From the NCBI RefSeq assembly GCF_038396765.1, contig NZ_CP150096.1, forward strand, positions 415,501 through 479,500: 64,000 nt of DNA, read 5' to 3'. This DNA is from Chitinophaga caseinilytica. GTDB taxonomy: Bacteria; Bacteroidota; Bacteroidia; Chitinophagales; Chitinophagaceae. A program made the translations under genes and the position numbers. The notes beneath the pieces are model-generated. The model was not told where the DNA came from. It made no database searches and worked only from the letters and a program-made list of their open reading frames with translations. How positions within the stretch are numbered: position 1 is the first letter of the stretch; every line of letters starts with the position of its first letter. Positions 1-64,000 of this stretch are shown one piece after another.

Positions 1-131
1 ACCGGCATGTCGAGCTTGGGGAAGATGTCGACTTTCACTTCCCGCACCGCTTTCACGCCGAAGAAAAACAACCCCGCCACCAGTACGAGAATGGTGATCG
101 GTTTGTCTAGCGCGCTTTTGATGAGTCCCAT
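1..131 (-). CDS. RND efflux transporter permease, N-terminal fragment
   Basis: The first 43 residues of a minus-strand protein are visible before the window edge. It starts MGLIKSALDKPITILVLVAG, a short cytoplasmic stretch followed by a hydrophobic first membrane segment, then KVDIFPKLDMP. This is the usual beginning of inner-membrane RND permeases (AcrB/CusA superfamily), where the phrase V.VDIFP.LD follows the first helix. It starts 12 bases after the TolC gene stop, so the two are almost certainly co-transcribed as parts of one tripartite pump. The substrate class cannot be told from this fragment. Confidence 0.8.
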   Translation of the reverse strand, partial: MGLIKSALDKPITILVLVAGLFFFGVKAVREVKVDIFPKLDMP

Positions 132-143
132 TATCTGCTATGA

Positions 144-1541
144 TTAAAATTCGTTGATAAATAATCCGAAATCCCCTGCGGCCGCCGATTTCAGCAGCAG
201 CGCCTGCCAGACGTTGCTGTACGCCACGTCGCGGTCGGTCTCCGCACGGTTGAGGGTATACAGCGCCTGGGTGACGTCTACCAGCGTGCTCAGCCCGTTT
301 TTGTACATCACGGTTTTCTGGAGATAGGCGTCAGACGCGGATTTGATCTGCACGAGGGCCTCGCGGTAAGTATCCAGCGCGTTTTTCATTTTGGTATCCG
401 CGAGCGACAATTGCGCTTTCAGTTGCTGGTCTACCACTTCCATTTCATTTTGCAATGCTTTGGACGTGTACGCCTGTGCGCCGAGTTGCTTGTTCACCCG
501 CAAAATATTGGTCAGGTTCCAGGTGACGCCCAGGCCCAGCAGGTAGTTGGTGCGGGTGGGCTTCACGCCGTCCCAGTAATTATGCGTGAAAGCAGTGTGG
601 TCGGTGATGTATTCCGCCTGGAACCCGGAGCCGCGGGTCTGGATAATGCTGAAAACGCTGAACGCGGGATATTGCAGGGTACGGATGTACTTTTCCTGCT
701 CCTGGCTCAGCTGGATGCGGCTTTGGTAAAATTGAAGGATGGGATGCGCGTCTGTCCGCATGGCCACGGTGTCTGTCACCACCACCGGCAAGCGGGTGAG
801 GATGAAAGAATCGAGGACGAACGGCTGGGGCGCGAGGCCCATGAGCTGCGCGAGCAGGTTGGCCTGTTCCTGCTCCACGTCGCGCGAGCGGGTGAGGGAA
901 ATGCGGGCGCTGGCCACTTCGGCATTGGCGAGAGAAGAATCCACCCCGGCTATGAGGCCGTTCTTGGCGCGGCGCGTTACCACGGAGCGGAAAGTATCCG
1001 CCCGCTCGAGGTTGCGCTCCCAGGCGGCGCTGAGGCGCTGGGCGGCCAACAGGTTAAGATAGGCGCCGGCCACTTTCACTTCGTGACGGAACTGCTCCTG
1101 CTGCCAGTCGCGCTCGTCGCGGTGCGCGAGCTGCTGTGCGGCTTTGATCTTTTCCTTCATCCTGCCGAAAGCGAAAAATTCCCAGTTCATGTTGGCCAGG
1201 TAGAGCGCCCCGAAAGCGGCGTTCCAGTTTTGCTCCGGCATGGCCATACCGGAAGAAGCTACGCCCAGACCGCCGAAACCGTACAGCGGACCGTTCTGTC
1301 CGTTGATGGTACCATAGTCTTGCTGGGCAGACACGCTGAAGTTGGGCAGATAATCCCGGCGCGCCTGTTCTGCAGAGGCTTTGGAGGCGTTGACGTAGTT
1401 GGCTTTCGCCTTGATGGAACCGTAGTTGTTCAGTGCCGTTTGTACAGCATCTTTCAGGGTAAGCACCTGCGCGCGGGCGCTGGTGAAACCGGTGAGAAGG
1501 ATAACAGACAACAGCAGATGAACAGGATAGCGTGAAGTCAT
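144..1541 (-). CDS. TolC family outer membrane efflux protein
   Basis: This is an outer-membrane channel component of a tripartite efflux pump, about 465 residues, the normal length for TolC-type proteins. The ATG at 1541 gives a clear signal peptide (MTSRYPVHLLLSVILLTGF, then SARAQ); a TTG three codons upstream is less likely. The mature N-terminus LTLKDAVQTALNNY is the typical opening of OEP-family proteins. Two internal halves rich in Ala, Gln and charged residues fit the long coiled helices of the periplasmic barrel. It lies between a histidine kinase gene (28 to 37 bases upstream) and an RND permease gene (12 bases downstream), so it probably belongs to one operon. No periplasmic adaptor gene is seen; it would have to lie outside the window. 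Confidence 0.88.
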   Translation of the reverse strand: MTSRYPVHLLLSVILLTGFTSARAQVLTLKDAVQTALNNYGSIKAKANYVNASKASAEQARRDYLPNFSVSAQQDYGTINGQNGPLYGFGGLGVASSGMAMPEQNWNAAFGALYLANMNWEFFAFGRMKEKIKAAQQLAHRDERDWQQEQFRHEVKVAGAYLNLLAAQRLSAAWERNLERADTFRSVVTRRAKNGLIAGVDSSLANAEVASARISLTRSRDVEQEQANLLAQLMGLAPQPFVLDSFILTRLPVVVTDTVAMRTDAHPILQFYQSRIQLSQEQEKYIRTLQYPAFSVFSIIQTRGSGFQAEYITDHTAFTHNYWDGVKPTRTNYLLGLGVTWNLTNILRVNKQLGAQAYTSKALQNEMEVVDQQLKAQLSLADTKMKNALDTYREALVQIKSASDAYLQKTVMYKNGLSTLVDVTQALYTLNRAETDRDVAYSNVWQALLLKSAAAGDFGLFINEF

Positions 1542-1578
1542 CTGTTTCAAAAATGAGCGATTTTAAAGCATGGCAGCC

Positions 1579-2904
1579 TTACAGCTGAGTTTTCTCATGC
1601 AAAGAGCGCGCATCATTCTGAAGCAATTTTGAAGAAGTGAAAGTGGCAGGAAAATCGATCGAAATTATGTGATGACCGGTTTCAAACCGGTATTCAATGG
1701 TAAAGCTGTTCATGTCGCATATTTGCTTGACGATAGACAGGCCGATGCCCACAGAGCTCTGGCACCGCATCCCCTTCCTGAACCGCTGGAACATCTCTTC
1801 CGGCGGCCCCTGGGGCTCCAGGCCGGTATTGGCGATCACGAGCCTTTTGGCCGTCAGCTCCACGGAAATATGCCCGCCGGGGTAATTGTGGCGGATGGCG
1901 TTGCCAAGGAGGTTGTTCAGCAAAATATCCACCAGGGCCGTATGGAGCTTCACCTCCACTTTTTCCTCGATGCGGTAGTCCATCGTCAGCCCCTTGATGG
2001 TCACCAGGTCGCAGAAGGTGTTGACGGTTTCCCGGGCGTACCGGGAAATATCGAGCACCCCGGTGGAGGCGAACTCGTTGTTTTCCAGGCGCGCCAGCAG
2101 CACGAGGCTCTTGTTGATCTTCGTGAGCCGGTCTACCGCGTTCTGCATGTCGGAAATGAGAATGGCCTGTTCACCTTCGATGTTGTATTCGGACATGAGC
2201 TCCAGCTTGCTGCGGATGATCGCCAGCGGGGTTTGCAGTTCGTGGGAGGCGTTCTCGGAAAATTCTTTCAGGGAAATATAGTCGTCCACCGCCTTGTCGG
2301 TCATTTTGCCGACGAACTTGTTCAGTTCGTTGAACTCCTTGGTGCGGGTGGGCTTGAATTCCAGCTTGGTGCGCGATCGCAGGTTGAAATGCTGCAATTT
2401 CTTGAGGGTATTGTAAAAGGGCGCCAGCACCAATCTTGAAGCCAGGCGCGCCGTGAGCACGATCAATCCGATCAATATAACCAGCTTCCACAGGATACTG
2501 GTCCGCAATCCGGCCAGGATCTGTTCGGAACGCGTCACGTAATCCCCCGAAATGATTTCATAACTCGTGCCGTTGATCATATGCCACGACGCCACGGTGA
2601 TCTTCCGGTCGTAATCCTCCATATTGGGATCGTGTTTGACGTCTCGGTCGGAAATGAGGAAGAAATCCGCCGGCATGGTGGAATCCGACGGCGCCGCCTT
2701 GATCCGGCAGCCCTGCATGAACTCGCCGATGGCCTCTCCCCGCCCCAGCTGCTCCGCCGCACGGATGTTGACATGCTTCAGCCGCTCCACCGCTGCCCGG
2801 TCGATCTCCCCCTTGATGCTCTGGTAAGTGATGAAACTGTTGATGGGGATGATCAGCATCGTAACGCCCAGGAACCACAACGTAAATCTGTCTACGATCT
2901 TCAT
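1579..2904 (-). CDS. two-component sensor histidine kinase
   Basis: This is a membrane-bound sensor kinase of 441 residues. It has an N-terminal membrane helix (about residues 8-28), a periplasmic sensor of roughly 105 residues, a second helix (about 136-155), a linker, and a HisKA domain with the phosphorylated His221 in SENASHELQTPLAI. The HATPase domain shows the N box (NLLGNAIRHNYPGG) and a G box (VGIGLSIVKQICD). It follows the response regulator gene by only 6 bases, so the pair is translated from one message and is most likely the cognate pair. The downstream TolC and RND genes suggest that it senses an envelope stress or a toxic compound exported by the pump; the signal is unknown. Confidence 0.9.
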   Translation of the reverse strand: MKIVDRFTLWFLGVTMLIIPINSFITYQSIKGEIDRAAVERLKHVNIRAAEQLGRGEAIGEFMQGCRIKAAPSDSTMPADFFLISDRDVKHDPNMEDYDRKITVASWHMINGTSYEIISGDYVTRSEQILAGLRTSILWKLVILIGLIVLTARLASRLVLAPFYNTLKKLQHFNLRSRTKLEFKPTRTKEFNELNKFVGKMTDKAVDDYISLKEFSENASHELQTPLAIIRSKLELMSEYNIEGEQAILISDMQNAVDRLTKINKSLVLLARLENNEFASTGVLDISRYARETVNTFCDLVTIKGLTMDYRIEEKVEVKLHTALVDILLNNLLGNAIRHNYPGGHISVELTAKRLVIANTGLEPQGPPEEMFQRFRKGMRCQSSVGIGLSIVKQICDMNSFTIEYRFETGHHIISIDFPATFTSSKLLQNDARSLHEKTQL

Positions 2905-2910
2905 GCGCTG

Positions 2911-3594
2911 TTATTGTCGGGATGTATTGAATTTATACCCCAGCCCGTACACCGTGCCGATGTAATCCGTCCCGTTGGCGGAACTGATCTTCTTGCGGAT
3001 GTTTTTCACATGCTGGTACACGAAATCGAAGTTGTTCAGGTTGTCGGTATAATCGCCCCAAAGGTGCGCGGCGATCGACTGGCGCGATAGCACCCTGTTC
3101 TTGTTGACCATGAAATACATGAGGAGGTCGAATTCCTTGCGGGTCATGTCCAGCAACATACCGTTCACCCAGGCTTCGAACGTATCGATGTTGAGGGTGA
3201 TCTCGTTGAAGGCGATAATATTGCTGCCGCCCAGTGTTTTCCGCCGGTAAATAGCCCGGAGGCGGGCGTTCAGCTCCGGCATGTGGAAGGGCTTGGTCAG
3301 GTAATCGTCTGCCCCTTCTTCCAGCCCGATGATCTTGTCGTCCAGCGAATTTTTGGCGGAAAGGATGAGGATACTGCTTTGCAGCCGCTCCTGGCGCATG
3401 AACCGGAGAATTTCCAGGCCGTTGCCGTCGGGCAGCATAATGTCGAGCAATACGCAGTCGTACTGAAAGGAAATGAGCTTGTCCTGCGCATCGCGGATAT
3501 TGTAGCTCACTTCACAGATATACCCTTCCCGCGCCAGGAAGGCCGAGATGCTGCTTGCCAGCTCCACATTATCTTCTATCAGCAACACTTTCAT
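2911..3594 (-). CDS. OmpR-family response regulator
   Basis: This DNA-binding response regulator has 227 residues. The receiver domain (about 1-120) contains the acidic pair Glu7-Asp8, the phosphoacceptor Asp51 in CVLLDIMLPDGNG and the conserved Lys in YLTKPF. A winged-helix Trans_reg_C domain follows, with RKEFDLLMYFMVNKNRVLSR and a C-terminal GTVYGLGYKF wing typical of OmpR/CusR-type proteins. It is the first gene of the minus-strand set regulator-kinase-TolC-RND. The layout implies autoregulation and control of the pump. No upstream gene on this strand lies within 150 bases, so the promoter should be just above position 3594. Confidence 0.92.
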   Translation of the reverse strand: MKVLLIEDNVELASSISAFLAREGYICEVSYNIRDAQDKLISFQYDCVLLDIMLPDGNGLEILRFMRQERLQSSILILSAKNSLDDKIIGLEEGADDYLTKPFHMPELNARLRAIYRRKTLGGSNIIAFNEITLNIDTFEAWVNGMLLDMTRKEFDLLMYFMVNKNRVLSRQSIAAHLWGDYTDNLNNFDFVYQHVKNIRKKISSANGTDYIGTVYGLGYKFNTSRQ

Positions 3595-3753
3595 GATCCG
3601 GCAAAATTACGCACAAATTTGAAGCAATTCTGAAGCAGCGAACCCTTTGGGCATTCCGGGTGTTATCACTAAGCTACTAACTGACTGAATTTCAATAGAT
3701 CACAAAACTGGCACGCGATTCGCAACGTACAGCCCGTTTTAAAATCCTTTCTT

Positions 3754-4647
3754 ATGAAGCCATATGTTTTATTGTTCCCTGCGCTGGCCGGGCTGGCCGC
3801 CTGCGCCGGCGGCGGCAGCGAAAAAGCCGAAGCCGAAGCTGCGGACGCGGCCCGGTTGACCGCCATCAGCGAATATGTGTCCAGCATCGACGAAAAAGCC
3901 GCATCCAACAAGATGATGGCCGCGCATAACTTCGTGAACGGCGATAATTCCGCCGGCGTCATCGGTTTATATTCCATCAAAGACACGCCCATCCGGCTCT
4001 ATATCTTCCCGGAAGGCCCTCCGGGCGATTCCAGCATCGAAACCTGGTTTTACCTTGATACCGTTTCGGTAGACGTGAAAATGCTCCGCGAAGTGATCAC
4101 CACCAAAACGGGCGTCATCGAAAACACGTTCTATTTCGACGTGGACACGCTCGTAGGCTCGGAAAGCCGCAAGGCCAAAGACCTCCCCTCCCTGGAAACC
4201 GCCGCCATCACGCCGTACGAATCGCCCTTCGGCAAAACCGATTACCGGTTCAGCCCCGTCGAAGTGAACACCCTGGCGGAAAAAGCCAACGCGGCGCTGC
4301 TGATCGACCGGAAAGACCTCAGCCCCAAGGCCAACGAAATGCGCCGCCTCGGCGCTTCGCACTGGGCCGTGGGCAACGAGCCGGGCTGGTTTCTGGCCAT
4401 CATTCCCAATAAAAAGATCATTTATACCGGCAATTACGGCGAAAACGTCATCGAATTCCCCGCAGCATCCGCCCAGAAAGGCGATAAAGACGCTTCCATC
4501 TTCACATCTTCCGCCAACGGCCACACGCTGACCGCCAAATTCGACAACCAGGTGTGCACGGACGATGGCGATAAAAAATCCCCCTTCACCGTAACCCTCA
4601 CGGTAGACGGGAAAACTTTCCGCGGTTGCGGCCAGTCGCTCTTTTGA
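3754..4647 (+). CDS. putative lipoprotein with a COG3650-like C-terminal domain
   Basis: This is a 297-residue exported protein. The start gives a short signal sequence ending in a lipobox (LAGLAAC, Cys at about 17) and a flexible GGGSEKAEAEA linker, so it is probably a lipoprotein. The central part has no recognisable family. The last 100 residues contain VGNEPGWFLAI, YTGNYGENVIEF and a closing Cys-x15-Cys pair (VCTDD and FRGCGQ). Such features occur in uncharacterised envelope proteins of the COG3650/HslJ-adjacent type; this match is from memory of the motif and is tentative. It stands alone on the plus strand and converges on dsbD with a shared terminator. Confidence 0.6.
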   Translation: MKPYVLLFPALAGLAACAGGGSEKAEAEAADAARLTAISEYVSSIDEKAASNKMMAAHNFVNGDNSAGVIGLYSIKDTPIRLYIFPEGPPGDSSIETWFYLDTVSVDVKMLREVITTKTGVIENTFYFDVDTLVGSESRKAKDLPSLETAAITPYESPFGKTDYRFSPVEVNTLAEKANAALLIDRKDLSPKANEMRRLGASHWAVGNEPGWFLAIIPNKKIIYTGNYGENVIEFPAASAQKGDKDASIFTSSANGHTLTAKFDNQVCTDDGDKKSPFTVTLTVDGKTFRGCGQSLF

Positions 4648-4673
4648 CATCGTATCACAACTATAAAACAAAA

Positions 4674-4703
4674 AAAGGACGCCCCATTGCGGAGGCGTCC
4701 TTT
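4674..4703. terminator. bidirectional intrinsic terminator
   Basis: A 10-bp perfect stem (AAAGGACGCC with GGCGTCCTTT) encloses a 10-base loop. It has an A-run on one side and a T-rich tail on the other, so it can stop transcription from both the lipoprotein gene and the convergent dsbD-like gene. Confidence 0.85.
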
Positions 4704-4724
4704 CTATTTTATTCCGGGTCCGGA

Positions 4725-6761
4725 TTATTTCTGCGCGGTGTTGCTCACCTTCTTCCAGCCTTCCAGACCGGCTTTCAGCCAGTTGGAGTATTCCTGAATG
4801 TCGGGCGTGTAGGCCACGGGGAGCGTCAACAGCCTTTCGTCGGGCGTGATGAGCACGTACAGGGGCTGCGACTGGTTAATGAAATTCACCCGTTGGAAGG
4901 TGGCGTATTTATCGCCGATAGTCACGATCTTTTTGGACCAGCCTTCGTCGGATTTGAAGAGGAACTGATCGTTTTCGCCGAGTTTCTTGCGATCGTCGGT
5001 GTAGAGCGAAATGAGGATGTAGTTGTCTTTGATGAGGGAATGTACCTCGGGATCGGTCCACACGTTTTCCTCCATGTTACGGCAGTTCACGCAGGCCCAG
5101 CCGGTGAAATCGAGCAGCACGGGCTTGTTCTTTTCTTTGGCGAGCGCGAGCCCTTTTTCGTATTCATTGATGATATCGGGTTCCACGGCGCCTTTTTCAG
5201 TAGCGGTGCTATGGCCGTACCAGCTGTAAGACATCGGGGGCGCAAAGCCGCTCATGAGGCGGATGCGGGCGTATTTCGTGTTGGTGATGCCGGGGATCAG
5301 GTAGAGCGTGAACGCACCGAAAAGGATACCGAAGAAGATGCGCACTTTGCCCAGTTTTTTAACGGGACTGTCGTGCGGGAACTTGATCAGACCGAACAGG
5401 TAAGCCGTGGTGAGACCGAAGATGATGATCCAGATGAGGAAGAACGTTTCGCGGTGGAGGATGCCCCAGTGCGTAACGAGGTCTGCGTTAGACAGGAACT
5501 TGATGGCGAGGGCTACTTCCACGAAGCCGAGCACTACTTTCACCGAGGTGAGCCAGCCGCCGGATTTGGGCAGCGAGTTCAGCCAGTTGGGGAAGAGGGC
5601 GAACAGGGCGAAGGGTAACGCCAGGGCGATGCCGAAACCGGCCATGCCCGCGGTGAGCATCCATGCGCCGTTAGCGCCACCGGCTGCGGAGCCGGCGCCT
5701 GCGAGCAGGGAGCCCATGATGGGGCCGGTGCAGGAGAAGGAAACCACCACCAGGGTGAGGGCCATGAAGAAGATACCCACGAGGCTGTTCTTGTTGGCTT
5801 TGGAATCCGCTTTGGAAGCGAGGCCGCTGGGCAGGGTGATCTCGAACAATCCGAAGAAGGAAAGCGCGAATACCACGAATACCACGAAGAAGGCCAGGTT
5901 GAGCCACACGTTGGTGGAAATATTGTTGAAGATGGCGGAGTCGGCTTTGCCGGCGATGTGGAAGGGCAGGCTGAACAGTACGTAGATCAGGAAGATGAAG
6001 AACCCGTACATGGTAGCGTTGAAGATGCCCGACTTGCGGTCTTGCGCCGATTTGGTGAAGAACGAAACCGTGAGCGGGATCATGGGGAACACGCAGGGTG
6101 TTACCAGGGCCACGAGGCCGCCGAGGAAGCCGAGCACGAAAATGAGCCAAACGCTGGATTCGCCTTCGTTACCGATGCCGCCCACTTTCATGATGGGGTT
6201 GGCGAGGTCGATGGTGGGGCGTTTGAGGCCGGCGGCGGCTTCTTCGTTCACTTTGAGGCCGCCTGCTCCGCCGGCCAGGTTGCCGGAGGCGTCTGCGGTG
6301 AAGGTGAACGGTACCTCTTCCGGGAGGATTTCTTCTCCTTTGAGGATGAAGTAGTTCACGGTGCCGCGGAGGTCTTTCACGGAGTCGGTGTTATACTTGA
6401 CGGTGGCGGTGATTTCCGCTGCGTTCTCGAAGTATTTGATCTCCATGTTATCGAGCATGGGCTCCTTGGCCTTGAGGGGCGCGGAAGCGTCTGCCAGGGC
6501 CTGGATTTTGACGCGCGTGTCGCTCAGGCTGTCGAAAACGATGCGGGAGTTGGGCTCGTCGTCGCCCATGGAGGCGGCCATGAGTTTCCAACCCGGTTCT
6601 ATTAAGGCTTTGAATTTCAGGATATATTCTCCGGGCGCCTTTTTTTCGGCGGTGAATTCCCAGGCGGATGTATGAACTGGAGCGTTTTCCGTTTCCTGTG
6701 CTTTGGTGGAGAAGCCGATAAGCAGCAGGAGCGCGGAGATCATCGAAATGATATACTTCAT
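4725..6761 (-). CDS. dsbD: thiol:disulfide interchange protein DsbD-like (alpha domain lacks cysteines)
   Basis: This is an inner-membrane reductase that moves electrons from cytoplasmic thioredoxin to periplasmic partners. From the ATG at 6761 a signal peptide ends in STKAQ. A DsbD-alpha-like beta-sandwich fills about residues 25-160. Eight predicted membrane helices follow, carrying the CcdA cysteines (PCVFPM and SFSCTGPIMGS), and a C-terminal thioredoxin domain has WACVNCR. The length of about 678 residues is larger than E. coli DsbD (565) but common in Bacteroidota. The alpha-like domain contains no cysteine at all, whereas the neighbouring gene at 6861-7316 encodes a separate alpha domain with a CxxxxC pair. 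A more upstream in-frame start at 6845 would add 28 residues before the signal peptide and is rejected. Confidence 0.9.
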   Translation of the reverse strand: MKYIISMISALLLLIGFSTKAQETENAPVHTSAWEFTAEKKAPGEYILKFKALIEPGWKLMAASMGDDEPNSRIVFDSLSDTRVKIQALADASAPLKAKEPMLDNMEIKYFENAAEITATVKYNTDSVKDLRGTVNYFILKGEEILPEEVPFTFTADASGNLAGGAGGLKVNEEAAAGLKRPTIDLANPIMKVGGIGNEGESSVWLIFVLGFLGGLVALVTPCVFPMIPLTVSFFTKSAQDRKSGIFNATMYGFFIFLIYVLFSLPFHIAGKADSAIFNNISTNVWLNLAFFVVFVVFALSFFGLFEITLPSGLASKADSKANKNSLVGIFFMALTLVVVSFSCTGPIMGSLLAGAGSAAGGANGAWMLTAGMAGFGIALALPFALFALFPNWLNSLPKSGGWLTSVKVVLGFVEVALAIKFLSNADLVTHWGILHRETFFLIWIIIFGLTTAYLFGLIKFPHDSPVKKLGKVRIFFGILFGAFTLYLIPGITNTKYARIRLMSGFAPPMSYSWYGHSTATEKGAVEPDIINEYEKGLALAKEKNKPVLLDFTGWACVNCRNMEENVWTDPEVHSLIKDNYILISLYTDDRKKLGENDQFLFKSDEGWSKKIVTIGDKYATFQRVNFINQSQPLYVLITPDERLLTLPVAYTPDIQEYSNWLKAGLEGWKKVSNTAQK

Positions 6762-6800
6762 ATGTACGATAGACTTAACAGGTTGTATGAAAGCAAAATG

Positions 6801-6834
6801 CAAAAACGAGTTCCTTCGAATGAAAGAACTCGTT
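6801..6834 (-). terminator. intrinsic terminator or attenuator between the two dsbD-type genes
   Basis: A 9-bp stem (AACGAGTTC with GAACTCGTT) is followed on the minus strand by a T-run. It sits between the stop of the separate alpha-domain gene and the start of dsbD, so part of the transcripts probably end here and the two genes may be expressed at different levels. Confidence 0.65.
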
Positions 6835-6860
6835 GTTATGATCAATGAGATGAGACAGGA

Positions 6861-7316
6861 TTATTTGCCTCCCACGTTCACGGCGAATTCCACTTCTGTA
6901 GGGGGAAGGCACTGGTGATCGTCGCATACCATGAATTCAACGGAGCCTTTCACTTTGGTGACAGCTTTACCTTTTACGGTAACTTTCTGTACGAAGGTCA
7001 CGGTGTTTTCGTAGTATTTCAGCTCGGAGTTGAAGTTCTTGTCGAATGCTTTGTGCATTTTACCCACTTCGGTCAGTTTGCCCTGCGCGGTGGCGAGGGG
7101 GTTCTTCGCGAATTTGAAGCTGGTGGGCACGGGGCCTTCGCCGGCTTCCTGTGCGTAGAGGTGCCAGCCGCGGTCGATAGTGGCTTTGGCGTGCACTTCA
7201 TACGTGGTGGCGTTCACTTTTTTGGAAGTAAATTCCCACTTCACGGGGTTCATGTCCTGCGCAAAGGCCAATACCGGCAGCGCGAAGAGCATCATGGCTA
7301 CGAGCAACTTTTTCAT
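6861..7316 (-). CDS. stand-alone DsbD alpha-domain protein
   Basis: This is a 151-residue periplasmic protein with a clear signal peptide (MKKLLVAMMLFALPVLAFAQ). The mature part resembles only the N-terminal domain of DsbD: WEFTSKKVNATTYEVHAKA, IDRGWHLYAQE, and near the end CDDHQCLPPTEVEF, which matches the alpha-domain active-site pair followed by a Pro-Pro loop. It lies directly upstream of a full-length DsbD-like gene whose own alpha domain lacks these cysteines. The likely role is to accept electrons from the membrane or thioredoxin parts of that protein and hand them to periplasmic substrates. That division of labour is inferred. Confidence 0.82.
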   Translation of the reverse strand: MKKLLVAMMLFALPVLAFAQDMNPVKWEFTSKKVNATTYEVHAKATIDRGWHLYAQEAGEGPVPTSFKFAKNPLATAQGKLTEVGKMHKAFDKNFNSELKYYENTVTFVQKVTVKGKAVTKVKGSVEFMVCDDHQCLPPTEVEFAVNVGGK

Positions 7317-7372
7317 ACTTCTTTCTTTAATTGGTTGGTTGTTTTGATTGGTATAGACCAGGCGCTTTGGGC

Positions 7373-8065
7373 CTAGTTATTATTTATCAGGCTTTGGAAA
7401 ATCAGCTGGCCGTCGCGGTTGCCCAGTATTTCGCTGGTGGCGCGCTCGGGGTGCGGCATCATTCCGAAAACGTTTCTTTCCTTGTTGCAAATTCCAGCAA
7501 TGTTTCGGATGGCGCCGTTCGGGTTAGCAGAATCAACAATGTTGCCAAACTCGTCGCAGTACCGGAAAATCACCTGGTTATTCGCGAAAAGGCCTTCCAG
7601 AGTGGCTTCGTCTGCATAGTAACGACCCTCGCCATGCGCAACAGGGATCATCAGCGGGCGACCCGTCACCTCTTTAGTCAAAGAAGCTTGCGTGTTTTCG
7701 CTTTTGATGAATACGTTCTTGCAAACGAACTGCTGGTTTTCGTTTTTCAGCAATGCGCCCGGGAGCAGGCCCGCTTCGCACAGGATCTGGAAGCCGTTGC
7801 ATACGCCGATCACACGACCGCCTTTGTTGGCAAACTCCACCACGCTCTGCATCATGGGGCTGAACTTGGCGATGGCCCCGCAACGCAGGTAATCACCGTA
7901 AGAAAAACCGCCCGGCAGCAAAATGCAGTCTTCCGTGCCGAACATGCTCAAGTCCTTGTCTTTGTGCCAAAGGCTGATCACTTCCTGGTTCAAATCGTTG
8001 CGCAGCGCATCGATCATGTCTTGGTCACAGTTAGAACCGGGAAACGTAACAACTCCGAATTTCAT
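7373..8065 (-). CDS. purQ: phosphoribosylformylglycinamidine synthase, glutaminase subunit
   Basis: PurQ supplies ammonia from glutamine for step four of purine synthesis. The 230-residue protein begins MKFGVVTFPGSNCDQD, the standard PurQ opening. It has the class I glutaminase nucleophile Cys89 in RVIGVCNGFQILCEAGLLPG and the closing catalytic His-Glu in MMPHPER. Length is that of the small-subunit type, so a separate purL (and possibly purS) is expected elsewhere. A well-formed promoter lies 36 to 65 bases upstream. It is separated from the downstream DsbD-alpha gene by 56 bases, and their relation is unclear. Confidence 0.95.
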   Translation of the reverse strand: MKFGVVTFPGSNCDQDMIDALRNDLNQEVISLWHKDKDLSMFGTEDCILLPGGFSYGDYLRCGAIAKFSPMMQSVVEFANKGGRVIGVCNGFQILCEAGLLPGALLKNENQQFVCKNVFIKSENTQASLTKEVTGRPLMIPVAHGEGRYYADEATLEGLFANNQVIFRYCDEFGNIVDSANPNGAIRNIAGICNKERNVFGMMPHPERATSEILGNRDGQLIFQSLINNN

Positions 8066-8100
8066 TTATTTATTTGTTTGAATATTTCTACTGGAAAGAA

Positions 8101-8130
8101 CAAAATTACTGACCATTGGGGAATTTACAA
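8101..8130 (-). promoter_or_regulatory. Bacteroidota-type promoter for purQ
   Basis: On the minus strand a TTG (8128-8130) is followed after 19 bases by TAATTTTG (8101-8108). This fits the -33/-7 consensus of the phylum (TTG, 17-23 bases, TAnnTTTG). Predicted start of transcription is about 28 bases before the purQ ATG. Confidence 0.55.
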
Positions 8131-8178
8131 TCACCATTCATCAGATTTATGATTACACTAACAACCGCCCACATCCCG

Positions 8179-9159
8179 TCAATGGCTAAAATATTGCATT
8201 ACAATAACATATGACAGCACTAATATGTGTACTGCATTGGCTACCGTATTGTTAGTGATCGACCAGAACACGTTCGCCGCAAACAACGCAACCGGCATCA
8301 CCGCCAGCACCCAGTACGTTGCCGAAAAATGGCCGCTGAACAGGGGCAGCAACGTTGCCACCAGCGCGTAAATCACCACCGTAGCCCAGATCTTCCGGCC
8401 CTGTATGAGCATTTTTTTGAATGTGCGCTGCAGCATCAGCCAGCCGGTCACGAAAAACAGTGCCGTCCCGATCAGCGCCCCCCAAACCTTATAATCCGTA
8501 ATGATCGGCAGGTTTGCCCGGATATTGACCAGGTCGGGGATCATGTCCCAACGGTCCGTCAAAAACAGCCAGGTGCCCAGCAGGTAAAACGGACAAATGA
8601 TACCCAACAGCCCGATGATCCACTCCGCCAGCCTGAACGCCCGCATGATCAGCAGGCTCAGGAACAGCAAAGCCACGAACAACACCGAAGGGAAGTAAAA
8701 CAGCCCGCAAACGCCCAGCGCGAAACCGATGTTGAAAGACACGTCGCGCGCGGAATTCCGCATATACAGGTCGGTTATGCTGGAAAATATCCACAGCATC
8801 ACCGTATTGACGATCAAGGCAGGAGAAAACACGTTCCAGCTCTGCAACAGCGACGTCAGCAGGAGATAGCACATCGCCGTCAGGTAAGTATCCTTCGCGA
8901 AAAGCCGGTGGTTGTTCACGATGCGCGTCAGCAGCAGCGACTGCACAAAAAGCAGCATCAGCGCCAGGAACGTGAAAAACATCGGGCTCGGCCCCACCCA
9001 TCCTTCCAGCCATCCCACCAGCCATTTATAAGCCAGTCCCTCCGACCCGTCTGCCAGATAAAGCGACGGGTGCAGCAGGTAGTAAAACTTGATGAACAGC
9101 ATGTACAGGAACAGCAGCAAGACCGTCAGCGGGTTGCCGGATCTGAAAAACTTAATCAC
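8179..9159 (-). CDS. multi-pass membrane protein, probably DUF6427 family
   Basis: This is a hydrophobic integral membrane protein of 326 residues with about ten predicted helices. It opens MIKFFRSGNPLTVLLLFLYM and has YYLLHPSLYLADGSEGLAYKW soon after. This is the pattern I associate with the DUF6427 proteins of Bacteroidota, whose function is unknown; the number is a recollection. The initiation codon is GTG at 9159. The gene lies 15 bases after the stop of the 507-residue exported protein upstream, so they probably share a message. No catalytic motif is visible. Confidence 0.7.
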   Translation of the reverse strand: MIKFFRSGNPLTVLLLFLYMLFIKFYYLLHPSLYLADGSEGLAYKWLVGWLEGWVGPSPMFFTFLALMLLFVQSLLLTRIVNNHRLFAKDTYLTAMCYLLLTSLLQSWNVFSPALIVNTVMLWIFSSITDLYMRNSARDVSFNIGFALGVCGLFYFPSVLFVALLFLSLLIMRAFRLAEWIIGLLGIICPFYLLGTWLFLTDRWDMIPDLVNIRANLPIITDYKVWGALIGTALFFVTGWLMLQRTFKKMLIQGRKIWATVVIYALVATLLPLFSGHFSATYWVLAVMPVALFAANVFWSITNNTVANAVHILVLSYVIVMQYFSH

Positions 9160-9174
9160 GATGCAAAGGTGGGG

Positions 9175-10695
9175 TTAAAAGTCAATTTTTGCAAAGCAAA
9201 TATAATTCCTGTAAATACAGGGAATGAGCACCGTCCGCCCACTAATTTGTTTGCCATAGCGGGGCATCCAGGTAAACCCTTTGTCCAGGTTCCGGAGCGT
9301 GGGCTTGCGGCTCAGCTTGCCGTCGGGCCCGATCGTATTTTCGGTGAGCACGTACTGCCGGCGTTCCAGCTCGTTGAACAGGAACCGCAGCTCGCTGCCC
9401 ACGTTCACGAGCATATAGCTCAGGTAAAGGTCCGCCCCGTCGTCGAACTGGCTTTTGTGCACAAAGTTGCTGAACGTGAGGTCTCCCTTATCGTCGAACG
9501 CCATGATGGCGATATTGTCGTAATGGTAGCGCGTGCCCTGCCCATCGTTCCAGTAATACGGATTGTAATAGGACGGGCTGTAGGGCGAGTAATAATAGGG
9601 ATAATATCCGCCGTAGCCGCCGTACATATAGTTCCAGCGGTTCCAGGGCTGGCTGCGCGACGAGGTGTAGTAAGACTCCGCAGTCAGCATGAACCCGCCG
9701 TTGGCCGTGTTTACGATCTTGCGGATGAAATAATCGTTGAAAGCCGCGTTGGTGGAGGCATCGCCCTTCGCCTGCTGCTTGAGCTCGGGGGAAAAGATCG
9801 TCGTTTTCTCGAAAATCCGCTGGTTGCTGGCGTAGTCGAGGCGGAGGAGGTACATCCCTTCTACGTTCCCCCGTTTCTGTTTGTAATAGAACGCCGTCAC
9901 GAGGGCCTGCCTGTCTTTATTGTCCAGCTTCATTTTCACTTCGTCCAGCAACAATTCCTTCTTCTCGAACGGGTACGTCTCAAAAGCGTCTGTGGTGGCG
10001 CGTTTCACGATCACGCTCCCGTTCACGATATAATCCCGGCCCGCGCCCCGCTCCAGCTTGGTGAAGAAGAGATCGCCTTCGTTATTGAGATTGAAGTTGT
10101 TGAGGAACTGCTTCTTGCCTTCCATGGGGAGGCTCACCCGGCTGTTGTTGACGAGGTTGAAGGCGCTGTCGTACAGGAAAGTATAGAAAACGTTATTGTC
10201 TTCCTTGTCCTGGTTGATTTTATAAATGAGGATACGCCCTTTGTCTTCAGACGTTTCCACGGAATAGATCTTGTTTTCCTTGGAGTAGAAGCCGATGCGG
10301 GTGGAGTCTACCATCACCGGCGCTTCCATGAACTGCCCTTTCCCGTTGACGCGGCCCACGAAGCTGTACACGGCGTCTTTCCGCTGGAACTGGTAGATCA
10401 TGTACGAAAAATCGGGGTAAGACACGAAGTCGACGCTGATGAGTTTCTTGGGAAGGAAGTCGAGCTTCACGCGGTCGAGCAGCTGCATGCCGTTGTCGTA
10501 CACGGAGATATGGTATTCTCCGCGGTCTGCCTTATATACAAGGATGTTTCCGGAAACCCTGCCTACGATCTCGAATTCGGTGGTTTTGTAATCGTCCCTT
10601 TCCGGTTCGGAATAGGTGACTTTCTGGGCCATGGCAAGGGAAGCGCAGAGCATCAGCGCAAGAAATGGAAGGATATGACGGAAGCGCATGGGCAT
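9175..10695 (-). CDS. exported protein of unknown function with a Tyr/Gly/Pro-rich loop
   Basis: I do not recognise this family. The ATG at 10695 (or 10689) gives a good signal peptide (MRFRHILPFLALMLCASLAM, then AQ). A promoter box at 10756-10763 lies upstream of it, so the in-frame ATG at 10758 is rejected. The mature protein of about 480 residues is rich in beta strands and in phrases such as LLVYKADRG-type blades, and looks like a beta-propeller or similar repeat protein. Near residue 360 there is a low-complexity segment (YGGYGGYYPYYYSPYSP, then SYYNPYYW), probably a surface loop. It precedes the DUF6427-type membrane protein by 15 bases. Confidence 0.72.
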   Translation of the reverse strand: MPMRFRHILPFLALMLCASLAMAQKVTYSEPERDDYKTTEFEIVGRVSGNILVYKADRGEYHISVYDNGMQLLDRVKLDFLPKKLISVDFVSYPDFSYMIYQFQRKDAVYSFVGRVNGKGQFMEAPVMVDSTRIGFYSKENKIYSVETSEDKGRILIYKINQDKEDNNVFYTFLYDSAFNLVNNSRVSLPMEGKKQFLNNFNLNNEGDLFFTKLERGAGRDYIVNGSVIVKRATTDAFETYPFEKKELLLDEVKMKLDNKDRQALVTAFYYKQKRGNVEGMYLLRLDYASNQRIFEKTTIFSPELKQQAKGDASTNAAFNDYFIRKIVNTANGGFMLTAESYYTSSRSQPWNRWNYMYGGYGGYYPYYYSPYSPSYYNPYYWNDGQGTRYHYDNIAIMAFDDKGDLTFSNFVHKSQFDDGADLYLSYMLVNVGSELRFLFNELERRQYVLTENTIGPDGKLSRKPTLRNLDKGFTWMPRYGKQISGRTVLIPCIYRNYICFAKIDF

Positions 10696-10755
10696 GAGTT
10701 TAAGGTAATCTACAGGATAAACGCCTGACGCAGCGGTTTTAGCATAGATCCGCTT

Positions 10756-10786
10756 CAAACCTACATGAAAAATATCTTATTGCCAA
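10756..10786 (-). promoter_or_regulatory. promoter for the 9175-10695 gene
   Basis: On the minus strand a TTG (10784-10786) and TAGGTTTG (10756-10763) are spaced by 20 bases, a full match to the phylum's -33/-7 pattern. The predicted leader is about 53 bases if translation starts at 10695. Confidence 0.5.
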
Positions 10787-10845
10787 GTGCTGGGAAGCAC
10801 CGGGATTTATTGCGTAAATTTACGGAGGATCAACTGGCATTTACA

Positions 10846-11769
10846 ATGATGGACACGGTTTTGATAACAGGCGGCTCCGGCCTGGTAGGCAGGGCGTTAA
10901 CGGATTTTCTCCTTGAGCGGGGGTATCGCGTGATCGTCTATACGCGGAAGATGCGCCCTTCCCCTCACCCGAACCTCCGTTTCGCGCTGTGGGACCCATC
11001 CCGCCAAACGCTGGATGCGGCCGCCCTGCAGGAAGCCGACCAGATCGTCCATCTCGCCGGGGCCAACGTGGCCGACAAGCGGTGGACCGAATCCCGCAAG
11101 CAGGAGATCCTCGACAGCCGCGTGCAGAGCGCGCAGCTTTTGTTCGACCAGCTATCGCGTATTCCCAACAAAGTCAGGACTTTCGTGAGCGCCTCCGCCA
11201 CGGGGTACTACGGCGAATTCCAGGGCAATAACTTCCTCGAAACCGATCCTCCCGCCACCGATTACCTCGGCAAAACCTGCGTGGCCTGGGAAAACGCCGT
11301 GCAGCAAATGTCGACCCTCGGCAAAAAGGTCATCATCCTCCGCACGGGCATCGTTTTGTCCAACCACGGCGGCGCGCTGAAGGAATTTATCAAGCCCGTG
11401 CGCCTCGGTTTCGCCACGGTCATGGGCAGCGGCCAGCAGTTCATTTCCTGGATCCATCTGCAGGATCTCGTCCGCCTATACCACAACGCCCTGTCCAACG
11501 ATCAGCTGACGGGCATCTACAACGCCGTTTCCCCCTTCCCTATCACCAACCAGGAGCTGGTTACCCAGCTGGCACGGGCGGTAAAGGGCAAGAGCTTCGT
11601 AACGGTGCACGTGCCCGCATTCGCGCTGAAACTGGCGATGGGCGAAATGAGCGTGGAGGTCCTCAAAAGCGTGAAAGCTTCTTCGGCGAAAATCCAGTCT
11701 ACCGGCTTCCAGTTTTCCTACCCCCGCATCCCCGACGCGCTGGCGCAACTGGTTACCTCCGGCGATTAA
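10846..11769 (+). CDS. TIGR01777 family NAD-dependent epimerase-like protein
   Basis: This is a short-chain dehydrogenase-like protein of about 307 residues (YfcH/SulA-related). The start at 10846 puts the Rossmann motif TGGSGLVG at residues 8-15; an earlier in-frame ATG at 10765 would add 27 residues without homology. The family motifs IVHLAGANVADKRWT, SASATGYYG (catalytic Tyr) and the C-terminal DUF1731-type segment (LGFATVMGSGQQFISWIH and later GIYNAVSP.P) are all present. The substrate of this family is not known. It overlaps the convergent pabB-like gene by 4 bases at their stops. Confidence 0.88.
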   Translation: MMDTVLITGGSGLVGRALTDFLLERGYRVIVYTRKMRPSPHPNLRFALWDPSRQTLDAAALQEADQIVHLAGANVADKRWTESRKQEILDSRVQSAQLLFDQLSRIPNKVRTFVSASATGYYGEFQGNNFLETDPPATDYLGKTCVAWENAVQQMSTLGKKVIILRTGIVLSNHGGALKEFIKPVRLGFATVMGSGQQFISWIHLQDLVRLYHNALSNDQLTGIYNAVSPFPITNQELVTQLARAVKGKSFVTVHVPAFALKLAMGEMSVEVLKSVKASSAKIQSTGFQFSYPRIPDALAQLVTSGD

Positions 11770-13061
11770 ATTCCCAGGGCCGTGCGCAGGGCACGGGCTT
11801 TCAGGAGGCATTCCTCCCACTCTTTTTCCGGGTTGCTGTAAAATGTAATGGCAGAACCTGTCTGGAAGGAGATGTAATGTTTTTCGGCATTGTACAGAAT
11901 GCTGCGTATCACCACATTAAAATCGAAATCGCCCTCGGGCGTAATGTAGCCGACGGCTCCTGAAAACAGGCCCCGCCGTGTTTGCTCGTATTGCTCGATG
12001 AGCTGCATCACCTTCACTTTCGGCGCGCCGGTCATGGAGCCCATGGGAAAGGCGTTGCGGATGGCGTCGGTGAAATGGAACGCGGGGTCGAGGGTGGCGG
12101 TTACGGTGGAGATCATGTGGTGGACCTGCGGGAAGCTGTAGATCCCGAAAAGCTCAGACACCTGTACGCTGCCGCGGACGGCCGTGCGGGAAAGGTCGTT
12201 GCGGACGAGGTCTACCACCATCACGTTTTCCGACTGTTCTTTGGGGCTGTTGCGGAGTTGTTGGATGAGGGCTTCGTCTTCTTCCGGGCTGGCGGCGCGG
12301 CGCACGGTGCCTTTGATGGGCTGCGAGGTGAGCTGGTCGCCTTCCTTGCGGAGGAAGCGTTCCGGGCTGGAGCAGGCCAGGTAGCGGAGGCCGCGGCGGT
12401 AATAGGCGGCGAAGGGGGCTGGACTGAGGCCGTTGAGGCGGAGGAAAATGGCCGCCGGGTCCTGGATTTTGGCGTGGGCGTATTGTTCCCGGCAGAAATT
12501 GACTTCGTAGCAATCGCCTTTGAGGATATGGTCCTGGAGGGCGCGGACGGCCTCGAGGTAATCGGCGCGCTGGAGGCGGGCCTGGGAAATGATGGGAACG
12601 GGCGGTGCGGGAACGATGCGCGGTTGGCTGCGGAGATCGGCATGGATGGCGCGGGCGTCGGCTTCGGAGAGGTTTTCCCCGGCAATTTCGAGGAAATCTA
12701 CGGTGAGGCGGAGCACGTAGCGGGGCCGGAAGAACGAAAGGTCGGGGAAACCGATGCCGTCAGGGTTGTGGCTTTCGAGCTTTTCGGTCTCGTTTTTAAG
12801 GTCGTAGGCGAAGTGGCCGAAGAGCCAGCCGGGCTTTTCGTCGTGGAAGCGGCGCAGCTTTTCGAACGCGCTGCCGGCGGGGGATTCCAGTGTTTCCACG
12901 GCATCTGCGGCCAGGATGGCTTCTGCGCGGGAGCCGGCCAGGCGGTAATTGTTGTTGTCCAAAAAACAACAAATGTTGAACCGGTTGCCCCAGCTCAACA
13001 TTTGCTGTTTAATTGCGCTTATATCTTTAACAGGAAAACTGTATGATAGCACGTTTGTCAA
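11766..13061 (-). CDS. pabB: chorismate-binding anthranilate/aminodeoxychorismate synthase component I
   Basis: A chorismate-utilising enzyme of about 431 residues. The catalytic core shows GDCYEVNFCREQYAHAK, PERFL, QPIKGTVRRAASPEED, VMVVDLVRNDLSR and GSMTGAPKVKVMQLIEQYE. The KGT and VDLxRND signatures fit PabB/TrpE-type enzymes. With no glutaminase gene beside it and the overall length, aminodeoxychorismate synthase (folate route) is more likely than anthranilate synthase; this choice is moderate. The start is a TTG directly after the stop codon of the upstream Asp-rich gene (TAATTG), suggesting translational coupling; an ATG about 20 codons in is the alternative. Confidence 0.85.
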   Translation of the reverse strand: MTNVLSYSFPVKDISAIKQQMLSWGNRFNICCFLDNNNYRLAGSRAEAILAADAVETLESPAGSAFEKLRRFHDEKPGWLFGHFAYDLKNETEKLESHNPDGIGFPDLSFFRPRYVLRLTVDFLEIAGENLSEADARAIHADLRSQPRIVPAPPVPIISQARLQRADYLEAVRALQDHILKGDCYEVNFCREQYAHAKIQDPAAIFLRLNGLSPAPFAAYYRRGLRYLACSSPERFLRKEGDQLTSQPIKGTVRRAASPEEDEALIQQLRNSPKEQSENVMVVDLVRNDLSRTAVRGSVQVSELFGIYSFPQVHHMISTVTATLDPAFHFTDAIRNAFPMGSMTGAPKVKVMQLIEQYEQTRRGLFSGAVGYITPEGDFDFNVVIRSILYNAEKHYISFQTGSAITFYSNPEKEWEECLLKARALRTALGI

Positions 13062-13595
13062 TTAGAAATCATCATCGTCGTCGTCGAAGCGATCGTTGAA
13101 CAGGTCCATGTCCTTGAATTCATCGTCGATGCCGAGGTCGTCGTCATCATCGGCGCTTTTCTTGGACGGGCGGCCGCGTTTGTTTTTCGGCTTCGGCATA
13201 TCGAATTCTTCGAAGTCGGGATCGTAGTCTTCGTCTTCACCTTTTTCCCATGCGTCATCGTCGTCGTCGGCGTCATCGTCATCCGAATCATCATCCTCAT
13301 CGTCGTCATCTTTCTTACGGGTGGCGGCTTTGGCGGGTTTGCGCCCTTTTTTGGGAGCATCGTCGTCATCGTCGTCGTCGTCATCATCGTCATCGTCTTC
13401 CTTCTTCGATTTTGCCGCAAGCTTATCTGATTTTTTAGATGCAGCAGACTTACGGGGAGATTCCTCATCATCCTCATCTTCATCCTCGTCTACTTCTTTC
13501 TTCGGCTTGGCGCTCGCTTTCTTTTCAGAGGCTTTGTCAGTCTTAGGCGAAGTAGTCTTTTTAGTCTCTTTCTCTTTATCAGATTTTGATTTCAT
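13062..13595 (-). CDS. Asp-rich disordered protein with AT-hook-like motif
   Basis: This is a 177-residue highly charged protein. The N-terminal third is Lys/Ser/Ala-rich, the middle has a run of about 13 aspartates and further D/E clusters, and the end again has D-runs (NDRFDDDDDDF). Near residue 140 is PKNKRGRPSKKSA, which matches the GRP core of an AT-hook with basic flanks. No globular domain or signal peptide is seen. The composition resembles acidic-tailed nucleoid or RNA-polymerase-associated proteins, but no family can be assigned. The gene abuts pabB with no spacer and lies 96 bases downstream of purA. Codon use alternates GAT/GAC, so it is not a simple microsatellite. Confidence 0.75.
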   Translation of the reverse strand: MKSKSDKEKETKKTTSPKTDKASEKKASAKPKKEVDEDEDEDDEESPRKSAASKKSDKLAAKSKKEDDDDDDDDDDDDDAPKKGRKPAKAATRKKDDDDEDDDSDDDDADDDDDAWEKGEDEDYDPDFEEFDMPKPKNKRGRPSKKSADDDDDLGIDDEFKDMDLFNDRFDDDDDDF

Positions 13596-13691
13596 AATGG
13601 TACGTTACAATTAGATTCTAAGGGTAAAGTTTTAACAGTTTTTTTTATTCGCCAAATTTTTTTTGACTGTTTTTTTTGTAATTTTTTGTCT

Positions 13692-14954
13692 TTACTTTTC
13701 GAGTATCTGATCCCTACCCGGCCCATTGGAAACGTACTTCACAGGCACTTTCAGGTAGTCTTCCACAAAAGATAAGAATTTTTTCATTTCCAAAGGTAAA
13801 GCGTCGTATCGTTCGCTTTTAGCAGTAGGTTCCGACCAGCCGGGGAAGTTTTCCAGGACGGGCTGGATGGGAGCGCCACAGATGTTGAACGGCATTTCGC
13901 GGGTGGTCTGACCGTCAATGGAATACGCGGTGCAGGCGCTCACGGTGTCGAACTCGTCGAGCACGTCGCTTTTGGTCATTACCAGCTGGGTAACGCCGCT
14001 GAGCATGCAGGTATAATCGAGTGCAACCAGGTCGATCCAGCCGCAACGGCGGGGGCGGCCGGTGGTGGCGCCGAATTCGTGGCCGGCCTGGCGGAGGCGT
14101 TCGCCGGTTTCGTCTTCCAGCTCGGTGGGGAACGGGCCGCTGCCCACGCGGGTGCAATAGGCTTTGGTGACCCCGATCACCTCAGCTACCCATTTCGGGG
14201 CGATGCCGAGGCCGGTGCATACGCCGGCGGAGATGGTATTGGAGGAAGTCACGAAGGGGTAGGTACCGAAGTCCACATCGAGCATGCTGCCCTGGGCGCC
14301 TTCGGCGAGCACTTTCTTCCCGGCTTTCAGGTTGCCGTTCAGCCAGTATTCCCCGTTCACGATGTTCATTTTCGAGAGGAATTCCACCGCTTCCCAGAAT
14401 TCGTTCTCCCATTCGGCGATATCTTCATCGAAATTATAATTGGCGAGCAATTGCAGATGCTTGGCTTTCAGCTTTTCGTACTGCTGGCGGAAGTCGCTCC
14501 GCAGCACATCGCCCACGCGGAGGCCGTTGCGGCCTGTTTTGTCCATATAAGCCGGCCCGATCCCTTTCAGGGTAGAACCGATCTTTTCCTGGCCTTTCGA
14601 CAGCTCGGAAGCTTTGTCGAGCGCGCGGTGGGTAGGCACGATGATATGCGTTTTTTCCGCAATGAACAGGTTTTGGGACAGATCAATGCCCATTTCCGCC
14701 ACTTTCTGGCATTCTTTACGGAAAGTCACCGGGTCGAGCACCACCCCGTTACCGATCAGGTTCAGGGTATTGCCGTGAAATACGCCGGAGGGGATGGTAT
14801 GCAACACCACTTTCTGGCCATTGACATACAGCGTATGGCCCGCGTTCGGGCCGCCCTGGAAGCGTGCGATGATATCATATTTACCGGCAAAGTAATCTAC
14901 GATCTTGCCTTTGCCTTCATCGCCCCATTGCAGCCCCAGCAGAACATCTACCAT
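13692..14954 (-). CDS. purA: adenylosuccinate synthase
   Basis: PurA joins IMP and aspartate with GTP to form adenylosuccinate, the first committed step to AMP. The 420-residue protein has the N-terminal GTP loop WGDEGKGKIVD, the IMP-binding GGPNAGHT, EGAQGSMLDVDFGTYPFVTS, the KAYCTRVGSGPFPTE segment and a closing NGPGRDQI motif. Length is standard. It is the second purine gene in the window besides purQ but is not linked to it. A -7 box lies upstream at 14988-14995. Confidence 0.97.
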   Translation of the reverse strand: MVDVLLGLQWGDEGKGKIVDYFAGKYDIIARFQGGPNAGHTLYVNGQKVVLHTIPSGVFHGNTLNLIGNGVVLDPVTFRKECQKVAEMGIDLSQNLFIAEKTHIIVPTHRALDKASELSKGQEKIGSTLKGIGPAYMDKTGRNGLRVGDVLRSDFRQQYEKLKAKHLQLLANYNFDEDIAEWENEFWEAVEFLSKMNIVNGEYWLNGNLKAGKKVLAEGAQGSMLDVDFGTYPFVTSSNTISAGVCTGLGIAPKWVAEVIGVTKAYCTRVGSGPFPTELEDETGERLRQAGHEFGATTGRPRRCGWIDLVALDYTCMLSGVTQLVMTKSDVLDEFDTVSACTAYSIDGQTTREMPFNICGAPIQPVLENFPGWSEPTAKSERYDALPLEMKKFLSFVEDYLKVPVKYVSNGPGRDQILEK

Positions 14955-14987
14955 TGTTGAAAAGTTAATTATTGTTTAAAGAAGTGG

Positions 14988-14995
14988 CAAAAATA
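14988..14995 (-). promoter_or_regulatory. candidate -7 box for purA
   Basis: TATTTTTG on the minus strand matches TAnnTTTG and lies 34 bases above the purA ATG. The -33 partner is not clear, so the call rests on the -7 box and its position. Confidence 0.4.
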
Positions 14996-15033
14996 AGGCG
15001 ATTGTGTGAAAATCGGGAGGAAATAAAAATATT

Positions 15034-17274
15034 CTAATCTTCCAGCCTTTGAATGCTCTGGATACCATCCAGCCCCTTGAGGCGGTTCACCAGCTCCTCC
15101 AGTTCGTCCTTATCATGTACGAAAACCTTGATCAGGCCTTCGAACAGCCCTTCCTTCGACTCGATCGTCAGCCCCGCGATATTGATCTTCAGCTCGCCGG
15201 AGATAATATTGGTGATCTTGTGGATCACGCCCACATCGTCCATCCCCACGATCTTGAGGCCCGTCAGGAACGAGATTTCCCGGTTTTTCACCCATTTCGT
15301 CTTTACCACCCGGTGACCGTAATTGGCCAGCAGCTGGGCGGCGTTCGGGCAATTCGTCCGGTGGATCTTCAGCCCTTCGCTCGCCGTCACGAAGCCGAAA
15401 ACATCGTCGCCCGGGATGGGGCGGCAGCAATTGGCCAGTTTATAGGCGATCTTGTCGGAGCTTTCCCCGAAAATGATCAGTTCCGCGTCTTTTTTGGACG
15501 ATTCCTTCGATTTGTGATGCTCCTCGGCCGGCGCGGGCTCGGCGGGCTTCACGGGCTTGGGCGGCTCCAGCTTGTCGCCCAGCACATTGAACTGCTTCAG
15601 TTCCCGCAGGTCGATGTTTTTGACGGCCACCTGGTAGTAGAGGTCCAGGGGCGACGGCTGTTTATAGAATTGCACCAGTTCGTTGATATTGTATTGACTG
15701 GCGCTCACTTTCATATGGTCGAGCTTGCGGTGGAGGATGTCTTTCCCATCCATGGCCACTTTCCGTTTTTCTTCCTTCAGCGCGTCCTTGATCTTGCTTT
15801 TGGCTTTGGCCGTGAGCACGATATTGAGCCAGTCTTCCGAGGGCTTTTGCTTGTTGGACGTGATGATTTCCACCTGGTCGCCGCTGCGGAGCTTATGGCT
15901 GAGGGGTACCAGTTTGTAGTTCACCTTGGCCCCGATGCACTTGTTGCCCACGGCGGAGTGGATGGAATACGCGAAATCGAGGGCGGTGGAGCCTACGGGC
16001 AGTATTTTGAGGTCGCCTTTCGGTGTGTAAACGTAGATTTCCTCGGTGAAGAGGTTGGATTTGAAATCGGCGAGGAAGTCGAGCGTATTGGTGTCAGGGC
16101 TGTTGAGGATTTCCCGGATCTGGCTGAACCACTGTTCGAATTTCGATTCCTGGACGTTGGAATTGCCTTCCTTGTAGCGCCAGTGGGCGGCCAGGCCTTT
16201 TTCGGCATAGTCGTTCATGCGCTTGGAGCGTATCTGCACTTCCACCCACTTCCCGTTGGGGCCCATTACCGTTACGTGCAGGGCTTCGTAGCCGTTTCCT
16301 TTCGGGTTGGAAAGCCAGTCGCGCGTGCGTTCGGGGCTGGGGTGGTAGAAGTCGGTGATGATGGAGTAGACTTTCCAGCAGTCGGCTTTTTCCTTTTCCA
16401 CGGCGGAGTCGAGGATGATGCGGATGGCGAAGAGGTCGTATACTTCTTCGAACTGGACGCCTTTGGTTTTGATCTTGTTCCAAATGGAGTGGATGGATTT
16501 TGGGCGGCCGTATATTTCGAAGTTGAAGCCTTCTTCCTGGAGCACTTCCTTGATCGGCTTGATGAATTCGTTGATATACCGGGTTCGTTCGCGCTTTGTT
16601 TCCTTGAGGCGCTTGGCGATTTCGCGGTAATGGTCCTGCTCGGTGTACTTCATGGCGAGGTCTTCGAGCTCGGACTTGATATTGTACAGGCCGAGGCGGT
16701 GGGCCAGGGGTGCGTAGATGAAGACCGTTTCCGAGGCGATTTTGAGCTGTTTTTCGCGGCTCATGGAATCGAGGGTGCGCATATTGTGGAGGCGGTCTGC
16801 CAGCTTGATGAGGATGACGCGGGGGTCATCTGCGAGGGTGAGGAGGATTTTCTTGAAATTCTCCGCCTGCATGGTGCTGGTGTTGGAATCGATGACGGTG
16901 GATATTTTGGTGAGCCCGTCCACGATATGGGCGATTTCGCTGCCGAATTCGCGTTCCACGTCTTCGAGGGTCACCTCGGTGTCTTCCACGGTGTCGTGCA
17001 AAAGCGCGCAGATGGCGGAGCGAACGCCGAGGCCTATTTCCTCGACGGTGATCTGGGAAACCGCGAGGGGGTGAAGGATGTAGGGCTCACCGGATTTGCG
17101 GCGCATATCTTTATGGGCGTCTGCCGCCATTTCGAAAGCGGTGCGCACGAGCTCCCGGTCGCCTTTTTTGAGGCGGGGCTTCAGGGCGCGTAAAAGGGCG
17201 CGATAATGGCGGACGATCTCCTTTTTCTCCTGCTCTTCGTCGAGGTTGTATTTTTGTACGGTCACTGTATCCAT
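15034..17274 (-). CDS. bifunctional (p)ppGpp synthetase/hydrolase, Rel/SpoT
   Basis: This is the stringent-response enzyme, 746 residues. Domains in order: HD hydrolase (about 40-200) with intact CALLHDTVEDTEV and later ADRLHNMRTL; RelA/SpoT synthetase (about 230-370) with GRPKSIHSIWNKI and the NPKGNGYEALHVTV stretch; TGS domain (about 400-470) with YTPKGDLKILPVGSTALDFA; a Cys-containing helical region (ANCCRPIPGDDVFGFV); and a C-terminal ACT domain. Both catalytic halves look active. Bacteroidota usually have one or two such long proteins, so the name rel or spoT is left open. It is a single gene between purA and tRNA-Leu. Confidence 0.95.
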   Translation of the reverse strand: MDTVTVQKYNLDEEQEKKEIVRHYRALLRALKPRLKKGDRELVRTAFEMAADAHKDMRRKSGEPYILHPLAVSQITVEEIGLGVRSAICALLHDTVEDTEVTLEDVEREFGSEIAHIVDGLTKISTVIDSNTSTMQAENFKKILLTLADDPRVILIKLADRLHNMRTLDSMSREKQLKIASETVFIYAPLAHRLGLYNIKSELEDLAMKYTEQDHYREIAKRLKETKRERTRYINEFIKPIKEVLQEEGFNFEIYGRPKSIHSIWNKIKTKGVQFEEVYDLFAIRIILDSAVEKEKADCWKVYSIITDFYHPSPERTRDWLSNPKGNGYEALHVTVMGPNGKWVEVQIRSKRMNDYAEKGLAAHWRYKEGNSNVQESKFEQWFSQIREILNSPDTNTLDFLADFKSNLFTEEIYVYTPKGDLKILPVGSTALDFAYSIHSAVGNKCIGAKVNYKLVPLSHKLRSGDQVEIITSNKQKPSEDWLNIVLTAKAKSKIKDALKEEKRKVAMDGKDILHRKLDHMKVSASQYNINELVQFYKQPSPLDLYYQVAVKNIDLRELKQFNVLGDKLEPPKPVKPAEPAPAEEHHKSKESSKKDAELIIFGESSDKIAYKLANCCRPIPGDDVFGFVTASEGLKIHRTNCPNAAQLLANYGHRVVKTKWVKNREISFLTGLKIVGMDDVGVIHKITNIISGELKINIAGLTIESKEGLFEGLIKVFVHDKDELEELVNRLKGLDGIQSIQRLED

Positions 17275-17429
17275 GCTGAGATCAAAAATACAAAAAGGAC
17301 GCCATAAGGTGATATCCTGCCATTGCGTCAGCCGCGCGTTTTTCTAGATTTTTATTCGTCGCAATAAGTTGATTATCAATACAATTATAGCCTTCAGTAT
17401 CCATAATTTTTATAATTCCTAAAAAAGAA

Positions 17430-17437
17430 TACCTTTG
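17430..17437 (+). promoter_or_regulatory. -7 box of the tRNA-Leu promoter
   Basis: TACCTTTG is a perfect TAnnTTTG match ending 14 bases before the first base of the tRNA. A T-rich stretch about 17 bases upstream could serve as the -33 element. The predicted leader is only about 7 bases, as expected for a tRNA. Confidence 0.6.
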
Positions 17438-17451
17438 CATGCCTTGAAAAA

Positions 17452-17533
17452 GCGGATGTGGTGAAATTGGTAGACACGCCAGACTTAGGATCTGGTGCCG
17501 CGAGGCATGTAGGTTCGAGTCCTATCATCCGCA
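17452..17533 (+). tRNA. tRNA-Leu, anticodon TAG
   Basis: The 5' acceptor strand GCGGATG pairs with CATCCGC at 17526-17532. The anticodon arm CCAGA-CTTAGGA-TCTGG places TAG in the loop. A class II variable arm (TGCCGCGAGGCA) and a T-arm with GGTTCGAGTCC follow. The 3' CCA is not encoded; the discriminator is A17533 followed by CGA. Confidence 0.95.
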
Positions 17534-17547
17534 CGAAATTTGTCGGG

Positions 17548-17574
17548 AGCCAGGTATTAAGCCTGGCTTTTTTT
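17548..17574 (+). terminator. intrinsic terminator of tRNA-Leu
   Basis: AGCCAGG pairs with CCTGGCT around a 7-base loop and is followed by seven T. It is 15 bases after the tRNA. Confidence 0.85.
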
Positions 17575-17603
17575 ATGAGGTGATGCGGCAGAAATTTGAT
17601 TTC

Positions 17604-17664
17604 GACACGCCAGACTTAGGATCTGGTGCCGCGAGGCATGTAGGTTCGAGTCCTATCATCCGCA
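17604..17664 (+). pseudogene. 5'-truncated second copy of tRNA-Leu(TAG)
   Basis: This stretch repeats the tRNA from the D-arm to the 3' end, including the anticodon and variable arms. The 21 bases that should form the 5' acceptor strand and first D-arm side are replaced by unrelated sequence (the slot at 17583 reads ATGCGGC and cannot pair with CATCCGC). It should not fold into a working tRNA. Confidence 0.85.
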
Positions 17665-17678
17665 CGAAATTTGTCGGG

Positions 17679-17705
17679 AGCCAGGTATTAAGCCTGGCTT
17701 TTTTT
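17679..17705 (+). terminator. second copy of the tRNA-Leu terminator
   Basis: It has the same stem, loop and T-run as 17548-17574, carried in the second repeat unit. It would insulate the following genes from tRNA transcription. Confidence 0.8.
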
Positions 17706-17762
17706 ATGTCCAATTCGCCCCCCGACAAAGTCTTTTCCTCCCTTCCCCGATTGCCGCCCATT

Positions 17763-17781
17763 CCTGTAATTTTGATACAGG
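17763..17781 (+). promoter_or_regulatory. -7 box inside a palindrome, upstream of the DUF899 gene
   Basis: CCTGTAATTTTGATACAGG has 6-bp arms (CCTGTA and TACAGG) surrounding TAATTTTG, a perfect -7 match at 17767-17774. A repressor bound to the arms would cover the promoter. The ATG of the DUF899 gene is about 88 bases downstream. Confidence 0.55.
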
Positions 17782-17868
17782 ATGCGAACATGCACCTCAC
17801 CACCACGGCATCCTGCAACGATCCTCCTTTTTATCCCGCATTCGTTACCGCTAAAAACACTTCTATAC

Positions 17869-18681
17869 ATGAAAAACGTAACAACAACTGTAGGAAACCG
17901 GGCAGTAGTAAGCCCCGAAGAATGGACTGCCTCCCGCATCGCATTGCTGAAAGCGGAAAAAGAGCTCACTCATCGCAGCGACGAAGTGGCCAGGATGCGC
18001 CAGCAGCTACCCTGCGTGGAGATCCACAAAAATTATGTGTTCGATACCGACAACGGGAAACTGTCGCTGGAAGCGCTGTTCGACAGCCGTTCCCAGCTGC
18101 TGGTGTATCACTTTATGTTTGGGCCGGATTACGCGGCCGGATGCGCCAGCTGTTCATCCATCGCCGACAGCTTCAACGGCATCACCGAACACCTGAAAAG
18201 CCACGATGTGATGCTGTGGGCCATTTCCAGGGCGCCGCTCACAAAGCTGCAGGCGTTCAAATCGCGCATGGGATGGAGTTTTCCATGGGCATCGTCTTTC
18301 GAAAGCGATTTCAATTACGACTTCGGCGTATCCTACACCGCCGAGCAAATGGAAGCCGGTGCCTATCATAATTACAAAAAAGAAGATCCCATCATCCATG
18401 CCCGGTACAAATCAGACGGCTCCAGCGATGTAGCCATGCTGTCGGGCACCGATCTTTTTACCTACGTTAAAGAGCGGCCGGGGATGAGCGCGTTCATCCG
18501 TGAGGGCGACCGCATCTTTCACACCTACTCCGCCTTCGAGCGCGGTGTGGATATTTTGTGGAACATGTACCAGTGGCTGGACAGGGCACCCCTTGGCCGG
18601 AATGAAAACAGCTTTTGGCTGAAACATCACGACCAATACAACAACGAACAAAACGGCTCCGGGAAAAGCTGCTGTCACTAA
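17869..18681 (+). CDS. DUF899 family thioredoxin-like protein
   Basis: This is a cytoplasmic protein of about 270 residues. The ATG at 17869 is chosen because it gives the normal family start (VVSPEEWTASRIALLKAEKE); a longer in-frame extension is not conserved-looking. Family signatures are ELTHRSDEVARMRQQLPCVE, LLVYHFMFGPDYAAGCASCS (a CxxC in thioredoxin position) and the C-terminal FHTYSAFERGVD. The family is annotated as thioredoxin-like with unknown substrate. The tail ends in KSCCH, a possible extra thiol site. It is followed after 10 bases by the SafE-like gene, so the two form an operon. Confidence 0.85.
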   Translation: MKNVTTTVGNRAVVSPEEWTASRIALLKAEKELTHRSDEVARMRQQLPCVEIHKNYVFDTDNGKLSLEALFDSRSQLLVYHFMFGPDYAAGCASCSSIADSFNGITEHLKSHDVMLWAISRAPLTKLQAFKSRMGWSFPWASSFESDFNYDFGVSYTAEQMEAGAYHNYKKEDPIIHARYKSDGSSDVAMLSGTDLFTYVKERPGMSAFIREGDRIFHTYSAFERGVDILWNMYQWLDRAPLGRNENSFWLKHHDQYNNEQNGSGKSCCH

Positions 18682-18691
18682 ATCATAAAAA

Positions 18692-19429
18692 ATGTTCGAA
18701 GCGATCTTTGCCGGGTTGGGCATCGGTATGGCCGGAAGCCTGCACTGCGTCGGCATGTGCGGGCCACTGGCCTTATCGCTGCCCGTAAGCGGAAGAACGG
18801 AGATTGCAAGGGTACTTGCCGTGCTTTTGTATAATCTCGGGCGCATCGCCACCTATTTTACAATGGGCCTTGCGCTTGGCTGGGCCAGCCACCGGATGGC
18901 TTTTGCCGGTTATCAGCAAATAGCGTCCGTAGCGATGGGAGCACTTATATTGGCGCTGTTGCTGTTGAAAAAATTCCTGCCTGGTAGACGATGGACCGGA
19001 TATTTGAGAAACGGGGTAAGGAAATGGTTACGATATTTCCTCGTGCGGAGGAACAGCGCAGGAACGTTCTTCGTGATCGGGCTGCTGAATGGCGCGCTGC
19101 CCTGCGGAACAGTGTACATAGCCATTGCTGCGGCACTTACCACCGGGAGCGCGTTTCACTCCGGGTTGTTGATGATCGCGTTCGGATTCGGCACCCTCCC
19201 GCTGATGGCACTGCTGATGCTCTGCGGCCATCATCTCAGCCTGTCCTGGAAAAACCGCTTTAGAAAGGCGGCGCCGTTATTTATCGCAGGTGTTGCGGTA
19301 CTGATGGTTTTGCGTGGCCTTAACCTGGGGCTCCCCTTCGTTAGCCAAGCCTTTTCGGGATCGGGGAGCGCCATTTCATCAAATGCCATCCCACGAAATA
19401 ATTCAGTTCGCATCATTCATGAACAGTAA
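18692..19429 (+). CDS. sulfite exporter TauE/SafE-like membrane protein
   Basis: This is a 245-residue inner-membrane protein with about six helices. The N-terminal helix carries GIGMAGSLHCVGMCGPLALS and a second conserved patch reads GLLNGALPCGTVYIAIAAAL, both typical of the SafE/UreH-like branch found near copper transport and cbb3 oxidase genes. The paired Cys-x-x-x-Cys motif of the first helix suggests metal or thiol handling. It follows a thioredoxin-like DUF899 gene, so a redox or sulfur role fits, but the substrate is not known. The last 27 bases overlap the end of the convergent glxA-type gene. Confidence 0.82.
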   Translation: MFEAIFAGLGIGMAGSLHCVGMCGPLALSLPVSGRTEIARVLAVLLYNLGRIATYFTMGLALGWASHRMAFAGYQQIASVAMGALILALLLLKKFLPGRRWTGYLRNGVRKWLRYFLVRRNSAGTFFVIGLLNGALPCGTVYIAIAAALTTGSAFHSGLLMIAFGFGTLPLMALLMLCGHHLSLSWKNRFRKAAPLFIAGVAVLMVLRGLNLGLPFVSQAFSGSGSAISSNAIPRNNSVRIIHEQ

Positions 19430-20416
19430 TTCCGCCGCTTCCCGGTTGTATTTGTTTTTGTACGCCAGCGGCGAGATGCCGGTAATTTTCCGGAACACCT
19501 CGCGGAAAGCTTTTGCATCCGAATAGCCAACTTCGTACATGATTTCGTTTACGGTTTTGGGGGTGGATTCCAGCGCTTTCTTCGCGGATTCTATTTTCAG
19601 GCGCTGCAGGTATTCGGCAGGCGTGTTGCCGGTGGCTTTGATGAACCGCCGGTCGAAGGTCCTCCTGCCAAACGCCAGCTCTTTCGACAATTCATCCACC
19701 GAAATTTTCCTGTCATAGTTATGTTCCATATACTCCTGTGCCTTGCGGATCATATCATCCCCATGTTTTTTCTGCCCGGAAAAAATCGCAAAATCGGACT
19801 GCGTCTGCCGGTCGATCTCTACTTGCAGCACCTTTGAGCAATAAACCGCCGTTTGCCGGTCGTAGTACTTCCCGATGAGGTAAATAAGCAGGTTTAAAAA
19901 TGAATAGCCGCCGCCATTGGTATAAATCCCTTCTTCGTCCGTTATCAGTTTTTCAATCTTGAGCTGCACTTCCGGGAATAGCTGGTGAAAGCTTTCCGCC
20001 GATTTCCAGTGTACGGAACAGCTTTTACCGTTCAGCAGGTCGGTAGCCGCCAGCATATATGCACCGGTACACATGCAGGCGATTTCAGCGCCTTTCTTGT
20101 ATTGCCCGCGCAGCCATGCCGACACCTTTTCGTCCACGAAATTCTTCTCCAGAAATTCCCCGCCCAACGCTGGAATAATAATCAGGTCCGTTTTCCGGAT
20201 GGTCGAAATACTCGCCTGCGGCTGGATCATCAGCATGCCATTCACGAGCTCCGAGCGTTTCGACAGCCCCACCAGCTCCATTTTGAACACCGGTTTCCTC
20301 CCGAGCGTACCGTAGTATTTATTCGCCTCCGTAAAAGCATGATACGTTCCTGCAATGCACGCTACCGTGTTGGGCCCTGAGCGATCGTCCGGCACGAGGA
20401 TACTGAGATGCTTCAT
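19403..20416 (-). CDS. GlxA-type AraC family regulator with DJ-1/PfpI domain
   Basis: This is a 337-residue transcription factor. The N-terminal DJ-1/PfpI domain (about 1-190) includes IIPALGGEFLEKN and the nucleophile-elbow-like AEIACMCTGAYMLAATDLL. The C-terminal AraC domain (about 225-325) shows the two helix-turn-helix units, with SVDELSKELAFGRRTFDRRF and NEIMYEVGYSDAKAFREVFR. It is divergent from the TlpA-type gene at 20610; the 193-base space holds a direct repeat suitable for an AraC-type dimer. The inducer is unknown. A perfect -7 box just above the ATG implies a very short leader. Confidence 0.88.
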   Translation of the reverse strand: MKHLSILVPDDRSGPNTVACIAGTYHAFTEANKYYGTLGRKPVFKMELVGLSKRSELVNGMLMIQPQASISTIRKTDLIIIPALGGEFLEKNFVDEKVSAWLRGQYKKGAEIACMCTGAYMLAATDLLNGKSCSVHWKSAESFHQLFPEVQLKIEKLITDEEGIYTNGGGYSFLNLLIYLIGKYYDRQTAVYCSKVLQVEIDRQTQSDFAIFSGQKKHGDDMIRKAQEYMEHNYDRKISVDELSKELAFGRRTFDRRFIKATGNTPAEYLQRLKIESAKKALESTPKTVNEIMYEVGYSDAKAFREVFRKITGISPLAYKNKYNREAAELLFMNDAN

Positions 20417-20426
20417 GGCTTTTTTT

Positions 20427-20434
20427 CAAAGTTA
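20427..20434 (-). promoter_or_regulatory. -7 box for the GlxA-type regulator gene
   Basis: TAACTTTG on the minus strand matches TAnnTTTG and lies 10 bases above the ATG, so the message would be nearly leaderless. Confidence 0.4.
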
Positions 20435-20471
20435 GCCAAAAACAGGATATCCAGATCAGCCCGCAACTACC

Positions 20472-20479
20472 TATTTTTG
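20472..20479 (+). promoter_or_regulatory. -7 box in the space between glxA-type and tlpA-type genes
   Basis: TATTTTTG reads toward the TlpA-type gene and matches TAnnTTTG. Transcription would start about 14 bases before the hairpin at 20500-20538, which is why an attenuation-like arrangement is possible. Confidence 0.35.
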
Positions 20480-20499
20480 GACACACTGAATTATTATAG

Positions 20500-20538
20500 G
20501 AAAGCCGGTATCCGTTCTTGCCGGCGGCTTTCTTTTTT
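20500..20538 (+). terminator. terminator-like hairpin upstream of the TlpA-type gene
   Basis: An 8-bp stem (GAAAGCCG with CGGCTTTC) encloses a 17-base loop and is followed by TTTTTT. No plus-strand gene ends here, so it may be an attenuator in the leader of the TlpA-type gene or the end of a very short transcript. Confidence 0.5.
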
Positions 20539-20572
20539 AGCATTTCGTTAAGGGTCAATTAGCATTTCATTA
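20537..20572. repeat. two 14-bp direct repeats, 22-bp period
   Basis: TTAGCATTTCGTTA (20537-20550) and TTAGCATTTCATTA (20559-20572) differ at one base and are spaced by two helical turns, 38 bases before the TlpA-type start. This is the usual geometry of an AraC-type operator; binding by the divergent GlxA-type protein is inferred. Confidence 0.55.
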
Positions 20573-20609
20573 GGATTTGGATGGATACTTTCGGTAAAAT
20601 TCTATCCCA

Positions 20610-21740
20610 ATGCATCCCCATCGCTTCACCCTTTCATTGATTTTGCTATTGATTGGCTTCTCGGCTTCCGCAAATGATTCTGCTTATGTAGACATCCGCT
20701 TCACCAGCCCGTTAAGCACCGATAAATTCACCATCACCCTGCACGACGGCATTAACGAACACAAATTAAAAATACCCGGACAATTGACCTGGAAAGGGGA
20801 ATTGTTCAGTCCGTACGGTTTTATTCAGATAGATTATAAAAACAGTGACACCTCCAACATTTTCAAGCGGATATTTTTCCCGAAAGGCCGGGCTACCGTA
20901 GTGTTGACATCCGAACCGGATCCCGGAAAATATTTTTCCGTCGATGAAAAACGTTCGGAGAATATTGTGATGTACGAGGCGTTAGGAGGTGCCGCGATGG
21001 ATGCTTTCGTCAAACCCAGTTTCGATATCTTTATTTCCTTCTACCACAAAAACAAACACCGGCTCGGGGCAGACACTTCGCTGGTAAACCGGGCTTTTGC
21101 GCTGGGAGATTCCGCGGGTCTAGCGGAAATTGCTTTTATCCGGCAGCACCCACAGCTCTACGTCTCGTATTGGACGTTCCTCACACGCATCTACAAATCG
21201 AGACTGCTGAGCAACGCTGAAATCAAGGAATTCTACGACAACAAAATTCCCGCATCTTTCAAAAACACGAAATCCGGTATTTACCTCGCCAATCAAATCC
21301 AGACGAAAATCAATATTTCCACCCATCAACTTTTTCCGGATTTTAATTCAAAAGACCTCAACGGCCAGCCCGTCGTTTCCTCCGCGCTCCGCGGCAACCT
21401 TGTGCTGGTACAATTCTGGGCATCCTGGTGCAAACCGTGTATCGAGGAAATGCCCGAACTGAAAAAGATCAACGAAAAGTACAACGGATCACCTTTCAAA
21501 CTCATTTCCTTCAGCGTCGACAAAGATTCGCTGGCTTGCCGCAAAGCCATCGAAAAACATGCGATGAACTGGACGCAGGTGTTTGGAGATGTTAAGCTGT
21601 ACAACGAGATGTCCTATTATCCCATACCACAACTTTACCTGATCGACAAAAACGGCCACACGATCTACAACAACACGATCACCCGGGATCCGGACTTTCA
21701 GCTGCTGCACAAAATATTATCGGAACAATTAGGGAAATAA
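20610..21740 (+). CDS. TlpA family thiol-disulfide oxidoreductase with N-terminal DUF4369-like domain
   Basis: This is an exported protein of 376 residues. A signal peptide (ending FSASAN) is followed by a beta-rich domain of about 110 residues that resembles DUF4369, a helical middle, and a C-terminal AhpC/TSA-type thioredoxin domain with LVQFWASWCKPCIEEMPELK and a cis-Pro region (YYPIPQLYLID). Such proteins act in the periplasm, often as reductases in cytochrome maturation or repair of secreted proteins. It converges on the nine-gene minus-strand cluster that encodes Cys-rich secreted proteins, with a shared terminator, and may serve it; that link is inference from position. Confidence 0.87.
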   Translation: MHPHRFTLSLILLLIGFSASANDSAYVDIRFTSPLSTDKFTITLHDGINEHKLKIPGQLTWKGELFSPYGFIQIDYKNSDTSNIFKRIFFPKGRATVVLTSEPDPGKYFSVDEKRSENIVMYEALGGAAMDAFVKPSFDIFISFYHKNKHRLGADTSLVNRAFALGDSAGLAEIAFIRQHPQLYVSYWTFLTRIYKSRLLSNAEIKEFYDNKIPASFKNTKSGIYLANQIQTKINISTHQLFPDFNSKDLNGQPVVSSALRGNLVLVQFWASWCKPCIEEMPELKKINEKYNGSPFKLISFSVDKDSLACRKAIEKHAMNWTQVFGDVKLYNEMSYYPIPQLYLIDKNGHTIYNNTITRDPDFQLLHKILSEQLGK

Positions 21741-21799
21741 ACCCCGCGGCCCACAAGCATCCCATCAACACAGCCAGCACTGTTCATCCGGAAAGGAAA

Positions 21800-21833
21800 A
21801 AGCCTGTACAACAACGTACAGGCTTCTTTTTTT
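21800..21833. terminator. bidirectional intrinsic terminator
   Basis: AAGCCTGTAC pairs with GTACAGGCTT around a 6-base loop, with T-runs on both sides. It closes the TlpA-type gene and the nine-gene cluster on the other strand. Confidence 0.88.
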
Positions 21834-21871
21834 CTCATGAGCATAATTGTGGGGAAATTTCATCTGTCCCG

Positions 21872-23131
21872 CTATTCTTTCAACTTCATCCTGACGATGA
21901 CCGGGTTGCTGGTGCGGTCGCTTTTCTTGAAATAGTTTTCCAGCACCGGCGGGAACTTTGCCTGTCGGGCTTTTGCCGCGTCCAGCGATTGAAACAGCTG
22001 GAGGGAAGAAATGTGGCTGTACAGCTGTTTCTGGAATATGGCCGCTCCGCCGCTTTTCGCCCCTTCGCTGAACAGCGGCAGGTACCATGATGCTTCGTCG
22101 GGCGTAACCCTGTCGAGGGTAGACAGTTTGCCGGACGCCGTATCGTACACAAAATTGTATTGATATTTGTTCATTGCAGACTGCGAGGCAATGGCATACA
22201 CCGGCACCACCAGCTTGAAAAACAACTTGTTTCCCAGGAAAAACAGGTTCTCTACATTCAGGATCAGTTCCTGGCGAGAGTCGATCGATTTGCGGATGCT
22301 ATCGAGCACCCTCGGATCTTTTGTTCTGAGGATATCGGCGGAGAGCATTCTGCTTCCCGGGAAAACGATCTGCGCAATTTTCACAGCACTGTCGGCCGAC
22401 ACCCGGTAAAGCCCGAAGTCTAGCGGCGTAGATACAAGCGCGGTGCCGTTCTCAATTACTTTGGGCATGGGAATGTAGCCGTGGATCCGGGCAGTAGCCA
22501 GACTGATATCCTCCCGAACGGGCAACAATTGTTTGTACAGCGCGTCTTTACGATAAACGCTCAGGAAATGACAGGGCCCGTTTCCGGGATCGGATGCCGT
22601 ACAGCCAACGCTCTGCAGAAAAAAGTCGGCAGACAGCGGCGTGAGCAATTTGAGCCCGGTGGCATTCCTTTCCAGCTGAAATTCCTGTTTTCTCTCCGGC
22701 AACGGCACGCCCGACAACGTATAGTACATAAAAATAACGGACCGCATGTTGCTTGCAAATTTCATCACTATCACCAGGTTGTTCACTTTATCGTGATGAA
22801 GGTTGCCGTATTCATTCAGTTTCCTGATAAACTTTCCTTTGGTGGAAAAAACGAGGATAGACCGGGTATCGCGGTCGCCGATAACGAAACCACTGTCGGT
22901 AGGCAGCAATTGATGCACATCTCCGAAAATACTTTCCTTCGTTGTTTCCAGCGGGATGTATTCCACTTCACTGAAGTATTCGGATACCATGCCACCATAA
23001 GCCTGATCCGGATCTATCCGGTATTTCGGAACGGTTTGCCCCAGTGCCAGCGTGGCGGGCAGCGCTGCCGCGAAGAGGGTGAACCATAGCCTGGGGAGTT
23101 TGTACATCTGCGGCCGAGCAAAAAGTTTCAT
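21872..23131 (-). CDS. six-bladed beta-propeller exported protein
   Basis: This is a 411-419 residue secreted protein. Starts at 23131 and 23107 are both possible; each gives a signal peptide ending ATLALGQ. The mature part opens with YFSEVEYIPLETTKES and DTRSILVFSTKGKFIRKLNEYG, which is the blade pattern of the BF3164-like/6-bladed beta-propeller family of Bacteroidota. There is no lipobox, unlike the related protein at 23774-24979. It is the last gene of the cluster, 10 bases after the thioredoxin-like gene. The role of these propellers is unknown; binding of secreted partners is the usual guess. Confidence 0.8.
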   Translation of the reverse strand: MKLFARPQMYKLPRLWFTLFAAALPATLALGQTVPKYRIDPDQAYGGMVSEYFSEVEYIPLETTKESIFGDVHQLLPTDSGFVIGDRDTRSILVFSTKGKFIRKLNEYGNLHHDKVNNLVIVMKFASNMRSVIFMYYTLSGVPLPERKQEFQLERNATGLKLLTPLSADFFLQSVGCTASDPGNGPCHFLSVYRKDALYKQLLPVREDISLATARIHGYIPMPKVIENGTALVSTPLDFGLYRVSADSAVKIAQIVFPGSRMLSADILRTKDPRVLDSIRKSIDSRQELILNVENLFFLGNKLFFKLVVPVYAIASQSAMNKYQYNFVYDTASGKLSTLDRVTPDEASWYLPLFSEGAKSGGAAIFQKQLYSHISSLQLFQSLDAAKARQAKFPPVLENYFKKSDRTSNPVIVRMKLKE

Positions 23132-23141
23132 CGTTCAGGTT

Positions 23142-23777
23142 TTACAGGAATTTGTATTGACCGGTCAGGAAATCGTCTATCAGTTCCGGGTATCCGCTAT
23201 TAGGGATAAAGATCCTCCTGATCCTGAGATTTCCGTCCACATAAAATAAATAAGAATAGGTGGGCGAGTCTGCATCTATCGACAAACGGCCCTTTTCGTA
23301 AAAATAAACATCGAAATCCACTTTTGCGCCTTTTCTCCAAACCAGGTAGGATTCAACGTTGGAAAAATCGACGAGTGCCAGGATACGTGTTTCCGGATGC
23401 TCTTTCTTAAACGCCTTCATTTTCTCCACCGTCATATCGGAGCACATGCCGCAGCCGATTTCGGTATACCGGAGGATGAGGGTGCTGCCGCCGGTTCGCA
23501 TCGCAGCAGCGAGGTTCGTGTATACCGCCGCGTCGTTTTCGTTCATCACTTTGCAGGCTGCGAAGCTGGTGTCTTCCAGCCTGAAACCGGTGTATTTATT
23601 GGCGAATGCGATGTTTCCCTCCAGGTACTTAACGATGGTATTGAGATTGGCGATACTGTCTACACTGCTTTGCAGGGAGCGCTCCAGTCGTTTCTTTTGG
23701 CTGTTGCTTTTGTACAGCGTAAAGTAGGAGATGCCGCCGAGCGCAATGATAACGACGAAATAATATATTGGCTTCAT
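23142..23777 (-). CDS. membrane-anchored thioredoxin-like protein with CGMC motif
   Basis: This is a 211-residue protein with an N-terminal membrane anchor (about residues 4-22), a coiled-coil linker (KKRLERSLQSSVDSIANLN), and a periplasmic thioredoxin-like domain. The strand LILRYTEIGCGMCSDMTVEK places Cys109-Gly-Met-Cys112 at the position of a thioredoxin active site, and FYEKGRLSI and SYLFYVDGNLRIRRIF look like the later strands. The classic cis-Pro is not obvious. Its ATG overlaps the stop of the upstream propeller gene by 4 bases, so the two are translationally coupled. Its place beside Cys-rich secreted proteins suggests disulfide formation or reduction on them. Confidence 0.75.
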   Translation of the reverse strand: MKPIYYFVVIIALGGISYFTLYKSNSQKKRLERSLQSSVDSIANLNTIVKYLEGNIAFANKYTGFRLEDTSFAACKVMNENDAAVYTNLAAAMRTGGSTLILRYTEIGCGMCSDMTVEKMKAFKKEHPETRILALVDFSNVESYLVWRKGAKVDFDVYFYEKGRLSIDADSPTYSYLFYVDGNLRIRRIFIPNSGYPELIDDFLTGQYKFL

Positions 23778-24979
23778 TTGAATTTCACTTTGATAAGGTA
23801 AAAGCCTGCAAGATCCAGCCGGCCGAGTTTTTCCTGGAACGGGCTGCCGGGATCGAGCCCTTTTTTGAGCTGGTAACCCGTGGCGAGGGCGAGGAATTCG
23901 TCTGTTTTATGATCGTATCCCATAAACGGCGGCAATACACCCTGCAGCGATTTCCCGTCGGTCATGACTTTGGCGGAAACGGTATCTTTCAGGGTATTTT
24001 TGGAAATGATGCTCATGAATCCGTCGCGCTTATTCCCTGCGAACGACATGGATCCGAAGATGATGTACCGGCTGTTCTCCAGATAAGTGCCGTAAGGAAA
24101 TACGAAACCGCTGAACATTGAAGTATGCATATCCTGGGGCGTTCTCACATGCGAATCAAATTTATCGAGGTGCTCGGTGATGATGGAATCTCCCTGCGCT
24201 GAAGTCATACTTCCCTCCGCATACCGGATATCATAAAGCCTGGCCATTCCGTTTGCATCGATATGATAAATGCTGGGATCGTAATGCTTCGTAAAACGGA
24301 GGCTGTCGCTATGGCGAAAAAAACTGTTGTTGTAGGTGAGTACCAGGATGTTCCGGAACGGTTTTGAATAGGGAAGAAAAGTCTGGTCGACATCCAGATC
24401 GCTGGTGAGGGTATTGAGCAGGGTTGCAGACGGATTTCCAAGGTTGTAGTTGGCAAAAGCCGCATAATTATCTGAATTGGGAATACGCGCCAGGTGGGAA
24501 AAGTGCAGCAATTTCTTTCCTTTCCTGATTTCTTTCAATTGCAAATCGTTGTCGTAGATATTGATGCGGCATTGGGCAAAATCATAAACGATCATGCCCT
24601 TGTCGTCTACATAGGAATCTGTAAAGTTGATCCCGTCTTCTTCCCTGATCCCGTTTTTGGCGACAACCTTCCCGAAAGTACCGTCTTTATTGAAAAAAAG
24701 CGCCTGTTTGCTGCTCGGCGTAAGATTAAAAAGGATATATCCCTTGTCGCCGAAAGCATAGAGCTGAAAGGGAGTGGTAACAGGATAATCTGCGCCTTCG
24801 ATCAACGGAATTACAGCAACGGTATCGATGAGGCCGGCAATATCGGCCGTGTCCTTCTTGGCATGGTTATCGACAAAGATCTGCCTGGGCGAAACGTTGG
24901 TTTCCTTATTGTTTTTACAGGAATAAACGGAGGCAACGAGCAAGAGCAACGTTGCCGGAATAGAAGCTTTGATTCTCAT
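23774..24979 (-). CDS. six-bladed beta-propeller lipoprotein (BF3164-like)
   Basis: This is a 401-residue lipoprotein from the ATG at 24979, with lipobox VASVYSC at about residue 22. An in-frame start 7 codons earlier is less likely. The mature part shows the blade pattern of the BF3164-like family: DTVAVIPLIEGADYPV, DGTFGKVVAKNG, DDKGMIVYDFAQCRINIYD and a final GRLDLAGFYLIKVKFK. Bacteroides relatives often sit next to NVEALA-type small secreted proteins, and here too the next genes upstream encode small Cys-rich proteins. A surface or periplasmic recognition role is likely but not shown. Confidence 0.82.
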   Translation of the reverse strand: MRIKASIPATLLLLVASVYSCKNNKETNVSPRQIFVDNHAKKDTADIAGLIDTVAVIPLIEGADYPVTTPFQLYAFGDKGYILFNLTPSSKQALFFNKDGTFGKVVAKNGIREEDGINFTDSYVDDKGMIVYDFAQCRINIYDNDLQLKEIRKGKKLLHFSHLARIPNSDNYAAFANYNLGNPSATLLNTLTSDLDVDQTFLPYSKPFRNILVLTYNNSFFRHSDSLRFTKHYDPSIYHIDANGMARLYDIRYAEGSMTSAQGDSIITEHLDKFDSHVRTPQDMHTSMFSGFVFPYGTYLENSRYIIFGSMSFAGNKRDGFMSIISKNTLKDTVSAKVMTDGKSLQGVLPPFMGYDHKTDEFLALATGYQLKKGLDPGSPFQEKLGRLDLAGFYLIKVKFK

Positions 24980-25027
24980 ACTTAATTCTGTGGCAATCAC
25001 GTGTTGTCATCAATTCATTACATGAAA

Positions 25028-25062
25028 TCACCCGGGGCGGATGGAATTCCGCTTCCGGGTGA
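25028..25062 (-). other. intercistronic hairpin after the peptide genes
   Basis: Nested stems TCACCCGG/CCGGGTGA and GCGGA/TCCGC form a strong hairpin just after the stop of the 91-residue peptide gene. Only a short TTT follows on the minus strand, so it may act as a partial terminator or as a 3'-end stabiliser that raises peptide mRNA above that of the downstream genes. Confidence 0.6.
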
Positions 25063-25070
25063 CGGTTGCA

Positions 25071-25346
25071 TTAATCGTGCGTTTTAGTGGCAGGGTAGCA
25101 ATGGTGCCTGGTGACAGTCACCATATCGCAATCAACAGCCTGACAGGCAAGTTTCCCCGTCCAAACGCCGTTAAAATCGCATCTCACCGCATCGATGCCG
25201 GTGTAACCGCATTTAAATACGATGGCAGTAAGACAGTCTTCCGTTCCGCCACCACCGCTTTCGTCTGCTTCAGTAAATGAAAGCAGCAACGAAGAAGCAC
25301 CTACGCAGGTAATAGCTAATAAAAAGGGATAAATAAGTTTTTTCAT
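25071..25346 (-). CDS. small secreted six-cysteine protein (B)
   Basis: This is a 91-residue precursor. A hydrophobic signal segment (about residues 3-24) is followed by an acidic, Gly-rich junction (TEADESGGGGTEDC). The mature part has cysteines 38, 46, 56, 68, 73 and 83. Spacing after the second cysteine is C-x9-C-x11-C-x4-C-x9-C, the same as in the neighbouring protein A except for a 4-residue gap in one loop. Shared phrases are CxFNGVWTGKLAC-like. I do not know a named family; it is reminiscent of the NVEALA-type small secreted proteins of Bacteroides but lacks that motif. It most likely forms three disulfides outside the cytoplasm. Confidence 0.72.
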   Translation of the reverse strand: MKKLIYPFLLAITCVGASSLLLSFTEADESGGGGTEDCLTAIVFKCGYTGIDAVRCDFNGVWTGKLACQAVDCDMVTVTRHHCYPATKTHD

Positions 25347-25404
25347 GTAACAATGTTTTGTAAATCAGTTTTTTAATTATCTGGTCTTTCTATACCACGA
25401 TCGT

Positions 25405-25704
25405 TTACCTGGGGGTCATTTCAGAAATAATCAAATTCCCCTCCTTCCTGCATTTATAGTCAGCCATAGCGTCATTCATACAGCCAAAGCTGGTGCAAGC
25501 GATCTTTCCGCCAAATACACCGTTGTACTGGCAAGCCGTCCGCGTTCCGAGCGGCATACCATTATATTCGCCACAGGAAAGGTTCATGGAGGTGTAACAA
25601 TCTTGTGTACCGACACCGCCGCCGGTTTCATCGCCGTCAACGAACGACATAAACGGGACCGCACCCAATACGGCGGCCACAAAGAGGAACGACAATCGTT
25701 TCAT
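25405..25704 (-). CDS. small secreted six-cysteine protein (A)
   Basis: This is a 99-residue precursor and a paralogue of the next gene. The signal segment MKRLSFLFVAAVLGAVPFMS is followed by FVDGDETGGGVGTQDC. Cysteines are at 36, 44, 58, 70, 75 and 85. The junction D-E-[ST]-GGG, the NGV(F/W)xGK(I/L)AC block and all six cysteines are common to both proteins, whereas the tails differ (here KEGNLIISEMTPR). Tandem paralogues with fixed cysteines and variable loops suggest an exported structural, signalling or toxin-like peptide. Its function is not known. It lies 33 bases after a small membrane protein gene. Confidence 0.75.
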   Translation of the reverse strand: MKRLSFLFVAAVLGAVPFMSFVDGDETGGGVGTQDCYTSMNLSCGEYNGMPLGTRTACQYNGVFGGKIACTSFGCMNDAMADYKCRKEGNLIISEMTPR

Positions 25705-25737
25705 CTTGATACTTTTTTTGAGTTATGAAATAAATGA

Positions 25738-25929
25738 TTACGACTTGCTTGGGTTGTTGCTCCCGTTTTTGTCCATCAGTTCGGTCAACAACTTTTCCAA
25801 CAGGGCGCTTTGTTTCCTGGCGTTTTTCATGAGGGATACAAGGCAATAAATAACTACGATATTAAGTGGCAAAGCCAATACGACAGCCAGGATCACCGTC
25901 CAGATGTAAGAGAAGTTATTCAATTCCAT
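25738..25929 (-). CDS. small single-span membrane protein
   Basis: This is a 63-residue protein with one hydrophobic span (IWTVILAVVLALPLNIVVIY, then CLVSLM) and a basic/amphipathic tail (NARKQSALLEKLLTELMDKN). No family is recognised. It is kept as a gene because it has an ATG, a good membrane span, the same strand as its neighbours and tight spacing (92 and 33 bases). It could be an assembly factor or anchor for the secreted cysteine proteins encoded just downstream. Confidence 0.55.
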   Translation of the reverse strand: MELNNFSYIWTVILAVVLALPLNIVVIYCLVSLMKNARKQSALLEKLLTELMDKNGSNNPSKS

Positions 25930-26021
25930 AGTATAGTTTTTTATTGATTTTTGTTGGGTAATGCCAAGTCATGCAGTTATGAAGTTATGCCCGGTCAAAG
26001 TCCGATATTGTCATTGAAAAA

Positions 26022-27881
26022 TTAGTTGTTGAATTTTTCATGGACCAGATCACGGGCGGCCCGCCTGATGCGGAGCGCTGCTGCGGAAGGAATTTTCACG
26101 GGTGTTTGCAGTATCTCTCCGGCGATGCGTTGCGCTGCTGCCGTATCGCCCGTTTGCAGATACAGGCGCATCAGTTCGCCTTTGGGTGAAAGCCTCCCCG
26201 GCAGATAGTATCCCAGCCAGCGCCAATTTTTCTCCGCGCAAGCGTAGTCGCCGGTTTCTTCGCACGCATTCGCCATCGCTTCCACAACGTTCCTGCTGAT
26301 GAAGGTTTTCCGGGCTTCGTTTAATAGTGGCAACGCATCGCCATGCCGGTCATCCGCAGCCAGTTGTATGGCGTAAGCGGCGAGGAATTTCCCATTATGC
26401 TTCAGCACGGGATACCACTGTGCATATTCACTTTGGGCAGGCGCTTTTCCAGATACCTGCAACATGCGCCATTGCGCAGCAGCACGATAAGCCGGCCACC
26501 AACGGACCATCATTACGCAAACCACCAGCGCCCCCACGGCCGTCAGCCATCCCCCACTTGCCTTTTTACCCGCAACAAAAACCCTTTCCAGGAAGGCCGG
26601 CCACGGCCGTTCATCGAGCCGGAAAGCAACTATGCAACAAAACACCAGCAACAGCAGAATTGCATTCACATGCAGCACATATGTCGTAAATCCACAGGAA
26701 AGTATCACGAAAACCGTCAGTTTTATGGCCGTCATCAAATGCGGATATTGCAACGATCTGGCCCGGAACACCAAGATCATTATTATAACGAGACAGGCGC
26801 CTCCCAGCGCCCCCGTTTCCAGCCACCACTGCAGCCACTCATTAAAAAGGAGGAAACTTTCGCCGGCGCTTTGCCGGTAAGCCTCCGGCGCATCAGGGCG
26901 TTCCCTGAAAAAATCGGACTGCCACTGCGGATAATACCAACTGAATCTCCCCAGTCCCGTTCCCGTCCAGAAGTGATCGGAAACATGCCCCCAGGCAACC
27001 TCCGTTTTCATGACACGCCCTATCGCACTGGCTTTCTTCATCCCAAAAAGAAAATAACCAACCGCTGCGGACAACACGATCCCCATCACCACTACCGCCA
27101 GTTTTCCCGGAACGGGTATTCGTTTCCAGCTGTTTGCCAGTTTCCGCTTCCAAACCAGGAACACCGCTGCCGCCAGCAACGCGCCCGCAGCGATCAGCGC
27201 AGTTCTGCTGCCAGATACGATCACCCCGAAAATAACTGCCGCGGAAATAGCCAGAAACAATACAAAACCCGCTTTCCGGACCCAGGCAGGCCAGGTCTCC
27301 CCACCTTTCAGCCCGAGGAACGTAAAGGGCATCATCGTCACCATCAGGCAATTGAATATTCCCGAATTCCGCACGGTTCCCTGCAAAGCTTCCATCGCCG
27401 GAATTTGCTGTACCCGGGACGCGTGCAATTGCATATATCCAATATAGATCTGCACCACCATCACACCAGCCACTCCCGCCGCCATCCATTTCGATATACG
27501 CGCGATGCCACTTGCCGGCAACAGCAGCCCGCAACTGCATAGCATAACAACAACCGCCACCCAACTAAAATGCTCATTGCCGAAATGATAGCTCCCGCTA
27601 CACAAAAACAGCAATCCCAACCCGCAGATCGCCACCGTACAACAAATGCGCGGTAAAACCGGAAGTTCAATCCCTGATACAACACCTCCTGTCAGCAACA
27701 CAGCCATTAGCGGCATCATCACCAGGAGTGCATATTGTCCGTTCATTTCCATCTCATAGTTAAAAGAATACGGATAACAGAAAATGGAATACGCCAACAA
27801 ACCGAAAATTCCGGCAATAGTCAGCCACTCCCGCCATGCGAAAGGCGGCATGCAGGATATCAACCGGCGAAAGTTCCGCAT
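26022..27881 (-). CDS. Wzy/O-antigen-ligase-like membrane protein with C-terminal repeat domain
   Basis: This is an inner-membrane protein of about 619 residues from the ATG at 27881 (a TTG one codon earlier is not needed). About 11-12 helices fill residues 15-455, with the Wzy_C hallmarks VSGSRTALIAAGALLAAAVF and, in the large periplasmic loop, FWTGTGLGRFSWYYPQWQSD and LLFNEWLQWWLETGALGG. The last 150 residues are helical and TPR-like (GDALPLLNEARKTF, ETGDYACAEKNWRWLG, QTGDTAAAQRIAGEIL). The superfamily includes polymerases, O-antigen ligases and PglL-type protein O-glycosyltransferases. No other glycan genes are nearby, so transfer of a glycan to a protein encoded in this cluster is a reasonable but unproven idea. 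Confidence 0.75.
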   Translation of the reverse strand: MRNFRRLISCMPPFAWREWLTIAGIFGLLAYSIFCYPYSFNYEMEMNGQYALLVMMPLMAVLLTGGVVSGIELPVLPRICCTVAICGLGLLFLCSGSYHFGNEHFSWVAVVVMLCSCGLLLPASGIARISKWMAAGVAGVMVVQIYIGYMQLHASRVQQIPAMEALQGTVRNSGIFNCLMVTMMPFTFLGLKGGETWPAWVRKAGFVLFLAISAAVIFGVIVSGSRTALIAAGALLAAAVFLVWKRKLANSWKRIPVPGKLAVVVMGIVLSAAVGYFLFGMKKASAIGRVMKTEVAWGHVSDHFWTGTGLGRFSWYYPQWQSDFFRERPDAPEAYRQSAGESFLLFNEWLQWWLETGALGGACLVIIMILVFRARSLQYPHLMTAIKLTVFVILSCGFTTYVLHVNAILLLLVFCCIVAFRLDERPWPAFLERVFVAGKKASGGWLTAVGALVVCVMMVRWWPAYRAAAQWRMLQVSGKAPAQSEYAQWYPVLKHNGKFLAAYAIQLAADDRHGDALPLLNEARKTFISRNVVEAMANACEETGDYACAEKNWRWLGYYLPGRLSPKGELMRLYLQTGDTAAAQRIAGEILQTPVKIPSAAALRIRRAARDLVHEKFNN

Positions 27882-27905
27882 CAACTTATTTTTAACATAA
27901 TAAAT

Positions 27906-30752
27906 TTATCTCCCGAATTTCCGCGGATAATAAGCCACGGTAAGCATGAAATACTGTTGCAGGATATTGCTGTAAGTGAATACCTGTGCATTGCCCGACA
28001 CTATGTTCGACCAACCTTTATTCTGCCGCAGGATGTCGAGCGCCGAGATCTTCGCCTCGCCTTGCCTTCCTTTCAGAAAACGGCAGCCAAGGCTCGCATT
28101 CCAGATCACAAAATTGTCGGGATTCAACTGGTTGACGCGGTTGCGGTTGAAAATCAGGTTCGTGTTCCAATGGATGTTTACCGGCAACTGCAGCGCCCCG
28201 GAAAACATGGTAGACTGGTTCCTGCTTTTCAGTTCGCTTTGCCCAAATCCTTTCTGAATGCTGTTAAACATCATGCGGCTATGTTCTGCTTTCAATATCA
28301 GGAGGTCTTTATGCCGGAAACTGATATTCACCGACGCCTGGTGACTGGTATTGTCGCTTACGTTCAGCTTGCTGTCGATATACTGGGGATACCGCCCCTT
28401 GTTCATCCCATATCGTCCGCCCGCTTCGAAAGTGCCGGATCTGGTCTGATACGCCTTCCTGATTTCCGCGCTGCCGCTGGCACACCGCTGTCCGTCGATA
28501 TTAACGGCATACCGGGTGCTGACGCCCGAGGCGTTGTAGAGCAAGCTGTCGGAAAAGTAATTATCCGTTTGCCCCGCGGCCAGGTTCACCCGCGCATTCC
28601 ACGGATTCTTCGGCTTTCTCGAAGTGTAACTGTACCCGGCGGTCAATTCCCTGACATATTGCGGCCGGAGTTCCGGATTACCTTTCAGGACCTGCCAGAG
28701 ATCGGCGCTATCGGTCAGCGGCGCCATCCTGCCGATTTCCGGATAGTTTGCCTGGGTGGAAAAAGCAAGGCTGTAGCTGGTTTCATGCAGTCCATATTGA
28801 TGGTTGGTATGCGTGAACGATGCCTGCGGGAGGAAACGGGAATAATGATAGGATATGTTCTGGATAGGCTGATCCGCGTTGCTTTGCAGACCGTAATATT
28901 GTTGTTGCAGGTTTACGTGGATGGATGTGGTTTTGTTGTAGCGGTTAGAAAGATCCTTGCCGAAACTTCTCGACAGGTTGAGGGCCGGTGTGAAATTGCT
29001 GGTGTTTTCATGCCGGGTGTTCGTCAGAAACGGGTTCACCTGGAATTTGCCATCGGCCGACCGCTTGTCCAGGATACGGTCGAAGGCGCTTTTGCTCCCC
29101 AGATTGTAATTGGCAGAAATTCCTATTCCGATCCCCGCCAGGCCCGCGCGGTGGAAAATAAGGCGTTTAAGCCCGGGATAGCTGGCTCTTAGTACGTGGC
29201 TGCTGTTTCGCCCGTCTTGCCTTTCATACAGCCTGTCGTATTTTCTGTTAAGCAAGGGGTCGGTGGCGGAAGTAAATTCCGATTTCGTGGCGGCGTTCCC
29301 GGATTGCTCTTCGGCGCTAAATAGATATCCGAGCGTAAACGCACGCGAAACCCTTCCCTGCCGCGTATTATCCGCTATCATGATGTTTGCGCGGTTCTGA
29401 AAATCGAAGCCTGCGGTGATGCGCGACACTTCCATATTCCGCTCCGTTTGCGACACGCTGTTGCCGAGCAGGCCCACATCGGTTTGCCGCCGTTCCGATT
29501 CATCATTGTAAACCTGGTGCGTGTTCCGGCCTGAATAAGTTGCATTTACGTTCCATTCCTGCAATTCGGTACTTTTATGGTAAGCGGCATTTGCGTTACG
29601 GGAAGTACTGTTCTCCTTGGCCTGTGATCGGGTGGTGGCGGTCAGCAACGCATCGCTTTTCAGGTAGGTGTTTTCCACAGACCGGCTTTGGATATTCCTT
29701 CGCTGATCGTCGTAGAAGAAATCTCCTTTGAGCCGGTTTATTTTTAATGGTTTGAAATCCGGTTCCATATCATATTGCAGCCTGGCGCCCGCGGCGATGG
29801 CATTGTTACTTCCGCGCATCCGGAAATCGCTCTGGTATTGCGTCCCCACCCCTTCGCCCTGGAATGTGCTGCTCTTCAGTAACATTTCCGTTCCGGTGGC
29901 GATCTTGTTGATATTGTTGGCCGCTCCCACGAGGCTCAACTGGAGCTTTTCCGTGTATCCGCTGAGCATGCCATCGGCAGTATATCTTTCCCCGGTACCG
30001 TATCCGCCGCCCACCTTTCCGAAATACCCGACACGCTTATCCGGCTTCAGGCGGATGTTGGCTGAAAGTGTGGAATCCAGCGGGTTGCTGAGGTTGTGCT
30101 GCCGGTAGACCTGAATTTTATCGAGCGCGTTTTTGGGCAGGTTTTGCGTGGCAATGGCAGGATCCTGGCTTCCCATGAACGGCTTTCCCTCTACCAGCAC
30201 CTGTTGTATTTTTTTACCGTTGTAGGTGATGTCTCCGTCTCCCCACACCGTGAACCCCGGCAGTTTCCTGATGAGGTCTTCCGCCGTGGCGCTGCTATCC
30301 AGCCGGAACGCGTCAGCATTGAATTCCAGCGTATCGCCGTTCATCCTGACGGGAGCAATGGCCATTACCGTCACCTCCTTCAGCATCCCTTTATTTTGAT
30401 GCAGGAATATGGTCCCGAAATCGAACTGCATGCTTTCCCCGATCCTGAACGGCACTACGAAAGGCGTGTATCCAAGATGGGAAACCACCAACCGGAGGGC
30501 CACGTTGCCGGGAAGTGCCGGCAACACAAATTCGCCAAACCGGTCGGGTAGCGTGAATTTCACGAGCGAGGAATCGGATTGCCTGTACACCGCAATCGTG
30601 GCCGTGGGCAGCATATAATTATATACCGAGTCTTTCACCTTTCCGGTTATCTTTCCCGCCGGCGCCTGCTGGGCAAAAGCCAACACCGCCATATGCAGAA
30701 ACGCTGCCACCAAAGCGAATAGCCGGCTTCCGGTTTTGAACCCCTTCTTCAT
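27906..30752 (-). CDS. outer membrane beta-barrel protein with carboxypeptidase-like domain
   Basis: This is a 948-residue TonB-receptor-like protein. A signal peptide ends in LAFAQ. A carboxypeptidase-regulatory-like fold (about 33-120) begins KITGKVKDSVYNYMLP, then a plug-like domain contains ATAEDLIRKLPGFTVWGDG and IQQVLVEGKPF. The remaining 700 residues are a repetitive beta-barrel ending in TVAYYPRKFGR. It resembles the outer-membrane-beta-barrel branch rather than SusC (no SusD partner, no SusC plug signature). It overlaps the HTH gene by 4 bases and precedes the Wzy-like gene by 24 bases. Import or export of a ligand tied to the small cysteine proteins is a possible role. Confidence 0.85.
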   Translation of the reverse strand: MKKGFKTGSRLFALVAAFLHMAVLAFAQQAPAGKITGKVKDSVYNYMLPTATIAVYRQSDSSLVKFTLPDRFGEFVLPALPGNVALRLVVSHLGYTPFVVPFRIGESMQFDFGTIFLHQNKGMLKEVTVMAIAPVRMNGDTLEFNADAFRLDSSATAEDLIRKLPGFTVWGDGDITYNGKKIQQVLVEGKPFMGSQDPAIATQNLPKNALDKIQVYRQHNLSNPLDSTLSANIRLKPDKRVGYFGKVGGGYGTGERYTADGMLSGYTEKLQLSLVGAANNINKIATGTEMLLKSSTFQGEGVGTQYQSDFRMRGSNNAIAAGARLQYDMEPDFKPLKINRLKGDFFYDDQRRNIQSRSVENTYLKSDALLTATTRSQAKENSTSRNANAAYHKSTELQEWNVNATYSGRNTHQVYNDESERRQTDVGLLGNSVSQTERNMEVSRITAGFDFQNRANIMIADNTRQGRVSRAFTLGYLFSAEEQSGNAATKSEFTSATDPLLNRKYDRLYERQDGRNSSHVLRASYPGLKRLIFHRAGLAGIGIGISANYNLGSKSAFDRILDKRSADGKFQVNPFLTNTRHENTSNFTPALNLSRSFGKDLSNRYNKTTSIHVNLQQQYYGLQSNADQPIQNISYHYSRFLPQASFTHTNHQYGLHETSYSLAFSTQANYPEIGRMAPLTDSADLWQVLKGNPELRPQYVRELTAGYSYTSRKPKNPWNARVNLAAGQTDNYFSDSLLYNASGVSTRYAVNIDGQRCASGSAEIRKAYQTRSGTFEAGGRYGMNKGRYPQYIDSKLNVSDNTSHQASVNISFRHKDLLILKAEHSRMMFNSIQKGFGQSELKSRNQSTMFSGALQLPVNIHWNTNLIFNRNRVNQLNPDNFVIWNASLGCRFLKGRQGEAKISALDILRQNKGWSNIVSGNAQVFTYSNILQQYFMLTVAYYPRKFGR

Positions 30753-31048
30753 CCGCCGGCACTTTCTTCTTCAAATGATGTAAACCCTGCACTGAAACAA
30801 CCTTTCACCCTGAAGTAGTAGCTCTTGCGCTTCCGGCAGTAATCGACCGGCGCGCCCAGTTGTTTCATCAGGTCGATGTACCGGAGCACCTGCCGCTCAC
30901 CGATCTTCAGTTTCAATGCGAGTTCTTTCGGTGTGCCGGTATCGGATTTATTGATACAATGGCTGATTTTCTGCAAATAGTGTATGACTTTAATGACATG
31001 CATAAGCACAATTTTGACCTTCGGGGTATAGCGGCCGATCGAAGGCAT
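30749..31048 (-). CDS. small HTH protein
   Basis: This is a protein of 84 to 99 residues, depending on whether the ATG at 31003 or 31048 is used. The core reads TPKELALKLKIGERQVLRYI, followed by DLMKQLGAPVDYCRKRKSYYF. It is a winged helix-turn-helix like the N-terminal domain of WYL/DeoR-type regulators, but with no effector domain. The stop overlaps the outer-membrane protein start by 4 bases, so it is the first gene of the nine-gene cluster and probably its regulator. Confidence 0.75.
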   Translation of the reverse strand: MPSIGRYTPKVKIVLMHVIKVIHYLQKISHCINKSDTGTPKELALKLKIGERQVLRYIDLMKQLGAPVDYCRKRKSYYFRVKGCFSAGFTSFEEESAGG

Positions 31049-31083
31049 TAAACATTGGGTATAACAGGCTTAAATGTGCAGAC

Positions 31084-31150
31084 AGCCGCCCGGGTCAGGC
31101 GGCTTATGCATTTGAGGTTGGCGGCAGGTTTATGATAGTTCCCTGCCGCC
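31084..31150. repeat. two GC-rich inverted repeats between gene clusters
   Basis: AGCCGCC/GGCGGCT (31084-31104) and GGCGGCAGG/CCTGCCGCC (31120-31150) form stable stems between the HTH gene and the end of the sugar dehydrogenase gene. The second is only 5 bases from the dehydrogenase stop and probably ends that long operon; the T-rich side faces the plus strand, so its efficiency on the minus strand is uncertain. Confidence 0.5.
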
Positions 31151-31154
31151 TGTT

Positions 31155-34100
31155 TTATTTTCCATTCTCGAAAAGCGTCCAGTCGATATTGAAGAGCGTG
31201 CCCTGGCCGGGGTTGCTGAATACGAACCAGAGGTCCTGGCGCCCGGGATTTGCTTTCACCGGGGCCGTCAGTTCCACCCACTCGCCTTTGTCGCCCGCGG
31301 GTACTTTCAGCGTAGCGGCCACCGGCCCGTCTTTGGCGCCCATCCTCAATTCCAGCGTTCCGCCGGCGCCTTGCAGCTGTACCCGGAACCGTGCGCGCGA
31401 AATGCCGCCGAGGTCGATGTTTTTGAAGACGAAGGAACTACCGTCGTTCGCAACGCCATAGCTGAGCAGTTGACTGATCCAGTTCACGAAGCGGATTTGC
31501 TGGTCTGTATCGCGCTCTTCCGCTTCCAGCTTCGGATGGCGGAGCATGATGAATTGCTGGCCCGTGAGCGCCTCAATGCCGTTGGCACCCTTATCCGTAT
31601 AGCGCGCCGTGAGCAGGTAGACGCCGGAGGCGGATTTACCGATGTGCTCTTTCAGCGCAATGGCGCCTTCCGCCGGCAACGATGCACCGGAAGACCGCAG
31701 CGACAGGATGTAATCCACGATCACTTTGGCTTCTTCCACCGCCATTCCCGGATGCGCGCTCATGGGGCGGTTGCCCCACACGCCGCTGCCTCCGCGGATC
31801 ACTTTGTCTGCCAGCAAAGCGGTGTTCTTTTCATTGCGCTCGTATTTGGCGGCAACGTCCATGAGACTGGGGCCGACAGACACCGTGTTTTCGGTATGGC
31901 AAGCCTTACAATCCAGCGAATAGAACAGCTCTTTCCCTTTCGGCGTGGGCATTGCGCCCCCTTGCGTGAGCGCGCCGGCCATGTCGCGGCCGTACGGGAT
32001 GTAGTTGAACCCAACCGCCACTTTTTCCGCTGCGATGGTGCCGTCTTCCGGATCGGTGACGGTCACTTTGTAGGGGAATTGCATGTTGTCCCAATAGAAC
32101 GAGCTGTTGGCGGTGGTGGTGATCTGCACGTCTGGCGGTGTGTTGCCGGCTTTGATGTAGATGGATGCGGTATCGAAGGCTTTGTGATCGTCGGTAACGG
32201 TCAGCAGCACTTTATACACGCCGGGTTTGGCGAAGGTGTGAGCCACGGCGGAATCGCTGTAGTCCTTTCCATCCACGTTCCAGCTGTAATGCAATTGATC
32301 CTGCCTGTCGGGATCGGAAGACCCATCGGCAGAAAGCTTCACCGTCATGGGAGCGGGGCCCGTGAGATGGTCTGCGCTGATCCCCGCTACCGGCCGGCGG
32401 TTGCCCGCGGCGTAGGTGATGCGGACGAGGCGCGCGTCCATGTTCCGGGAAAACCAGTTGGTACCGTATTCGATCATGTAAATGGCGCCATCGTCGGCAA
32501 ATCGCAGGTCGATGGGCGCTGCCGGCGCCAGGTGATCGAGGAAAGGCTCCATGCGGAGGTAATTATGGTTTTCGTCGAACGTAACGGCCATGATCCACCG
32601 GCGTACCCAATCGTAAATGAGGAGTTTGCCGTCGTAGTAATCAGACAGTTTGTATTCCGCGTTTTTGAATTGATCGGCATAGTAAACCGGGCCTGCCATC
32701 ACGCTCTGCCCGCCTTTGCCCACGAGGGGGAATTTGGTGGAAGGGCCGTCTCCGAACCAGATCATGGCGCCTTGCGCGGGCGGCAGTTCTTTCACGCCTT
32801 TGTTGTTGGGCGAACTGTTGATGGGTTTGGCCGGGTCCAGTTTGGGGCCTTCGGTTTTGGTGGCGAAGTCCCATTTCGGGAGGGCTTCGTTTTCGCCGAG
32901 GAAGTACGGCCATCCGAAGAATCCGGGTTTCCGGGCCTGGTTTACTTCGTCGTAGCTGATGGTGCCTTCGCTGCCGGGCACTTTCGTATCCGGCCCCACG
33001 TCTCCCCAATACACATACTGGTTCTTACGGTCTACCGTGAACCGGAAGGGGTTCCGGCAGCCCATGACATAAATTTCCGGCCGGCCCTTGGAGCCGTCTT
33101 TCGGGAACAGGTTGCCATCGGGGATTTCGTAAGTGCCGTCGGCTTTGGGGCGGATGCGGAGGATCTTTCCGCGGAGGTCTGCCGAGGAGGCAGACGTGGC
33201 CTGATCGTCGGCGAGCTCGCGCCCGGGGCGCTCGTCCACCGGCGTATATCCTTCCGTTTCTTCGGCGTTGGTATTGTCGCCGGTGGAGAGATAGAGCAAT
33301 TTATCCGGCCCGAATTCGATGTATCCCGCAGAGTGGCAGCAATGCTTCCGCTGGGTGGGGATTTCGAGGAGGGTTTTCTCCGTTTCGTGCAACAGGCGCT
33401 GGTCGCGCATTTCCATGCGGGTGAGCCGGCTCACGGGTGCGTCCCCTCCTACTGCGTAATAGAAATATACCCAGTGGTTCTTATCGAATTCGGGATCGAG
33501 GGCCACGCCGAGCAATCCGTCTTCCAGCCCGCTGTACACATTGAACTGCGCGAGGGTGATCACATCTTTTTCGCGTGCGCGATACAGGCGAACGGCGCCT
33601 TTCCGCTCGGCGAACATCACGTCGTTGCCGGGGAGCACGGCCAGTTGCAGGGGTTCATCGAGCCCCTGCGCCAGCATCGTATAGGTGTACCGGTTATTTT
33701 CCGGGATGGCAGGTGTGCTGCAGGCGGCATAATCCAGGCCGCTGGCTTCGTCTCCCGCTTTCGTCAGGATGCGTTCCGCTTCTTCGGGAGCGCCCATAAA
33801 TACCTGGTCGTTGTCTGCCAATGCATCCAGCCAGGGCCATCCTTTCATTTTGAAAGAGGAATCCTTCATCACCGCCCAGGTTCCGCCTGCTTCCAGGTAT
33901 CGCTGGAGCGCGTTGATCTGACGGTGGTCGAGACTGTCGGGGTACGACCAGTTGCTGACGATGGTCCTGAAATGTTGCAGGGAGTCGGGATGCAGGTAGG
34001 ATTTGTTTCCTTCCACCAGTTCCCATCCATTGGCTTCGGCCGATGCCTTTACGGCAGCGATCATGGTTTCCGTGCTGCCTGCTGATGGCAGCAACAGTAC

Positions 34101-34172
34101 CTTGTTTCCGGGTGATTTACGCGAGCAGGCGGCTAATGCCAGCATGCACCCGAACATCCATAGTTTTTTCAT
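31155..34172 (-). CDS. multidomain lipoprotein: ThuA-like, PQQ sugar dehydrogenase, PKD, cytochrome c, CBM6-like
   Basis: This is a 1005-residue lipoprotein from the ATG at 34172 (lipobox LALAAC). A ThuA-like N-terminal domain runs to about 170. It is followed by a GSDH-type six-bladed propeller (DVMFAERKGAVRLY, LGVALDPEF, HCCHSAGYIEFGP, DGAIYMIEYGTNWF), a PKD domain (SADGSSDPDRQDQLHYSWN), a class I cytochrome c (DCKACHTENTVSVGPSL with a distal Met in RPMSAHPGM), and a C-terminal carbohydrate-binding module (DTDQQIRFVNW... and GGTLELRMGA). It would oxidise a sugar outside the cytoplasm and pass electrons to its own haem. It ends the operon that starts with susC, which ties it to glycan use. 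Confidence 0.87.
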   Translation of the reverse strand: MKKLWMFGCMLALAACSRKSPGNKVLLLPSAGSTETMIAAVKASAEANGWELVEGNKSYLHPDSLQHFRTIVSNWSYPDSLDHRQINALQRYLEAGGTWAVMKDSSFKMKGWPWLDALADNDQVFMGAPEEAERILTKAGDEASGLDYAACSTPAIPENNRYTYTMLAQGLDEPLQLAVLPGNDVMFAERKGAVRLYRAREKDVITLAQFNVYSGLEDGLLGVALDPEFDKNHWVYFYYAVGGDAPVSRLTRMEMRDQRLLHETEKTLLEIPTQRKHCCHSAGYIEFGPDKLLYLSTGDNTNAEETEGYTPVDERPGRELADDQATSASSADLRGKILRIRPKADGTYEIPDGNLFPKDGSKGRPEIYVMGCRNPFRFTVDRKNQYVYWGDVGPDTKVPGSEGTISYDEVNQARKPGFFGWPYFLGENEALPKWDFATKTEGPKLDPAKPINSSPNNKGVKELPPAQGAMIWFGDGPSTKFPLVGKGGQSVMAGPVYYADQFKNAEYKLSDYYDGKLLIYDWVRRWIMAVTFDENHNYLRMEPFLDHLAPAAPIDLRFADDGAIYMIEYGTNWFSRNMDARLVRITYAAGNRRPVAGISADHLTGPAPMTVKLSADGSSDPDRQDQLHYSWNVDGKDYSDSAVAHTFAKPGVYKVLLTVTDDHKAFDTASIYIKAGNTPPDVQITTTANSSFYWDNMQFPYKVTVTDPEDGTIAAEKVAVGFNYIPYGRDMAGALTQGGAMPTPKGKELFYSLDCKACHTENTVSVGPSLMDVAAKYERNEKNTALLADKVIRGGSGVWGNRPMSAHPGMAVEEAKVIVDYILSLRSSGASLPAEGAIALKEHIGKSASGVYLLTARYTDKGANGIEALTGQQFIMLRHPKLEAEERDTDQQIRFVNWISQLLSYGVANDGSSFVFKNIDLGGISRARFRVQLQGAGGTLELRMGAKDGPVAATLKVPAGDKGEWVELTAPVKANPGRQDLWFVFSNPGQGTLFNIDWTLFENGK

Positions 34173-34188
34173 CAATCGTGTAGTTTTT

Positions 34189-35316
34189 CTACCGGGATCG
34201 TACGTCGGTATCTTTTTGTCTCGTGGAAATAATCTCAGCAAGCCGCTTAAATAGTCCGGTGACGGTAGGGTCCGTTTGCAGGCTCATCTCGTACCATCCT
34301 CCTCCGCCTTCGTAATAGGCGACGGGTAAATTACGCCAAGCGCCGGCTTTTTCAAACTCATTTATATAATCGGTGTATTTTTTCTGATAGCCGGCATCGG
34401 TGATGAGCCTGTTGTCGAATTCCATTTCGAGCGCCATGCTGTGCTGCTGCGCGTACCGGATGGCACCGGTGAGGATGCTGTAGGGCGAATTCAGGTCGAA
34501 GAAGTAGTTGGGTTGCTGATAGGCGATATCGAAGCCCATGCTCTGCCAGCTGCCTGCACCGTCGGCTCCATAATACGGGATCCAGTAAAAGCGCTTGTTG
34601 CGCTCATGGATTTTGGCGGAAACGGAGGGCAGGATTTCGGCCGCCCCGGTATTGTGTTCCGCCACCCAATAGAATCCCATCAGCTCCAGGTGTTGCAGGT
34701 TGGCGGCATTCCACATGGTCATGGCCGTATCGATGAACCACTGGCAGGCGGCCACGCGGTCTGCCGCCACGGCGAAATTCAGCTGCCGTCCGTTCAGTTC
34801 TCCCCAATTGGCCGTAGACCGGATGGGCTCGGGAAGCGTGAGCACTACCTTACGTTTGCGCTCGGGGGTTTTGCCCTGGGCAGACAGGCTGTCGAGCATT
34901 CCGTTTAACGCCTTAATTGCTTTCCCGTCTTCGAAATTCCGCTGCAGGAGCCAGAGCCACTGCGCCTTTCCGGCGGGCTGCTGGCCGTATCCTTCGGCGT
35001 ATTCGTATCCCAGGTTGTCTTTGAACTCGATGAACAGGAACCCGTCGAACAGCCATTCGAACCCGGTGGTGGGGGTGCGGAACACGAAAGGCTTGAGGTG
35101 GGTGCTCGTCCACGGAAGGCGGTGAGTGCCGCCCTGGTAGATGAGTGCGAGGTCGGAAATGTAGTATGGAGGCAGCTTTTCAGGGGGTTTGGGTTTTCCC
35201 ATTTCGGTCGGGGCCGTTGCCGTTGTGGCCTGCATACTTTTCTGGCAGGAGGTGGAGGCAATGCCTGCCCCCACCATCCAAAGTGCCATTAAACTACTCA
35301 ATGCTGATTTGATCAT
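34189..35316 (-). CDS. DUF4855 domain lipoprotein
   Basis: This is a 375-residue exported protein with a probable lipobox (GIASTSC). The core ISDLALIYQGGTHR, FEWLFDGFLFIEFKDNLGYE, LELMGFYWVAEHN and RFYWIPYYGADG matches the DUF4855 family, a TIM-barrel-like group seen beside SusC/SusD systems. Its conserved acidic and aromatic residues suggest a glycoside hydrolase-like fold, but no activity is assigned. It sits 8 bases after the DUF4998-type gene and 16 bases before the dehydrogenase gene, so it belongs to the same operon. Confidence 0.8.
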   Translation of the reverse strand: MIKSALSSLMALWMVGAGIASTSCQKSMQATTATAPTEMGKPKPPEKLPPYYISDLALIYQGGTHRLPWTSTHLKPFVFRTPTTGFEWLFDGFLFIEFKDNLGYEYAEGYGQQPAGKAQWLWLLQRNFEDGKAIKALNGMLDSLSAQGKTPERKRKVVLTLPEPIRSTANWGELNGRQLNFAVAADRVAACQWFIDTAMTMWNAANLQHLELMGFYWVAEHNTGAAEILPSVSAKIHERNKRFYWIPYYGADGAGSWQSMGFDIAYQQPNYFFDLNSPYSILTGAIRYAQQHSMALEMEFDNRLITDAGYQKKYTDYINEFEKAGAWRNLPVAYYEGGGGWYEMSLQTDPTVTGLFKRLAEIISTRQKDTDVRSR

Positions 35317-35324
35317 AATTCAAG

Positions 35325-36530
35325 TTATTGAGGAATTTTGTACAAAATAATTTCCTGTGCGCGGAAGAACTGCGCGTCCCACACTTCCCAGTTCATGACG
35401 AAACCGAGCGATACGGGGTTGATGCCGTCAGACGTAAACCGGATGCTGGCACGCGTCTGGTCCACGAAACTCTTATAAGCCAGTGCGGTATTCATGGCGT
35501 TGTAATCGGGCAATGCATTGCCGGTAGCTGCTGCGAGGTAGCGGGGCTCATTGCCGCGGGTGCCGAGCCACCATTCGCCGTTCCCCAGGTGCAGCGCCAG
35601 TTCATAGGTCCCGGCGGGCAGGGTCACGGTTTGCCAGGCCTTTCCGTTCTTGATGGCCGTTTCACCTTCCCATTTCTCAAATCCGAAAGTAGCGGCGCCG
35701 TTCAGGTTGTCGAACCCGCCAAATCCGCCACCACGGGTTTTAGCCGAAGCAGACACGTTCCAATGCGCAGGAATCCCCCATCGCGAGCCGTCCCAGGTCC
35801 CGATAGCAAAGGGCAGACGGTAATTTTTCAGGTATTTCGACGTCACCCATTCGCGTTTCAGTACCGTCGTAACCGATGCTGCATAAAAGGTATCGATGGC
35901 CAGGGGCTCGGGCTTGAAGAGCGTCTGGTAAGTGAATGCCGATCCTGGTTTATAATCCTCCAGCACCACGTCTGCCGTGGCACCTTTCACGTATCGATTC
36001 CCTTTCGAACCGTCGTTCTTCGTCCAGGTGATGTTGACGCCGATACAGGTTTCTTCCGGGGCGCCCCATTTCAGGTTCGCATGACCGCTTTCAGCGAGGT
36101 ATGCATCATCCAGCGGACGGTTGAGCAGCGTATTGGTATAGTTCTGCCCGTATGTTTTCCCCGAAATGTAAACCGGAACGGAACGCTCACCGAACGAGTT
36201 GGTGGTGATGACCGTAAAGTTATAGGGACCTTCCGGGAGTGGTGAAAACTCATGTGCAATGGAGTCCGGTTTGTTTGTACGTGCGACCGGTACAGTTACT
36301 GAGTCTGCATCCCCCCATTTGACGATCACTTTGTTGACGTTGGGGTCGGCGATCAGCAGCCAGCTGAGCACGAGCCGGTCCTTACCGGGAAAGAGTTTCA
36401 ACGAATCCACCTTACCCGCATATTTCCTGATTTTCCCGGTCGTAAATTCCTTGTAGTCGTCGATCTTCGAGCAACCGGCCCATGCCAGCGCTGCGGCAAG
36501 GGCAAATATCGAAAGCGTTAATTTTTTCAT
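35325..36530 (-). CDS. DUF4998/DUF5013-type surface lipoprotein
   Basis: This is a lipoprotein of about 400 residues from the ATG at 36530 (lipobox LAWAGC). The N-terminal half has fibronectin-like repeats (YAGKVDSLKLFPGKDRLVLS, HEFSPLPEGPYNFTVITTNSF) typical of DUF4998. The C-terminal 170 residues form a jelly-roll-like DUF5013 domain (TLPAGTYELALHLGNGEWW). Such proteins follow susC/susD and act as surface glycan-binding proteins. A TTG two codons earlier is ignored. It is separated from the frameshifted gene by 22 bases. Confidence 0.82.
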   Translation of the reverse strand: MKKLTLSIFALAAALAWAGCSKIDDYKEFTTGKIRKYAGKVDSLKLFPGKDRLVLSWLLIADPNVNKVIVKWGDADSVTVPVARTNKPDSIAHEFSPLPEGPYNFTVITTNSFGERSVPVYISGKTYGQNYTNTLLNRPLDDAYLAESGHANLKWGAPEETCIGVNITWTKNDGSKGNRYVKGATADVVLEDYKPGSAFTYQTLFKPEPLAIDTFYAASVTTVLKREWVTSKYLKNYRLPFAIGTWDGSRWGIPAHWNVSASAKTRGGGFGGFDNLNGAATFGFEKWEGETAIKNGKAWQTVTLPAGTYELALHLGNGEWWLGTRGNEPRYLAAATGNALPDYNAMNTALAYKSFVDQTRASIRFTSDGINPVSLGFVMNWEVWDAQFFRAQEIILYKIPQ

Positions 36531-36552
36531 GTGCAATTTTTGAAAGGGTGGA

Positions 36553-37763
36553 TTACATCGGTTGGCCGAACAGGGTGATCTCCGAGAAGCTCAGGTCGCC
36601 CGTTCCCATCCAGTTTTCCAGGCAGCGGACACGGATATACCTTACTGCGGGTGCATCAACCGGGAAATCTTTCTGGTCGCCCAGCAACCAGGCCGTTGCG
36701 TCCGCATCGTTAAATACTTCATCCGGCAGCCCTGAAGGCTTCTTCTGTTCATAATCCACCAGCTTCGTCCAACTATCCCAGCTGCCGTCGGGCGTCGGGT
36801 TGTTCGATCCCCAGATCTCGTATTTCTTCATGCCGCGGTTGCTGTACCGGTAGTAGTGGTTGATACGGAAGCGGCTCAGCTTGCTCTGCACGCCCATGTC
36901 AAACGTGATCCATGTCGGATCGAGGCCTTTGGTGTTCGTGGAAATGTTCTGCCAGTTATTGCCATTGCCATCGTAAGGCGACGCCCAGACGGACGACCAT
37001 TTTCCATCGAACGCGAATTCCACGGCCACGTTCCATTCAATTACCAGTATGGGGTCGTTGGGCATTTTATAGGTGCGGAATTTCGATTTGTCGAGTGTTT
37101 TTTCGAAAAGTGGCGTAATGGTGGCAAACGTTGTATCTGAACGGTTGCCCCAGCGGTCTTCCAGGTACATACCGAAAACGGTTTCCTCGTCTTTCAGCCC
37201 CCTGAAGGTTGCGTTGCCCTCTTCCTGATCGAGCGTAGCGGCGTTGAGCTGCGCGATGCGCCCCAGCGAGTCGGGCCCGATGAGTATCGCCTGGAGCGAT
37301 TGATTATCGGGATTGAGGTAGGTAACCCCCACTCCACCGAAAGCGGCAAACATATTCAGCGACTTGAACACCTTGAGATAGGGGGCTCGGTGGGCTTGAA
37401 CTTCTTCACTACGGGCTCGGAGCGTACTTCCGCACCGTTTACGGAGAAGATGCGTACTTCGTGTTCGCTTTCATCACCCAGGCCTTCCACGCGGAGCTGG
37501 TTGGTGTAGAACGATGATTTGTAGGTGCGGAGCCTTCCGTCGGGCGTTTTGATTTCGGCTACGATGTAGGAAAGGTTTTGGCTTTTGGGCAGTGTGTAGC
37601 TAATGGTGGCGCCGCCTGGCTCCGGCTTGATGTCTACGTTGGAAACCTGGCCGGGAGGGTTCGCATCGGCCAGCATGGGAGAAAGCGGTTTCTCTTCCTT
37701 GCAGGAGAACAGTAAAGTTCCCAGCATTATGATGATCGGAAATTTCTTCATGATGGATCGCAT
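36553..37763 (-). pseudogene. DUF4959/DUF5000-type surface lipoprotein, split by a frameshift
   Basis: Two overlapping frames make up one protein of about 400 residues. The N-terminal part (37356-37763) has a lipobox (TLLFSC) and a fibronectin-like domain ending KKFKPTEPP. The C-terminal part reads YLKVFKSLNMFAAFGGV onward and ends in a discoidin/F5-8-type carbohydrate-binding domain (RFRINHYYRYSNRGMKKYEIW, VRCLENWMGTGDLSFSEITL). The frames join if one base is added to the GGGGG run at 37381-37385 (CCCCC on the coding strand), restoring the usual PPYL junction. The gene may be truly broken or the base may be missing through sequencing error. Family numbers are from memory of the domain order. 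Confidence 0.8.
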
Positions 37764-37778
37764 TTGGCGTTAGGGAAT

Positions 37779-39704
37779 TTACCAGCCCGGATTTTGGAGC
37801 AGGTTGGTGTTAATGATGAGGTTGTGCTGTTTGATGGGCCACAGGTAATCACGCGGCGCCACAAACCGCTGGTTGAACACTTGCTTCTTCCGGTAATAAT
37901 CAGCCGCGTTCTTCTGCAAAATATCCCATCCTTCTACCGGCTGGTTCATGTATTCGACGGCCAGTTTCCACCGGCGAAGGTCCCAGAGGCGATGACCTTC
38001 GAATGCCATCTCGATGAGCCTTTCCTGGCGGATGATATCCCGCAGGCCTTCTTTGGTCGTGAATTTGGTGGGCCGGTTCGAGAAATTGCTCCACGATTCC
38101 TCTACGCCTTTCAGCCCGGCCCTTTCGCGCACTTTGTCTACGTATTCGATGGCGCGGGCGCTCTGACCGGATTCGTTGAGCGCTTCGGCATACAAGAGAA
38201 AAAGGTCGGCGAGTCGCATTTCCGGCCATGCCCAGGTTTCGGTTGTTACTGCCTGATCGGTCTGGTTGAATTTATAGTTGATGAACTTCTTCACGAAATA
38301 ACCCGTCACGCTGTAAAACTCTTCACTGGCCTTGCCTTGCGGCTGCCCGTATTTTGCCTGGATGTTGGACGATTTTTCGTCGGTCTTGTTCCCCTCCAGG
38401 AAATATCTGCCACCATCGAAGCCGAGGTTTGCATAGAACCTTTCCTCGCGATCGAAATGGAGGCTGGCCGTTGTATACCCTTCCTGTACGTGGAACCGTT
38501 CTTCATGCTTGGCCACGCGAAGATCGAAACGGCCCTGGTAGTTCCAGGTTTTGTCTTCTGAAATAGGAACACCATTTTTGGTGTAGAAGTTTTCCGCCAT
38601 TTTCAGCGTGGGCGACATATACCCGCCAATGTAGTTGTCACGGCTAGACATGAGGTACTTCGGCGCGTTGTGCGTTTGCAGCACACTGGTCTGGCCAGCC
38701 CTGCCTGTCAGTGCCCAGATGGCTTCCTGGTTTTCGCGGGCGTTAAGGGCGCCGGCGGCACTCAGCTGGTAACGGGTGGCGTCGGTGATAGTTACGAAGG
38801 GCGAATTGAATTCGTACAGGTGAATGCTCGCAGCAGCGCATTCCGCAACGGCTTCCTCCGCCGCTTTGGCGGCCAGCGCCCAGCGGTTGGCGTCGTATGT
38901 TGGATTGAAGAGCTGAGTACCTTTTTTGTCTTTCAGGCTGCTGAAATCCGTGTTGCCGTTGAAGAGCGGGCTGGCCCAAGCGGTCAGCACGCGTGCCTTC
39001 AGCATCATGGCTGCCGGCCTGGTGATGCGCCCCAGTTCGTTGACCCTGTTCGTTACTTCGGTGGGCAGCATGGGGATGGCCTTGTCGAGCGTGTTGACGA
39101 GGTATTGCGCCACCTCGTCTACCGGCTGGCGGAACACTTTTACTTCTTCCGGCGTTGCGCTCACGGGGATGTTTACGTCCACGATCGGGATGGGCCCGTA
39201 GTTTTTAAAAAGGCAGTAATGATAGTACGCCTTCAGGAAGGTGACTTCCCCGATCCAGCGCTTCTGGTCTTCGGGGCTCAGGTAGGGAATACGGCGGGTC
39301 GAGCCGTTTTCGTACATATTCTCGAGGAAGATGTTGCACTCGCGAATAGCCTTCCAGAGCGGTTCCGCGTGGTTTTCGCCGTCCCAGAAATTCACCCAGG
39401 GGTTGCCGGCGGTTTGCTCGCCGAGCGCAATCTTCCAGGGCGACTGATAGGAGTATTGGCCGTACCGGTACGTCCACATATCATCCGCGCCTATGTACAG
39501 GATATTACTGACGGGGTCTACTGATGGCAGGAAGGAGTAGCAGGTACGGAGGTATTTTTCCGCTTCCGTTTTATTGGAGAAGGCATCGTCGAGCGTAGCT
39601 ACGTTGTCGGGCACCACGTCCAGGAAGCCTTTCTGGCAGGAGGCGGTTCCCAGTGCGGTGGCCAGTACAGTGCCATATATGATGAATCTGAAGTTCCGTT
39701 TCAT
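37779..39704 (-). CDS. susD: SusD/RagB family nutrient uptake outer membrane protein
   Basis: This is a 641-residue surface lipoprotein (lipobox LGTASC) that binds glycans at the mouth of SusC. The N-terminus GFLDVVPDNVATLDDAFSN and the helical TPR-like core (ADDMWTYR, CNIFLENMYENG, WIGEVTFLKAYYHYCLFKNY) are standard for SusD. The C-terminus ends RDYLWPIKQHNLIINTNLLQ-type, as is usual. It starts 26 bases after the SusC stop. The sugar cannot be read from the sequence. Confidence 0.93.
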   Translation of the reverse strand: MKRNFRFIIYGTVLATALGTASCQKGFLDVVPDNVATLDDAFSNKTEAEKYLRTCYSFLPSVDPVSNILYIGADDMWTYRYGQYSYQSPWKIALGEQTAGNPWVNFWDGENHAEPLWKAIRECNIFLENMYENGSTRRIPYLSPEDQKRWIGEVTFLKAYYHYCLFKNYGPIPIVDVNIPVSATPEEVKVFRQPVDEVAQYLVNTLDKAIPMLPTEVTNRVNELGRITRPAAMMLKARVLTAWASPLFNGNTDFSSLKDKKGTQLFNPTYDANRWALAAKAAEEAVAECAAASIHLYEFNSPFVTITDATRYQLSAAGALNARENQEAIWALTGRAGQTSVLQTHNAPKYLMSSRDNYIGGYMSPTLKMAENFYTKNGVPISEDKTWNYQGRFDLRVAKHEERFHVQEGYTTASLHFDREERFYANLGFDGGRYFLEGNKTDEKSSNIQAKYGQPQGKASEEFYSVTGYFVKKFINYKFNQTDQAVTTETWAWPEMRLADLFLLYAEALNESGQSARAIEYVDKVRERAGLKGVEESWSNFSNRPTKFTTKEGLRDIIRQERLIEMAFEGHRLWDLRRWKLAVEYMNQPVEGWDILQKNAADYYRKKQVFNQRFVAPRDYLWPIKQHNLIINTNLLQNPGW

Positions 39705-39730
39705 GATAATTTCGTTCTTATGTCAGGAAA

Positions 39731-42700
39731 TTAAAATCCGAGGTTGATGCCGACGTTGATCACGCGCTGCACAGGATAGTTGAAGGCATTGTTGTTTCCA
39801 TTTGTCTGCGCGCCGCCCATTTCCGGGTCCCACAACTTGAAGCTGCTGAAAGAAAGCAGGTTGAGTCCGTTCACGTACAGGCGGAGGGCGTTGACGCGCA
39901 TCCGCTTCAGCAAGTGGTCGGGCAGCTCATAACCCAGCTCCACCGTTTTGAGGCGAAGGAAGGCGCCGTTACGCATCCACCATGTAGAGGTAAACAGGTT
40001 ATTGGAAAAGGCCGTGGCATGAACGCGGGGCCAGAAAGCGTAAGGGTCCTGGTTTGTTTCCGACCAGTGATCGTCTGCGATCACTTTCAACAACCCGCGC
40101 TGAGAACTCGATCCTTCAAGAAACGGAGCTATCCCGCCCGCGTCGATGTAAGTGGAAGAGCGCGCCGATCCCTGGAAGAAGGTACTGATGTCGAATGATT
40201 TGTATTTATACGTAAAACCGAAGCCGTAGTTGATCTCCGGGCGAATGGGGTGCCCGATCGGCACCTGGTCGCGATCCGTGATCATACCGTCTCCGTCGAT
40301 ATCCACGTACTTGATATCGCCACCGGCGAGCTCACGGATACCAAACTGGGAAGGCGAGTTGGCCACATCATGCTCATCGGTGAACAGGCGCTCTGCAACA
40401 TATCCCCAACGCACCTGGTCGGAACGCCCCTCGCGGCGGAGGTGCCACAGGCTTTTGTCGTAAGCCGGCTCTTCGTTCTCCAGTATTTTCGTTGTCGCAT
40501 ATGTAAACGTACCACGTACATTGAGCCAGGAATTTTTGTTCAGGGTGCGCTTGTATTCCAGCGTCATATCTATCCCTTTACCTTCACCCACGCCCACGTT
40601 GGCCTGCTGGATAGACCGGAGCCCCATGGTGGAGGGAATATTGTAGCGGGACAGCAGGATGTTTTCACGGCGCTCCTTGAAAATGTCGGCCTGCAATGAG
40701 AAATCCTTGAACATCTCCAGCTCCAGGCCGATATTGGTTTTGTATGCGCGCTCCCAGGTAATGAACGGGTTGGGGTAACGGTTGATAACCGTACCGCCGC
40801 CGCCGTAATTGAACTTGTCGCCAAAATAATACCCGTTACCGCCGCCCAGCGAAAGGTTGGCCAGGTAGAAGAAGCGGTCGGTTTCGGAGCCGATCTGGTC
40901 GTTACCCACTACACCGTATGTTCCGCGGAATTTCAGCCTGCTCACAACGGGCAGCAACGGCTCAAACCATTTCTCCCCGCTCACATTCCAGCCCGCGCCC
41001 ACAGATGGGAAAAAGCCGAAGCGGTTACGCCTTTCGAAGCGCTCCGAGCCATTGTAGCCGAAGTTGAATTCCACGAGGTAGCGGGAATCGTAGTCGTAGG
41101 TGAAACGGCCAGATAAGCCCTGGTTGCGCCGGGGAAGCGCCAGCAACAGATCGTTCGCATTACCGTCTACGTTGTTGGAAAGCAGCGTAATGAGCATCCC
41201 GCCGATATTGTGCTTTTTAGCGATCGTAGCGTTGTAGTTCAGCGCAGCCTCCATGTAAGTGTAAATATTGGCTCTCTTGTCTCCGCCCTGGAAGTTGAGA
41301 TATTTGGTACCGCCTCCGGGATTGAGGGGCTCCAGGCCACGAACGCCTTCTTCCGGATCCACCGTCACCGTATAATAGAACGGATAGAACCGGCGGTTGA
41401 GGTTAAACTCGGCATAACGCTGGGTATACGCCATCACCCGGCCGCTGAGCCCAGGCACGAGGAACCCGAAGTCCTGCTTCAGTTCCAGCTGCGCGATGAG
41501 GGTGGAGTTGTTGTTCTGCGTAAACCCGGAAACCGCGTCGGCAAAGGGGTTCATCATCAGGCTGCCGTTCGTCATGCGCGCACTGCCGAACAGCGGGTTT
41601 TTCTCGTCCGGCGCAAAAGAAGCCGGGAAATAGGCCGGGAAAGCCACCGGGTTGGCGCGCGATGCGTTCGTGAACAACTGGTTGGAGCCGCCCTGCGGAC
41701 CGCGGTAATCGTAGAACCGGCCCGTGGTACGGATAATCGCTTCCGTCGTTTTGGTCAGCTTCACGTTGATATTGGAACGTATCTCGTAGTTACGCGCCTT
41801 GATGTTACTGTTGAACGAGTTGTCGGCGATCGTGCGGAGGAGGCCGTTGTCAATATTGTAAGTCCCCGAAACATAATACTGTGCCCTTTCCACACCGCCA
41901 CTCAGGTTGAAGTTATAACGCTGGTTGTTGGTGCTGTTTTTCAGCAGCAAGCCCATCCAGTCGTTGTTGGGATAGACATAAGGATTGTCTTTGTTCACGC
42001 GGTGGCGGATGGCGTCTTCGGTATAGCGCCGGGTTGTGGCGCCCGAATTGAATCCCGCTTCGTTGGCAAGGCGCATGTACGTGATATTGTCTGCCAGCTT
42101 CAGGCTCTGTGTATTGCTGGAATTGGAGTTTTCTACCCGCACGTTGAAGCGCGTACTGGTGATGCCGCCCGATTTCGTGGCCACGAGGATCACGCCGTTG
42201 GCGCCGCGGGCGCCGTAGAGCGAGGAAGCCGTCGCGTCTTTGAGGATGGAGAAGCCGGCGATATCGTCGGGCTGGATGCGCGCCAGGTCGCTGGGCGTGC
42301 TTTCCCGGCCATCGATGAGGATGAGGGGATTTACTTTACCGCTGCCGAAGGTGGTGACGCCGCGGATGAAGAAGTCGGCATTGTCTTTCCCCGGTTCACC
42401 GGAAGTCTGCATGGCGATCACACCCGCCAGGCGGCCGGCGAGCATGGTGGTAAGGTTACTGGTAGGGCCTTTCAGCTCTTTGGGATTGATGGTGGTCACG
42501 GAGCCGACCATCGTGGTTTTCTTTTGGGTACCGAAGGCCACGATGGCTACTTCGCCCAGCATTTTGTCGGAACTTTTCAACTCCACGTTCAGCGTGCGGC
42601 TGTCGGTAACGGCCAGTTCCTGTTTGATATAGCCCATGAAAGAGAAAACGAGGGTCGAGGGGCCGGCGATCTTGATGGTGTATTCCCCGGAGCCGTTCGT

Positions 42701-42994
42701 TTGCACGCCTTTCAGCGGGTCGGTTTTCAGTGTGATGGAAACCCCGGGCAAAGGCATCCCCGTTGAATCGGTCACGCGACCTTTCACGACGATGCCGGTG
42801 TCTTTCGGAGCGAAATAGGCGGCGGGTATAGCGCCGGCGCTGACAGTGGATTTCGCGTTATCCGGACGGTCTTCCGCCAGAGGGCTGGCTGCCATGGCGG
42901 CGCCGGCGGCGAAAAACAATCCCAACGTCAATTTCAAGCGCAGGATCGCCCTGTCGGCAGTAATGCCGGAATTGACCTTCAGTGGAAATAACAT
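39731..42994 (-). CDS. susC: SusC/RagA family TonB-linked outer membrane protein
   Basis: This is a 1087-residue TonB-dependent transporter. From the ATG at 42994 a signal peptide ends AAMAA, then a carboxypeptidase-like domain (VVKGRVTDSTGMPLPGVSIT), the SusC plug signature (IRGVTTFGSGKVNPLILIDG, ILKDATASSLYGARGANGVI) and a large barrel ending RVINVGINLGF. No N-terminal STN domain is present, so it is not of the FecA-like signalling kind. It is the first gene of the six-gene operon that runs down to 31155. A start at 43057 would precede the signal peptide by 21 residues and is rejected. Confidence 0.93.
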   Translation of the reverse strand: MLFPLKVNSGITADRAILRLKLTLGLFFAAGAAMAASPLAEDRPDNAKSTVSAGAIPAAYFAPKDTGIVVKGRVTDSTGMPLPGVSITLKTDPLKGVQTNGSGEYTIKIAGPSTLVFSFMGYIKQELAVTDSRTLNVELKSSDKMLGEVAIVAFGTQKKTTMVGSVTTINPKELKGPTSNLTTMLAGRLAGVIAMQTSGEPGKDNADFFIRGVTTFGSGKVNPLILIDGRESTPSDLARIQPDDIAGFSILKDATASSLYGARGANGVILVATKSGGITSTRFNVRVENSNSSNTQSLKLADNITYMRLANEAGFNSGATTRRYTEDAIRHRVNKDNPYVYPNNDWMGLLLKNSTNNQRYNFNLSGGVERAQYYVSGTYNIDNGLLRTIADNSFNSNIKARNYEIRSNINVKLTKTTEAIIRTTGRFYDYRGPQGGSNQLFTNASRANPVAFPAYFPASFAPDEKNPLFGSARMTNGSLMMNPFADAVSGFTQNNNSTLIAQLELKQDFGFLVPGLSGRVMAYTQRYAEFNLNRRFYPFYYTVTVDPEEGVRGLEPLNPGGGTKYLNFQGGDKRANIYTYMEAALNYNATIAKKHNIGGMLITLLSNNVDGNANDLLLALPRRNQGLSGRFTYDYDSRYLVEFNFGYNGSERFERRNRFGFFPSVGAGWNVSGEKWFEPLLPVVSRLKFRGTYGVVGNDQIGSETDRFFYLANLSLGGGNGYYFGDKFNYGGGGTVINRYPNPFITWERAYKTNIGLELEMFKDFSLQADIFKERRENILLSRYNIPSTMGLRSIQQANVGVGEGKGIDMTLEYKRTLNKNSWLNVRGTFTYATTKILENEEPAYDKSLWHLRREGRSDQVRWGYVAERLFTDEHDVANSPSQFGIRELAGGDIKYVDIDGDGMITDRDQVPIGHPIRPEINYGFGFTYKYKSFDISTFFQGSARSSTYIDAGGIAPFLEGSSSQRGLLKVIADDHWSETNQDPYAFWPRVHATAFSNNLFTSTWWMRNGAFLRLKTVELGYELPDHLLKRMRVNALRLYVNGLNLLSFSSFKLWDPEMGGAQTNGNNNAFNYPVQRVINVGINLGF

Positions 42995-43497
42995 AGCGTA
43001 GGTTGTTGCTTGATTTAAGTGATTTAATACATCGGTACGTGGACCCGTTGCAGACAAAACACTGCCCGTGCGCGAAGCGGTCGCACAGGGTTGGTTATCT
43101 GTAACAGTAATAAGTGTGGCGGTTACTGCATATTCATCTTGTAGCGAATTTGTTTTGCTTTTGGCTGATTACGTTCTCATGTTTCGGGAAGGAAATAGGT
43201 ATCCCCGTCCGCGCATGCGCGCAAACCTGCTTCGCTATCCATTCCCAATTTGATTTTTTGCTGATTGATCAGGAAGCGCACCTGCCTTCCCCTGTTTCTC
43301 CCCCGGGCCGGATTTAAACACGCTGCATCAGTTCGTTTGCGTTCGTTGGGTTCCCGGGCTTCTCTAACGTGGTATTACCTCAAATTTTCATCGTACAGGC
43401 TAAAGATAGAAAATAATTTTAAAAATACTAAGCTAGTAAGAAATATTTTTAGATAATTATCGCCAACTAACGGGATGTTTTTAATTTTATTTACAAA
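42995..43497. other. 503-base regulatory gap before susC
   Basis: No gene is seen here. The AT-rich part nearest the MFS gene (about 43385-43497) probably holds promoter material, but I find no strong match to a TTG/TAnnTTTG pair on the minus strand. Transcription of susC must start within this stretch. Confidence 0.5.
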
Positions 43498-44742
43498 CTA
43501 AACCGATTTTGCAAGACCGCTCCGCCGGGGCTTACATCCCTCGATACCATAGAAAACGATATACGCGTAGCACAGGATGGGGATGATGAAAGCCGTTGTC
43601 CACGATGCGCTATCGATCAGCCATCCCTGCAGCACCACGATCACCGCGCCGCCGGAAATGGCGGTAGACAAGATCCCCGACGCCTGCGTGATATGCTTCC
43701 CCACGCCGTTTACCGACAACGAGAAAATAATGGCGAACATCACCGAATTGCAAAGCCCCACGCTGATAAGCGCCCACACCGCCAGCGGCCCGCCGCTCGT
43801 CATCGACACCACGATCCCCGCAATCGCCGCCAGACCATTGATCACCAGCATCCTTTCCGGCCGCACCACGCGCAGCAACCCCACGCCCAGGAGCCGCCCG
43901 ATCAACATCGCCCCCCAATAAAAAGATACATACCGGTTCGCCTCCTGCTCCGTGATAGCCAGCGTATCGGCGATGTAATTGGTCAGGAAAGACCCCACCG
44001 CCACTTCGGCCCCTACATAAAAAAAGATCGCCAGCGCCCCCAGCTTCAGGTTCCTGAAACCCAGCGCCGATCCGCCTTCCGCCTGCCCCTCTTCCACAGG
44101 CCGCACCTCCGGCAGCTTCATCCGCCACAACACCGCACTGATCACCACCAGCAACAACGCGATCCCCGCATAAGGATATTTCACGGCCGACGAGCCGCCG
44201 GCCGCCATCCCGGGCAATATCACCGCCGCACCGAACAACGGCGCCATGATCGTGCCCACGGAACCTACGCTCTGGATCATGTTCATGCGCGACGAAGCCG
44301 TTTCCGGCCGCCCCAGCACCACGATGTACGGGTTGGCAGACACCTGCATGAAAACGATCCCCACCGCTACGATGAACAGCGCCGCCAGGAAAAGGTAATA
44401 CGCATGCAGCAAAGCCGCCGGGTAAAACAACAGCGCACCCGCCGCCGCCACGAGAAAACCCGTCACCATGCCCTTCCGGAACCCGATGCGCGACACGATC
44501 CGTCCGGCAGGAATGGAAAAAATCCCGTACACGGCGAAAAAATAAAACTGCACGAGCGACGATTCCGTGTAACTCAGCGTGAACCCTTCCTTAAAATAAG
44601 GGATCAGCGTATCGTTGAGACAGGTGATGAAACCCAGCATGAAATACAGCACCGCAAGCGATAACAGCGCGGGCAGATAATTGCGGGACGAGGGAGTAGC
44701 GCCCTGGTGGACGCTCATTTCGGGCGAAAGTACGTTGGCCAT
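43498..44742 (-). CDS. MFS sugar transporter (FucP-like)
   Basis: This is a 414-residue inner-membrane proton symporter-type protein with 12 predicted helices. The N-terminus ends helix 1 with YFMLGFITCLNDTLIPYFKE and the loop 2-3 motif is AGRIVSRIGFRKG. QVSANPYIVVLG in helix 4 is the hallmark of FucP/glucose-galactose type carriers. It follows the AGE epimerase gene by 21 bases. The likely cargo is a hexose or acylated hexosamine released by the SusC/D-encoded system; the exact sugar is not known. Confidence 0.87.
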   Translation of the reverse strand: MANVLSPEMSVHQGATPSSRNYLPALLSLAVLYFMLGFITCLNDTLIPYFKEGFTLSYTESSLVQFYFFAVYGIFSIPAGRIVSRIGFRKGMVTGFLVAAAGALLFYPAALLHAYYLFLAALFIVAVGIVFMQVSANPYIVVLGRPETASSRMNMIQSVGSVGTIMAPLFGAAVILPGMAAGGSSAVKYPYAGIALLLVVISAVLWRMKLPEVRPVEEGQAEGGSALGFRNLKLGALAIFFYVGAEVAVGSFLTNYIADTLAITEQEANRYVSFYWGAMLIGRLLGVGLLRVVRPERMLVINGLAAIAGIVVSMTSGGPLAVWALISVGLCNSVMFAIIFSLSVNGVGKHITQASGILSTAISGGAVIVVLQGWLIDSASWTTAFIIPILCYAYIVFYGIEGCKPRRSGLAKSV

Positions 44743-44763
44743 AATACGATCAAATCTGGTTGG

Positions 44764-45948
44764 TTATACAGTTACGGTTTGCGAAACGGCGATCTCCTCC
44801 AGCGTTTTCCAACTGAGGAACAGCGAGCGCGGAACATGGAAACAACCTTTCCATTTCCCGCCCTTCAGCGGCAGCAGCACTTCTCCCCTGCGGTTTAGGT
44901 ACCCGAACCATTCGCCGAACTCGGCGTCGCGGAAATGCCGCCAGGTATAGTTATGCAGCCGGTGAAACCACTGGCGGCAACGCTCGTCGCCGGTGTAGCG
45001 ATAGCCTTTCAGCATGGCCACAATGGCTTCGTGATGCACCCACCAGAGCTTCTGGTCCCATTCCAGTTGTTGCGGAGGCCGTCCTTTCGCGTCCATAAAA
45101 TAGAAAATTCCTTCGAATGATGTATCCCATCCAAATTCGAGCATGCGCAAAGCGATGTCTTTACACCTGATCATGAGGGCTTCATCGCCCAGGCGATGTG
45201 CGATGTCCATGAGGAACCACATCGATTCCAGGCTGTGCCCGGGCGATACGAGACGGCCTTCGAAGGAATCCGACAGGCGCCCGTCTGGCGTCACGTTTTC
45301 CATGATGAGCCCGGTTTCCGGATCGTAGAAATCTTCCATCACCGCACGCACACATTCGCGGATGGTGCTGTCTACCGTTTCGTGCGGCAGCACGTGCTCC
45401 ACTTCCAGCACCAGGTTGGAAAGGATCATGGGGAGCGATAGCCCCTTCAGCGGCCGCGTTCCGGGAACGGCTTTGGAGTAGCTGCCCTTCGGCTGGCTGA
45501 ACCGGGAAAGGATGCTTTGAAACGTGCGCAGCGCCACATCATTATATTCCGCCTTGCCGGTAGCTTTGCCCAGCTGCGCGAACGCCATGGCGGCGAAGCA
45601 GTCGGAAAAAATGTTGTACGCCTGTACGAGGGGACGGCCTTCGCGAGTGAGGCTGAAATACCAGTTCTCATGGGCGTCGCGCCCATGGCGCAACATAAAA
45701 TCAGCCCCGTGCTCAGCGGTTTTCAGCCATTCGTCGCGCCGGCCCAGTTTGTTGCAGAGCATGGCGAACGTCCACACCTGGCGGCCCTGCAGCCAGGCGA
45801 ATTTATCGGTATCGAAAACGTTCCCTTCCCGGTCGAGACAGGTGAAAAATCCACCAAACTCCTCGTCTATGGAATGTTTCAGCCAGAATGGGATCACATC
45901 GTTCAGCAGGTTGTCGCGGTACTGCTCCGCGATTTGTAACAGGTTCAT
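44764..45948 (-). CDS. AGE family epimerase
   Basis: This is a protein of about 394 residues of the N-acylglucosamine/cellobiose 2-epimerase family. The ATG at 45948 gives the correct N-terminus (MNLLQIAEQYRDNLLNDVIP); upstream in-frame residues to 46170 do not look conserved. Conserved family features are GGFFTCLDREGN, RQVWTFAMLCNKLG, SPGHSLESMWFLMD and WVHHEAIVAMLKGYRYTGD, including the catalytic His residues and the alpha-barrel signature. It could epimerise N-acetylglucosamine to N-acetylmannosamine or act on a mannose disaccharide. It forms an operon with the MFS gene and is divergent from the ROK regulator. Confidence 0.85.
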   Translation of the reverse strand: MNLLQIAEQYRDNLLNDVIPFWLKHSIDEEFGGFFTCLDREGNVFDTDKFAWLQGRQVWTFAMLCNKLGRRDEWLKTAEHGADFMLRHGRDAHENWYFSLTREGRPLVQAYNIFSDCFAAMAFAQLGKATGKAEYNDVALRTFQSILSRFSQPKGSYSKAVPGTRPLKGLSLPMILSNLVLEVEHVLPHETVDSTIRECVRAVMEDFYDPETGLIMENVTPDGRLSDSFEGRLVSPGHSLESMWFLMDIAHRLGDEALMIRCKDIALRMLEFGWDTSFEGIFYFMDAKGRPPQQLEWDQKLWWVHHEAIVAMLKGYRYTGDERCRQWFHRLHNYTWRHFRDAEFGEWFGYLNRRGEVLLPLKGGKWKGCFHVPRSLFLSWKTLEEIAVSQTVTV

Positions 45949-46179
45949 AAGTTGATAATAAAAGTTCTGAATCGGGTCGTAACAAAAGATGCGGCGGCGG
46001 GCCGTTGCGAACAGCCTTCCCTTCACCCGACAATAATCGATTGCATGAAAAGCGGTTTTTAGATGAAGGCGGAACGGTCGCTCAGAAGCACAACTTCTCA
46101 TAACGCGGCCACCGGTCCACGGTTTTTCGATCATATCCGGTGCGCGTCCCGCTTCGACGGCGCCCGGCATAATGCAGGA

Positions 46180-46202
46180 CTCTAAATAACAATTTTATTT
46201 AG
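46180..46202. promoter_or_regulatory. palindromic operator candidate between AGE epimerase and ROK genes
   Basis: Perfect 9-bp arms TCTAAATAA and TTATTTAGA flank a 5-base centre. The site lies 101 bases before the ROK start and 232 bases before the epimerase start, in a 354-base gap that otherwise has no gene. Its AAATAA/TTATTT halves recall sites of ROK-family repressors (NagC/Mlc type), in inverted order. ROK binding is inferred. Confidence 0.6.
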
Positions 46203-46302
46203 AATACTGCAACTAGTTTTTTAATTATTTTAATAAATATGGGAGATATAAACCTTGGGGCAAATTTTGCTACTTTGACCCCTTCAATGAAGTAGCAGCG
46301 AA

Positions 46303-47532
46303 ATGAGCCGTCATACCTTTTTCGAAGATCTCCGGAACGATGCCATCACGGGCGTAGCGTACAAGAACCTGCAACAGAAGAAGCAGGTTTTGTCGTGGTT
46401 CGTGAATGCGGGCAACACCACCATCGCCGATCTGAGCCGCGAGCTGAACGCCAGCGTACCGAAAGTGGGCGAGCTGATCAACGAGCTGATCGCCGACGGA
46501 CTGGTAAAGGATTACGGGAAGATAGAAGCGGCGGCGGGCCGGCGGCCCAACGTGTACGGCCTGGAACCGGATTCGTTCTTTTTCGTGGGGGTGGATATCA
46601 AGCAATATTATGTGAACCTCGGGCTGGGGGATTTCAGGAACAACCTCGTCCGCACCCAGGAAAAGGTGCCTTTCCATCTCAAGAATACCCCGGAGGCCCT
46701 CAACCGATTGTGCGACATTATCACCGAGTTCATCGCCGCTTCGGGTAAAGGGAAAAAGAAAGTCATCGGCATCGGCGTGAACCTTTCCGGCCGCATCAAT
46801 TACCGTTCGGGCTACAGTTTCAGCTTCTTCCATTTCCAGGAAGACCCGCTCAGCAAGGTGATCGAGCAGCGGCTGGGCATTCCTACTTTCCTGGAAAACG
46901 ACTCCCGTGCCGTGGCCTACGGTGAATTCAGCAGCGGCGCCTATCACGAGAAAAATGCGTTCTTCATCAACCTCGAGCACGGCATCGGCATGGGGCTGTT
47001 GTTGAACGGACAATTATATTACGGTAAATCCGGTTTCGCCGGAGACATTGGCCACATCCCGGTGTTCGACAACGAAATCCTTTGTCATTGCGGAAAGAAA
47101 GGCTGCCTGGAAACGGAAGCTTCCGGCGCCGCGCTCACCCGCCTGTTCATCCGCCGCCTCCGCGAAGGGGCGAGCAGCATCGTAGCCAAGCGCATCCCCA
47201 ACCCGGACGATGTGCAGCTGGAAGACATCCTCGCCGCCGTGAAGCAGGAAGATACCCTCGCCATCGAGCTCATCGCGGAAATCGGGGAGAAACTCGGCCG
47301 GGGGATCGCCATCCTCATCAATATCCTCAACCCGGAAGTGGTGATCCTCGGCGGGGCACTCGCTTCCACCGGCGATTATATTTTACTGCCCATCCGCAGC
47401 GCTATCAATAAATTTTCGTTGACTTTGGTGAATAACGATACCAAGCTCGTGCTGTCCCGCAAGGGGGAACATGCGGGCATGGCCGGCGCCTGCCTGCTGG
47501 TGCGCGACCGCCTTCTGGCGCTGATCGATTAA
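46303..47532 (+). CDS. ROK family transcriptional regulator
   Basis: This is a 409-residue repressor-type ROK protein. A winged helix (TTIADLSRELNASVPKVGEL) sits at about residues 40-70, and a ROK kinase-like sensor follows with FVGVDIKQYYVNLGLGDF, GIGVNLSGRIN, PTFLENDSRAVAYGEFSSGA, GKSGFAGDIGHIPV and the zinc-binding CHCGKKGCLETEASG. ATP-binding features are relaxed, as in the repressors NagC and Mlc. It is divergent from the AGE/MFS operon and probably controls it in response to a sugar. Confidence 0.88.
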   Translation: MSRHTFFEDLRNDAITGVAYKNLQQKKQVLSWFVNAGNTTIADLSRELNASVPKVGELINELIADGLVKDYGKIEAAAGRRPNVYGLEPDSFFFVGVDIKQYYVNLGLGDFRNNLVRTQEKVPFHLKNTPEALNRLCDIITEFIAASGKGKKKVIGIGVNLSGRINYRSGYSFSFFHFQEDPLSKVIEQRLGIPTFLENDSRAVAYGEFSSGAYHEKNAFFINLEHGIGMGLLLNGQLYYGKSGFAGDIGHIPVFDNEILCHCGKKGCLETEASGAALTRLFIRRLREGASSIVAKRIPNPDDVQLEDILAAVKQEDTLAIELIAEIGEKLGRGIAILINILNPEVVILGGALASTGDYILLPIRSAINKFSLTLVNNDTKLVLSRKGEHAGMAGACLLVRDRLLALID

Positions 47533-47648
47533 GGAAAAATGGAGCGGCAAATGAAAATTTGCACCCTGTATGCTATTTCACTTAACACGTATCTAAATCA
47601 GCAATTATACTTTACGGTCTATGCCGATCTCGTGCCGAGTGAAGTCTA

Positions 47649-48998
47649 TCATCCAAGAATTTCAGCGCAGGGATCGGGATAGGCGGCCAATGTTATCAAC
47701 TGTTGCGGCAGCGGCCCGTTTTGCCAAACGCCATGCAATGCCAGCGCGGCTCCCAGGGCGGTAGCCTGCGGCACGGTAGCCGCAAACACCTCCATTCCAC
47801 GGAACTGCGCCGCCAGCATGCGCATGAACACTTCGTTCTTCCCGAACCCTCCGTCCACAAAGATCTTCCGTACCGGCGCACCTTCCAGCACGAGCGCGGT
47901 GGAATGGTATTGCGCGGTCACGAGGTCGTATATCAATTGATGGTAAGCTGCTGTATCGGAATGGAAACCGGCCAGGTCACGGCTGGCGAAATCTCCGCCA
48001 GGCAACATTTCTCCCATCATCGCCGCGATGAACGGCACTGATTGGTAATGCGCCGGCTCCCGGTTGAAATGCGCCGCGATGCGCGCCACTTCCCGCTCGT
48101 GCACGAACCCTGAAAACAGCCGCGCCGCTTTCACCGGCCGCGCGTCGTACGAAAGGTAGCACAGGCAATCCTGCTCCAGCTCCCCGGCCGTGAGCGGCGT
48201 GTCGTTGAAAGGGTTCAGCGAAATGCACCAGGTGCCGGTGGAAATAAGCACGAACGGTTCCCTGAATTGCAACAAATACGGGATGAGCGCGGCGGAAGAA
48301 TCGTGGAGGCCCGGCCCGGTGGGGATTTCCCGTCCTGCCACAGTTCCGTTCACCACTTCGCCCGCGTTCCGCAACGGCCCCATCACGCCCGCCAGTCGCT
48401 CGTTTTGCACCCACGCATGGTAATCCCGTTTTTCGAAATCCCACAGCGCGGTATGGCAGCCGATGCTGGTGATATCCGCGCAGGGCGCGCCCGTCAGCAG
48501 AAAACTCACATATTGCGGCAGATGCAACGCATGTTTGACCTGCGTAAAAAGCTCAGGACGCTCCATTCGCAGGCGATACAGCTGCAGCCCCGAATTCAGG
48601 CTATCCAGCGCGGGAGACGCCGTTTGCCGGGAGAACCCCGATTTCCCGCCGTATCGTTCGTATAGCCGGTTACGTAGCTCCGCCGGGTAAGATTTGAGAT
48701 AATTGTACAACGGCGTCAGCGGCTTCCCACCGGCATCGATATACACGAGGCTCGCGCCGTAGGCGGACACATTCACCGCACGCACGTCCACACCCGGCAG
48801 CGCCAGGGCTTCTTCCAGCGATGCGTGCACGAATTCGCGGAGACTGTGGAGGCACTCGCAGGGATCCCCGTCTTCGTCGGCCGTTTCGGGCAGCCGCACG
48901 TTTTTTTCATGCACCACGCGATACGCCCCGTCGAAGAGGAACAGTTTTTTATTGGTTTTGCCGATGTCGAGCACGGCGATAACGGGAATTTTCGTCAT
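47649..48998 (-). CDS. rhaB: rhamnulokinase-type FGGY carbohydrate kinase
   Basis: This is a 449-residue kinase that phosphorylates L-rhamnulose. It begins VIAVLDIGKTNKKLFLFDG, and the C-terminal half has VDGGFGKNEVFMRMLAAQF and VPQATALGAALALHGV, the usual FGGY pattern. The N-terminal DIGKTN in place of DxGT occurs in this branch. The gene order (transporter, fused aldolase/dehydrogenase, isomerase, kinase) makes rhamnulokinase the best call. It starts 3 bases after the isomerase stop and is the last gene of the operon. Confidence 0.85.
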   Translation of the reverse strand: MTKIPVIAVLDIGKTNKKLFLFDGAYRVVHEKNVRLPETADEDGDPCECLHSLREFVHASLEEALALPGVDVRAVNVSAYGASLVYIDAGGKPLTPLYNYLKSYPAELRNRLYERYGGKSGFSRQTASPALDSLNSGLQLYRLRMERPELFTQVKHALHLPQYVSFLLTGAPCADITSIGCHTALWDFEKRDYHAWVQNERLAGVMGPLRNAGEVVNGTVAGREIPTGPGLHDSSAALIPYLLQFREPFVLISTGTWCISLNPFNDTPLTAGELEQDCLCYLSYDARPVKAARLFSGFVHEREVARIAAHFNREPAHYQSVPFIAAMMGEMLPGGDFASRDLAGFHSDTAAYHQLIYDLVTAQYHSTALVLEGAPVRKIFVDGGFGKNEVFMRMLAAQFRGMEVFAATVPQATALGAALALHGVWQNGPLPQQLITLAAYPDPCAEILG

Positions 48999-49001
48999 GG
49001 T

Positions 49002-50276
49002 TTATAAACCTGTAGCAATGGTCGATACCCCTCTCCTGCTGATGAGCCCCGAACGGACTTTCTCGCCGCGGTACACGCCCAGCGGACTGAGCGCACCGCC
49101 CGCCCGGAGGCGCGCTTCGGCTACCAGCGGCCTTACATCGGTACGGTACGCCTGTTGCAGGATTTCCTGCGCGGCCACCACATCGTTCCTTTCCTGCGCA
49201 GCGGTGAGCGCGGCGCGGTCTACCAGCAACGCCTGCGCATAGGCGATGAGGATCGCTTCCACGGATTGCAGCAGGTCTTCCAGCGGGTCTTTCACGTTGT
49301 GGGACGCGTCGATCATCCAGCCCAGGTCTGTCGCGTGTTTCATATTGCGCGCATTCATCCCGTCTACCAGTTCACAGAAAATCAGGAACAGCTGGTAAGG
49401 CTTGATGCTGCCCACGGTAAGGTCGTCGTCACCGTATTTCGAATCATTGAAATGGAACCCGCCCAGTTTGCCTTCCATGAGCAGCAGCGAAACGATCTGT
49501 TCGATGTTGGCGTTGGGAAGATGATGGCCGAGGTCTACCAGCGTGTATGCCTTTTTGCCCAGTTTGGAAGCGAAGAGGTACGACTGGCCCCAATCGCCGA
49601 CGGTCGTGGAATAAAAATTCGGTTCGAAGGCTTTGTATTCGACGAACATCTTCCAGTGGTCGGGCAGTTCCGCATAAATCTCGCTCAAACCTTCCAGCGT
49701 GTTTTCGAACGCTTTGCGGAAGCTCAATTGGCCGGGGAAGCACGATCCGTCAGACAGCCAGACGGTGAGCGATTCTGAGCCGAGTGCCACGCCTTGGCGG
49801 ATCACTTCGATATTATGTTCGATGGCCTGTTTGCGGACATCGCGGTTTACATGTTGGAGGGAGCCGAATTTGTAGCTGTGCTCCTGGCCCGGCTGGTCCT
49901 GGAAGGTGTTCGAGTTCATGGCGTCGAACCGGATCCCGTGCGCGGCCGCGAGGGCGCGGATGTGGGCGGGGTCTTCCGGGATATCCCAGGGAATATGCAG
50001 CGAAATGGCGCCGCTGGCGCGGTTGAGGCGATGCAGCAGCCCGATGTCTTCGATTTTTTCTTCGAGATTGCGCGGCTCGCCACCGGCGGGGAACCTGCCG
50101 AACCGGGTGCCCCCGGTGCCGAGGGCCCAGCTGGGGATCGCCACCTGGAATTCGCCGAGCAGGCGGAGGACTTCCTCGGCATGGGGGATTTCTCCCTGTA
50201 GATAAGCCAGCGCCCGTTCATGTTTACGGAGCGCCTGGCCATTATAACCGTCTATCTTATTCTGGTCGATTTGCAT
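49002..50276 (-). CDS. rhaI: L-rhamnose isomerase-type sugar isomerase
   Basis: This is a protein of 424 residues from the ATG at 50276. It starts MQIDQNKIDGYNGQALRKHE, and an open extension upstream of this is rejected because it overlaps the neighbouring gene and lacks homology. A TIM-barrel sugar isomerase pattern is visible: FEVAIPSWALGTGGTRFG-like, LHIPWDIPEDPAHI, MFVEYKAFEPNFYSTTVGDW, LVDLGHHLPNANIEQI and GGFHFNDSKYGDDDLTVGS. The Glu/His/Asp residues of these motifs would bind the metal. The sequence is of the RhaI (Pseudomonas/Rhizobium) type, not E. coli RhaA. Confidence 0.85.
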   Translation of the reverse strand: MQIDQNKIDGYNGQALRKHERALAYLQGEIPHAEEVLRLLGEFQVAIPSWALGTGGTRFGRFPAGGEPRNLEEKIEDIGLLHRLNRASGAISLHIPWDIPEDPAHIRALAAAHGIRFDAMNSNTFQDQPGQEHSYKFGSLQHVNRDVRKQAIEHNIEVIRQGVALGSESLTVWLSDGSCFPGQLSFRKAFENTLEGLSEIYAELPDHWKMFVEYKAFEPNFYSTTVGDWGQSYLFASKLGKKAYTLVDLGHHLPNANIEQIVSLLLMEGKLGGFHFNDSKYGDDDLTVGSIKPYQLFLIFCELVDGMNARNMKHATDLGWMIDASHNVKDPLEDLLQSVEAILIAYAQALLVDRAALTAAQERNDVVAAQEILQQAYRTDVRPLVAEARLRAGGALSPLGVYRGEKVRSGLISRRGVSTIATGL

Positions 50277-50290
50277 GGTGTACTGTTTTA

Positions 50291-52381
50291 CTATCTGACA
50301 AAAGCCATGGCCACGCCGCCGTCTACGTTCAGCACGTTGCCCGTCGCTTTCTGCAATAATCCTCCAACGAATGCGAAACATGCGTCTGCAATGTCTTCCG
50401 GCAAAATCACCTGGTTGAGCAATGTGCGTTTCGCGTAATAAGCCGGCAGTTCTTCCACTTTCACGCCGTAGGCTTTGGCCCTGCCTTCCGCCCATGCGCC
50501 GGCCCAGATGGTGCTGTCGGCGATCACGGCATCGGGGTTCACGACGTTCACGCGAATTCGGTCTTTCCCCAGCTCTGCGGCGTTCAGACGGCTCAGATGC
50601 AGCTGCGCCGCTTTCGCGGACCCGTATGCGGCGTTGTTGGGGCCGGATACGAGGGCGTTTTTGCTGACGATGTTCAGCACATCGCCACCGAGATTCTGTT
50701 TCCGCATCATTTCCACACCTGCCTGCGTCACGAAGAACTGTCCTTTGACGAGCACATCGTACAACAGGTCCCAATCCTTTTCCGTATGCTCTTCCAGCGG
50801 TTTGGAGATGGAAAGCCCCGCACAGTTGACCACAATATCTATCCCGCCAAACGCCAGCGCAGCGGTGTGATAGGCGCTGGCCACGTTACCGCCGTCTTTC
50901 ACGTCGAGCAGCGCGGCGGCGCAGGCATCTTTCCCGAATTCCTTTTCGAATGCGGTTTTCGCTTCCGCCAAACGGTCTGCGTTGTTGTCGGACAGCACTA
51001 CCACGGCGCCTTCCTGCGCAAACTTCCGGGCGATGGCCTTCCCGATGCCGCCCGCGCTCCCCGTCACCAGGGCGATGCGGCCGGTAAGGGCTTTGGGCCT
51101 GGGCATGCGCTGTAGTTTCGCTTCCTCCAGCAGCCAGTATTCGATATCGAACGCTTCCTGCCGCGGCAGCGAAGTGTAGGAAGATACGGCTTCGGCGCCG
51201 CGCATCACGTTGATGGCGTTGATATAGAATTCAGCGGCCACGCGTGCCGTTTGCTTGTCTTTCGCGAAGGTGAACATACCAATTCCCGGGCATAAAATCA
51301 CTACCGGATTTGCATCGCGCATGGCCGGGCTGTTCGGATGTTTGCACTTGTCGTAATATTCCGCGTACATTTTCCGGTAATCGTCGAATGCGGACGCGAG
51401 CTTTTCGCTGTTGGCGGCCGTTTCCGGATGTACGACCAGCGGACTGATCTTCGTTCGCAGGAAGTGATCGGGGCACGAGGTGCCGAGGGGCGCGAGGCGC
51501 TCCAGGTCGTTGGAATGGATGAACTGCAGCACGCGCTCATCGTCCGTGAAATGCCCGATCATCCGCTGGTTGGACGAGGCGAGGCCTCTTAGTACCGGCG
51601 CCAGCTCCGCGGCTTTGGCGAGCCTTTCCGCCTGGGGAAGCGCTTCCATGCGGGCGCCGCCGAAAACGGGGCGCGATTTGCCGAGGTGTTTCTCCAGGTA
51701 TTCCGCACACTGCTCGATCACTTCGAGGGTGTTGATATAGGATTCGTACGCCGTATCTCCCCAGGTGAACAACCCGTGCGATCCCAGCATGATGCCGCGG
51801 ATGCCGGGGTTCGCGTCCAGGCAGGCTTTCAGCTGTAGTCCCAGGTCGAAGCCCGGGCGCTGCCAGGGCACCCAGCCGATCTTCCCGCCAAACAGTTCCT
51901 GCGTGATCTTTTCCCCGTCTTTCGCCGCCGCAATGGCGATGGCCGCGTCCGGGTGCAGGTGATCGATATGTTTGAACGGCAGGAAACCGTGCAGCGGCGT
52001 GTCGATAGACGGCGCTTTGGATTTGAGGTCGTATATGCAATGATCGAAGAGGGCTACCATTTCATCTTCCATCTGCATGCCTTTGTAGATGGATTTCAGG
52101 CTGCGGAGGCGGTCTACGTACAACGCGGCGAGGCCGCTGCGCTGCAAGGTCCCCAAATCGCCGCCGGAACCTTTTACCCACATCACTTCCACGGGGTTGC
52201 CGGTGAGGGGATCGGGCGCGGTGGCCTTGCAGCTGGTGTTGCCGCCACCGTAGTTGGTGAGCCGGAGGTCTGCACCCAGCAGGTTGGAACGGTAGATCAG
52301 CAGGGCCACTTCATCGCCCGCCATCGCGGCGGCTTTGCCCTCATCCCATAAATAACTTACATGTTTGAATTGCTTCGTCAT
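50291..52381 (-). CDS. bifunctional rhamnulose-1-phosphate aldolase/short-chain dehydrogenase
   Basis: This is a 696-residue fusion. The N-terminal class II aldolase domain (about 30-370) includes NYGGGNTSCKA, TPLHGFLPFKHIDHLHPDA and GSHGLFTWGDTAYESY, with His residues for the metal. The C-terminal SDR domain (about 435-695) has the NAD motif TGSAGGIGKAIARKF and the NNAAYGSAKAAQLHLS active site. It splits rhamnulose 1-phosphate to dihydroxyacetone phosphate and lactaldehyde and handles the aldehyde in the same chain. It precedes the isomerase gene by 14 bases. The fusion is well known in Bacteroidota and other phyla. Confidence 0.9.
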   Translation of the reverse strand: MTKQFKHVSYLWDEGKAAAMAGDEVALLIYRSNLLGADLRLTNYGGGNTSCKATAPDPLTGNPVEVMWVKGSGGDLGTLQRSGLAALYVDRLRSLKSIYKGMQMEDEMVALFDHCIYDLKSKAPSIDTPLHGFLPFKHIDHLHPDAAIAIAAAKDGEKITQELFGGKIGWVPWQRPGFDLGLQLKACLDANPGIRGIMLGSHGLFTWGDTAYESYINTLEVIEQCAEYLEKHLGKSRPVFGGARMEALPQAERLAKAAELAPVLRGLASSNQRMIGHFTDDERVLQFIHSNDLERLAPLGTSCPDHFLRTKISPLVVHPETAANSEKLASAFDDYRKMYAEYYDKCKHPNSPAMRDANPVVILCPGIGMFTFAKDKQTARVAAEFYINAINVMRGAEAVSSYTSLPRQEAFDIEYWLLEEAKLQRMPRPKALTGRIALVTGSAGGIGKAIARKFAQEGAVVVLSDNNADRLAEAKTAFEKEFGKDACAAALLDVKDGGNVASAYHTAALAFGGIDIVVNCAGLSISKPLEEHTEKDWDLLYDVLVKGQFFVTQAGVEMMRKQNLGGDVLNIVSKNALVSGPNNAAYGSAKAAQLHLSRLNAAELGKDRIRVNVVNPDAVIADSTIWAGAWAEGRAKAYGVKVEELPAYYAKRTLLNQVILPEDIADACFAFVGGLLQKATGNVLNVDGGVAMAFVR

Positions 52382-52388
52382 CGATCAA

Positions 52389-53443
52389 TTAATTTTCAAG
52401 TGAACTGCCGTACCCTACCAGCAAGACAGACAAAATAATGGTGGCGATGCCCGCCAGCACTGTCCGGTAGGTTTTGGGGGTTACGCCTTTCCATTCTTTC
52501 AGCGCAAAACCCCACAACGTGGAAATGAGAATGATGAACGCCATGTGGAGTATCCACGAGCCGGCGCCGTTGCCGAGCTTGCTTTCGCCCATGCCGTAGA
52601 AGAAAAATTGCATGAACCAGGTAGTGCCGGCCAGTGCGGAAAAGAAGTAATTCGCGGCCAGGGGCGTTTCCCGGTTCGTATAATCCTTGAAAGAACGGTT
52701 GCGCGCGTTGAGGACCATGCACCAGATGAAGTTGGTCGTGAGCCCGCCCAGCATGATCACCACGAAGGTGACGTTGTTGGCGAAAAGCGGGTTTGCGCCG
52801 TTGACCACCGCTTCCTTCCCCATCGAGCCGCCTGCCGAAATGGCGAAACTCATGCAGGCGCTCAGAATGCCGGAGATGCTCGCCACCGTCAATCCTTTCT
52901 TCAAATCGAATTCCTTTATATTTTCCTGTTTCTGATCGTCCGTCAACTCTTTCTCTTTCCGCATGCCCGCTTTGCCGCTGATCATGATCCCCAGGAGGCA
53001 GACCGCCACGCCGAGCAACACGAACAATCCGCCGTGCGTGCTCACCATCGTCCCGAAATTGTTATCGCTTTCCGCAACAATGCTGCGGTAAATGGGCGGG
53101 ATGAGCGCGCCGAAAGCGGAACAGAACCCCAGCGCCACGGCCATCCCCAGGCTCATGCCGAGGTACCGCATCGATAAACCGAACGTCAAACCGCCGATCC
53201 CCCACAACACCCCCAGGAAGTACGTCCAGAAAAGCGTGGTGCCGTCGGTGTTCAGAATGATGTCCATGAACCCCGGCACAGTGATCCATGCGGCGATGAA
53301 AGGAACGATGAGCCAGGAAAAAGTCCACCGGTGATCCAGTAACTTTCCCAGTTCCAGCCCCTGACTTTCTTGTACGGCAGGTAAAAACTTCCGGAGGCGA
53401 AGCCGCCCAGTAAGTGGAAGAACAATCCCAGGATAGCATGCAT
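52389..53443 (-). pseudogene. rhaT: L-rhamnose/proton symporter RhaT, split by a frameshift
   Basis: The whole protein of about 350 residues is present but in two frames. The N-terminal part starts at the ATG at 53443 (MHAILGLFFHLLGGFASGSF) and runs to WITGGLF. The rest continues SWLIVPFIAAWITVPGFMDI and ends at 52389, with the RhaT features FGLSMRYLGMSLGMA and the ten-helix pattern. Adding one base in the AAAAA run at 53318-53322 restores the frame. A true null allele would block rhamnose uptake by this route, so error in the sequence is equally possible. It is the first gene of the rhamnose operon, and the divergent regulator starts 111 bases away. Confidence 0.85.
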
Positions 53444-53554
53444 AAAAACGTGGATTTTGTATGTGGATCGCAAAATATGCATTGCGTGCGGAACCACTGT
53501 CATGCCCCGTCCTGCCTGTGTTTTTTCAATTATTTCACTACTTTGGACAACGTT

Positions 53555-54583
53555 ATGAAAACACCAGACATCCTCCGGCATATCGCCATCGACGACTTCT
53601 CCGCCACGCCCAAATACCAGCAGCTGGCCGATGCGCTTTTGCAGGCGATCGGGGAAGGAAAGATCCGGCAGAACGACATCCTCCCGTCCATCAACGAGCT
53701 TTCTTACAAACTCGACATCTCGCGCGACACGGCCGAGAAATCGCTCAAGCTGCTGAAAGCCCGCGGGATATTGGGTTCCGTGCCGGGGAAGGGGTATTTC
53801 GTACAGCAGACGGGGCTGCGCCAGCAGTTCAAGATCCTGTTGCTTTTCAACAAGCTCAGCGAGCATAAAAAGATCATCTACGACGCGTTCGCCGGCAAGC
53901 TGGGCGATGCGGCGAGCATCGATTTCTATATCTACAACAGCGATTTCGGGCTGTTCAAAAAACTGCTGCAAAGGAACCTGTCGGAATACACGCATGTGGT
54001 GGTGCTGCCGCATTTCCGGGAGCGCGTACAGGTGGATGCGCTGCTGAACGACATCCCGCGCGAAAAACTGTTGCTGCTCGATAAAAAACTCAAAGGCGTG
54101 ACGGGCCCATACGGCGCCGTGTACGAAAACTTCCGCGAGAACATTTATGAAGCGCTGGAGGCGCTCCGCCACCGGCTGGAGCATTACGGCGCGCTGACGC
54201 TTATTTTCCCGGAGAACACGTATTACCCGGACGAGATCCGCGAGGGCTTCCTGCAATTCTGCCAGGATTACGCGTTCCCTTCGCGGGTGGTGCATGCGTT
54301 GAACGATGGCGACGTGCGGGCGGGTGAGGTCTATATCAACCTCCGGGAAAGCGACCTGGTGGAGCTGATCGGGAAAACGCGGGCGCAGGGGCTGATGCCG
54401 GGCAAAGACACGGGGATCGTCTCCTATAACGAAACGCCACTGAAACCCTTTATCCTGAATGGTTTGACGACCATTTCGACCGATTTCCAGCTGATGGGGG
54501 AACTGGCGGCGGGCATGATCCTCGACGGATCGCTGTCGCAAGTGGAGGTGCCATTCCGGGTTACGCCGCGGGCTTCGCTCTGA
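53555..54583 (+). CDS. GntR family transcriptional regulator with LacI-like sensor
   Basis: This is a 342-residue regulator from the ATG at 53555. The N-terminal GntR winged helix (about 20-85) includes PKYQQLADALLQAIGEGKI, PSINELSYKLDISRDTAEKS and LGSVPGKGYFV. The C-terminal 250 residues form a periplasmic-binding-like domain that should bind the inducer. It is divergent from rhaT and is probably the rhamnose regulator. A TACTTTG box 6 to 14 bases before the ATG would give a nearly leaderless message. Confidence 0.85.
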   Translation: MKTPDILRHIAIDDFSATPKYQQLADALLQAIGEGKIRQNDILPSINELSYKLDISRDTAEKSLKLLKARGILGSVPGKGYFVQQTGLRQQFKILLLFNKLSEHKKIIYDAFAGKLGDAASIDFYIYNSDFGLFKKLLQRNLSEYTHVVVLPHFRERVQVDALLNDIPREKLLLLDKKLKGVTGPYGAVYENFRENIYEALEALRHRLEHYGALTLIFPENTYYPDEIREGFLQFCQDYAFPSRVVHALNDGDVRAGEVYINLRESDLVELIGKTRAQGLMPGKDTGIVSYNETPLKPFILNGLTTISTDFQLMGELAAGMILDGSLSQVEVPFRVTPRASL

Positions 54584-54892
54584 GGGCACGCATGAAGATC
54601 GGCCCTAATATGACTGCCACGGGGCCATAATTTCGGGAAAACGAACTATCTTCGCGCTTCGCCGGCAGTGGCATTTTTTCACAAACCGTTGAGATTAACT
54701 GATTTAGAGGGGGCTAAAATTCCGTTTGAGGCCCGGTCGGTGATATTCTGTCGGTCTGGCGGCCCGCCCGCCCTGCTAAAAAGGCAGGTTTTCCGCACTG
54801 CGGGCCCGTGGCACAATCTTGGTTGACAGGATTGGGCACGGAAAGACGAACAAGTATATTTTCTGTGTTTTTAATATTAACAAAAAGCAAAA
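54584..54892. other. 309-base gap with leader of the tig operon
   Basis: No gene is seen. Near the start, GTCTATC-like and TATCTTCG boxes are weak promoter candidates; a TTG with a 20-base spacer to TATATTTTC ends about 27 bases before tig and is the best guess. A GC-rich stretch (about 54755-54815) can fold but has no clear terminator shape. Confidence 0.4.
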
Positions 54893-56263
54893 ATGGCAAC
54901 CGTAACCAGAGAGAACATTGGTTTATTAAATGATAAGATCACTGTGAAAGTGAGCCAGGAAGATTACCTTCCTAATTTCGAGAAAGCTGTCAAGCATTTT
55001 TCCAAAACCGCCAACATCCCTGGATTCCGGAAAGGCCAGGTTCCCGCCGGCATGATCAAAAAAATGAGCGGCCAGGCGCTGTTTGCAGACGAAGTGCTGA
55101 AAACGGTGGAAAAGGAACTGATGGGTTATATCCAGTCCGAAAAACTGGAAATCTTCGCCCAGCCCCTCTCCCTCGAGAACGAACCGAAAAACTTCGATTA
55201 CAATACACCTGCGGAATTCGACTTCGCTTTTGAAGTAGGCCTCAAACCTGCGTTCGACGTAGATCCCCTGCTGGCGAAAACTTCCCTCACCCGCTACAGC
55301 GTATCGGTGACCGACGAGATCGTTGACCAGGAACTGGACCGTCTGCAACTGAAAGGCGGCAAATCCAGCGAGCCCGAAACCGTTACTTCCGAGAACAACG
55401 TGCTGAACCTCGAGTTCATCGAGACAGACAGCAAAGGCAACATCGCAGAAGGCGCAGAGAAAAAAGAAAACTCACTGCTTGTAAAAACCTTCTCCGCCGC
55501 CGCACAGGAAAAACTGATGGGCAAAAAAGTAGGCGACACCATCGTATTCCAGCTTTCCAAAGCTTTCGATAAAGACCGTATCGAATACATCACCAAAGAC
55601 CTCGGCCTCGCTAACGATAAAGACGCTGCGAAAAAATACTTCCAGCTCACCATCACCAAGCTGACCCTGATCGAAAAACGTGAACTGAACGAGGAATTCT
55701 TCAACGAAGTGTACCCCGGCCAGAACATCGCTACCGCCGAAGCTTTCCGCGAAAAACTCCGCGAAGAGATCGGTAAATACTGGAAACAGGAAGCCACCAA
55801 CCACCTGCACAACGACCTGTTCGAGACGCTGGTGCACGAAACGCCCATCGAGCTCCCGAAAGAGTTCCTGAAACGTTGGCTCCAGAAAGGCGGCGAAAAC
55901 CCCAAAACGGAAGCCGAAGCCGAACAGGAATACCCGAACTTCGACCATCAGCTGCGCTGGACGCTCATCAGCGACAAACTGATCCGCGATAACAAAATCG
56001 ACGTTTCTTTCGATGAACTGAAAGACAACGCACGCACCAAGCTCATGTCTTACTACGGCCTCGGCGGCGACCAGGCGGAGTGGATGGACAGCTACCTGGA
56101 GCGCCTGCTGCAAGACGAGAAATACGTGGACCAGACTTATCGTGAGCTCATCACCCAGAAGCTGTTCGACTGGGCCGAAACCAAGGTGAAAGTAAAAGAA
56201 GAGGAAATTACTGCAGAAGATTTTGTTAAATTACCTCATAAACATCACCATCATGAACATTAA
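54893..56263 (+). CDS. tig: trigger factor
   Basis: Ribosome-bound chaperone of 456 residues. The N-terminal ribosome-binding loop reads ANIPGFRKGQVPAGMIKKMS. A PPIase-like middle domain (about 155-240) is followed by the long helical arms. The tail ends LPHKHHHHEH, a His-rich extension that could bind metal. The last 11 bases overlap the start of clpP. The order tig-clpP-clpX is typical and ties folding of new chains to their degradation. Confidence 0.95.
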   Translation: MATVTRENIGLLNDKITVKVSQEDYLPNFEKAVKHFSKTANIPGFRKGQVPAGMIKKMSGQALFADEVLKTVEKELMGYIQSEKLEIFAQPLSLENEPKNFDYNTPAEFDFAFEVGLKPAFDVDPLLAKTSLTRYSVSVTDEIVDQELDRLQLKGGKSSEPETVTSENNVLNLEFIETDSKGNIAEGAEKKENSLLVKTFSAAAQEKLMGKKVGDTIVFQLSKAFDKDRIEYITKDLGLANDKDAAKKYFQLTITKLTLIEKRELNEEFFNEVYPGQNIATAEAFREKLREEIGKYWKQEATNHLHNDLFETLVHETPIELPKEFLKRWLQKGGENPKTEAEAEQEYPNFDHQLRWTLISDKLIRDNKIDVSFDELKDNARTKLMSYYGLGGDQAEWMDSYLERLLQDEKYVDQTYRELITQKLFDWAETKVKVKEEEITAEDFVKLPHKHHHHEH

Positions 56264-56966
56264 TGACGAATTCCGGAAATATGCGATTCACCACCGCGGA
56301 ATCAGCAGCCTGGTTGTAGATAGTTATGCCCGTAACTCCCGCATCAATTCGCTCACTCCTTATATCATCGAGGAGCGCCAGTTGAACGTTACGCAGATGG
56401 ACGTGTTCTCCCGCCTCATGGCAGACCGTATCATCTTCCTGGGCGATCCCGTGAACGACTATGTGGCCAACGTAATCACCGCACAGTTGCTGTTCCTCGA
56501 ATCGGCCGACCGTAACCGTGATATACAGATGTACATCAACAGCCCCGGCGGCTCCGTATATGCCGGTCTGGGTATCTATGATACCATGCAGATCGTTTCG
56601 CCCGACATCGCCACCATCTGCACCGGCATGGCCGCCTCCTTCGGCGCCGTACTGCTGGTTGCCGGCACCAAAGGCAAACGCACTGCCCTGAAGCACGCCC
56701 GCGTAATGATCCACCAGCCTCACGGCGGTGCGGAAGGCCAAACCTCCGACATCGAGATCACCGCGCGCGAATTCGTGAAGCTCAAAAAAGAACTGAACGA
56801 AATCATCGCCTCCCACTGCGGCCAACCCGTGAAAAAAGTGGAAAAAGACGGCGACCGCGACTTCTGGATGACAGCCGACGAAGCCAAGGAATATGGTATC
56901 ATCGACGACGTTCTGGACAAAAATCCCCGCAAGAAAGCTGTGGAAGGTGGCAACACACCCCAGTAA
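56253..56966 (+). CDS. clpP: ATP-dependent Clp protease proteolytic subunit
   Basis: This is a 237-residue serine peptidase from the ATG at 56253; upstream in-frame residues would lie in the tig tail. Motifs are VANVITAQLLFLESADRNRD, INSPGGSVYAGLGIYDTMQ, the nucleophile in TGMAASFGAVLL and the catalytic His in ARVMIHQPHGG. Length is slightly above that of E. coli ClpP because of a charged tail (KNPRKKAVEGGNTPQ). It overlaps tig by 11 bases, so the two are translationally coupled. A strong terminator follows. Confidence 0.96.
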   Translation: MNINDEFRKYAIHHRGISSLVVDSYARNSRINSLTPYIIEERQLNVTQMDVFSRLMADRIIFLGDPVNDYVANVITAQLLFLESADRNRDIQMYINSPGGSVYAGLGIYDTMQIVSPDIATICTGMAASFGAVLLVAGTKGKRTALKHARVMIHQPHGGAEGQTSDIEITAREFVKLKKELNEIIASHCGQPVKKVEKDGDRDFWMTADEAKEYGIIDDVLDKNPRKKAVEGGNTPQ

Positions 56967-56983
56967 TCGACGGACAAACGCAT

Positions 56984-57015
56984 AAAAAAACGCTCCCGGC
57001 CGGGAGCGTTTTTTT
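56984..57015. terminator. intrinsic terminator after clpP
   Basis: The perfect stem CGCTCCCGG/CCGGGAGCG is flanked by A7 and T7. It separates tig-clpP from clpX. Confidence 0.92.
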
Positions 57016-57140
57016 ATCTCCGCAACCCGCCAAACCGGGCTACGAACGGCAATAATCCATCATATGTAAGAATTTGTTAAGTTTAAAGCGGGATGGGGCA
57101 ACAGGTAGGTTTTCCCCTTCCGAAACCCGCCAAAAAACCG

Positions 57141-57148
57141 TAATTTTG
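57141..57148 (+). promoter_or_regulatory. -7 box for clpX
   Basis: TAATTTTG matches TAnnTTTG and lies 49 bases before the clpX ATG, after the clpP terminator. The -33 element is not clear. Confidence 0.45.
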
Positions 57149-57196
57149 TAACCTCGTAATCGAGGCTGCAACAGCCTTACACTAAAAACCAGATAA

Positions 57197-58441
57197 ATGA
57201 AAGAATCCAAGATACGCTGTTCGTTCTGCAACCGGAACAAAGACGAGGTAAGGATATTGATCGCAGGTGCAGACGGCCATATCTGTGAAAACTGTGTGGC
57301 CAACGCGCAGGAGATCATCGAGCAGGAACTGAGCCCCGCCGGCGAAGCGCCCCGCAAAAGCGGCCCCTCGCACTTCGTCCCGAAAGTGTCGAAACCGGTG
57401 GAAATCAAGCATTTCCTGGATGAATACGTGATCGGTCAGGACGATGCGAAGAAAATCCTCGCCGTGGCCGTTTACAATCACTACAAACGCCTCAACCAGC
57501 AGGTAACGGAAGATGATGTGGAAATCGAAAAATCGAATCTCATCATGGTCGGCGAAACCGGTACGGGCAAAACCCTCCTCGCCAAATCCATCGCCCGCCT
57601 CCTCAACGTTCCCTTCACCATCGTAGACGCAACGGTTTTCACCGAAGCCGGATATGTGGGAGAAGACGTGGAAAGCATCCTCACCCGCCTCCTCCAGGTC
57701 TGCAACTACGACGTGGAAGCCGCCGAAAGAGGGATCGTATACATCGATGAGATCGACAAGATCGCCCGCAAGAGCGATAACCCGTCCATCACCCGCGACG
57801 TGAGCGGCGAAGGCGTTCAGCAAGGCCTCCTCAAACTCCTGGAAGGCACCGAAGTGCTCGTTCCCCCGCAAGGCGGCCGTAAGCACCCCGAACAAAAACT
57901 TATCAAGGTAAATACCCAGAATATCCTGTTCATCTGCGGCGGCGCGTTCGACGGTGTAGACCGTATCATCTCCCGCCGTATCCAGACCCATTCCATCGGG
58001 TTCACGGTGAATAAGGAACAGGAGGAACAGAACCGCAAGCACATCCTGCGTTACGTGAATTCGCAAGACCTCAAGCAATTCGGCCTCATCCCCGAGCTGC
58101 TGGGCCGCCTGCCGGTGGTAACCTACCTGAACACCCTCGATAAAGACGCGCTGAAAGCCATTCTGACCCAGCCGCGCAACGCCCTCATCAAGCAGTACAA
58201 GAAACTGTTCAAAGTGGAAGGTATCGAGTTCGAAGTGGAAGACGATGCAGTGGATTACATCGTGGAAAAAGCCCTGGAATACAAACTGGGCGCCCGCGGC
58301 CTCCGCTCCATCTGCGAAGTGGTACTGGCAGACGCCATGTTCAACCTGCCCAGCACCACCGAGAAATCTTTCGTGCTCACCCGCGCCCTGGCAGCCGAAA
58401 AGCTCGAAAAAAGCACGCTCGTGGCACTCAAGGTAGCCTGA
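57197..58441 (+). CDS. clpX: ATP-dependent Clp protease ATP-binding subunit ClpX
   Basis: This is the AAA+ unfoldase partner of ClpP, 414 residues. The N-terminal zinc-binding domain shows RCSFCNRN and [13 protein letters not shown]. Walker A is [14 protein letters not shown], Walker [17 protein letters not shown], the pore loop EAGYVGEDV, and the IGF-type ClpP loop is in the [13 protein letters not shown] region. The C-terminal small domain ends [15 protein letters not shown]. It has its own promoter after the clpP terminator. Confidence 0.97.
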
Positions 58442-58475
58442 TCACCCGAATTCCAAACCGATAAAATTTGTCCAG

Positions 58476-58676
58476 ATGCAAGAGCTCATCCAGCAAGTGA
58501 AAGATAAAGCCGGCGTTAACGACGAGCAGGCTGTAAAAGCCATCGAAGCCGTGAAAGATTTCGTAAAAAGCAAGCTGCCCCCCATGATCGCGGGCAACGT
58601 AGACGTGTGGTTCGCCGGAATGGCGGGCGGCGCCCAACCCAAAAAGCCGGACGCCGCTGAAGATTTCCTGGATTAA
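58476..58676 (+). CDS. small helical protein of unknown function
   Basis: This is a 66-residue protein (MQELIQQVKDKAGVNDEQAV, then KAIEAVKDFVKSKLPPM). Two amphipathic helices are joined by a KLPP turn, and the end is Pro/Asp-rich. Similar short proteins occur in Chitinophagaceae, but I know no function. It lies 34 bases after clpX on the same strand, so it probably belongs to that transcript. Confidence 0.65.
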   Translation: MQELIQQVKDKAGVNDEQAVKAIEAVKDFVKSKLPPMIAGNVDVWFAGMAGGAQPKKPDAAEDFLD

Positions 58677-58794
58677 CAACAGTTAGGCCGCGCGGCGGAT
58701 GCTGCGGCAAGCGTCAGACACCAGGCAATAAATGAAATCACGCGAATTCTGCGCGGCAGACACTAGCAACAATAACATATTCATCGTTTTTATA

Positions 58795-58818
58795 CAGAGG
58801 CGCTTCCCGGCGCCTCTG
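58795..58818 (+). terminator. hairpin in the gap after the clpX cluster
   Basis: CAGAGGCGC pairs with GCGCCTCTG around a 6-base loop and is followed by a short T-rich stretch. It is the only clear structure in the 319-base gap 58677-58995, which otherwise seems to contain no gene. Confidence 0.55.
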
Positions 58819-58995
58819 CCTGTTTATAATAATGTTCCAATTCCTTCGCCTCCCGTCCTGATGGGGTTATGTGAGCGGGCGACATTCATATAACGCCGCA
58901 TCCACCGCTTCCCCCTATGCCGTTCCAAAATATTCTTCCAACTTCCCCGTTCACTCCTGTCACCGGATGGTATATCGTTCTTGGAAGGGCCATAG

Positions 58996-59871
58996 TTACA
59001 GGGTTTTTAAATATCTGTACAATGCGGTCAGCTCTTCGTCCGAATACTTGCTGGTCATCTGCCAGGGCATATCGTCGTTTTTCAGGGAACGGCCGTCGGG
59101 CGTATTGCCCGTCCGCAGTACGGCGATGAATTCCTTTTCCGACCATTTGCCGATATTGCCCGAGGGCGTGATATCCCGCACGAAAACGCCGCCGGGAATG
59201 GGGCTTTCGCCACCTTTCAGGTTGGGTTTGTGGCAGCCGGTGCAGGACATGGAAAGATATTGGCCGTATTCAGCGGTAGGGCCTTTCGCTATCGGGGTCC
59301 CGGGCTGCCAGGCGTGATCGATTTTTTCCGCAGGGATGAGCGGTATCTGGCCGATGCCGGAAAGCACCGTGCCGAGGGGGCCCAGGCTGGGCGCGGCCGT
59401 TTCGTTATCGCGCGGGGTGGCGGATTTGAGATAGGCGATCAAGCTGCCGAGGTCTGCATCCGTCATTTTGTAATACTCGTACGAAGGCATGACCAGCAAA
59501 GGTTTCCCGTCTTTCCGGATGCCATGGCGCAAGGCCAGCAGCCAGTCGCGGTCCGTGTAATCTGCCGGCCGGCCGCCTTTACCGCGGGTGAGGTTGGTAC
59601 CGTATATCCTGCCGATGGGCCCTTCGTCGAGGAATTTTTTTCCGCCGAGATCGGTACCATGACAGTCTCCACAGCCACGCGTTGCGTAGATATGCGCACC
59701 AGCCGCTATGGAAGCGGAATCCGAAGGAATATCGAACATCCGTACTTCTACGTTGTAGATTTTGTCTCTACTATTTTTCACCATGATATGCATGATGAAA
59801 TAAAAAATAAGTACCCCGGTAATCAGAACGGCGATGATTCCGCCCGTCCATTTCAGTATTTTCCGCAACAT
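58996..59871 (-). CDS. membrane-anchored dihaem cytochrome c
   Basis: This is a 291-residue protein from the ATG at 59871; a further start at 59910 would precede the promoter box and is rejected. One N-terminal membrane anchor (WTGGIIAVLITGVLIFYFIM) is followed by two class I cytochrome c domains with CGDCHGTDLGG and CTGCHKPNLKGG haem sites and later Met ligands (LLVMPSYEYYK and DDMPWQM). It probably passes electrons in the periplasm to a dehydrogenase or oxidase. The partner is not in view. Confidence 0.85.
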   Translation of the reverse strand: MLRKILKWTGGIIAVLITGVLIFYFIMHIMVKNSRDKIYNVEVRMFDIPSDSASIAAGAHIYATRGCGDCHGTDLGGKKFLDEGPIGRIYGTNLTRGKGGRPADYTDRDWLLALRHGIRKDGKPLLVMPSYEYYKMTDADLGSLIAYLKSATPRDNETAAPSLGPLGTVLSGIGQIPLIPAEKIDHAWQPGTPIAKGPTAEYGQYLSMSCTGCHKPNLKGGESPIPGGVFVRDITPSGNIGKWSEKEFIAVLRTGNTPDGRSLKNDDMPWQMTSKYSDEELTALYRYLKTL

Positions 59872-59894
59872 GAGATTGATTATTTTTGTGACAT

Positions 59895-59902
59895 CAAAAG
59901 TA
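59895..59902 (-). promoter_or_regulatory. -7 box for the dihaem cytochrome gene
   Basis: TACTTTTG on the minus strand matches TAnnTTTG and lies 24 bases above the ATG at 59871. The -33 partner is not clear. Confidence 0.45.
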
Positions 59903-59966
59903 CGTGCCACTACAACCCCAGGTGGTACGCAAAACGGATAATACTGTACGATAAACGGATTACGTT

Positions 59967-60458
59967 ATGACCCCAAAAGCTTCAATAACCGCGCAGGACG
60001 CGGTTTCCACGCATGCATTCTTCATGGACCACGTTACCGTGGCCGAACCTGATTTCGCAGGAGACTGGGATCCCCTGCAGGCATTACTTCACTTTCAAAT
60101 GAAAGCCGGGCCCGGGCGTATCATTCCCCCGGCCGATGTTTCGCGCCTGCAATCCGTGAAGGATTTCCTCCGCGAACATTTCCTCGACCAGCAACTGAGC
60201 CTTAATTTTCTCTGTCGCCGGTTCGGGCTCAATGAATTCAAACTGAAAAAAGGATTCAAGCAATTATTCGGCAACACCGTGTTCGGATATGTGCAGGAAA
60301 TGCGGATGAAAACCGCGCGCCGGCTCATCATCGAAGAAAAAAGAAATGTGAACGAAGTGGCCGACTTTCTCGGCTACAGCTCGCCCAATCACTTCTCCGC
60401 AGCATTCAAGCGGCTGTACGGCTTTCCGCCGGCAAAGCTGAAGGCCTGGCAAATGTGA
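59967..60458 (+). CDS. short AraC family regulator
   Basis: This is a 163-residue protein. The C-terminal 100 residues form a full AraC DNA-binding domain (LSLNFLCRRFGLNEFKLKKG, NEVADFLGYSSPNHFSAAFK, RLYGFPPAKLKAW). Only about 55 residues lie before it, so the usual sensor domain is missing or reduced. The gene is divergent from the cytochrome gene with 95 bases between, which leaves no room for a longer 5' end in this frame. It may respond to no ligand, or may be a shortened copy of a full-length regulator. Confidence 0.78.
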   Translation: MTPKASITAQDAVSTHAFFMDHVTVAEPDFAGDWDPLQALLHFQMKAGPGRIIPPADVSRLQSVKDFLREHFLDQQLSLNFLCRRFGLNEFKLKKGFKQLFGNTVFGYVQEMRMKTARRLIIEEKRNVNEVADFLGYSSPNHFSAAFKRLYGFPPAKLKAWQM

Positions 60459-60510
60459 GGGTGAAATGATGGAAAGAAATACTGCGAAACTCCTCCAGGG
60501 GCAAAAATAA

Positions 60511-60535
60511 AAACCGCCTCAGAGTGAGGCGGTTT
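60511..60535. terminator. bidirectional intrinsic terminator
   Basis: AAACCGCCTCA pairs with TGAGGCGGTTT around a 3-base loop, with T-rich tails on both strands. It closes the AraC-type gene and possibly the convergent aldehyde dehydrogenase gene, 189 bases away. The stretch from here to 60723 is AT-rich and shows no gene. Confidence 0.88.
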
Positions 60536-60723
60536 CTTTTTGGAGTAAAATTTTCTCGATCTTTCTTAATGTTTAGGTTGATAAATTGGTAAGGAAAGTA
60601 ATTAACTCAAATTTAACTTTCTGTTATCAATTTTCCATCACACTAAGGTGTAAATATTCAAAATAATGTAAAAAAAGCGATCGTTATCACTAAGTTATGC
60701 GATAACAGCGTCTTTACAATTTA

Positions 60724-62352
60724 TTAAAATATATACTTTGTCGATAAAAAGTTCGAAGATTGGGCACTTACGATCTCATTTATGAGCGCTTTGTTCTCTT
60801 CGGTCTGTTTTGTAGCCACTAAAGAGCGGATGGAAAACGCGCGTAACGCGTCGAAAACGGAGAGTGTTGCTTCCGCGGAATCCTTTCTGCCGGTGAACGG
60901 AAAGATATCTGGCCCTCTTTGACATTGGCAATTGATGTTGACGCGGCTCACCTGGTTCACCAGCGGATCGATGAGCGAAGCCAGTTCTGCCGCGTCGTTC
61001 GAGAACACGGCAACCTGCTGGCCATGGTCTGCTTCGATGAGGTAGCGGATGGGCGTTTCGATATCGTCGAACGGCACCACCGGGATCACCGGGCCGAATT
61101 GCTCCTCGCGGTAGAGTTTCATTTTTTCATTGACGGGATACACGATGGCGGGGTACACGAACGATGCGTTGGCCGCGCCGCCGAAGGGATTGATCACCTT
61201 TGCGCCGTGGGCCACGGCATCCGCCACGCAGCTCTGGAGGTAGCCTGGCTTCTGCGGTTCCGGCAGCGGCGTGAGGAACACGTCTTTTTCCCAGGGCATC
61301 CCGGATTTGAGTTGGCCTACGGCCGTCGTCATCTTCTCCAGGAAAGCCGCTGCCACACTGCTGTGCACGTAAATGATCTTGATGGCGGTACAACGTTGAC
61401 CATTAAACGAAAGCGATCCCAGCACACATTCTTTCACGGCGAGGTCGATATCGGCTTTTTCGGTGATGATCGCGGCGTTCTTGGCGTCGAGGCCCAGGAT
61501 CGCGCGGAGGCGGTTCACTTTCGGGTGCATTTTCTTCAGCTGGTTGGCCACTTTGCTGGAGCCGATCAGCGTGAGCACGTTGATTTTCCCGGACTCCATG
61601 AGTGGCGCGATGATCTGGTTGCCGCGGCCGTAAATGGTGTTGACCACGCCCGCCGGGAAACAGTCGCGGAAGGCCTCGAGCAGCGGGAAATGCAACAGGG
61701 TACCGTGTTTCGGCGGTTTGAACAGCAACGTGTTCCCCATGATGAGCGCGGGAATGAGCGTCGTGAAAGTTTCGTTCAGGGGATAATTGAAGGGCCCCAT
61801 GCAGAGCACCACCCCGAGCGGACTGCGGCGTATCTGCCCGATGATGCCCTGCTCGATGGCGAAGGAAGACGACTTGCGGTCGAGGTTCTTCAGCGCGTCG
61901 ATGGTAGCGTGGATGTATTCTACCGTGCGGTCGAACTCCTTCACGGAATCGGCGTAGGATTTACCGATCTCCCACATGATGAGCTTTACCACTTCCTGTT
62001 TTTTGGCGATCATCCGGCCGGTGAATTTTTCCACGCAGGCGATGCGCTCGGCTACCGACATGGTCGGCCATTCTCCCCTGCCGTCTGCATAGGCCGCCAC
62101 GGCGGCGTTGAGGGATTCCATGGCTTCGTCGGGCCCGCATAAGGGGTACGACCCGATCACGCGGCGCTCCAGGCCTGTGGGGGTTTTGACGCAGATGGGC
62201 GATAACACGGTATGCACGTCTCCATGCCAGTTTTTCATAACGCCGTCAGACAGATAGCTCCGTTGGTGGATTTCCCCGGGCAGATCGTACTCCGCCGGAA
62301 TGGCGGAAGCCTCGGGGAAGAGGTGATTCAATTGGTCTTCTAAGGTTGTCAT
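60724..62352 (-). CDS. gapN: NADP-dependent glyceraldehyde-3-phosphate dehydrogenase-like aldehyde dehydrogenase
   Basis: This is a 542-residue aldehyde dehydrogenase of the GapN-like branch. It has PLGVVLCMGPFNYPLNETFT, FKPPKHGTLLHFPLLEAFRD, LIGSSKVANQLKKM, the active-site Cys in GSLSFNGQRCTAIKI, and QCQRGPDIFPFTGRKDSAEA near the end. This pattern recalls the non-phosphorylating GAPDH, which makes 3-phosphoglycerate and NADPH without ATP. The assignment of substrate is moderate. It stands alone, ending opposite the AraC-type gene. Confidence 0.82.
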   Translation of the reverse strand: MTTLEDQLNHLFPEASAIPAEYDLPGEIHQRSYLSDGVMKNWHGDVHTVLSPICVKTPTGLERRVIGSYPLCGPDEAMESLNAAVAAYADGRGEWPTMSVAERIACVEKFTGRMIAKKQEVVKLIMWEIGKSYADSVKEFDRTVEYIHATIDALKNLDRKSSSFAIEQGIIGQIRRSPLGVVLCMGPFNYPLNETFTTLIPALIMGNTLLFKPPKHGTLLHFPLLEAFRDCFPAGVVNTIYGRGNQIIAPLMESGKINVLTLIGSSKVANQLKKMHPKVNRLRAILGLDAKNAAIITEKADIDLAVKECVLGSLSFNGQRCTAIKIIYVHSSVAAAFLEKMTTAVGQLKSGMPWEKDVFLTPLPEPQKPGYLQSCVADAVAHGAKVINPFGGAANASFVYPAIVYPVNEKMKLYREEQFGPVIPVVPFDDIETPIRYLIEADHGQQVAVFSNDAAELASLIDPLVNQVSRVNINCQCQRGPDIFPFTGRKDSAEATLSVFDALRAFSIRSLVATKQTEENKALINEIVSAQSSNFLSTKYIF

Positions 62353-62634
62353 ATGTCAGGATTAATGGGTCGCAATTTATGAAAGTTAACATTAAAAAGT
62401 AACGAAATCATTCTCAACAAATTGTAAAATTGCAATCGATTGATCATATCTTTTCCATGGTGTATTGGAAACAGGAAAACGCCGGTAAAATAGTATGATG
62501 ATGGGGTAATATAGACACTGGTTGGCCCAGTGAAGGGGATCATATTTATGTTGAAAAGATGGCCAATTATCGAAGCGGGTTGCGGGTGAACAACAGCGGG
62601 AACCCGTCGTGGAATGTATCTCCAACCGGTGCGG

Positions 62635-63105
62635 TTACAGCGATACAGCATTCCCTTTCCAGCTGCGGAATAACTGCAGGATTTCTTCCGCACGGTCCGT
62701 GGAAACATACCGCGTCTTCCCATTGCGCAGCTGTAACTTCAACAACTGCTTTCCACTGAAAATATACCCCCATCCATCTCCTGCATACCGGATGCCCCAT
62801 CCGCCAAAGTTGCGACCTGCAGGCTGTAAAGTCATCTCTTCCAGCTCCTCCCATAAAAAATGCCGTTTCAGGCGGACCACCGGCCGGATTTTTACCAGCA
62901 TCCCCTTTTCATCCGCTTCCAGCTGCATTTGCAGCCACATCAGCATACCTCCCAAACCCAATAATAATACCACCGAAGCCAGGCCCATTTCCAGCCAATC
63001 TCCGGTAGTTATGGCTATGTATATGAAAAGTACAAGCAGCGGAACGAGGAGCACCCCTCCGATCCACCGGACCAACCCGGGCATAAATTGTGTTTCTGTT
63101 ATCAT
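62635..63105 (-). CDS. small two-span membrane protein of unknown function
   Basis: This is a 156-residue protein from the ATG at 63105; the longer frame up to 63168 has no better start. Two membrane helices near the N-terminus (VRWIGGVLLVPLLVLFIYIA and LEMGLASVVLLLGLGGMLMW) are followed by a cytoplasmic beta-rich domain (PVVRLKRHFLWEELEEMTLQ and WGYIFSGKQLLKLQLRNGKT). The second part looks like a bacterial PH-like domain. No function is known. It lies between a gapN-like and an acyl-CoA dehydrogenase gene without tight spacing; the 282 bases from 62353 to 62634 show nothing else. Confidence 0.68.
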   Translation of the reverse strand: MITETQFMPGLVRWIGGVLLVPLLVLFIYIAITTGDWLEMGLASVVLLLGLGGMLMWLQMQLEADEKGMLVKIRPVVRLKRHFLWEELEEMTLQPAGRNFGGWGIRYAGDGWGYIFSGKQLLKLQLRNGKTRYVSTDRAEEILQLFRSWKGNAVSL

Positions 63106-63252
63106 GGAATATTTTATTTCATCCAACCGGGAAATCCCTACCCTGAAATTACGCGAAAAGCCGTGCAATCGGGCATATCCGCGGTAAAACCGCAGCGGCC
63201 GGCCCCTGTGGGAGCCAGCCGCTGACTATGAGTTGACCTTTTACTTTTACTG

Positions 63253-64000
63253 TCAGGATTTGAGGACTTCCCGCGCGATGACGATCTTCTGGATCTCGCT
63301 CGTGCCCTCGCCGATGGTGCATAACTTCGCATCGCGGTAAAACTTCTCCACCGGGAAATCTTTCGTGTAACCATATCCCCCGAACACCTGCACGGCTTCA
63401 TTGGCAACGGACACCGCGATCTCCGAAGCGTAGTATTTGGCCATGGCAGCCTGTTTCGTCATGGGCAAATGCTTGTTCTTCATATCGGCCGCCTGCATGG
63501 TCAGCAGCTCCGCCGCGGCGATCTGCGTGGCCATGTCCGCCAGTTTGAAGGAAATACCCTGGAAACTGGAGATAGGCTTATCGAACTGGTAGCGTTCCTG
63601 CGAATACTTCAAAGCCGCATCGTACGCGCCTTTCGCGATGCCAAGCGAGAGCGCGGCAATGGAAATGCGCCCGCCGTCGAGCACTTTCATCGATTGGATG
63701 AAGCCGTCGCCTTCCTTGCCCAGCATGTTCCCCGCCGGGATGCGGCAATTATCGAAAATCATTTCGGCGGTCTCGGAAGCCCGCATGCCGAGTTTGTTTT
63801 CCTTCTTCCCGCCGCTGAAACCGGGCGTTCCGCGCTCCACCACGAAGGCCGTCATACCATGACTGTCGCGCACCGCGCCTGTTCTGGCGATCACAACGGC
63901 TACGTCCCCGCTTTTCCCGTGCGTGATCCAGCACTTGGTACCGTTGATCACCCATTCGTCGCCCTCCTTCTTCGCCGTACATTTCATGTTCATGGCGTCT
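63253..64000 (-). CDS. acyl-CoA dehydrogenase, C-terminal part
   Basis: The last 248 residues of an FAD-dependent acyl-CoA dehydrogenase are visible; the N-terminus is beyond the window edge. Motifs are WVINGTKCWITHGKSGDVAV, AEMIFDNCRIPAGNMLGKEG, GRISIAALSLGIAKGAYDAA, YGYTKDFPVEKFYRDAKLCT and IGEGTSEIQKIVIAREVL. The catalytic base would lie in the GYTKDFPVEKFYRD region, as in short-chain enzymes. It serves fatty acid or branched-chain amino acid breakdown. Confidence 0.93.
   Translation of the reverse strand, partial: DAMNMKCTAKKEGDEWVINGTKCWITHGKSGDVAVVIARTGAVRDSHGMTAFVVERGTPGFSGGKKENKLGMRASETAEMIFDNCRIPAGNMLGKEGDGFIQSMKVLDGGRISIAALSLGIAKGAYDAALKYSQERYQFDKPISSFQGISFKLADMATQIAAAELLTMQAADMKNKHLPMTKQAAMAKYYASEIAVSVANEAVQVFGGYGYTKDFPVEKFYRDAKLCTIGEGTSEIQKIVIAREVLKS

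Follow-up and report, generated by a model that had tools for sequence, protein, structure and literature searches.

A widespread Bacteroidota gene set that probably makes and glycosylates tiny disulfide-rich secreted proteins

Nine minus-strand genes at 21872..31048 of a 64,000-nt window of Chitinophaga caseinilytica DNA (the window being the whole stretch analysed, from an assembly that is one 6.52-Mb contig) represent, probably with the exception of the fourth, a widespread and uncharacterised Bacteroidota gene set that probably makes and glycosylates tiny disulfide-rich secreted proteins. The reading we prefer, to which we give an even chance, is a dedicated periplasmic system that oxidises small secreted proteins, probably glycosylates them, and hands them to an outer-membrane barrel, or in Bacteroidales to an RND pump. 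Gene 3 would be its dedicated protein glycosyltransferase.

All nine ORFs were verified, by ORF calling and by reading of the sequence, where a sequence-only reading of the window had placed them, and with the spacing of -4 to about 92 bases it had described. From gene 1 to gene 9 the gaps are -4, +21, +92, +33, +58, +70, -4 and +10 bases. A gene 3 start at the ATG at 27881 (619 aa counted from there) would make the gap between genes 2 and 3 +24 instead of +21, and a gene 7 start at the ATG at 24979 (402 aa) would make that between genes 6 and 7 +91 instead of +70. The run is closed by a convergent plus-strand gene (20610-21740), the product of which is a TlpA-like AhpC-TSA/redoxin protein. 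Between this gene and the cluster is a stem-loop with a T-run, a possible terminator (21800..21825, called on the plus strand, strand unassigned), and such sites occur at chance level here: a scan of the region gave 13 terminator-like sites against 11.3 expected, and 7 promoter-like sites against 11.0.

A Pfam search of the nine products, in which matches were listed at E up to 1, placed several of them in families. Gene 1 (30749..31048, 99 aa) encodes a small HTH protein with a weak HTH_11 match under the cut-off (E 0.0015) and, by HTH profile, relatives at six further loci (L016, L029, L032, L040, L116 and L117), the first four of which were seeds of that profile. The 948-aa product of gene 2 (27906..30752) is an outer-membrane barrel (OMP_b-brl_3, 1.9e-12) with an N-terminal CarbopepD_reg-like part (sub-threshold CarbopepD_reg_2). 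Genes 7 (23774..25000) and 9 (21872..23131, 419 aa) both encode six-bladed propellers of the DUF5128 family (2.3e-11 and 2.3e-14, respectively), the former a lipoprotein with a lipobox-like Cys visible in its sequence and the latter with a signal-like N-terminus. Genes 4, 5, 6 and 8 had no convincing Pfam family. None of the ORFs called in the other loci retrieved was related to the single-span product of gene 4 (25738..25929, 63 aa), and for that reason gene 4 probably lies outside the conserved set.

Gene 3 (26022..27884) matched Wzy_C at 2e-15, with a sub-threshold TPR match, and its product is predicted to have a WaaL-type fold followed by a C-terminal TPR domain; a profile search of the PDB returned matches to TPR proteins only. 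In an alignment of 67 family members, the two donor-binding Arg columns of WaaL/PglL (roles as given in PMC3643930) are kept: Arg226 (27204..27206) is R in 67/67 of the family and 18/19 control Wzy_C proteins, and Arg289 (27015..27017) in 66/67 and 17/19, respectively. The WaaL/PglL catalytic His is missing from all 67, its column being occupied by Phe346 in gene 3 and by F in 54, Y in 9 and L in 4 of the family. Just past it lies Asn347-Glu348 (26838..26843, minus strand like the other residues given), where column 347 is N in 64/67 and column 348 is E in 55 or D in 8, and this pair may stand in for the His. The loss is only partly special to the gene 3 family, since 11 of the 19 controls have Asp at column 346 and 4 have His. 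Those controls came from 20 regions, part of about 38 other Wzy_C matches, with no control protein at the centre of L084; region L078 itself scored 130 bits with the Wzy profile. Gene 3 had no PglL_A or Wzy_C_2 match (Pfam, E up to 1), and both domains are likewise lacking from TfpO/TfpM (PMC12645811). Measured against known O-oligosaccharyltransferases, gene 3 has the WaaL-like fold with Wzy_C and the two Arg residues, and is without the His. A sugar transferase is now the best reading, and a specific one, of what had been called a Wzy-like protein. A second relative in the same genome (G000:C1:5718167-5719876; L015 8006-9883) is 30% identical; near it are a large secreted lipoprotein and a protein that matches the transglutaminase profile, with none of the remaining cluster genes.

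A search for the gene order across Bacteroidota had been called for, and the genes do co-occur, as seen from two anchors (genes 3 and 9) against control loci. This co-occurrence bears out the earlier proposal of one system, less gene 4, which lacks a relative in the other loci. Genes 1-3 and 5-9 recur jointly, e.g., in L016, L029, L032 and L117, and gene 3-anchored full or partial sets were found in Filimonas, Niastella, Chitinophaga, Paraflavitalea, Pedobacter, Sphingobacterium and MAGs. Gene 3 had a match in 11 of 147 genomes of the family, its own included, and among the stretches of about 20 kb that were read, the set was present in L016 from Filimonas effusa, L017 from Chitinophagaceae bacterium DXS and L018 from a further genome of the genus. 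At other loci there were weaker gene 3 relatives, several adjoining transglutaminase-profile proteins. A scan of named genomes yielded 16 gene 3 loci. Small Cys proteins, propeller, thioredoxin-like or MauE protein, barrel and Wzy occur jointly in L028-L032, L038 and L041, while L037 (Paraflavitalea) has an RND pump in place of the barrel. The Sphingobacterium loci L034, L036 and L039 have propeller, redox protein and barrel with no adjoining small Cys protein recognised; L033 and L042 are near contig ends, and L035, L040 and L043 are without the set.

Within 9.5 kb of the Wzy gene in 17 distinct loci (Wzy of at least 450 bits; L017 and L031 are one locus, as are L028 and L115), a propeller was present in 14 (the exceptions being L035, L040 and L042), a thioredoxin-like or MauE protein in 13, a barrel in 14 and a small Cys protein, by filter, in 11, where the matches of L035 and L036 are doubtful, those of L028 lie beyond the radius, and some profiles were seeded from loci that were then counted. 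The corresponding counts in the 20 control regions were one, zero, zero and three, with one transglutaminase. Those controls bear on a rival explanation, namely that synthesis or anchoring of a surface polysaccharide is the job of the Wzy-like protein, and that the small Cys proteins and propellers are structural, unglycosylated parts of that layer. A WaaL fold with the donor Arg residues kept would indeed fit any transfer of a lipid-linked sugar, but the set is missing around other Wzy_C proteins, no recurrent polysaccharide genes were noticed when the locus gene lists were read by eye, and one family that replaces gene 3 elsewhere is modelled with a fold that most resembles those of ArnT and of protein glycosyltransferases; we consider this explanation unlikely. 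The L035 gene 3 relative adjoins a transglutaminase-profile gene and a lipoprotein with a Tae4 amidase domain (8352-9797; PF14113, 1.4e-18), and because of this neighbour the Wzy family may have further secreted proteins as its clients. Transglutaminase-profile proteins were also seen in L016 (6678-8630; PF01841 with an F5/8 type C domain, PF00754) and L052 (4568-6526; PF00754 sub-threshold only).

The second anchor, gene 9, had a match in 31 of 79 genomes of the genus, its own counted. The gene 2 family lay near gene 9 in 20/20 Chitinophaga gene 9 loci, half of which (10/20) carried the small-protein set. A sugar transferase was present in nine of the ten loci with this set versus one of the ten without it, or, with L121 counted by hand, in 10/11 versus 0/9; a Fisher test on these loci overstates their independence, because some are near-syntenic (L118, L119 and L123). 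The barrel-propeller pair without the small-protein set accounts for 10/20 loci by filter, or nine with L121 assigned by hand, and the idea that genes 2 and 9 are exclusive to the small-protein system was rejected on this ground. Three of those ten (L119, L122 and L129) have a small Cys ORF by filter, with neither partner nor transferase. Seven Chitinophaga loci of the small-protein type lack the Wzy protein, and in six (L121 by hand) other sugar transferases take the place of gene 3; L133 has the small-protein set and no recognised sugar transferase. One replacement family models as an OST/PMT/ArnT-type fold, and L126 includes a PgfS/ArnC-like donor synthase. A PMT-type search of the C. caseinilytica genome, run without a positive control, gave no match. 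That the small Cys proteins might instead be redox or metal-binding partners of the barrel in SusCD/RagAB-like uptake, with the Wzy-like and thioredoxin-like proteins only assembly helpers, would suit the constant pairing of barrel and gene 9, which persists without the rest, and the SusD-like proteins near the barrel in L028 and L117. It would leave unexplained why the sugar-transferase slot tracks the small proteins (nine of ten versus one of ten), and we regard it as improbable, the least likely of the explanations weighed here.

The small proteins themselves, encoded by genes 5 (25405..25704) and 6 (25071..25346), each have six Cys past the signal region and an acidic-Gly linker (DETGGG and DESGGGG, respectively), and are 41% identical over residues 1-85. 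A single-protein homology search with gene 5 found only itself and one relative with a name, a C. caseinilytica hypothetical protein (79%), and the small-protein profile A6, run over the same genome, recovered genes 5 and 6 with no further copy. Neither had an NVEALA Pfam match (E up to 1), and the genome had none at E 0.001. Across 14 chosen small proteins, Glu26, Cys36 and Cys44 (gene 5 numbering) and a Lys at the start are invariant, and a Gly-rich linker lies between the invariant Glu and Cys; members outside that alignment, among them the small proteins of L017 and L030, are without this linker. The lists used for this alignment and for counting Cys and motifs were hand-picked, and in them an even number of Cys was found in 18/21 Wzy-type, 7/7 PMT-type and 25/35 NVEALA-type proteins. 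The Bacteroidota O-glycosylation motif is D[ST][AILVMT]. It was rejected as an acceptor mark, occurring in 1/21, 0/7 and 4/35 of the same three types, so that any acceptor site would differ from it. A conserved Ser/Thr past the conserved Glu was likewise unsupported as acceptor, several linkers having neither residue.

Gene 8 (23142..23777, 211 aa) encodes a membrane-tethered thioredoxin-like protein. It had no Pfam match from the single sequence, and its CGMC motif (23442..23453, minus strand) has both Cys invariant in 12 aligned relatives. The family profile matched chains of a thioredoxin-like uncharacterised protein (1.8e-4) and DsbC (7.4e-4), and more weakly StoA (0.0076) and ResA (0.19 to 0.8); CxxC and profile matches together place it with thioredoxin-like proteins of the TlpA/ResA/DsbC kind. 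The oxidation step that had been proposed for the cluster gains indirect support from the CxxC thioredoxin-like or MauE proteins of these clusters.

Propellers of the BF3164 type had been said to occur with NVEALA-type small proteins in Bacteroides, and this link held up and was strengthened, as NVEALA genes in Bacteroidales also have relatives of the Wzy-like protein itself next to them. NVEALA (PF14055) is rare in the phylum sample (3/247 genomes at E 0.001, one of them above the family cut-off), and locus L052 of the genome above the cut-off holds NVEALA peptides, propellers, a thioredoxin-like protein, a signal peptidase I, a transglutaminase-profile protein and a gene 3 relative. Among 121 genomes of its family, NVEALA was found in 25 and a gene 3 relative of at least 100 bits in 40, i.e., in 20/25 genomes with NVEALA versus 20/96 without. 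In the NVEALA genomes, 16 of 39 gene 3 relatives lay within 10 kb of an NVEALA gene against 0.77 expected by random placement (excluding G472:C7, 109.8 bits, which belongs to the same split gene as a match that was counted), versus 0/27 other Wzy_C proteins, which came from 17 of the 25 genomes with a partial gene 3-type match (G418:C1) excluded. The 21 Bacteroidales loci studied (L052 and L055-L074) were picked largely for their closeness to NVEALA, and their NVEALA counts are therefore not evidence; the 16 NVEALA-bearing ones had propellers in 13, RND/HlyD/TolC in 11, signal peptidase I in 10, transglutaminase in 12 and thioredoxin in 5. The 20 best-scoring remaining gene 3 relatives of that family (L095-L114) had NVEALA and propellers in none, small Cys proteins in 2, transglutaminase in 7, RND in 3 and signal peptidase in 1. 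They refute the idea that the Wzy family is always tied to small Cys proteins, and the enzyme family is thus broader than the small-protein system.

NVEALA-type proteins carry a motif ending in ALA some 20 residues past a hydrophobic stretch, and signal peptidase I genes were present in 10/16 NVEALA-bearing loci, 2/5 other loci of that set, 1/30 Chitinophagaceae Wzy-anchored loci and 1/20 of the further loci; a dedicated signal peptidase may cut at this ALA end. RND pump genes lie near the gene 3 relative in L055-L058, L062, L064, L066, L067 and L070-L072, as in L037 (Paraflavitalea), and in L067 (G460:C2) small NVEALA-type genes, seven by profile, form an array in which the leaders are nearly identical and the tails, which bear Cys, vary. 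A radical-SAM protein is encoded in L058 (12161-13174) and a SPASM-domain protein in L061 (6366-7385). A secreted antibacterial or signalling peptide (bacteriocin or pheromone), with co-encoded modification and export and with glycosylation incidental or absent, would account for small variable products with a conserved linker and often several copies, for the neighbourhood of NVEALA genes in Bacteroidales, with its RND pump, signal peptidase I and transglutaminase-like genes, and for the radical-SAM and SPASM-domain proteins. Against it, no immunity gene was recognised in the loci, and barrels of the gene 2 type are better known from import. We hold this explanation to be a minority one, with perhaps a chance in five, and it is compatible with the periplasmic maturation and glycosylation that we prefer.

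In that preferred reading, the products of genes 5 and 6 would be exported by Sec and matured in the periplasm, where gene 8 would form or correct their disulfides. Gene 3 would draw on a lipid-linked donor to place a sugar on the small protein, or else on another protein that the cluster encodes. At the outer membrane, the gene 2 barrel would carry or hold the product together with the propeller that usually accompanies it (gene 9) and with the lipoprotein propeller of gene 7; the export, display or sensing proposed earlier are putative roles, and gene 1 would serve regulation. What the analysis establishes is the gene content with its recurrence, the predicted folds, the motifs, and the substitution of one sugar-transferase family by others. 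Counting against this reading are the absence of donor-sugar synthesis from the nine genes, the missing catalytic His, the lack of PglL_A and Wzy_C_2 matches, the scarcity of the known O-glycosylation motif, the breadth of the Wzy family, L133, the barrel-propeller pair alone, and the even Cys number in only 25/35 NVEALA-type proteins.

The open-access PMC matches listed include no description of this gene set, and the word NVEALA is absent from the open-access PMC literature searched. A 2025 review (PMC12871550) states that the O-glycosylation OTase and ligase of Bacteroidota "remain undiscovered", and for this reason the gene 3 candidate matters; related loci hold candidate enzymes for attaching sugar, a kind still to be identified in the phylum. 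More tentatively, as something nearer one chance in three, these loci may constitute a Bacteroidota-wide undescribed class of secreted disulfide-rich glyco-peptides with their own membrane sugar transferases of at least two distinct folds, gene 3 being the His-less, TPR-bearing WaaL type; on that reading these enzymes would rank with the earliest protein glycosyltransferases recognised in the phylum. The clusters supply candidates in compact form together with a means of testing them, in that small secreted proteins are encoded with a single transferase, a single redox partner and a single exit barrel, and they would provide a first functional frame for NVEALA-type peptides.

Several known systems bear comparison with this cluster. 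The glycosyltransferases that modify glycocins are soluble cytoplasmic enzymes, whereas the candidate transferase here is a membrane enzyme. The likeness lies in the products, glycocins being small disulfide-bonded glycosylated secreted peptides (PMC6405829 and PMC12457901), as those of the cluster would be if disulfides and sugar are as we infer. With Pgf-/PMT-type protein O-glycosylation, the variant loci have in common the OST/PMT/ArnT-type models and the donor synthase of L126; such enzymes stand in place of gene 3 in those loci and are not found in the window. The Bacteroidales groups of NVEALA (PF14055) and TolB_like/BF3164 propellers (PF15869) share with the cluster small Cys secreted proteins with an acidic-Gly linker, propeller lipoproteins, thioredoxin-like proteins and the nearby gene 3 family. 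In NVEALA loci the small proteins have a long leader with NVEALA at its end, and genes for signal peptidase I, transglutaminase-like proteins and RND pumps are often present; the window cluster has none of these, but it has the barrel-propeller pair. Comparable too are the dedicated O-oligosaccharyltransferase pairs (TfpO/PilO-pilin, TfpM and PglS-ComP), in which, as here, a WaaL-fold membrane enzyme with both donor Arg residues adjoins the gene of a small secreted protein. The cluster differs from these in that gene 3 lacks the catalytic His and has a C-terminal TPR domain, in that a small disulfide-rich protein, not a pilin, is its likely substrate, and in that thioredoxin, barrel and propeller genes are included.
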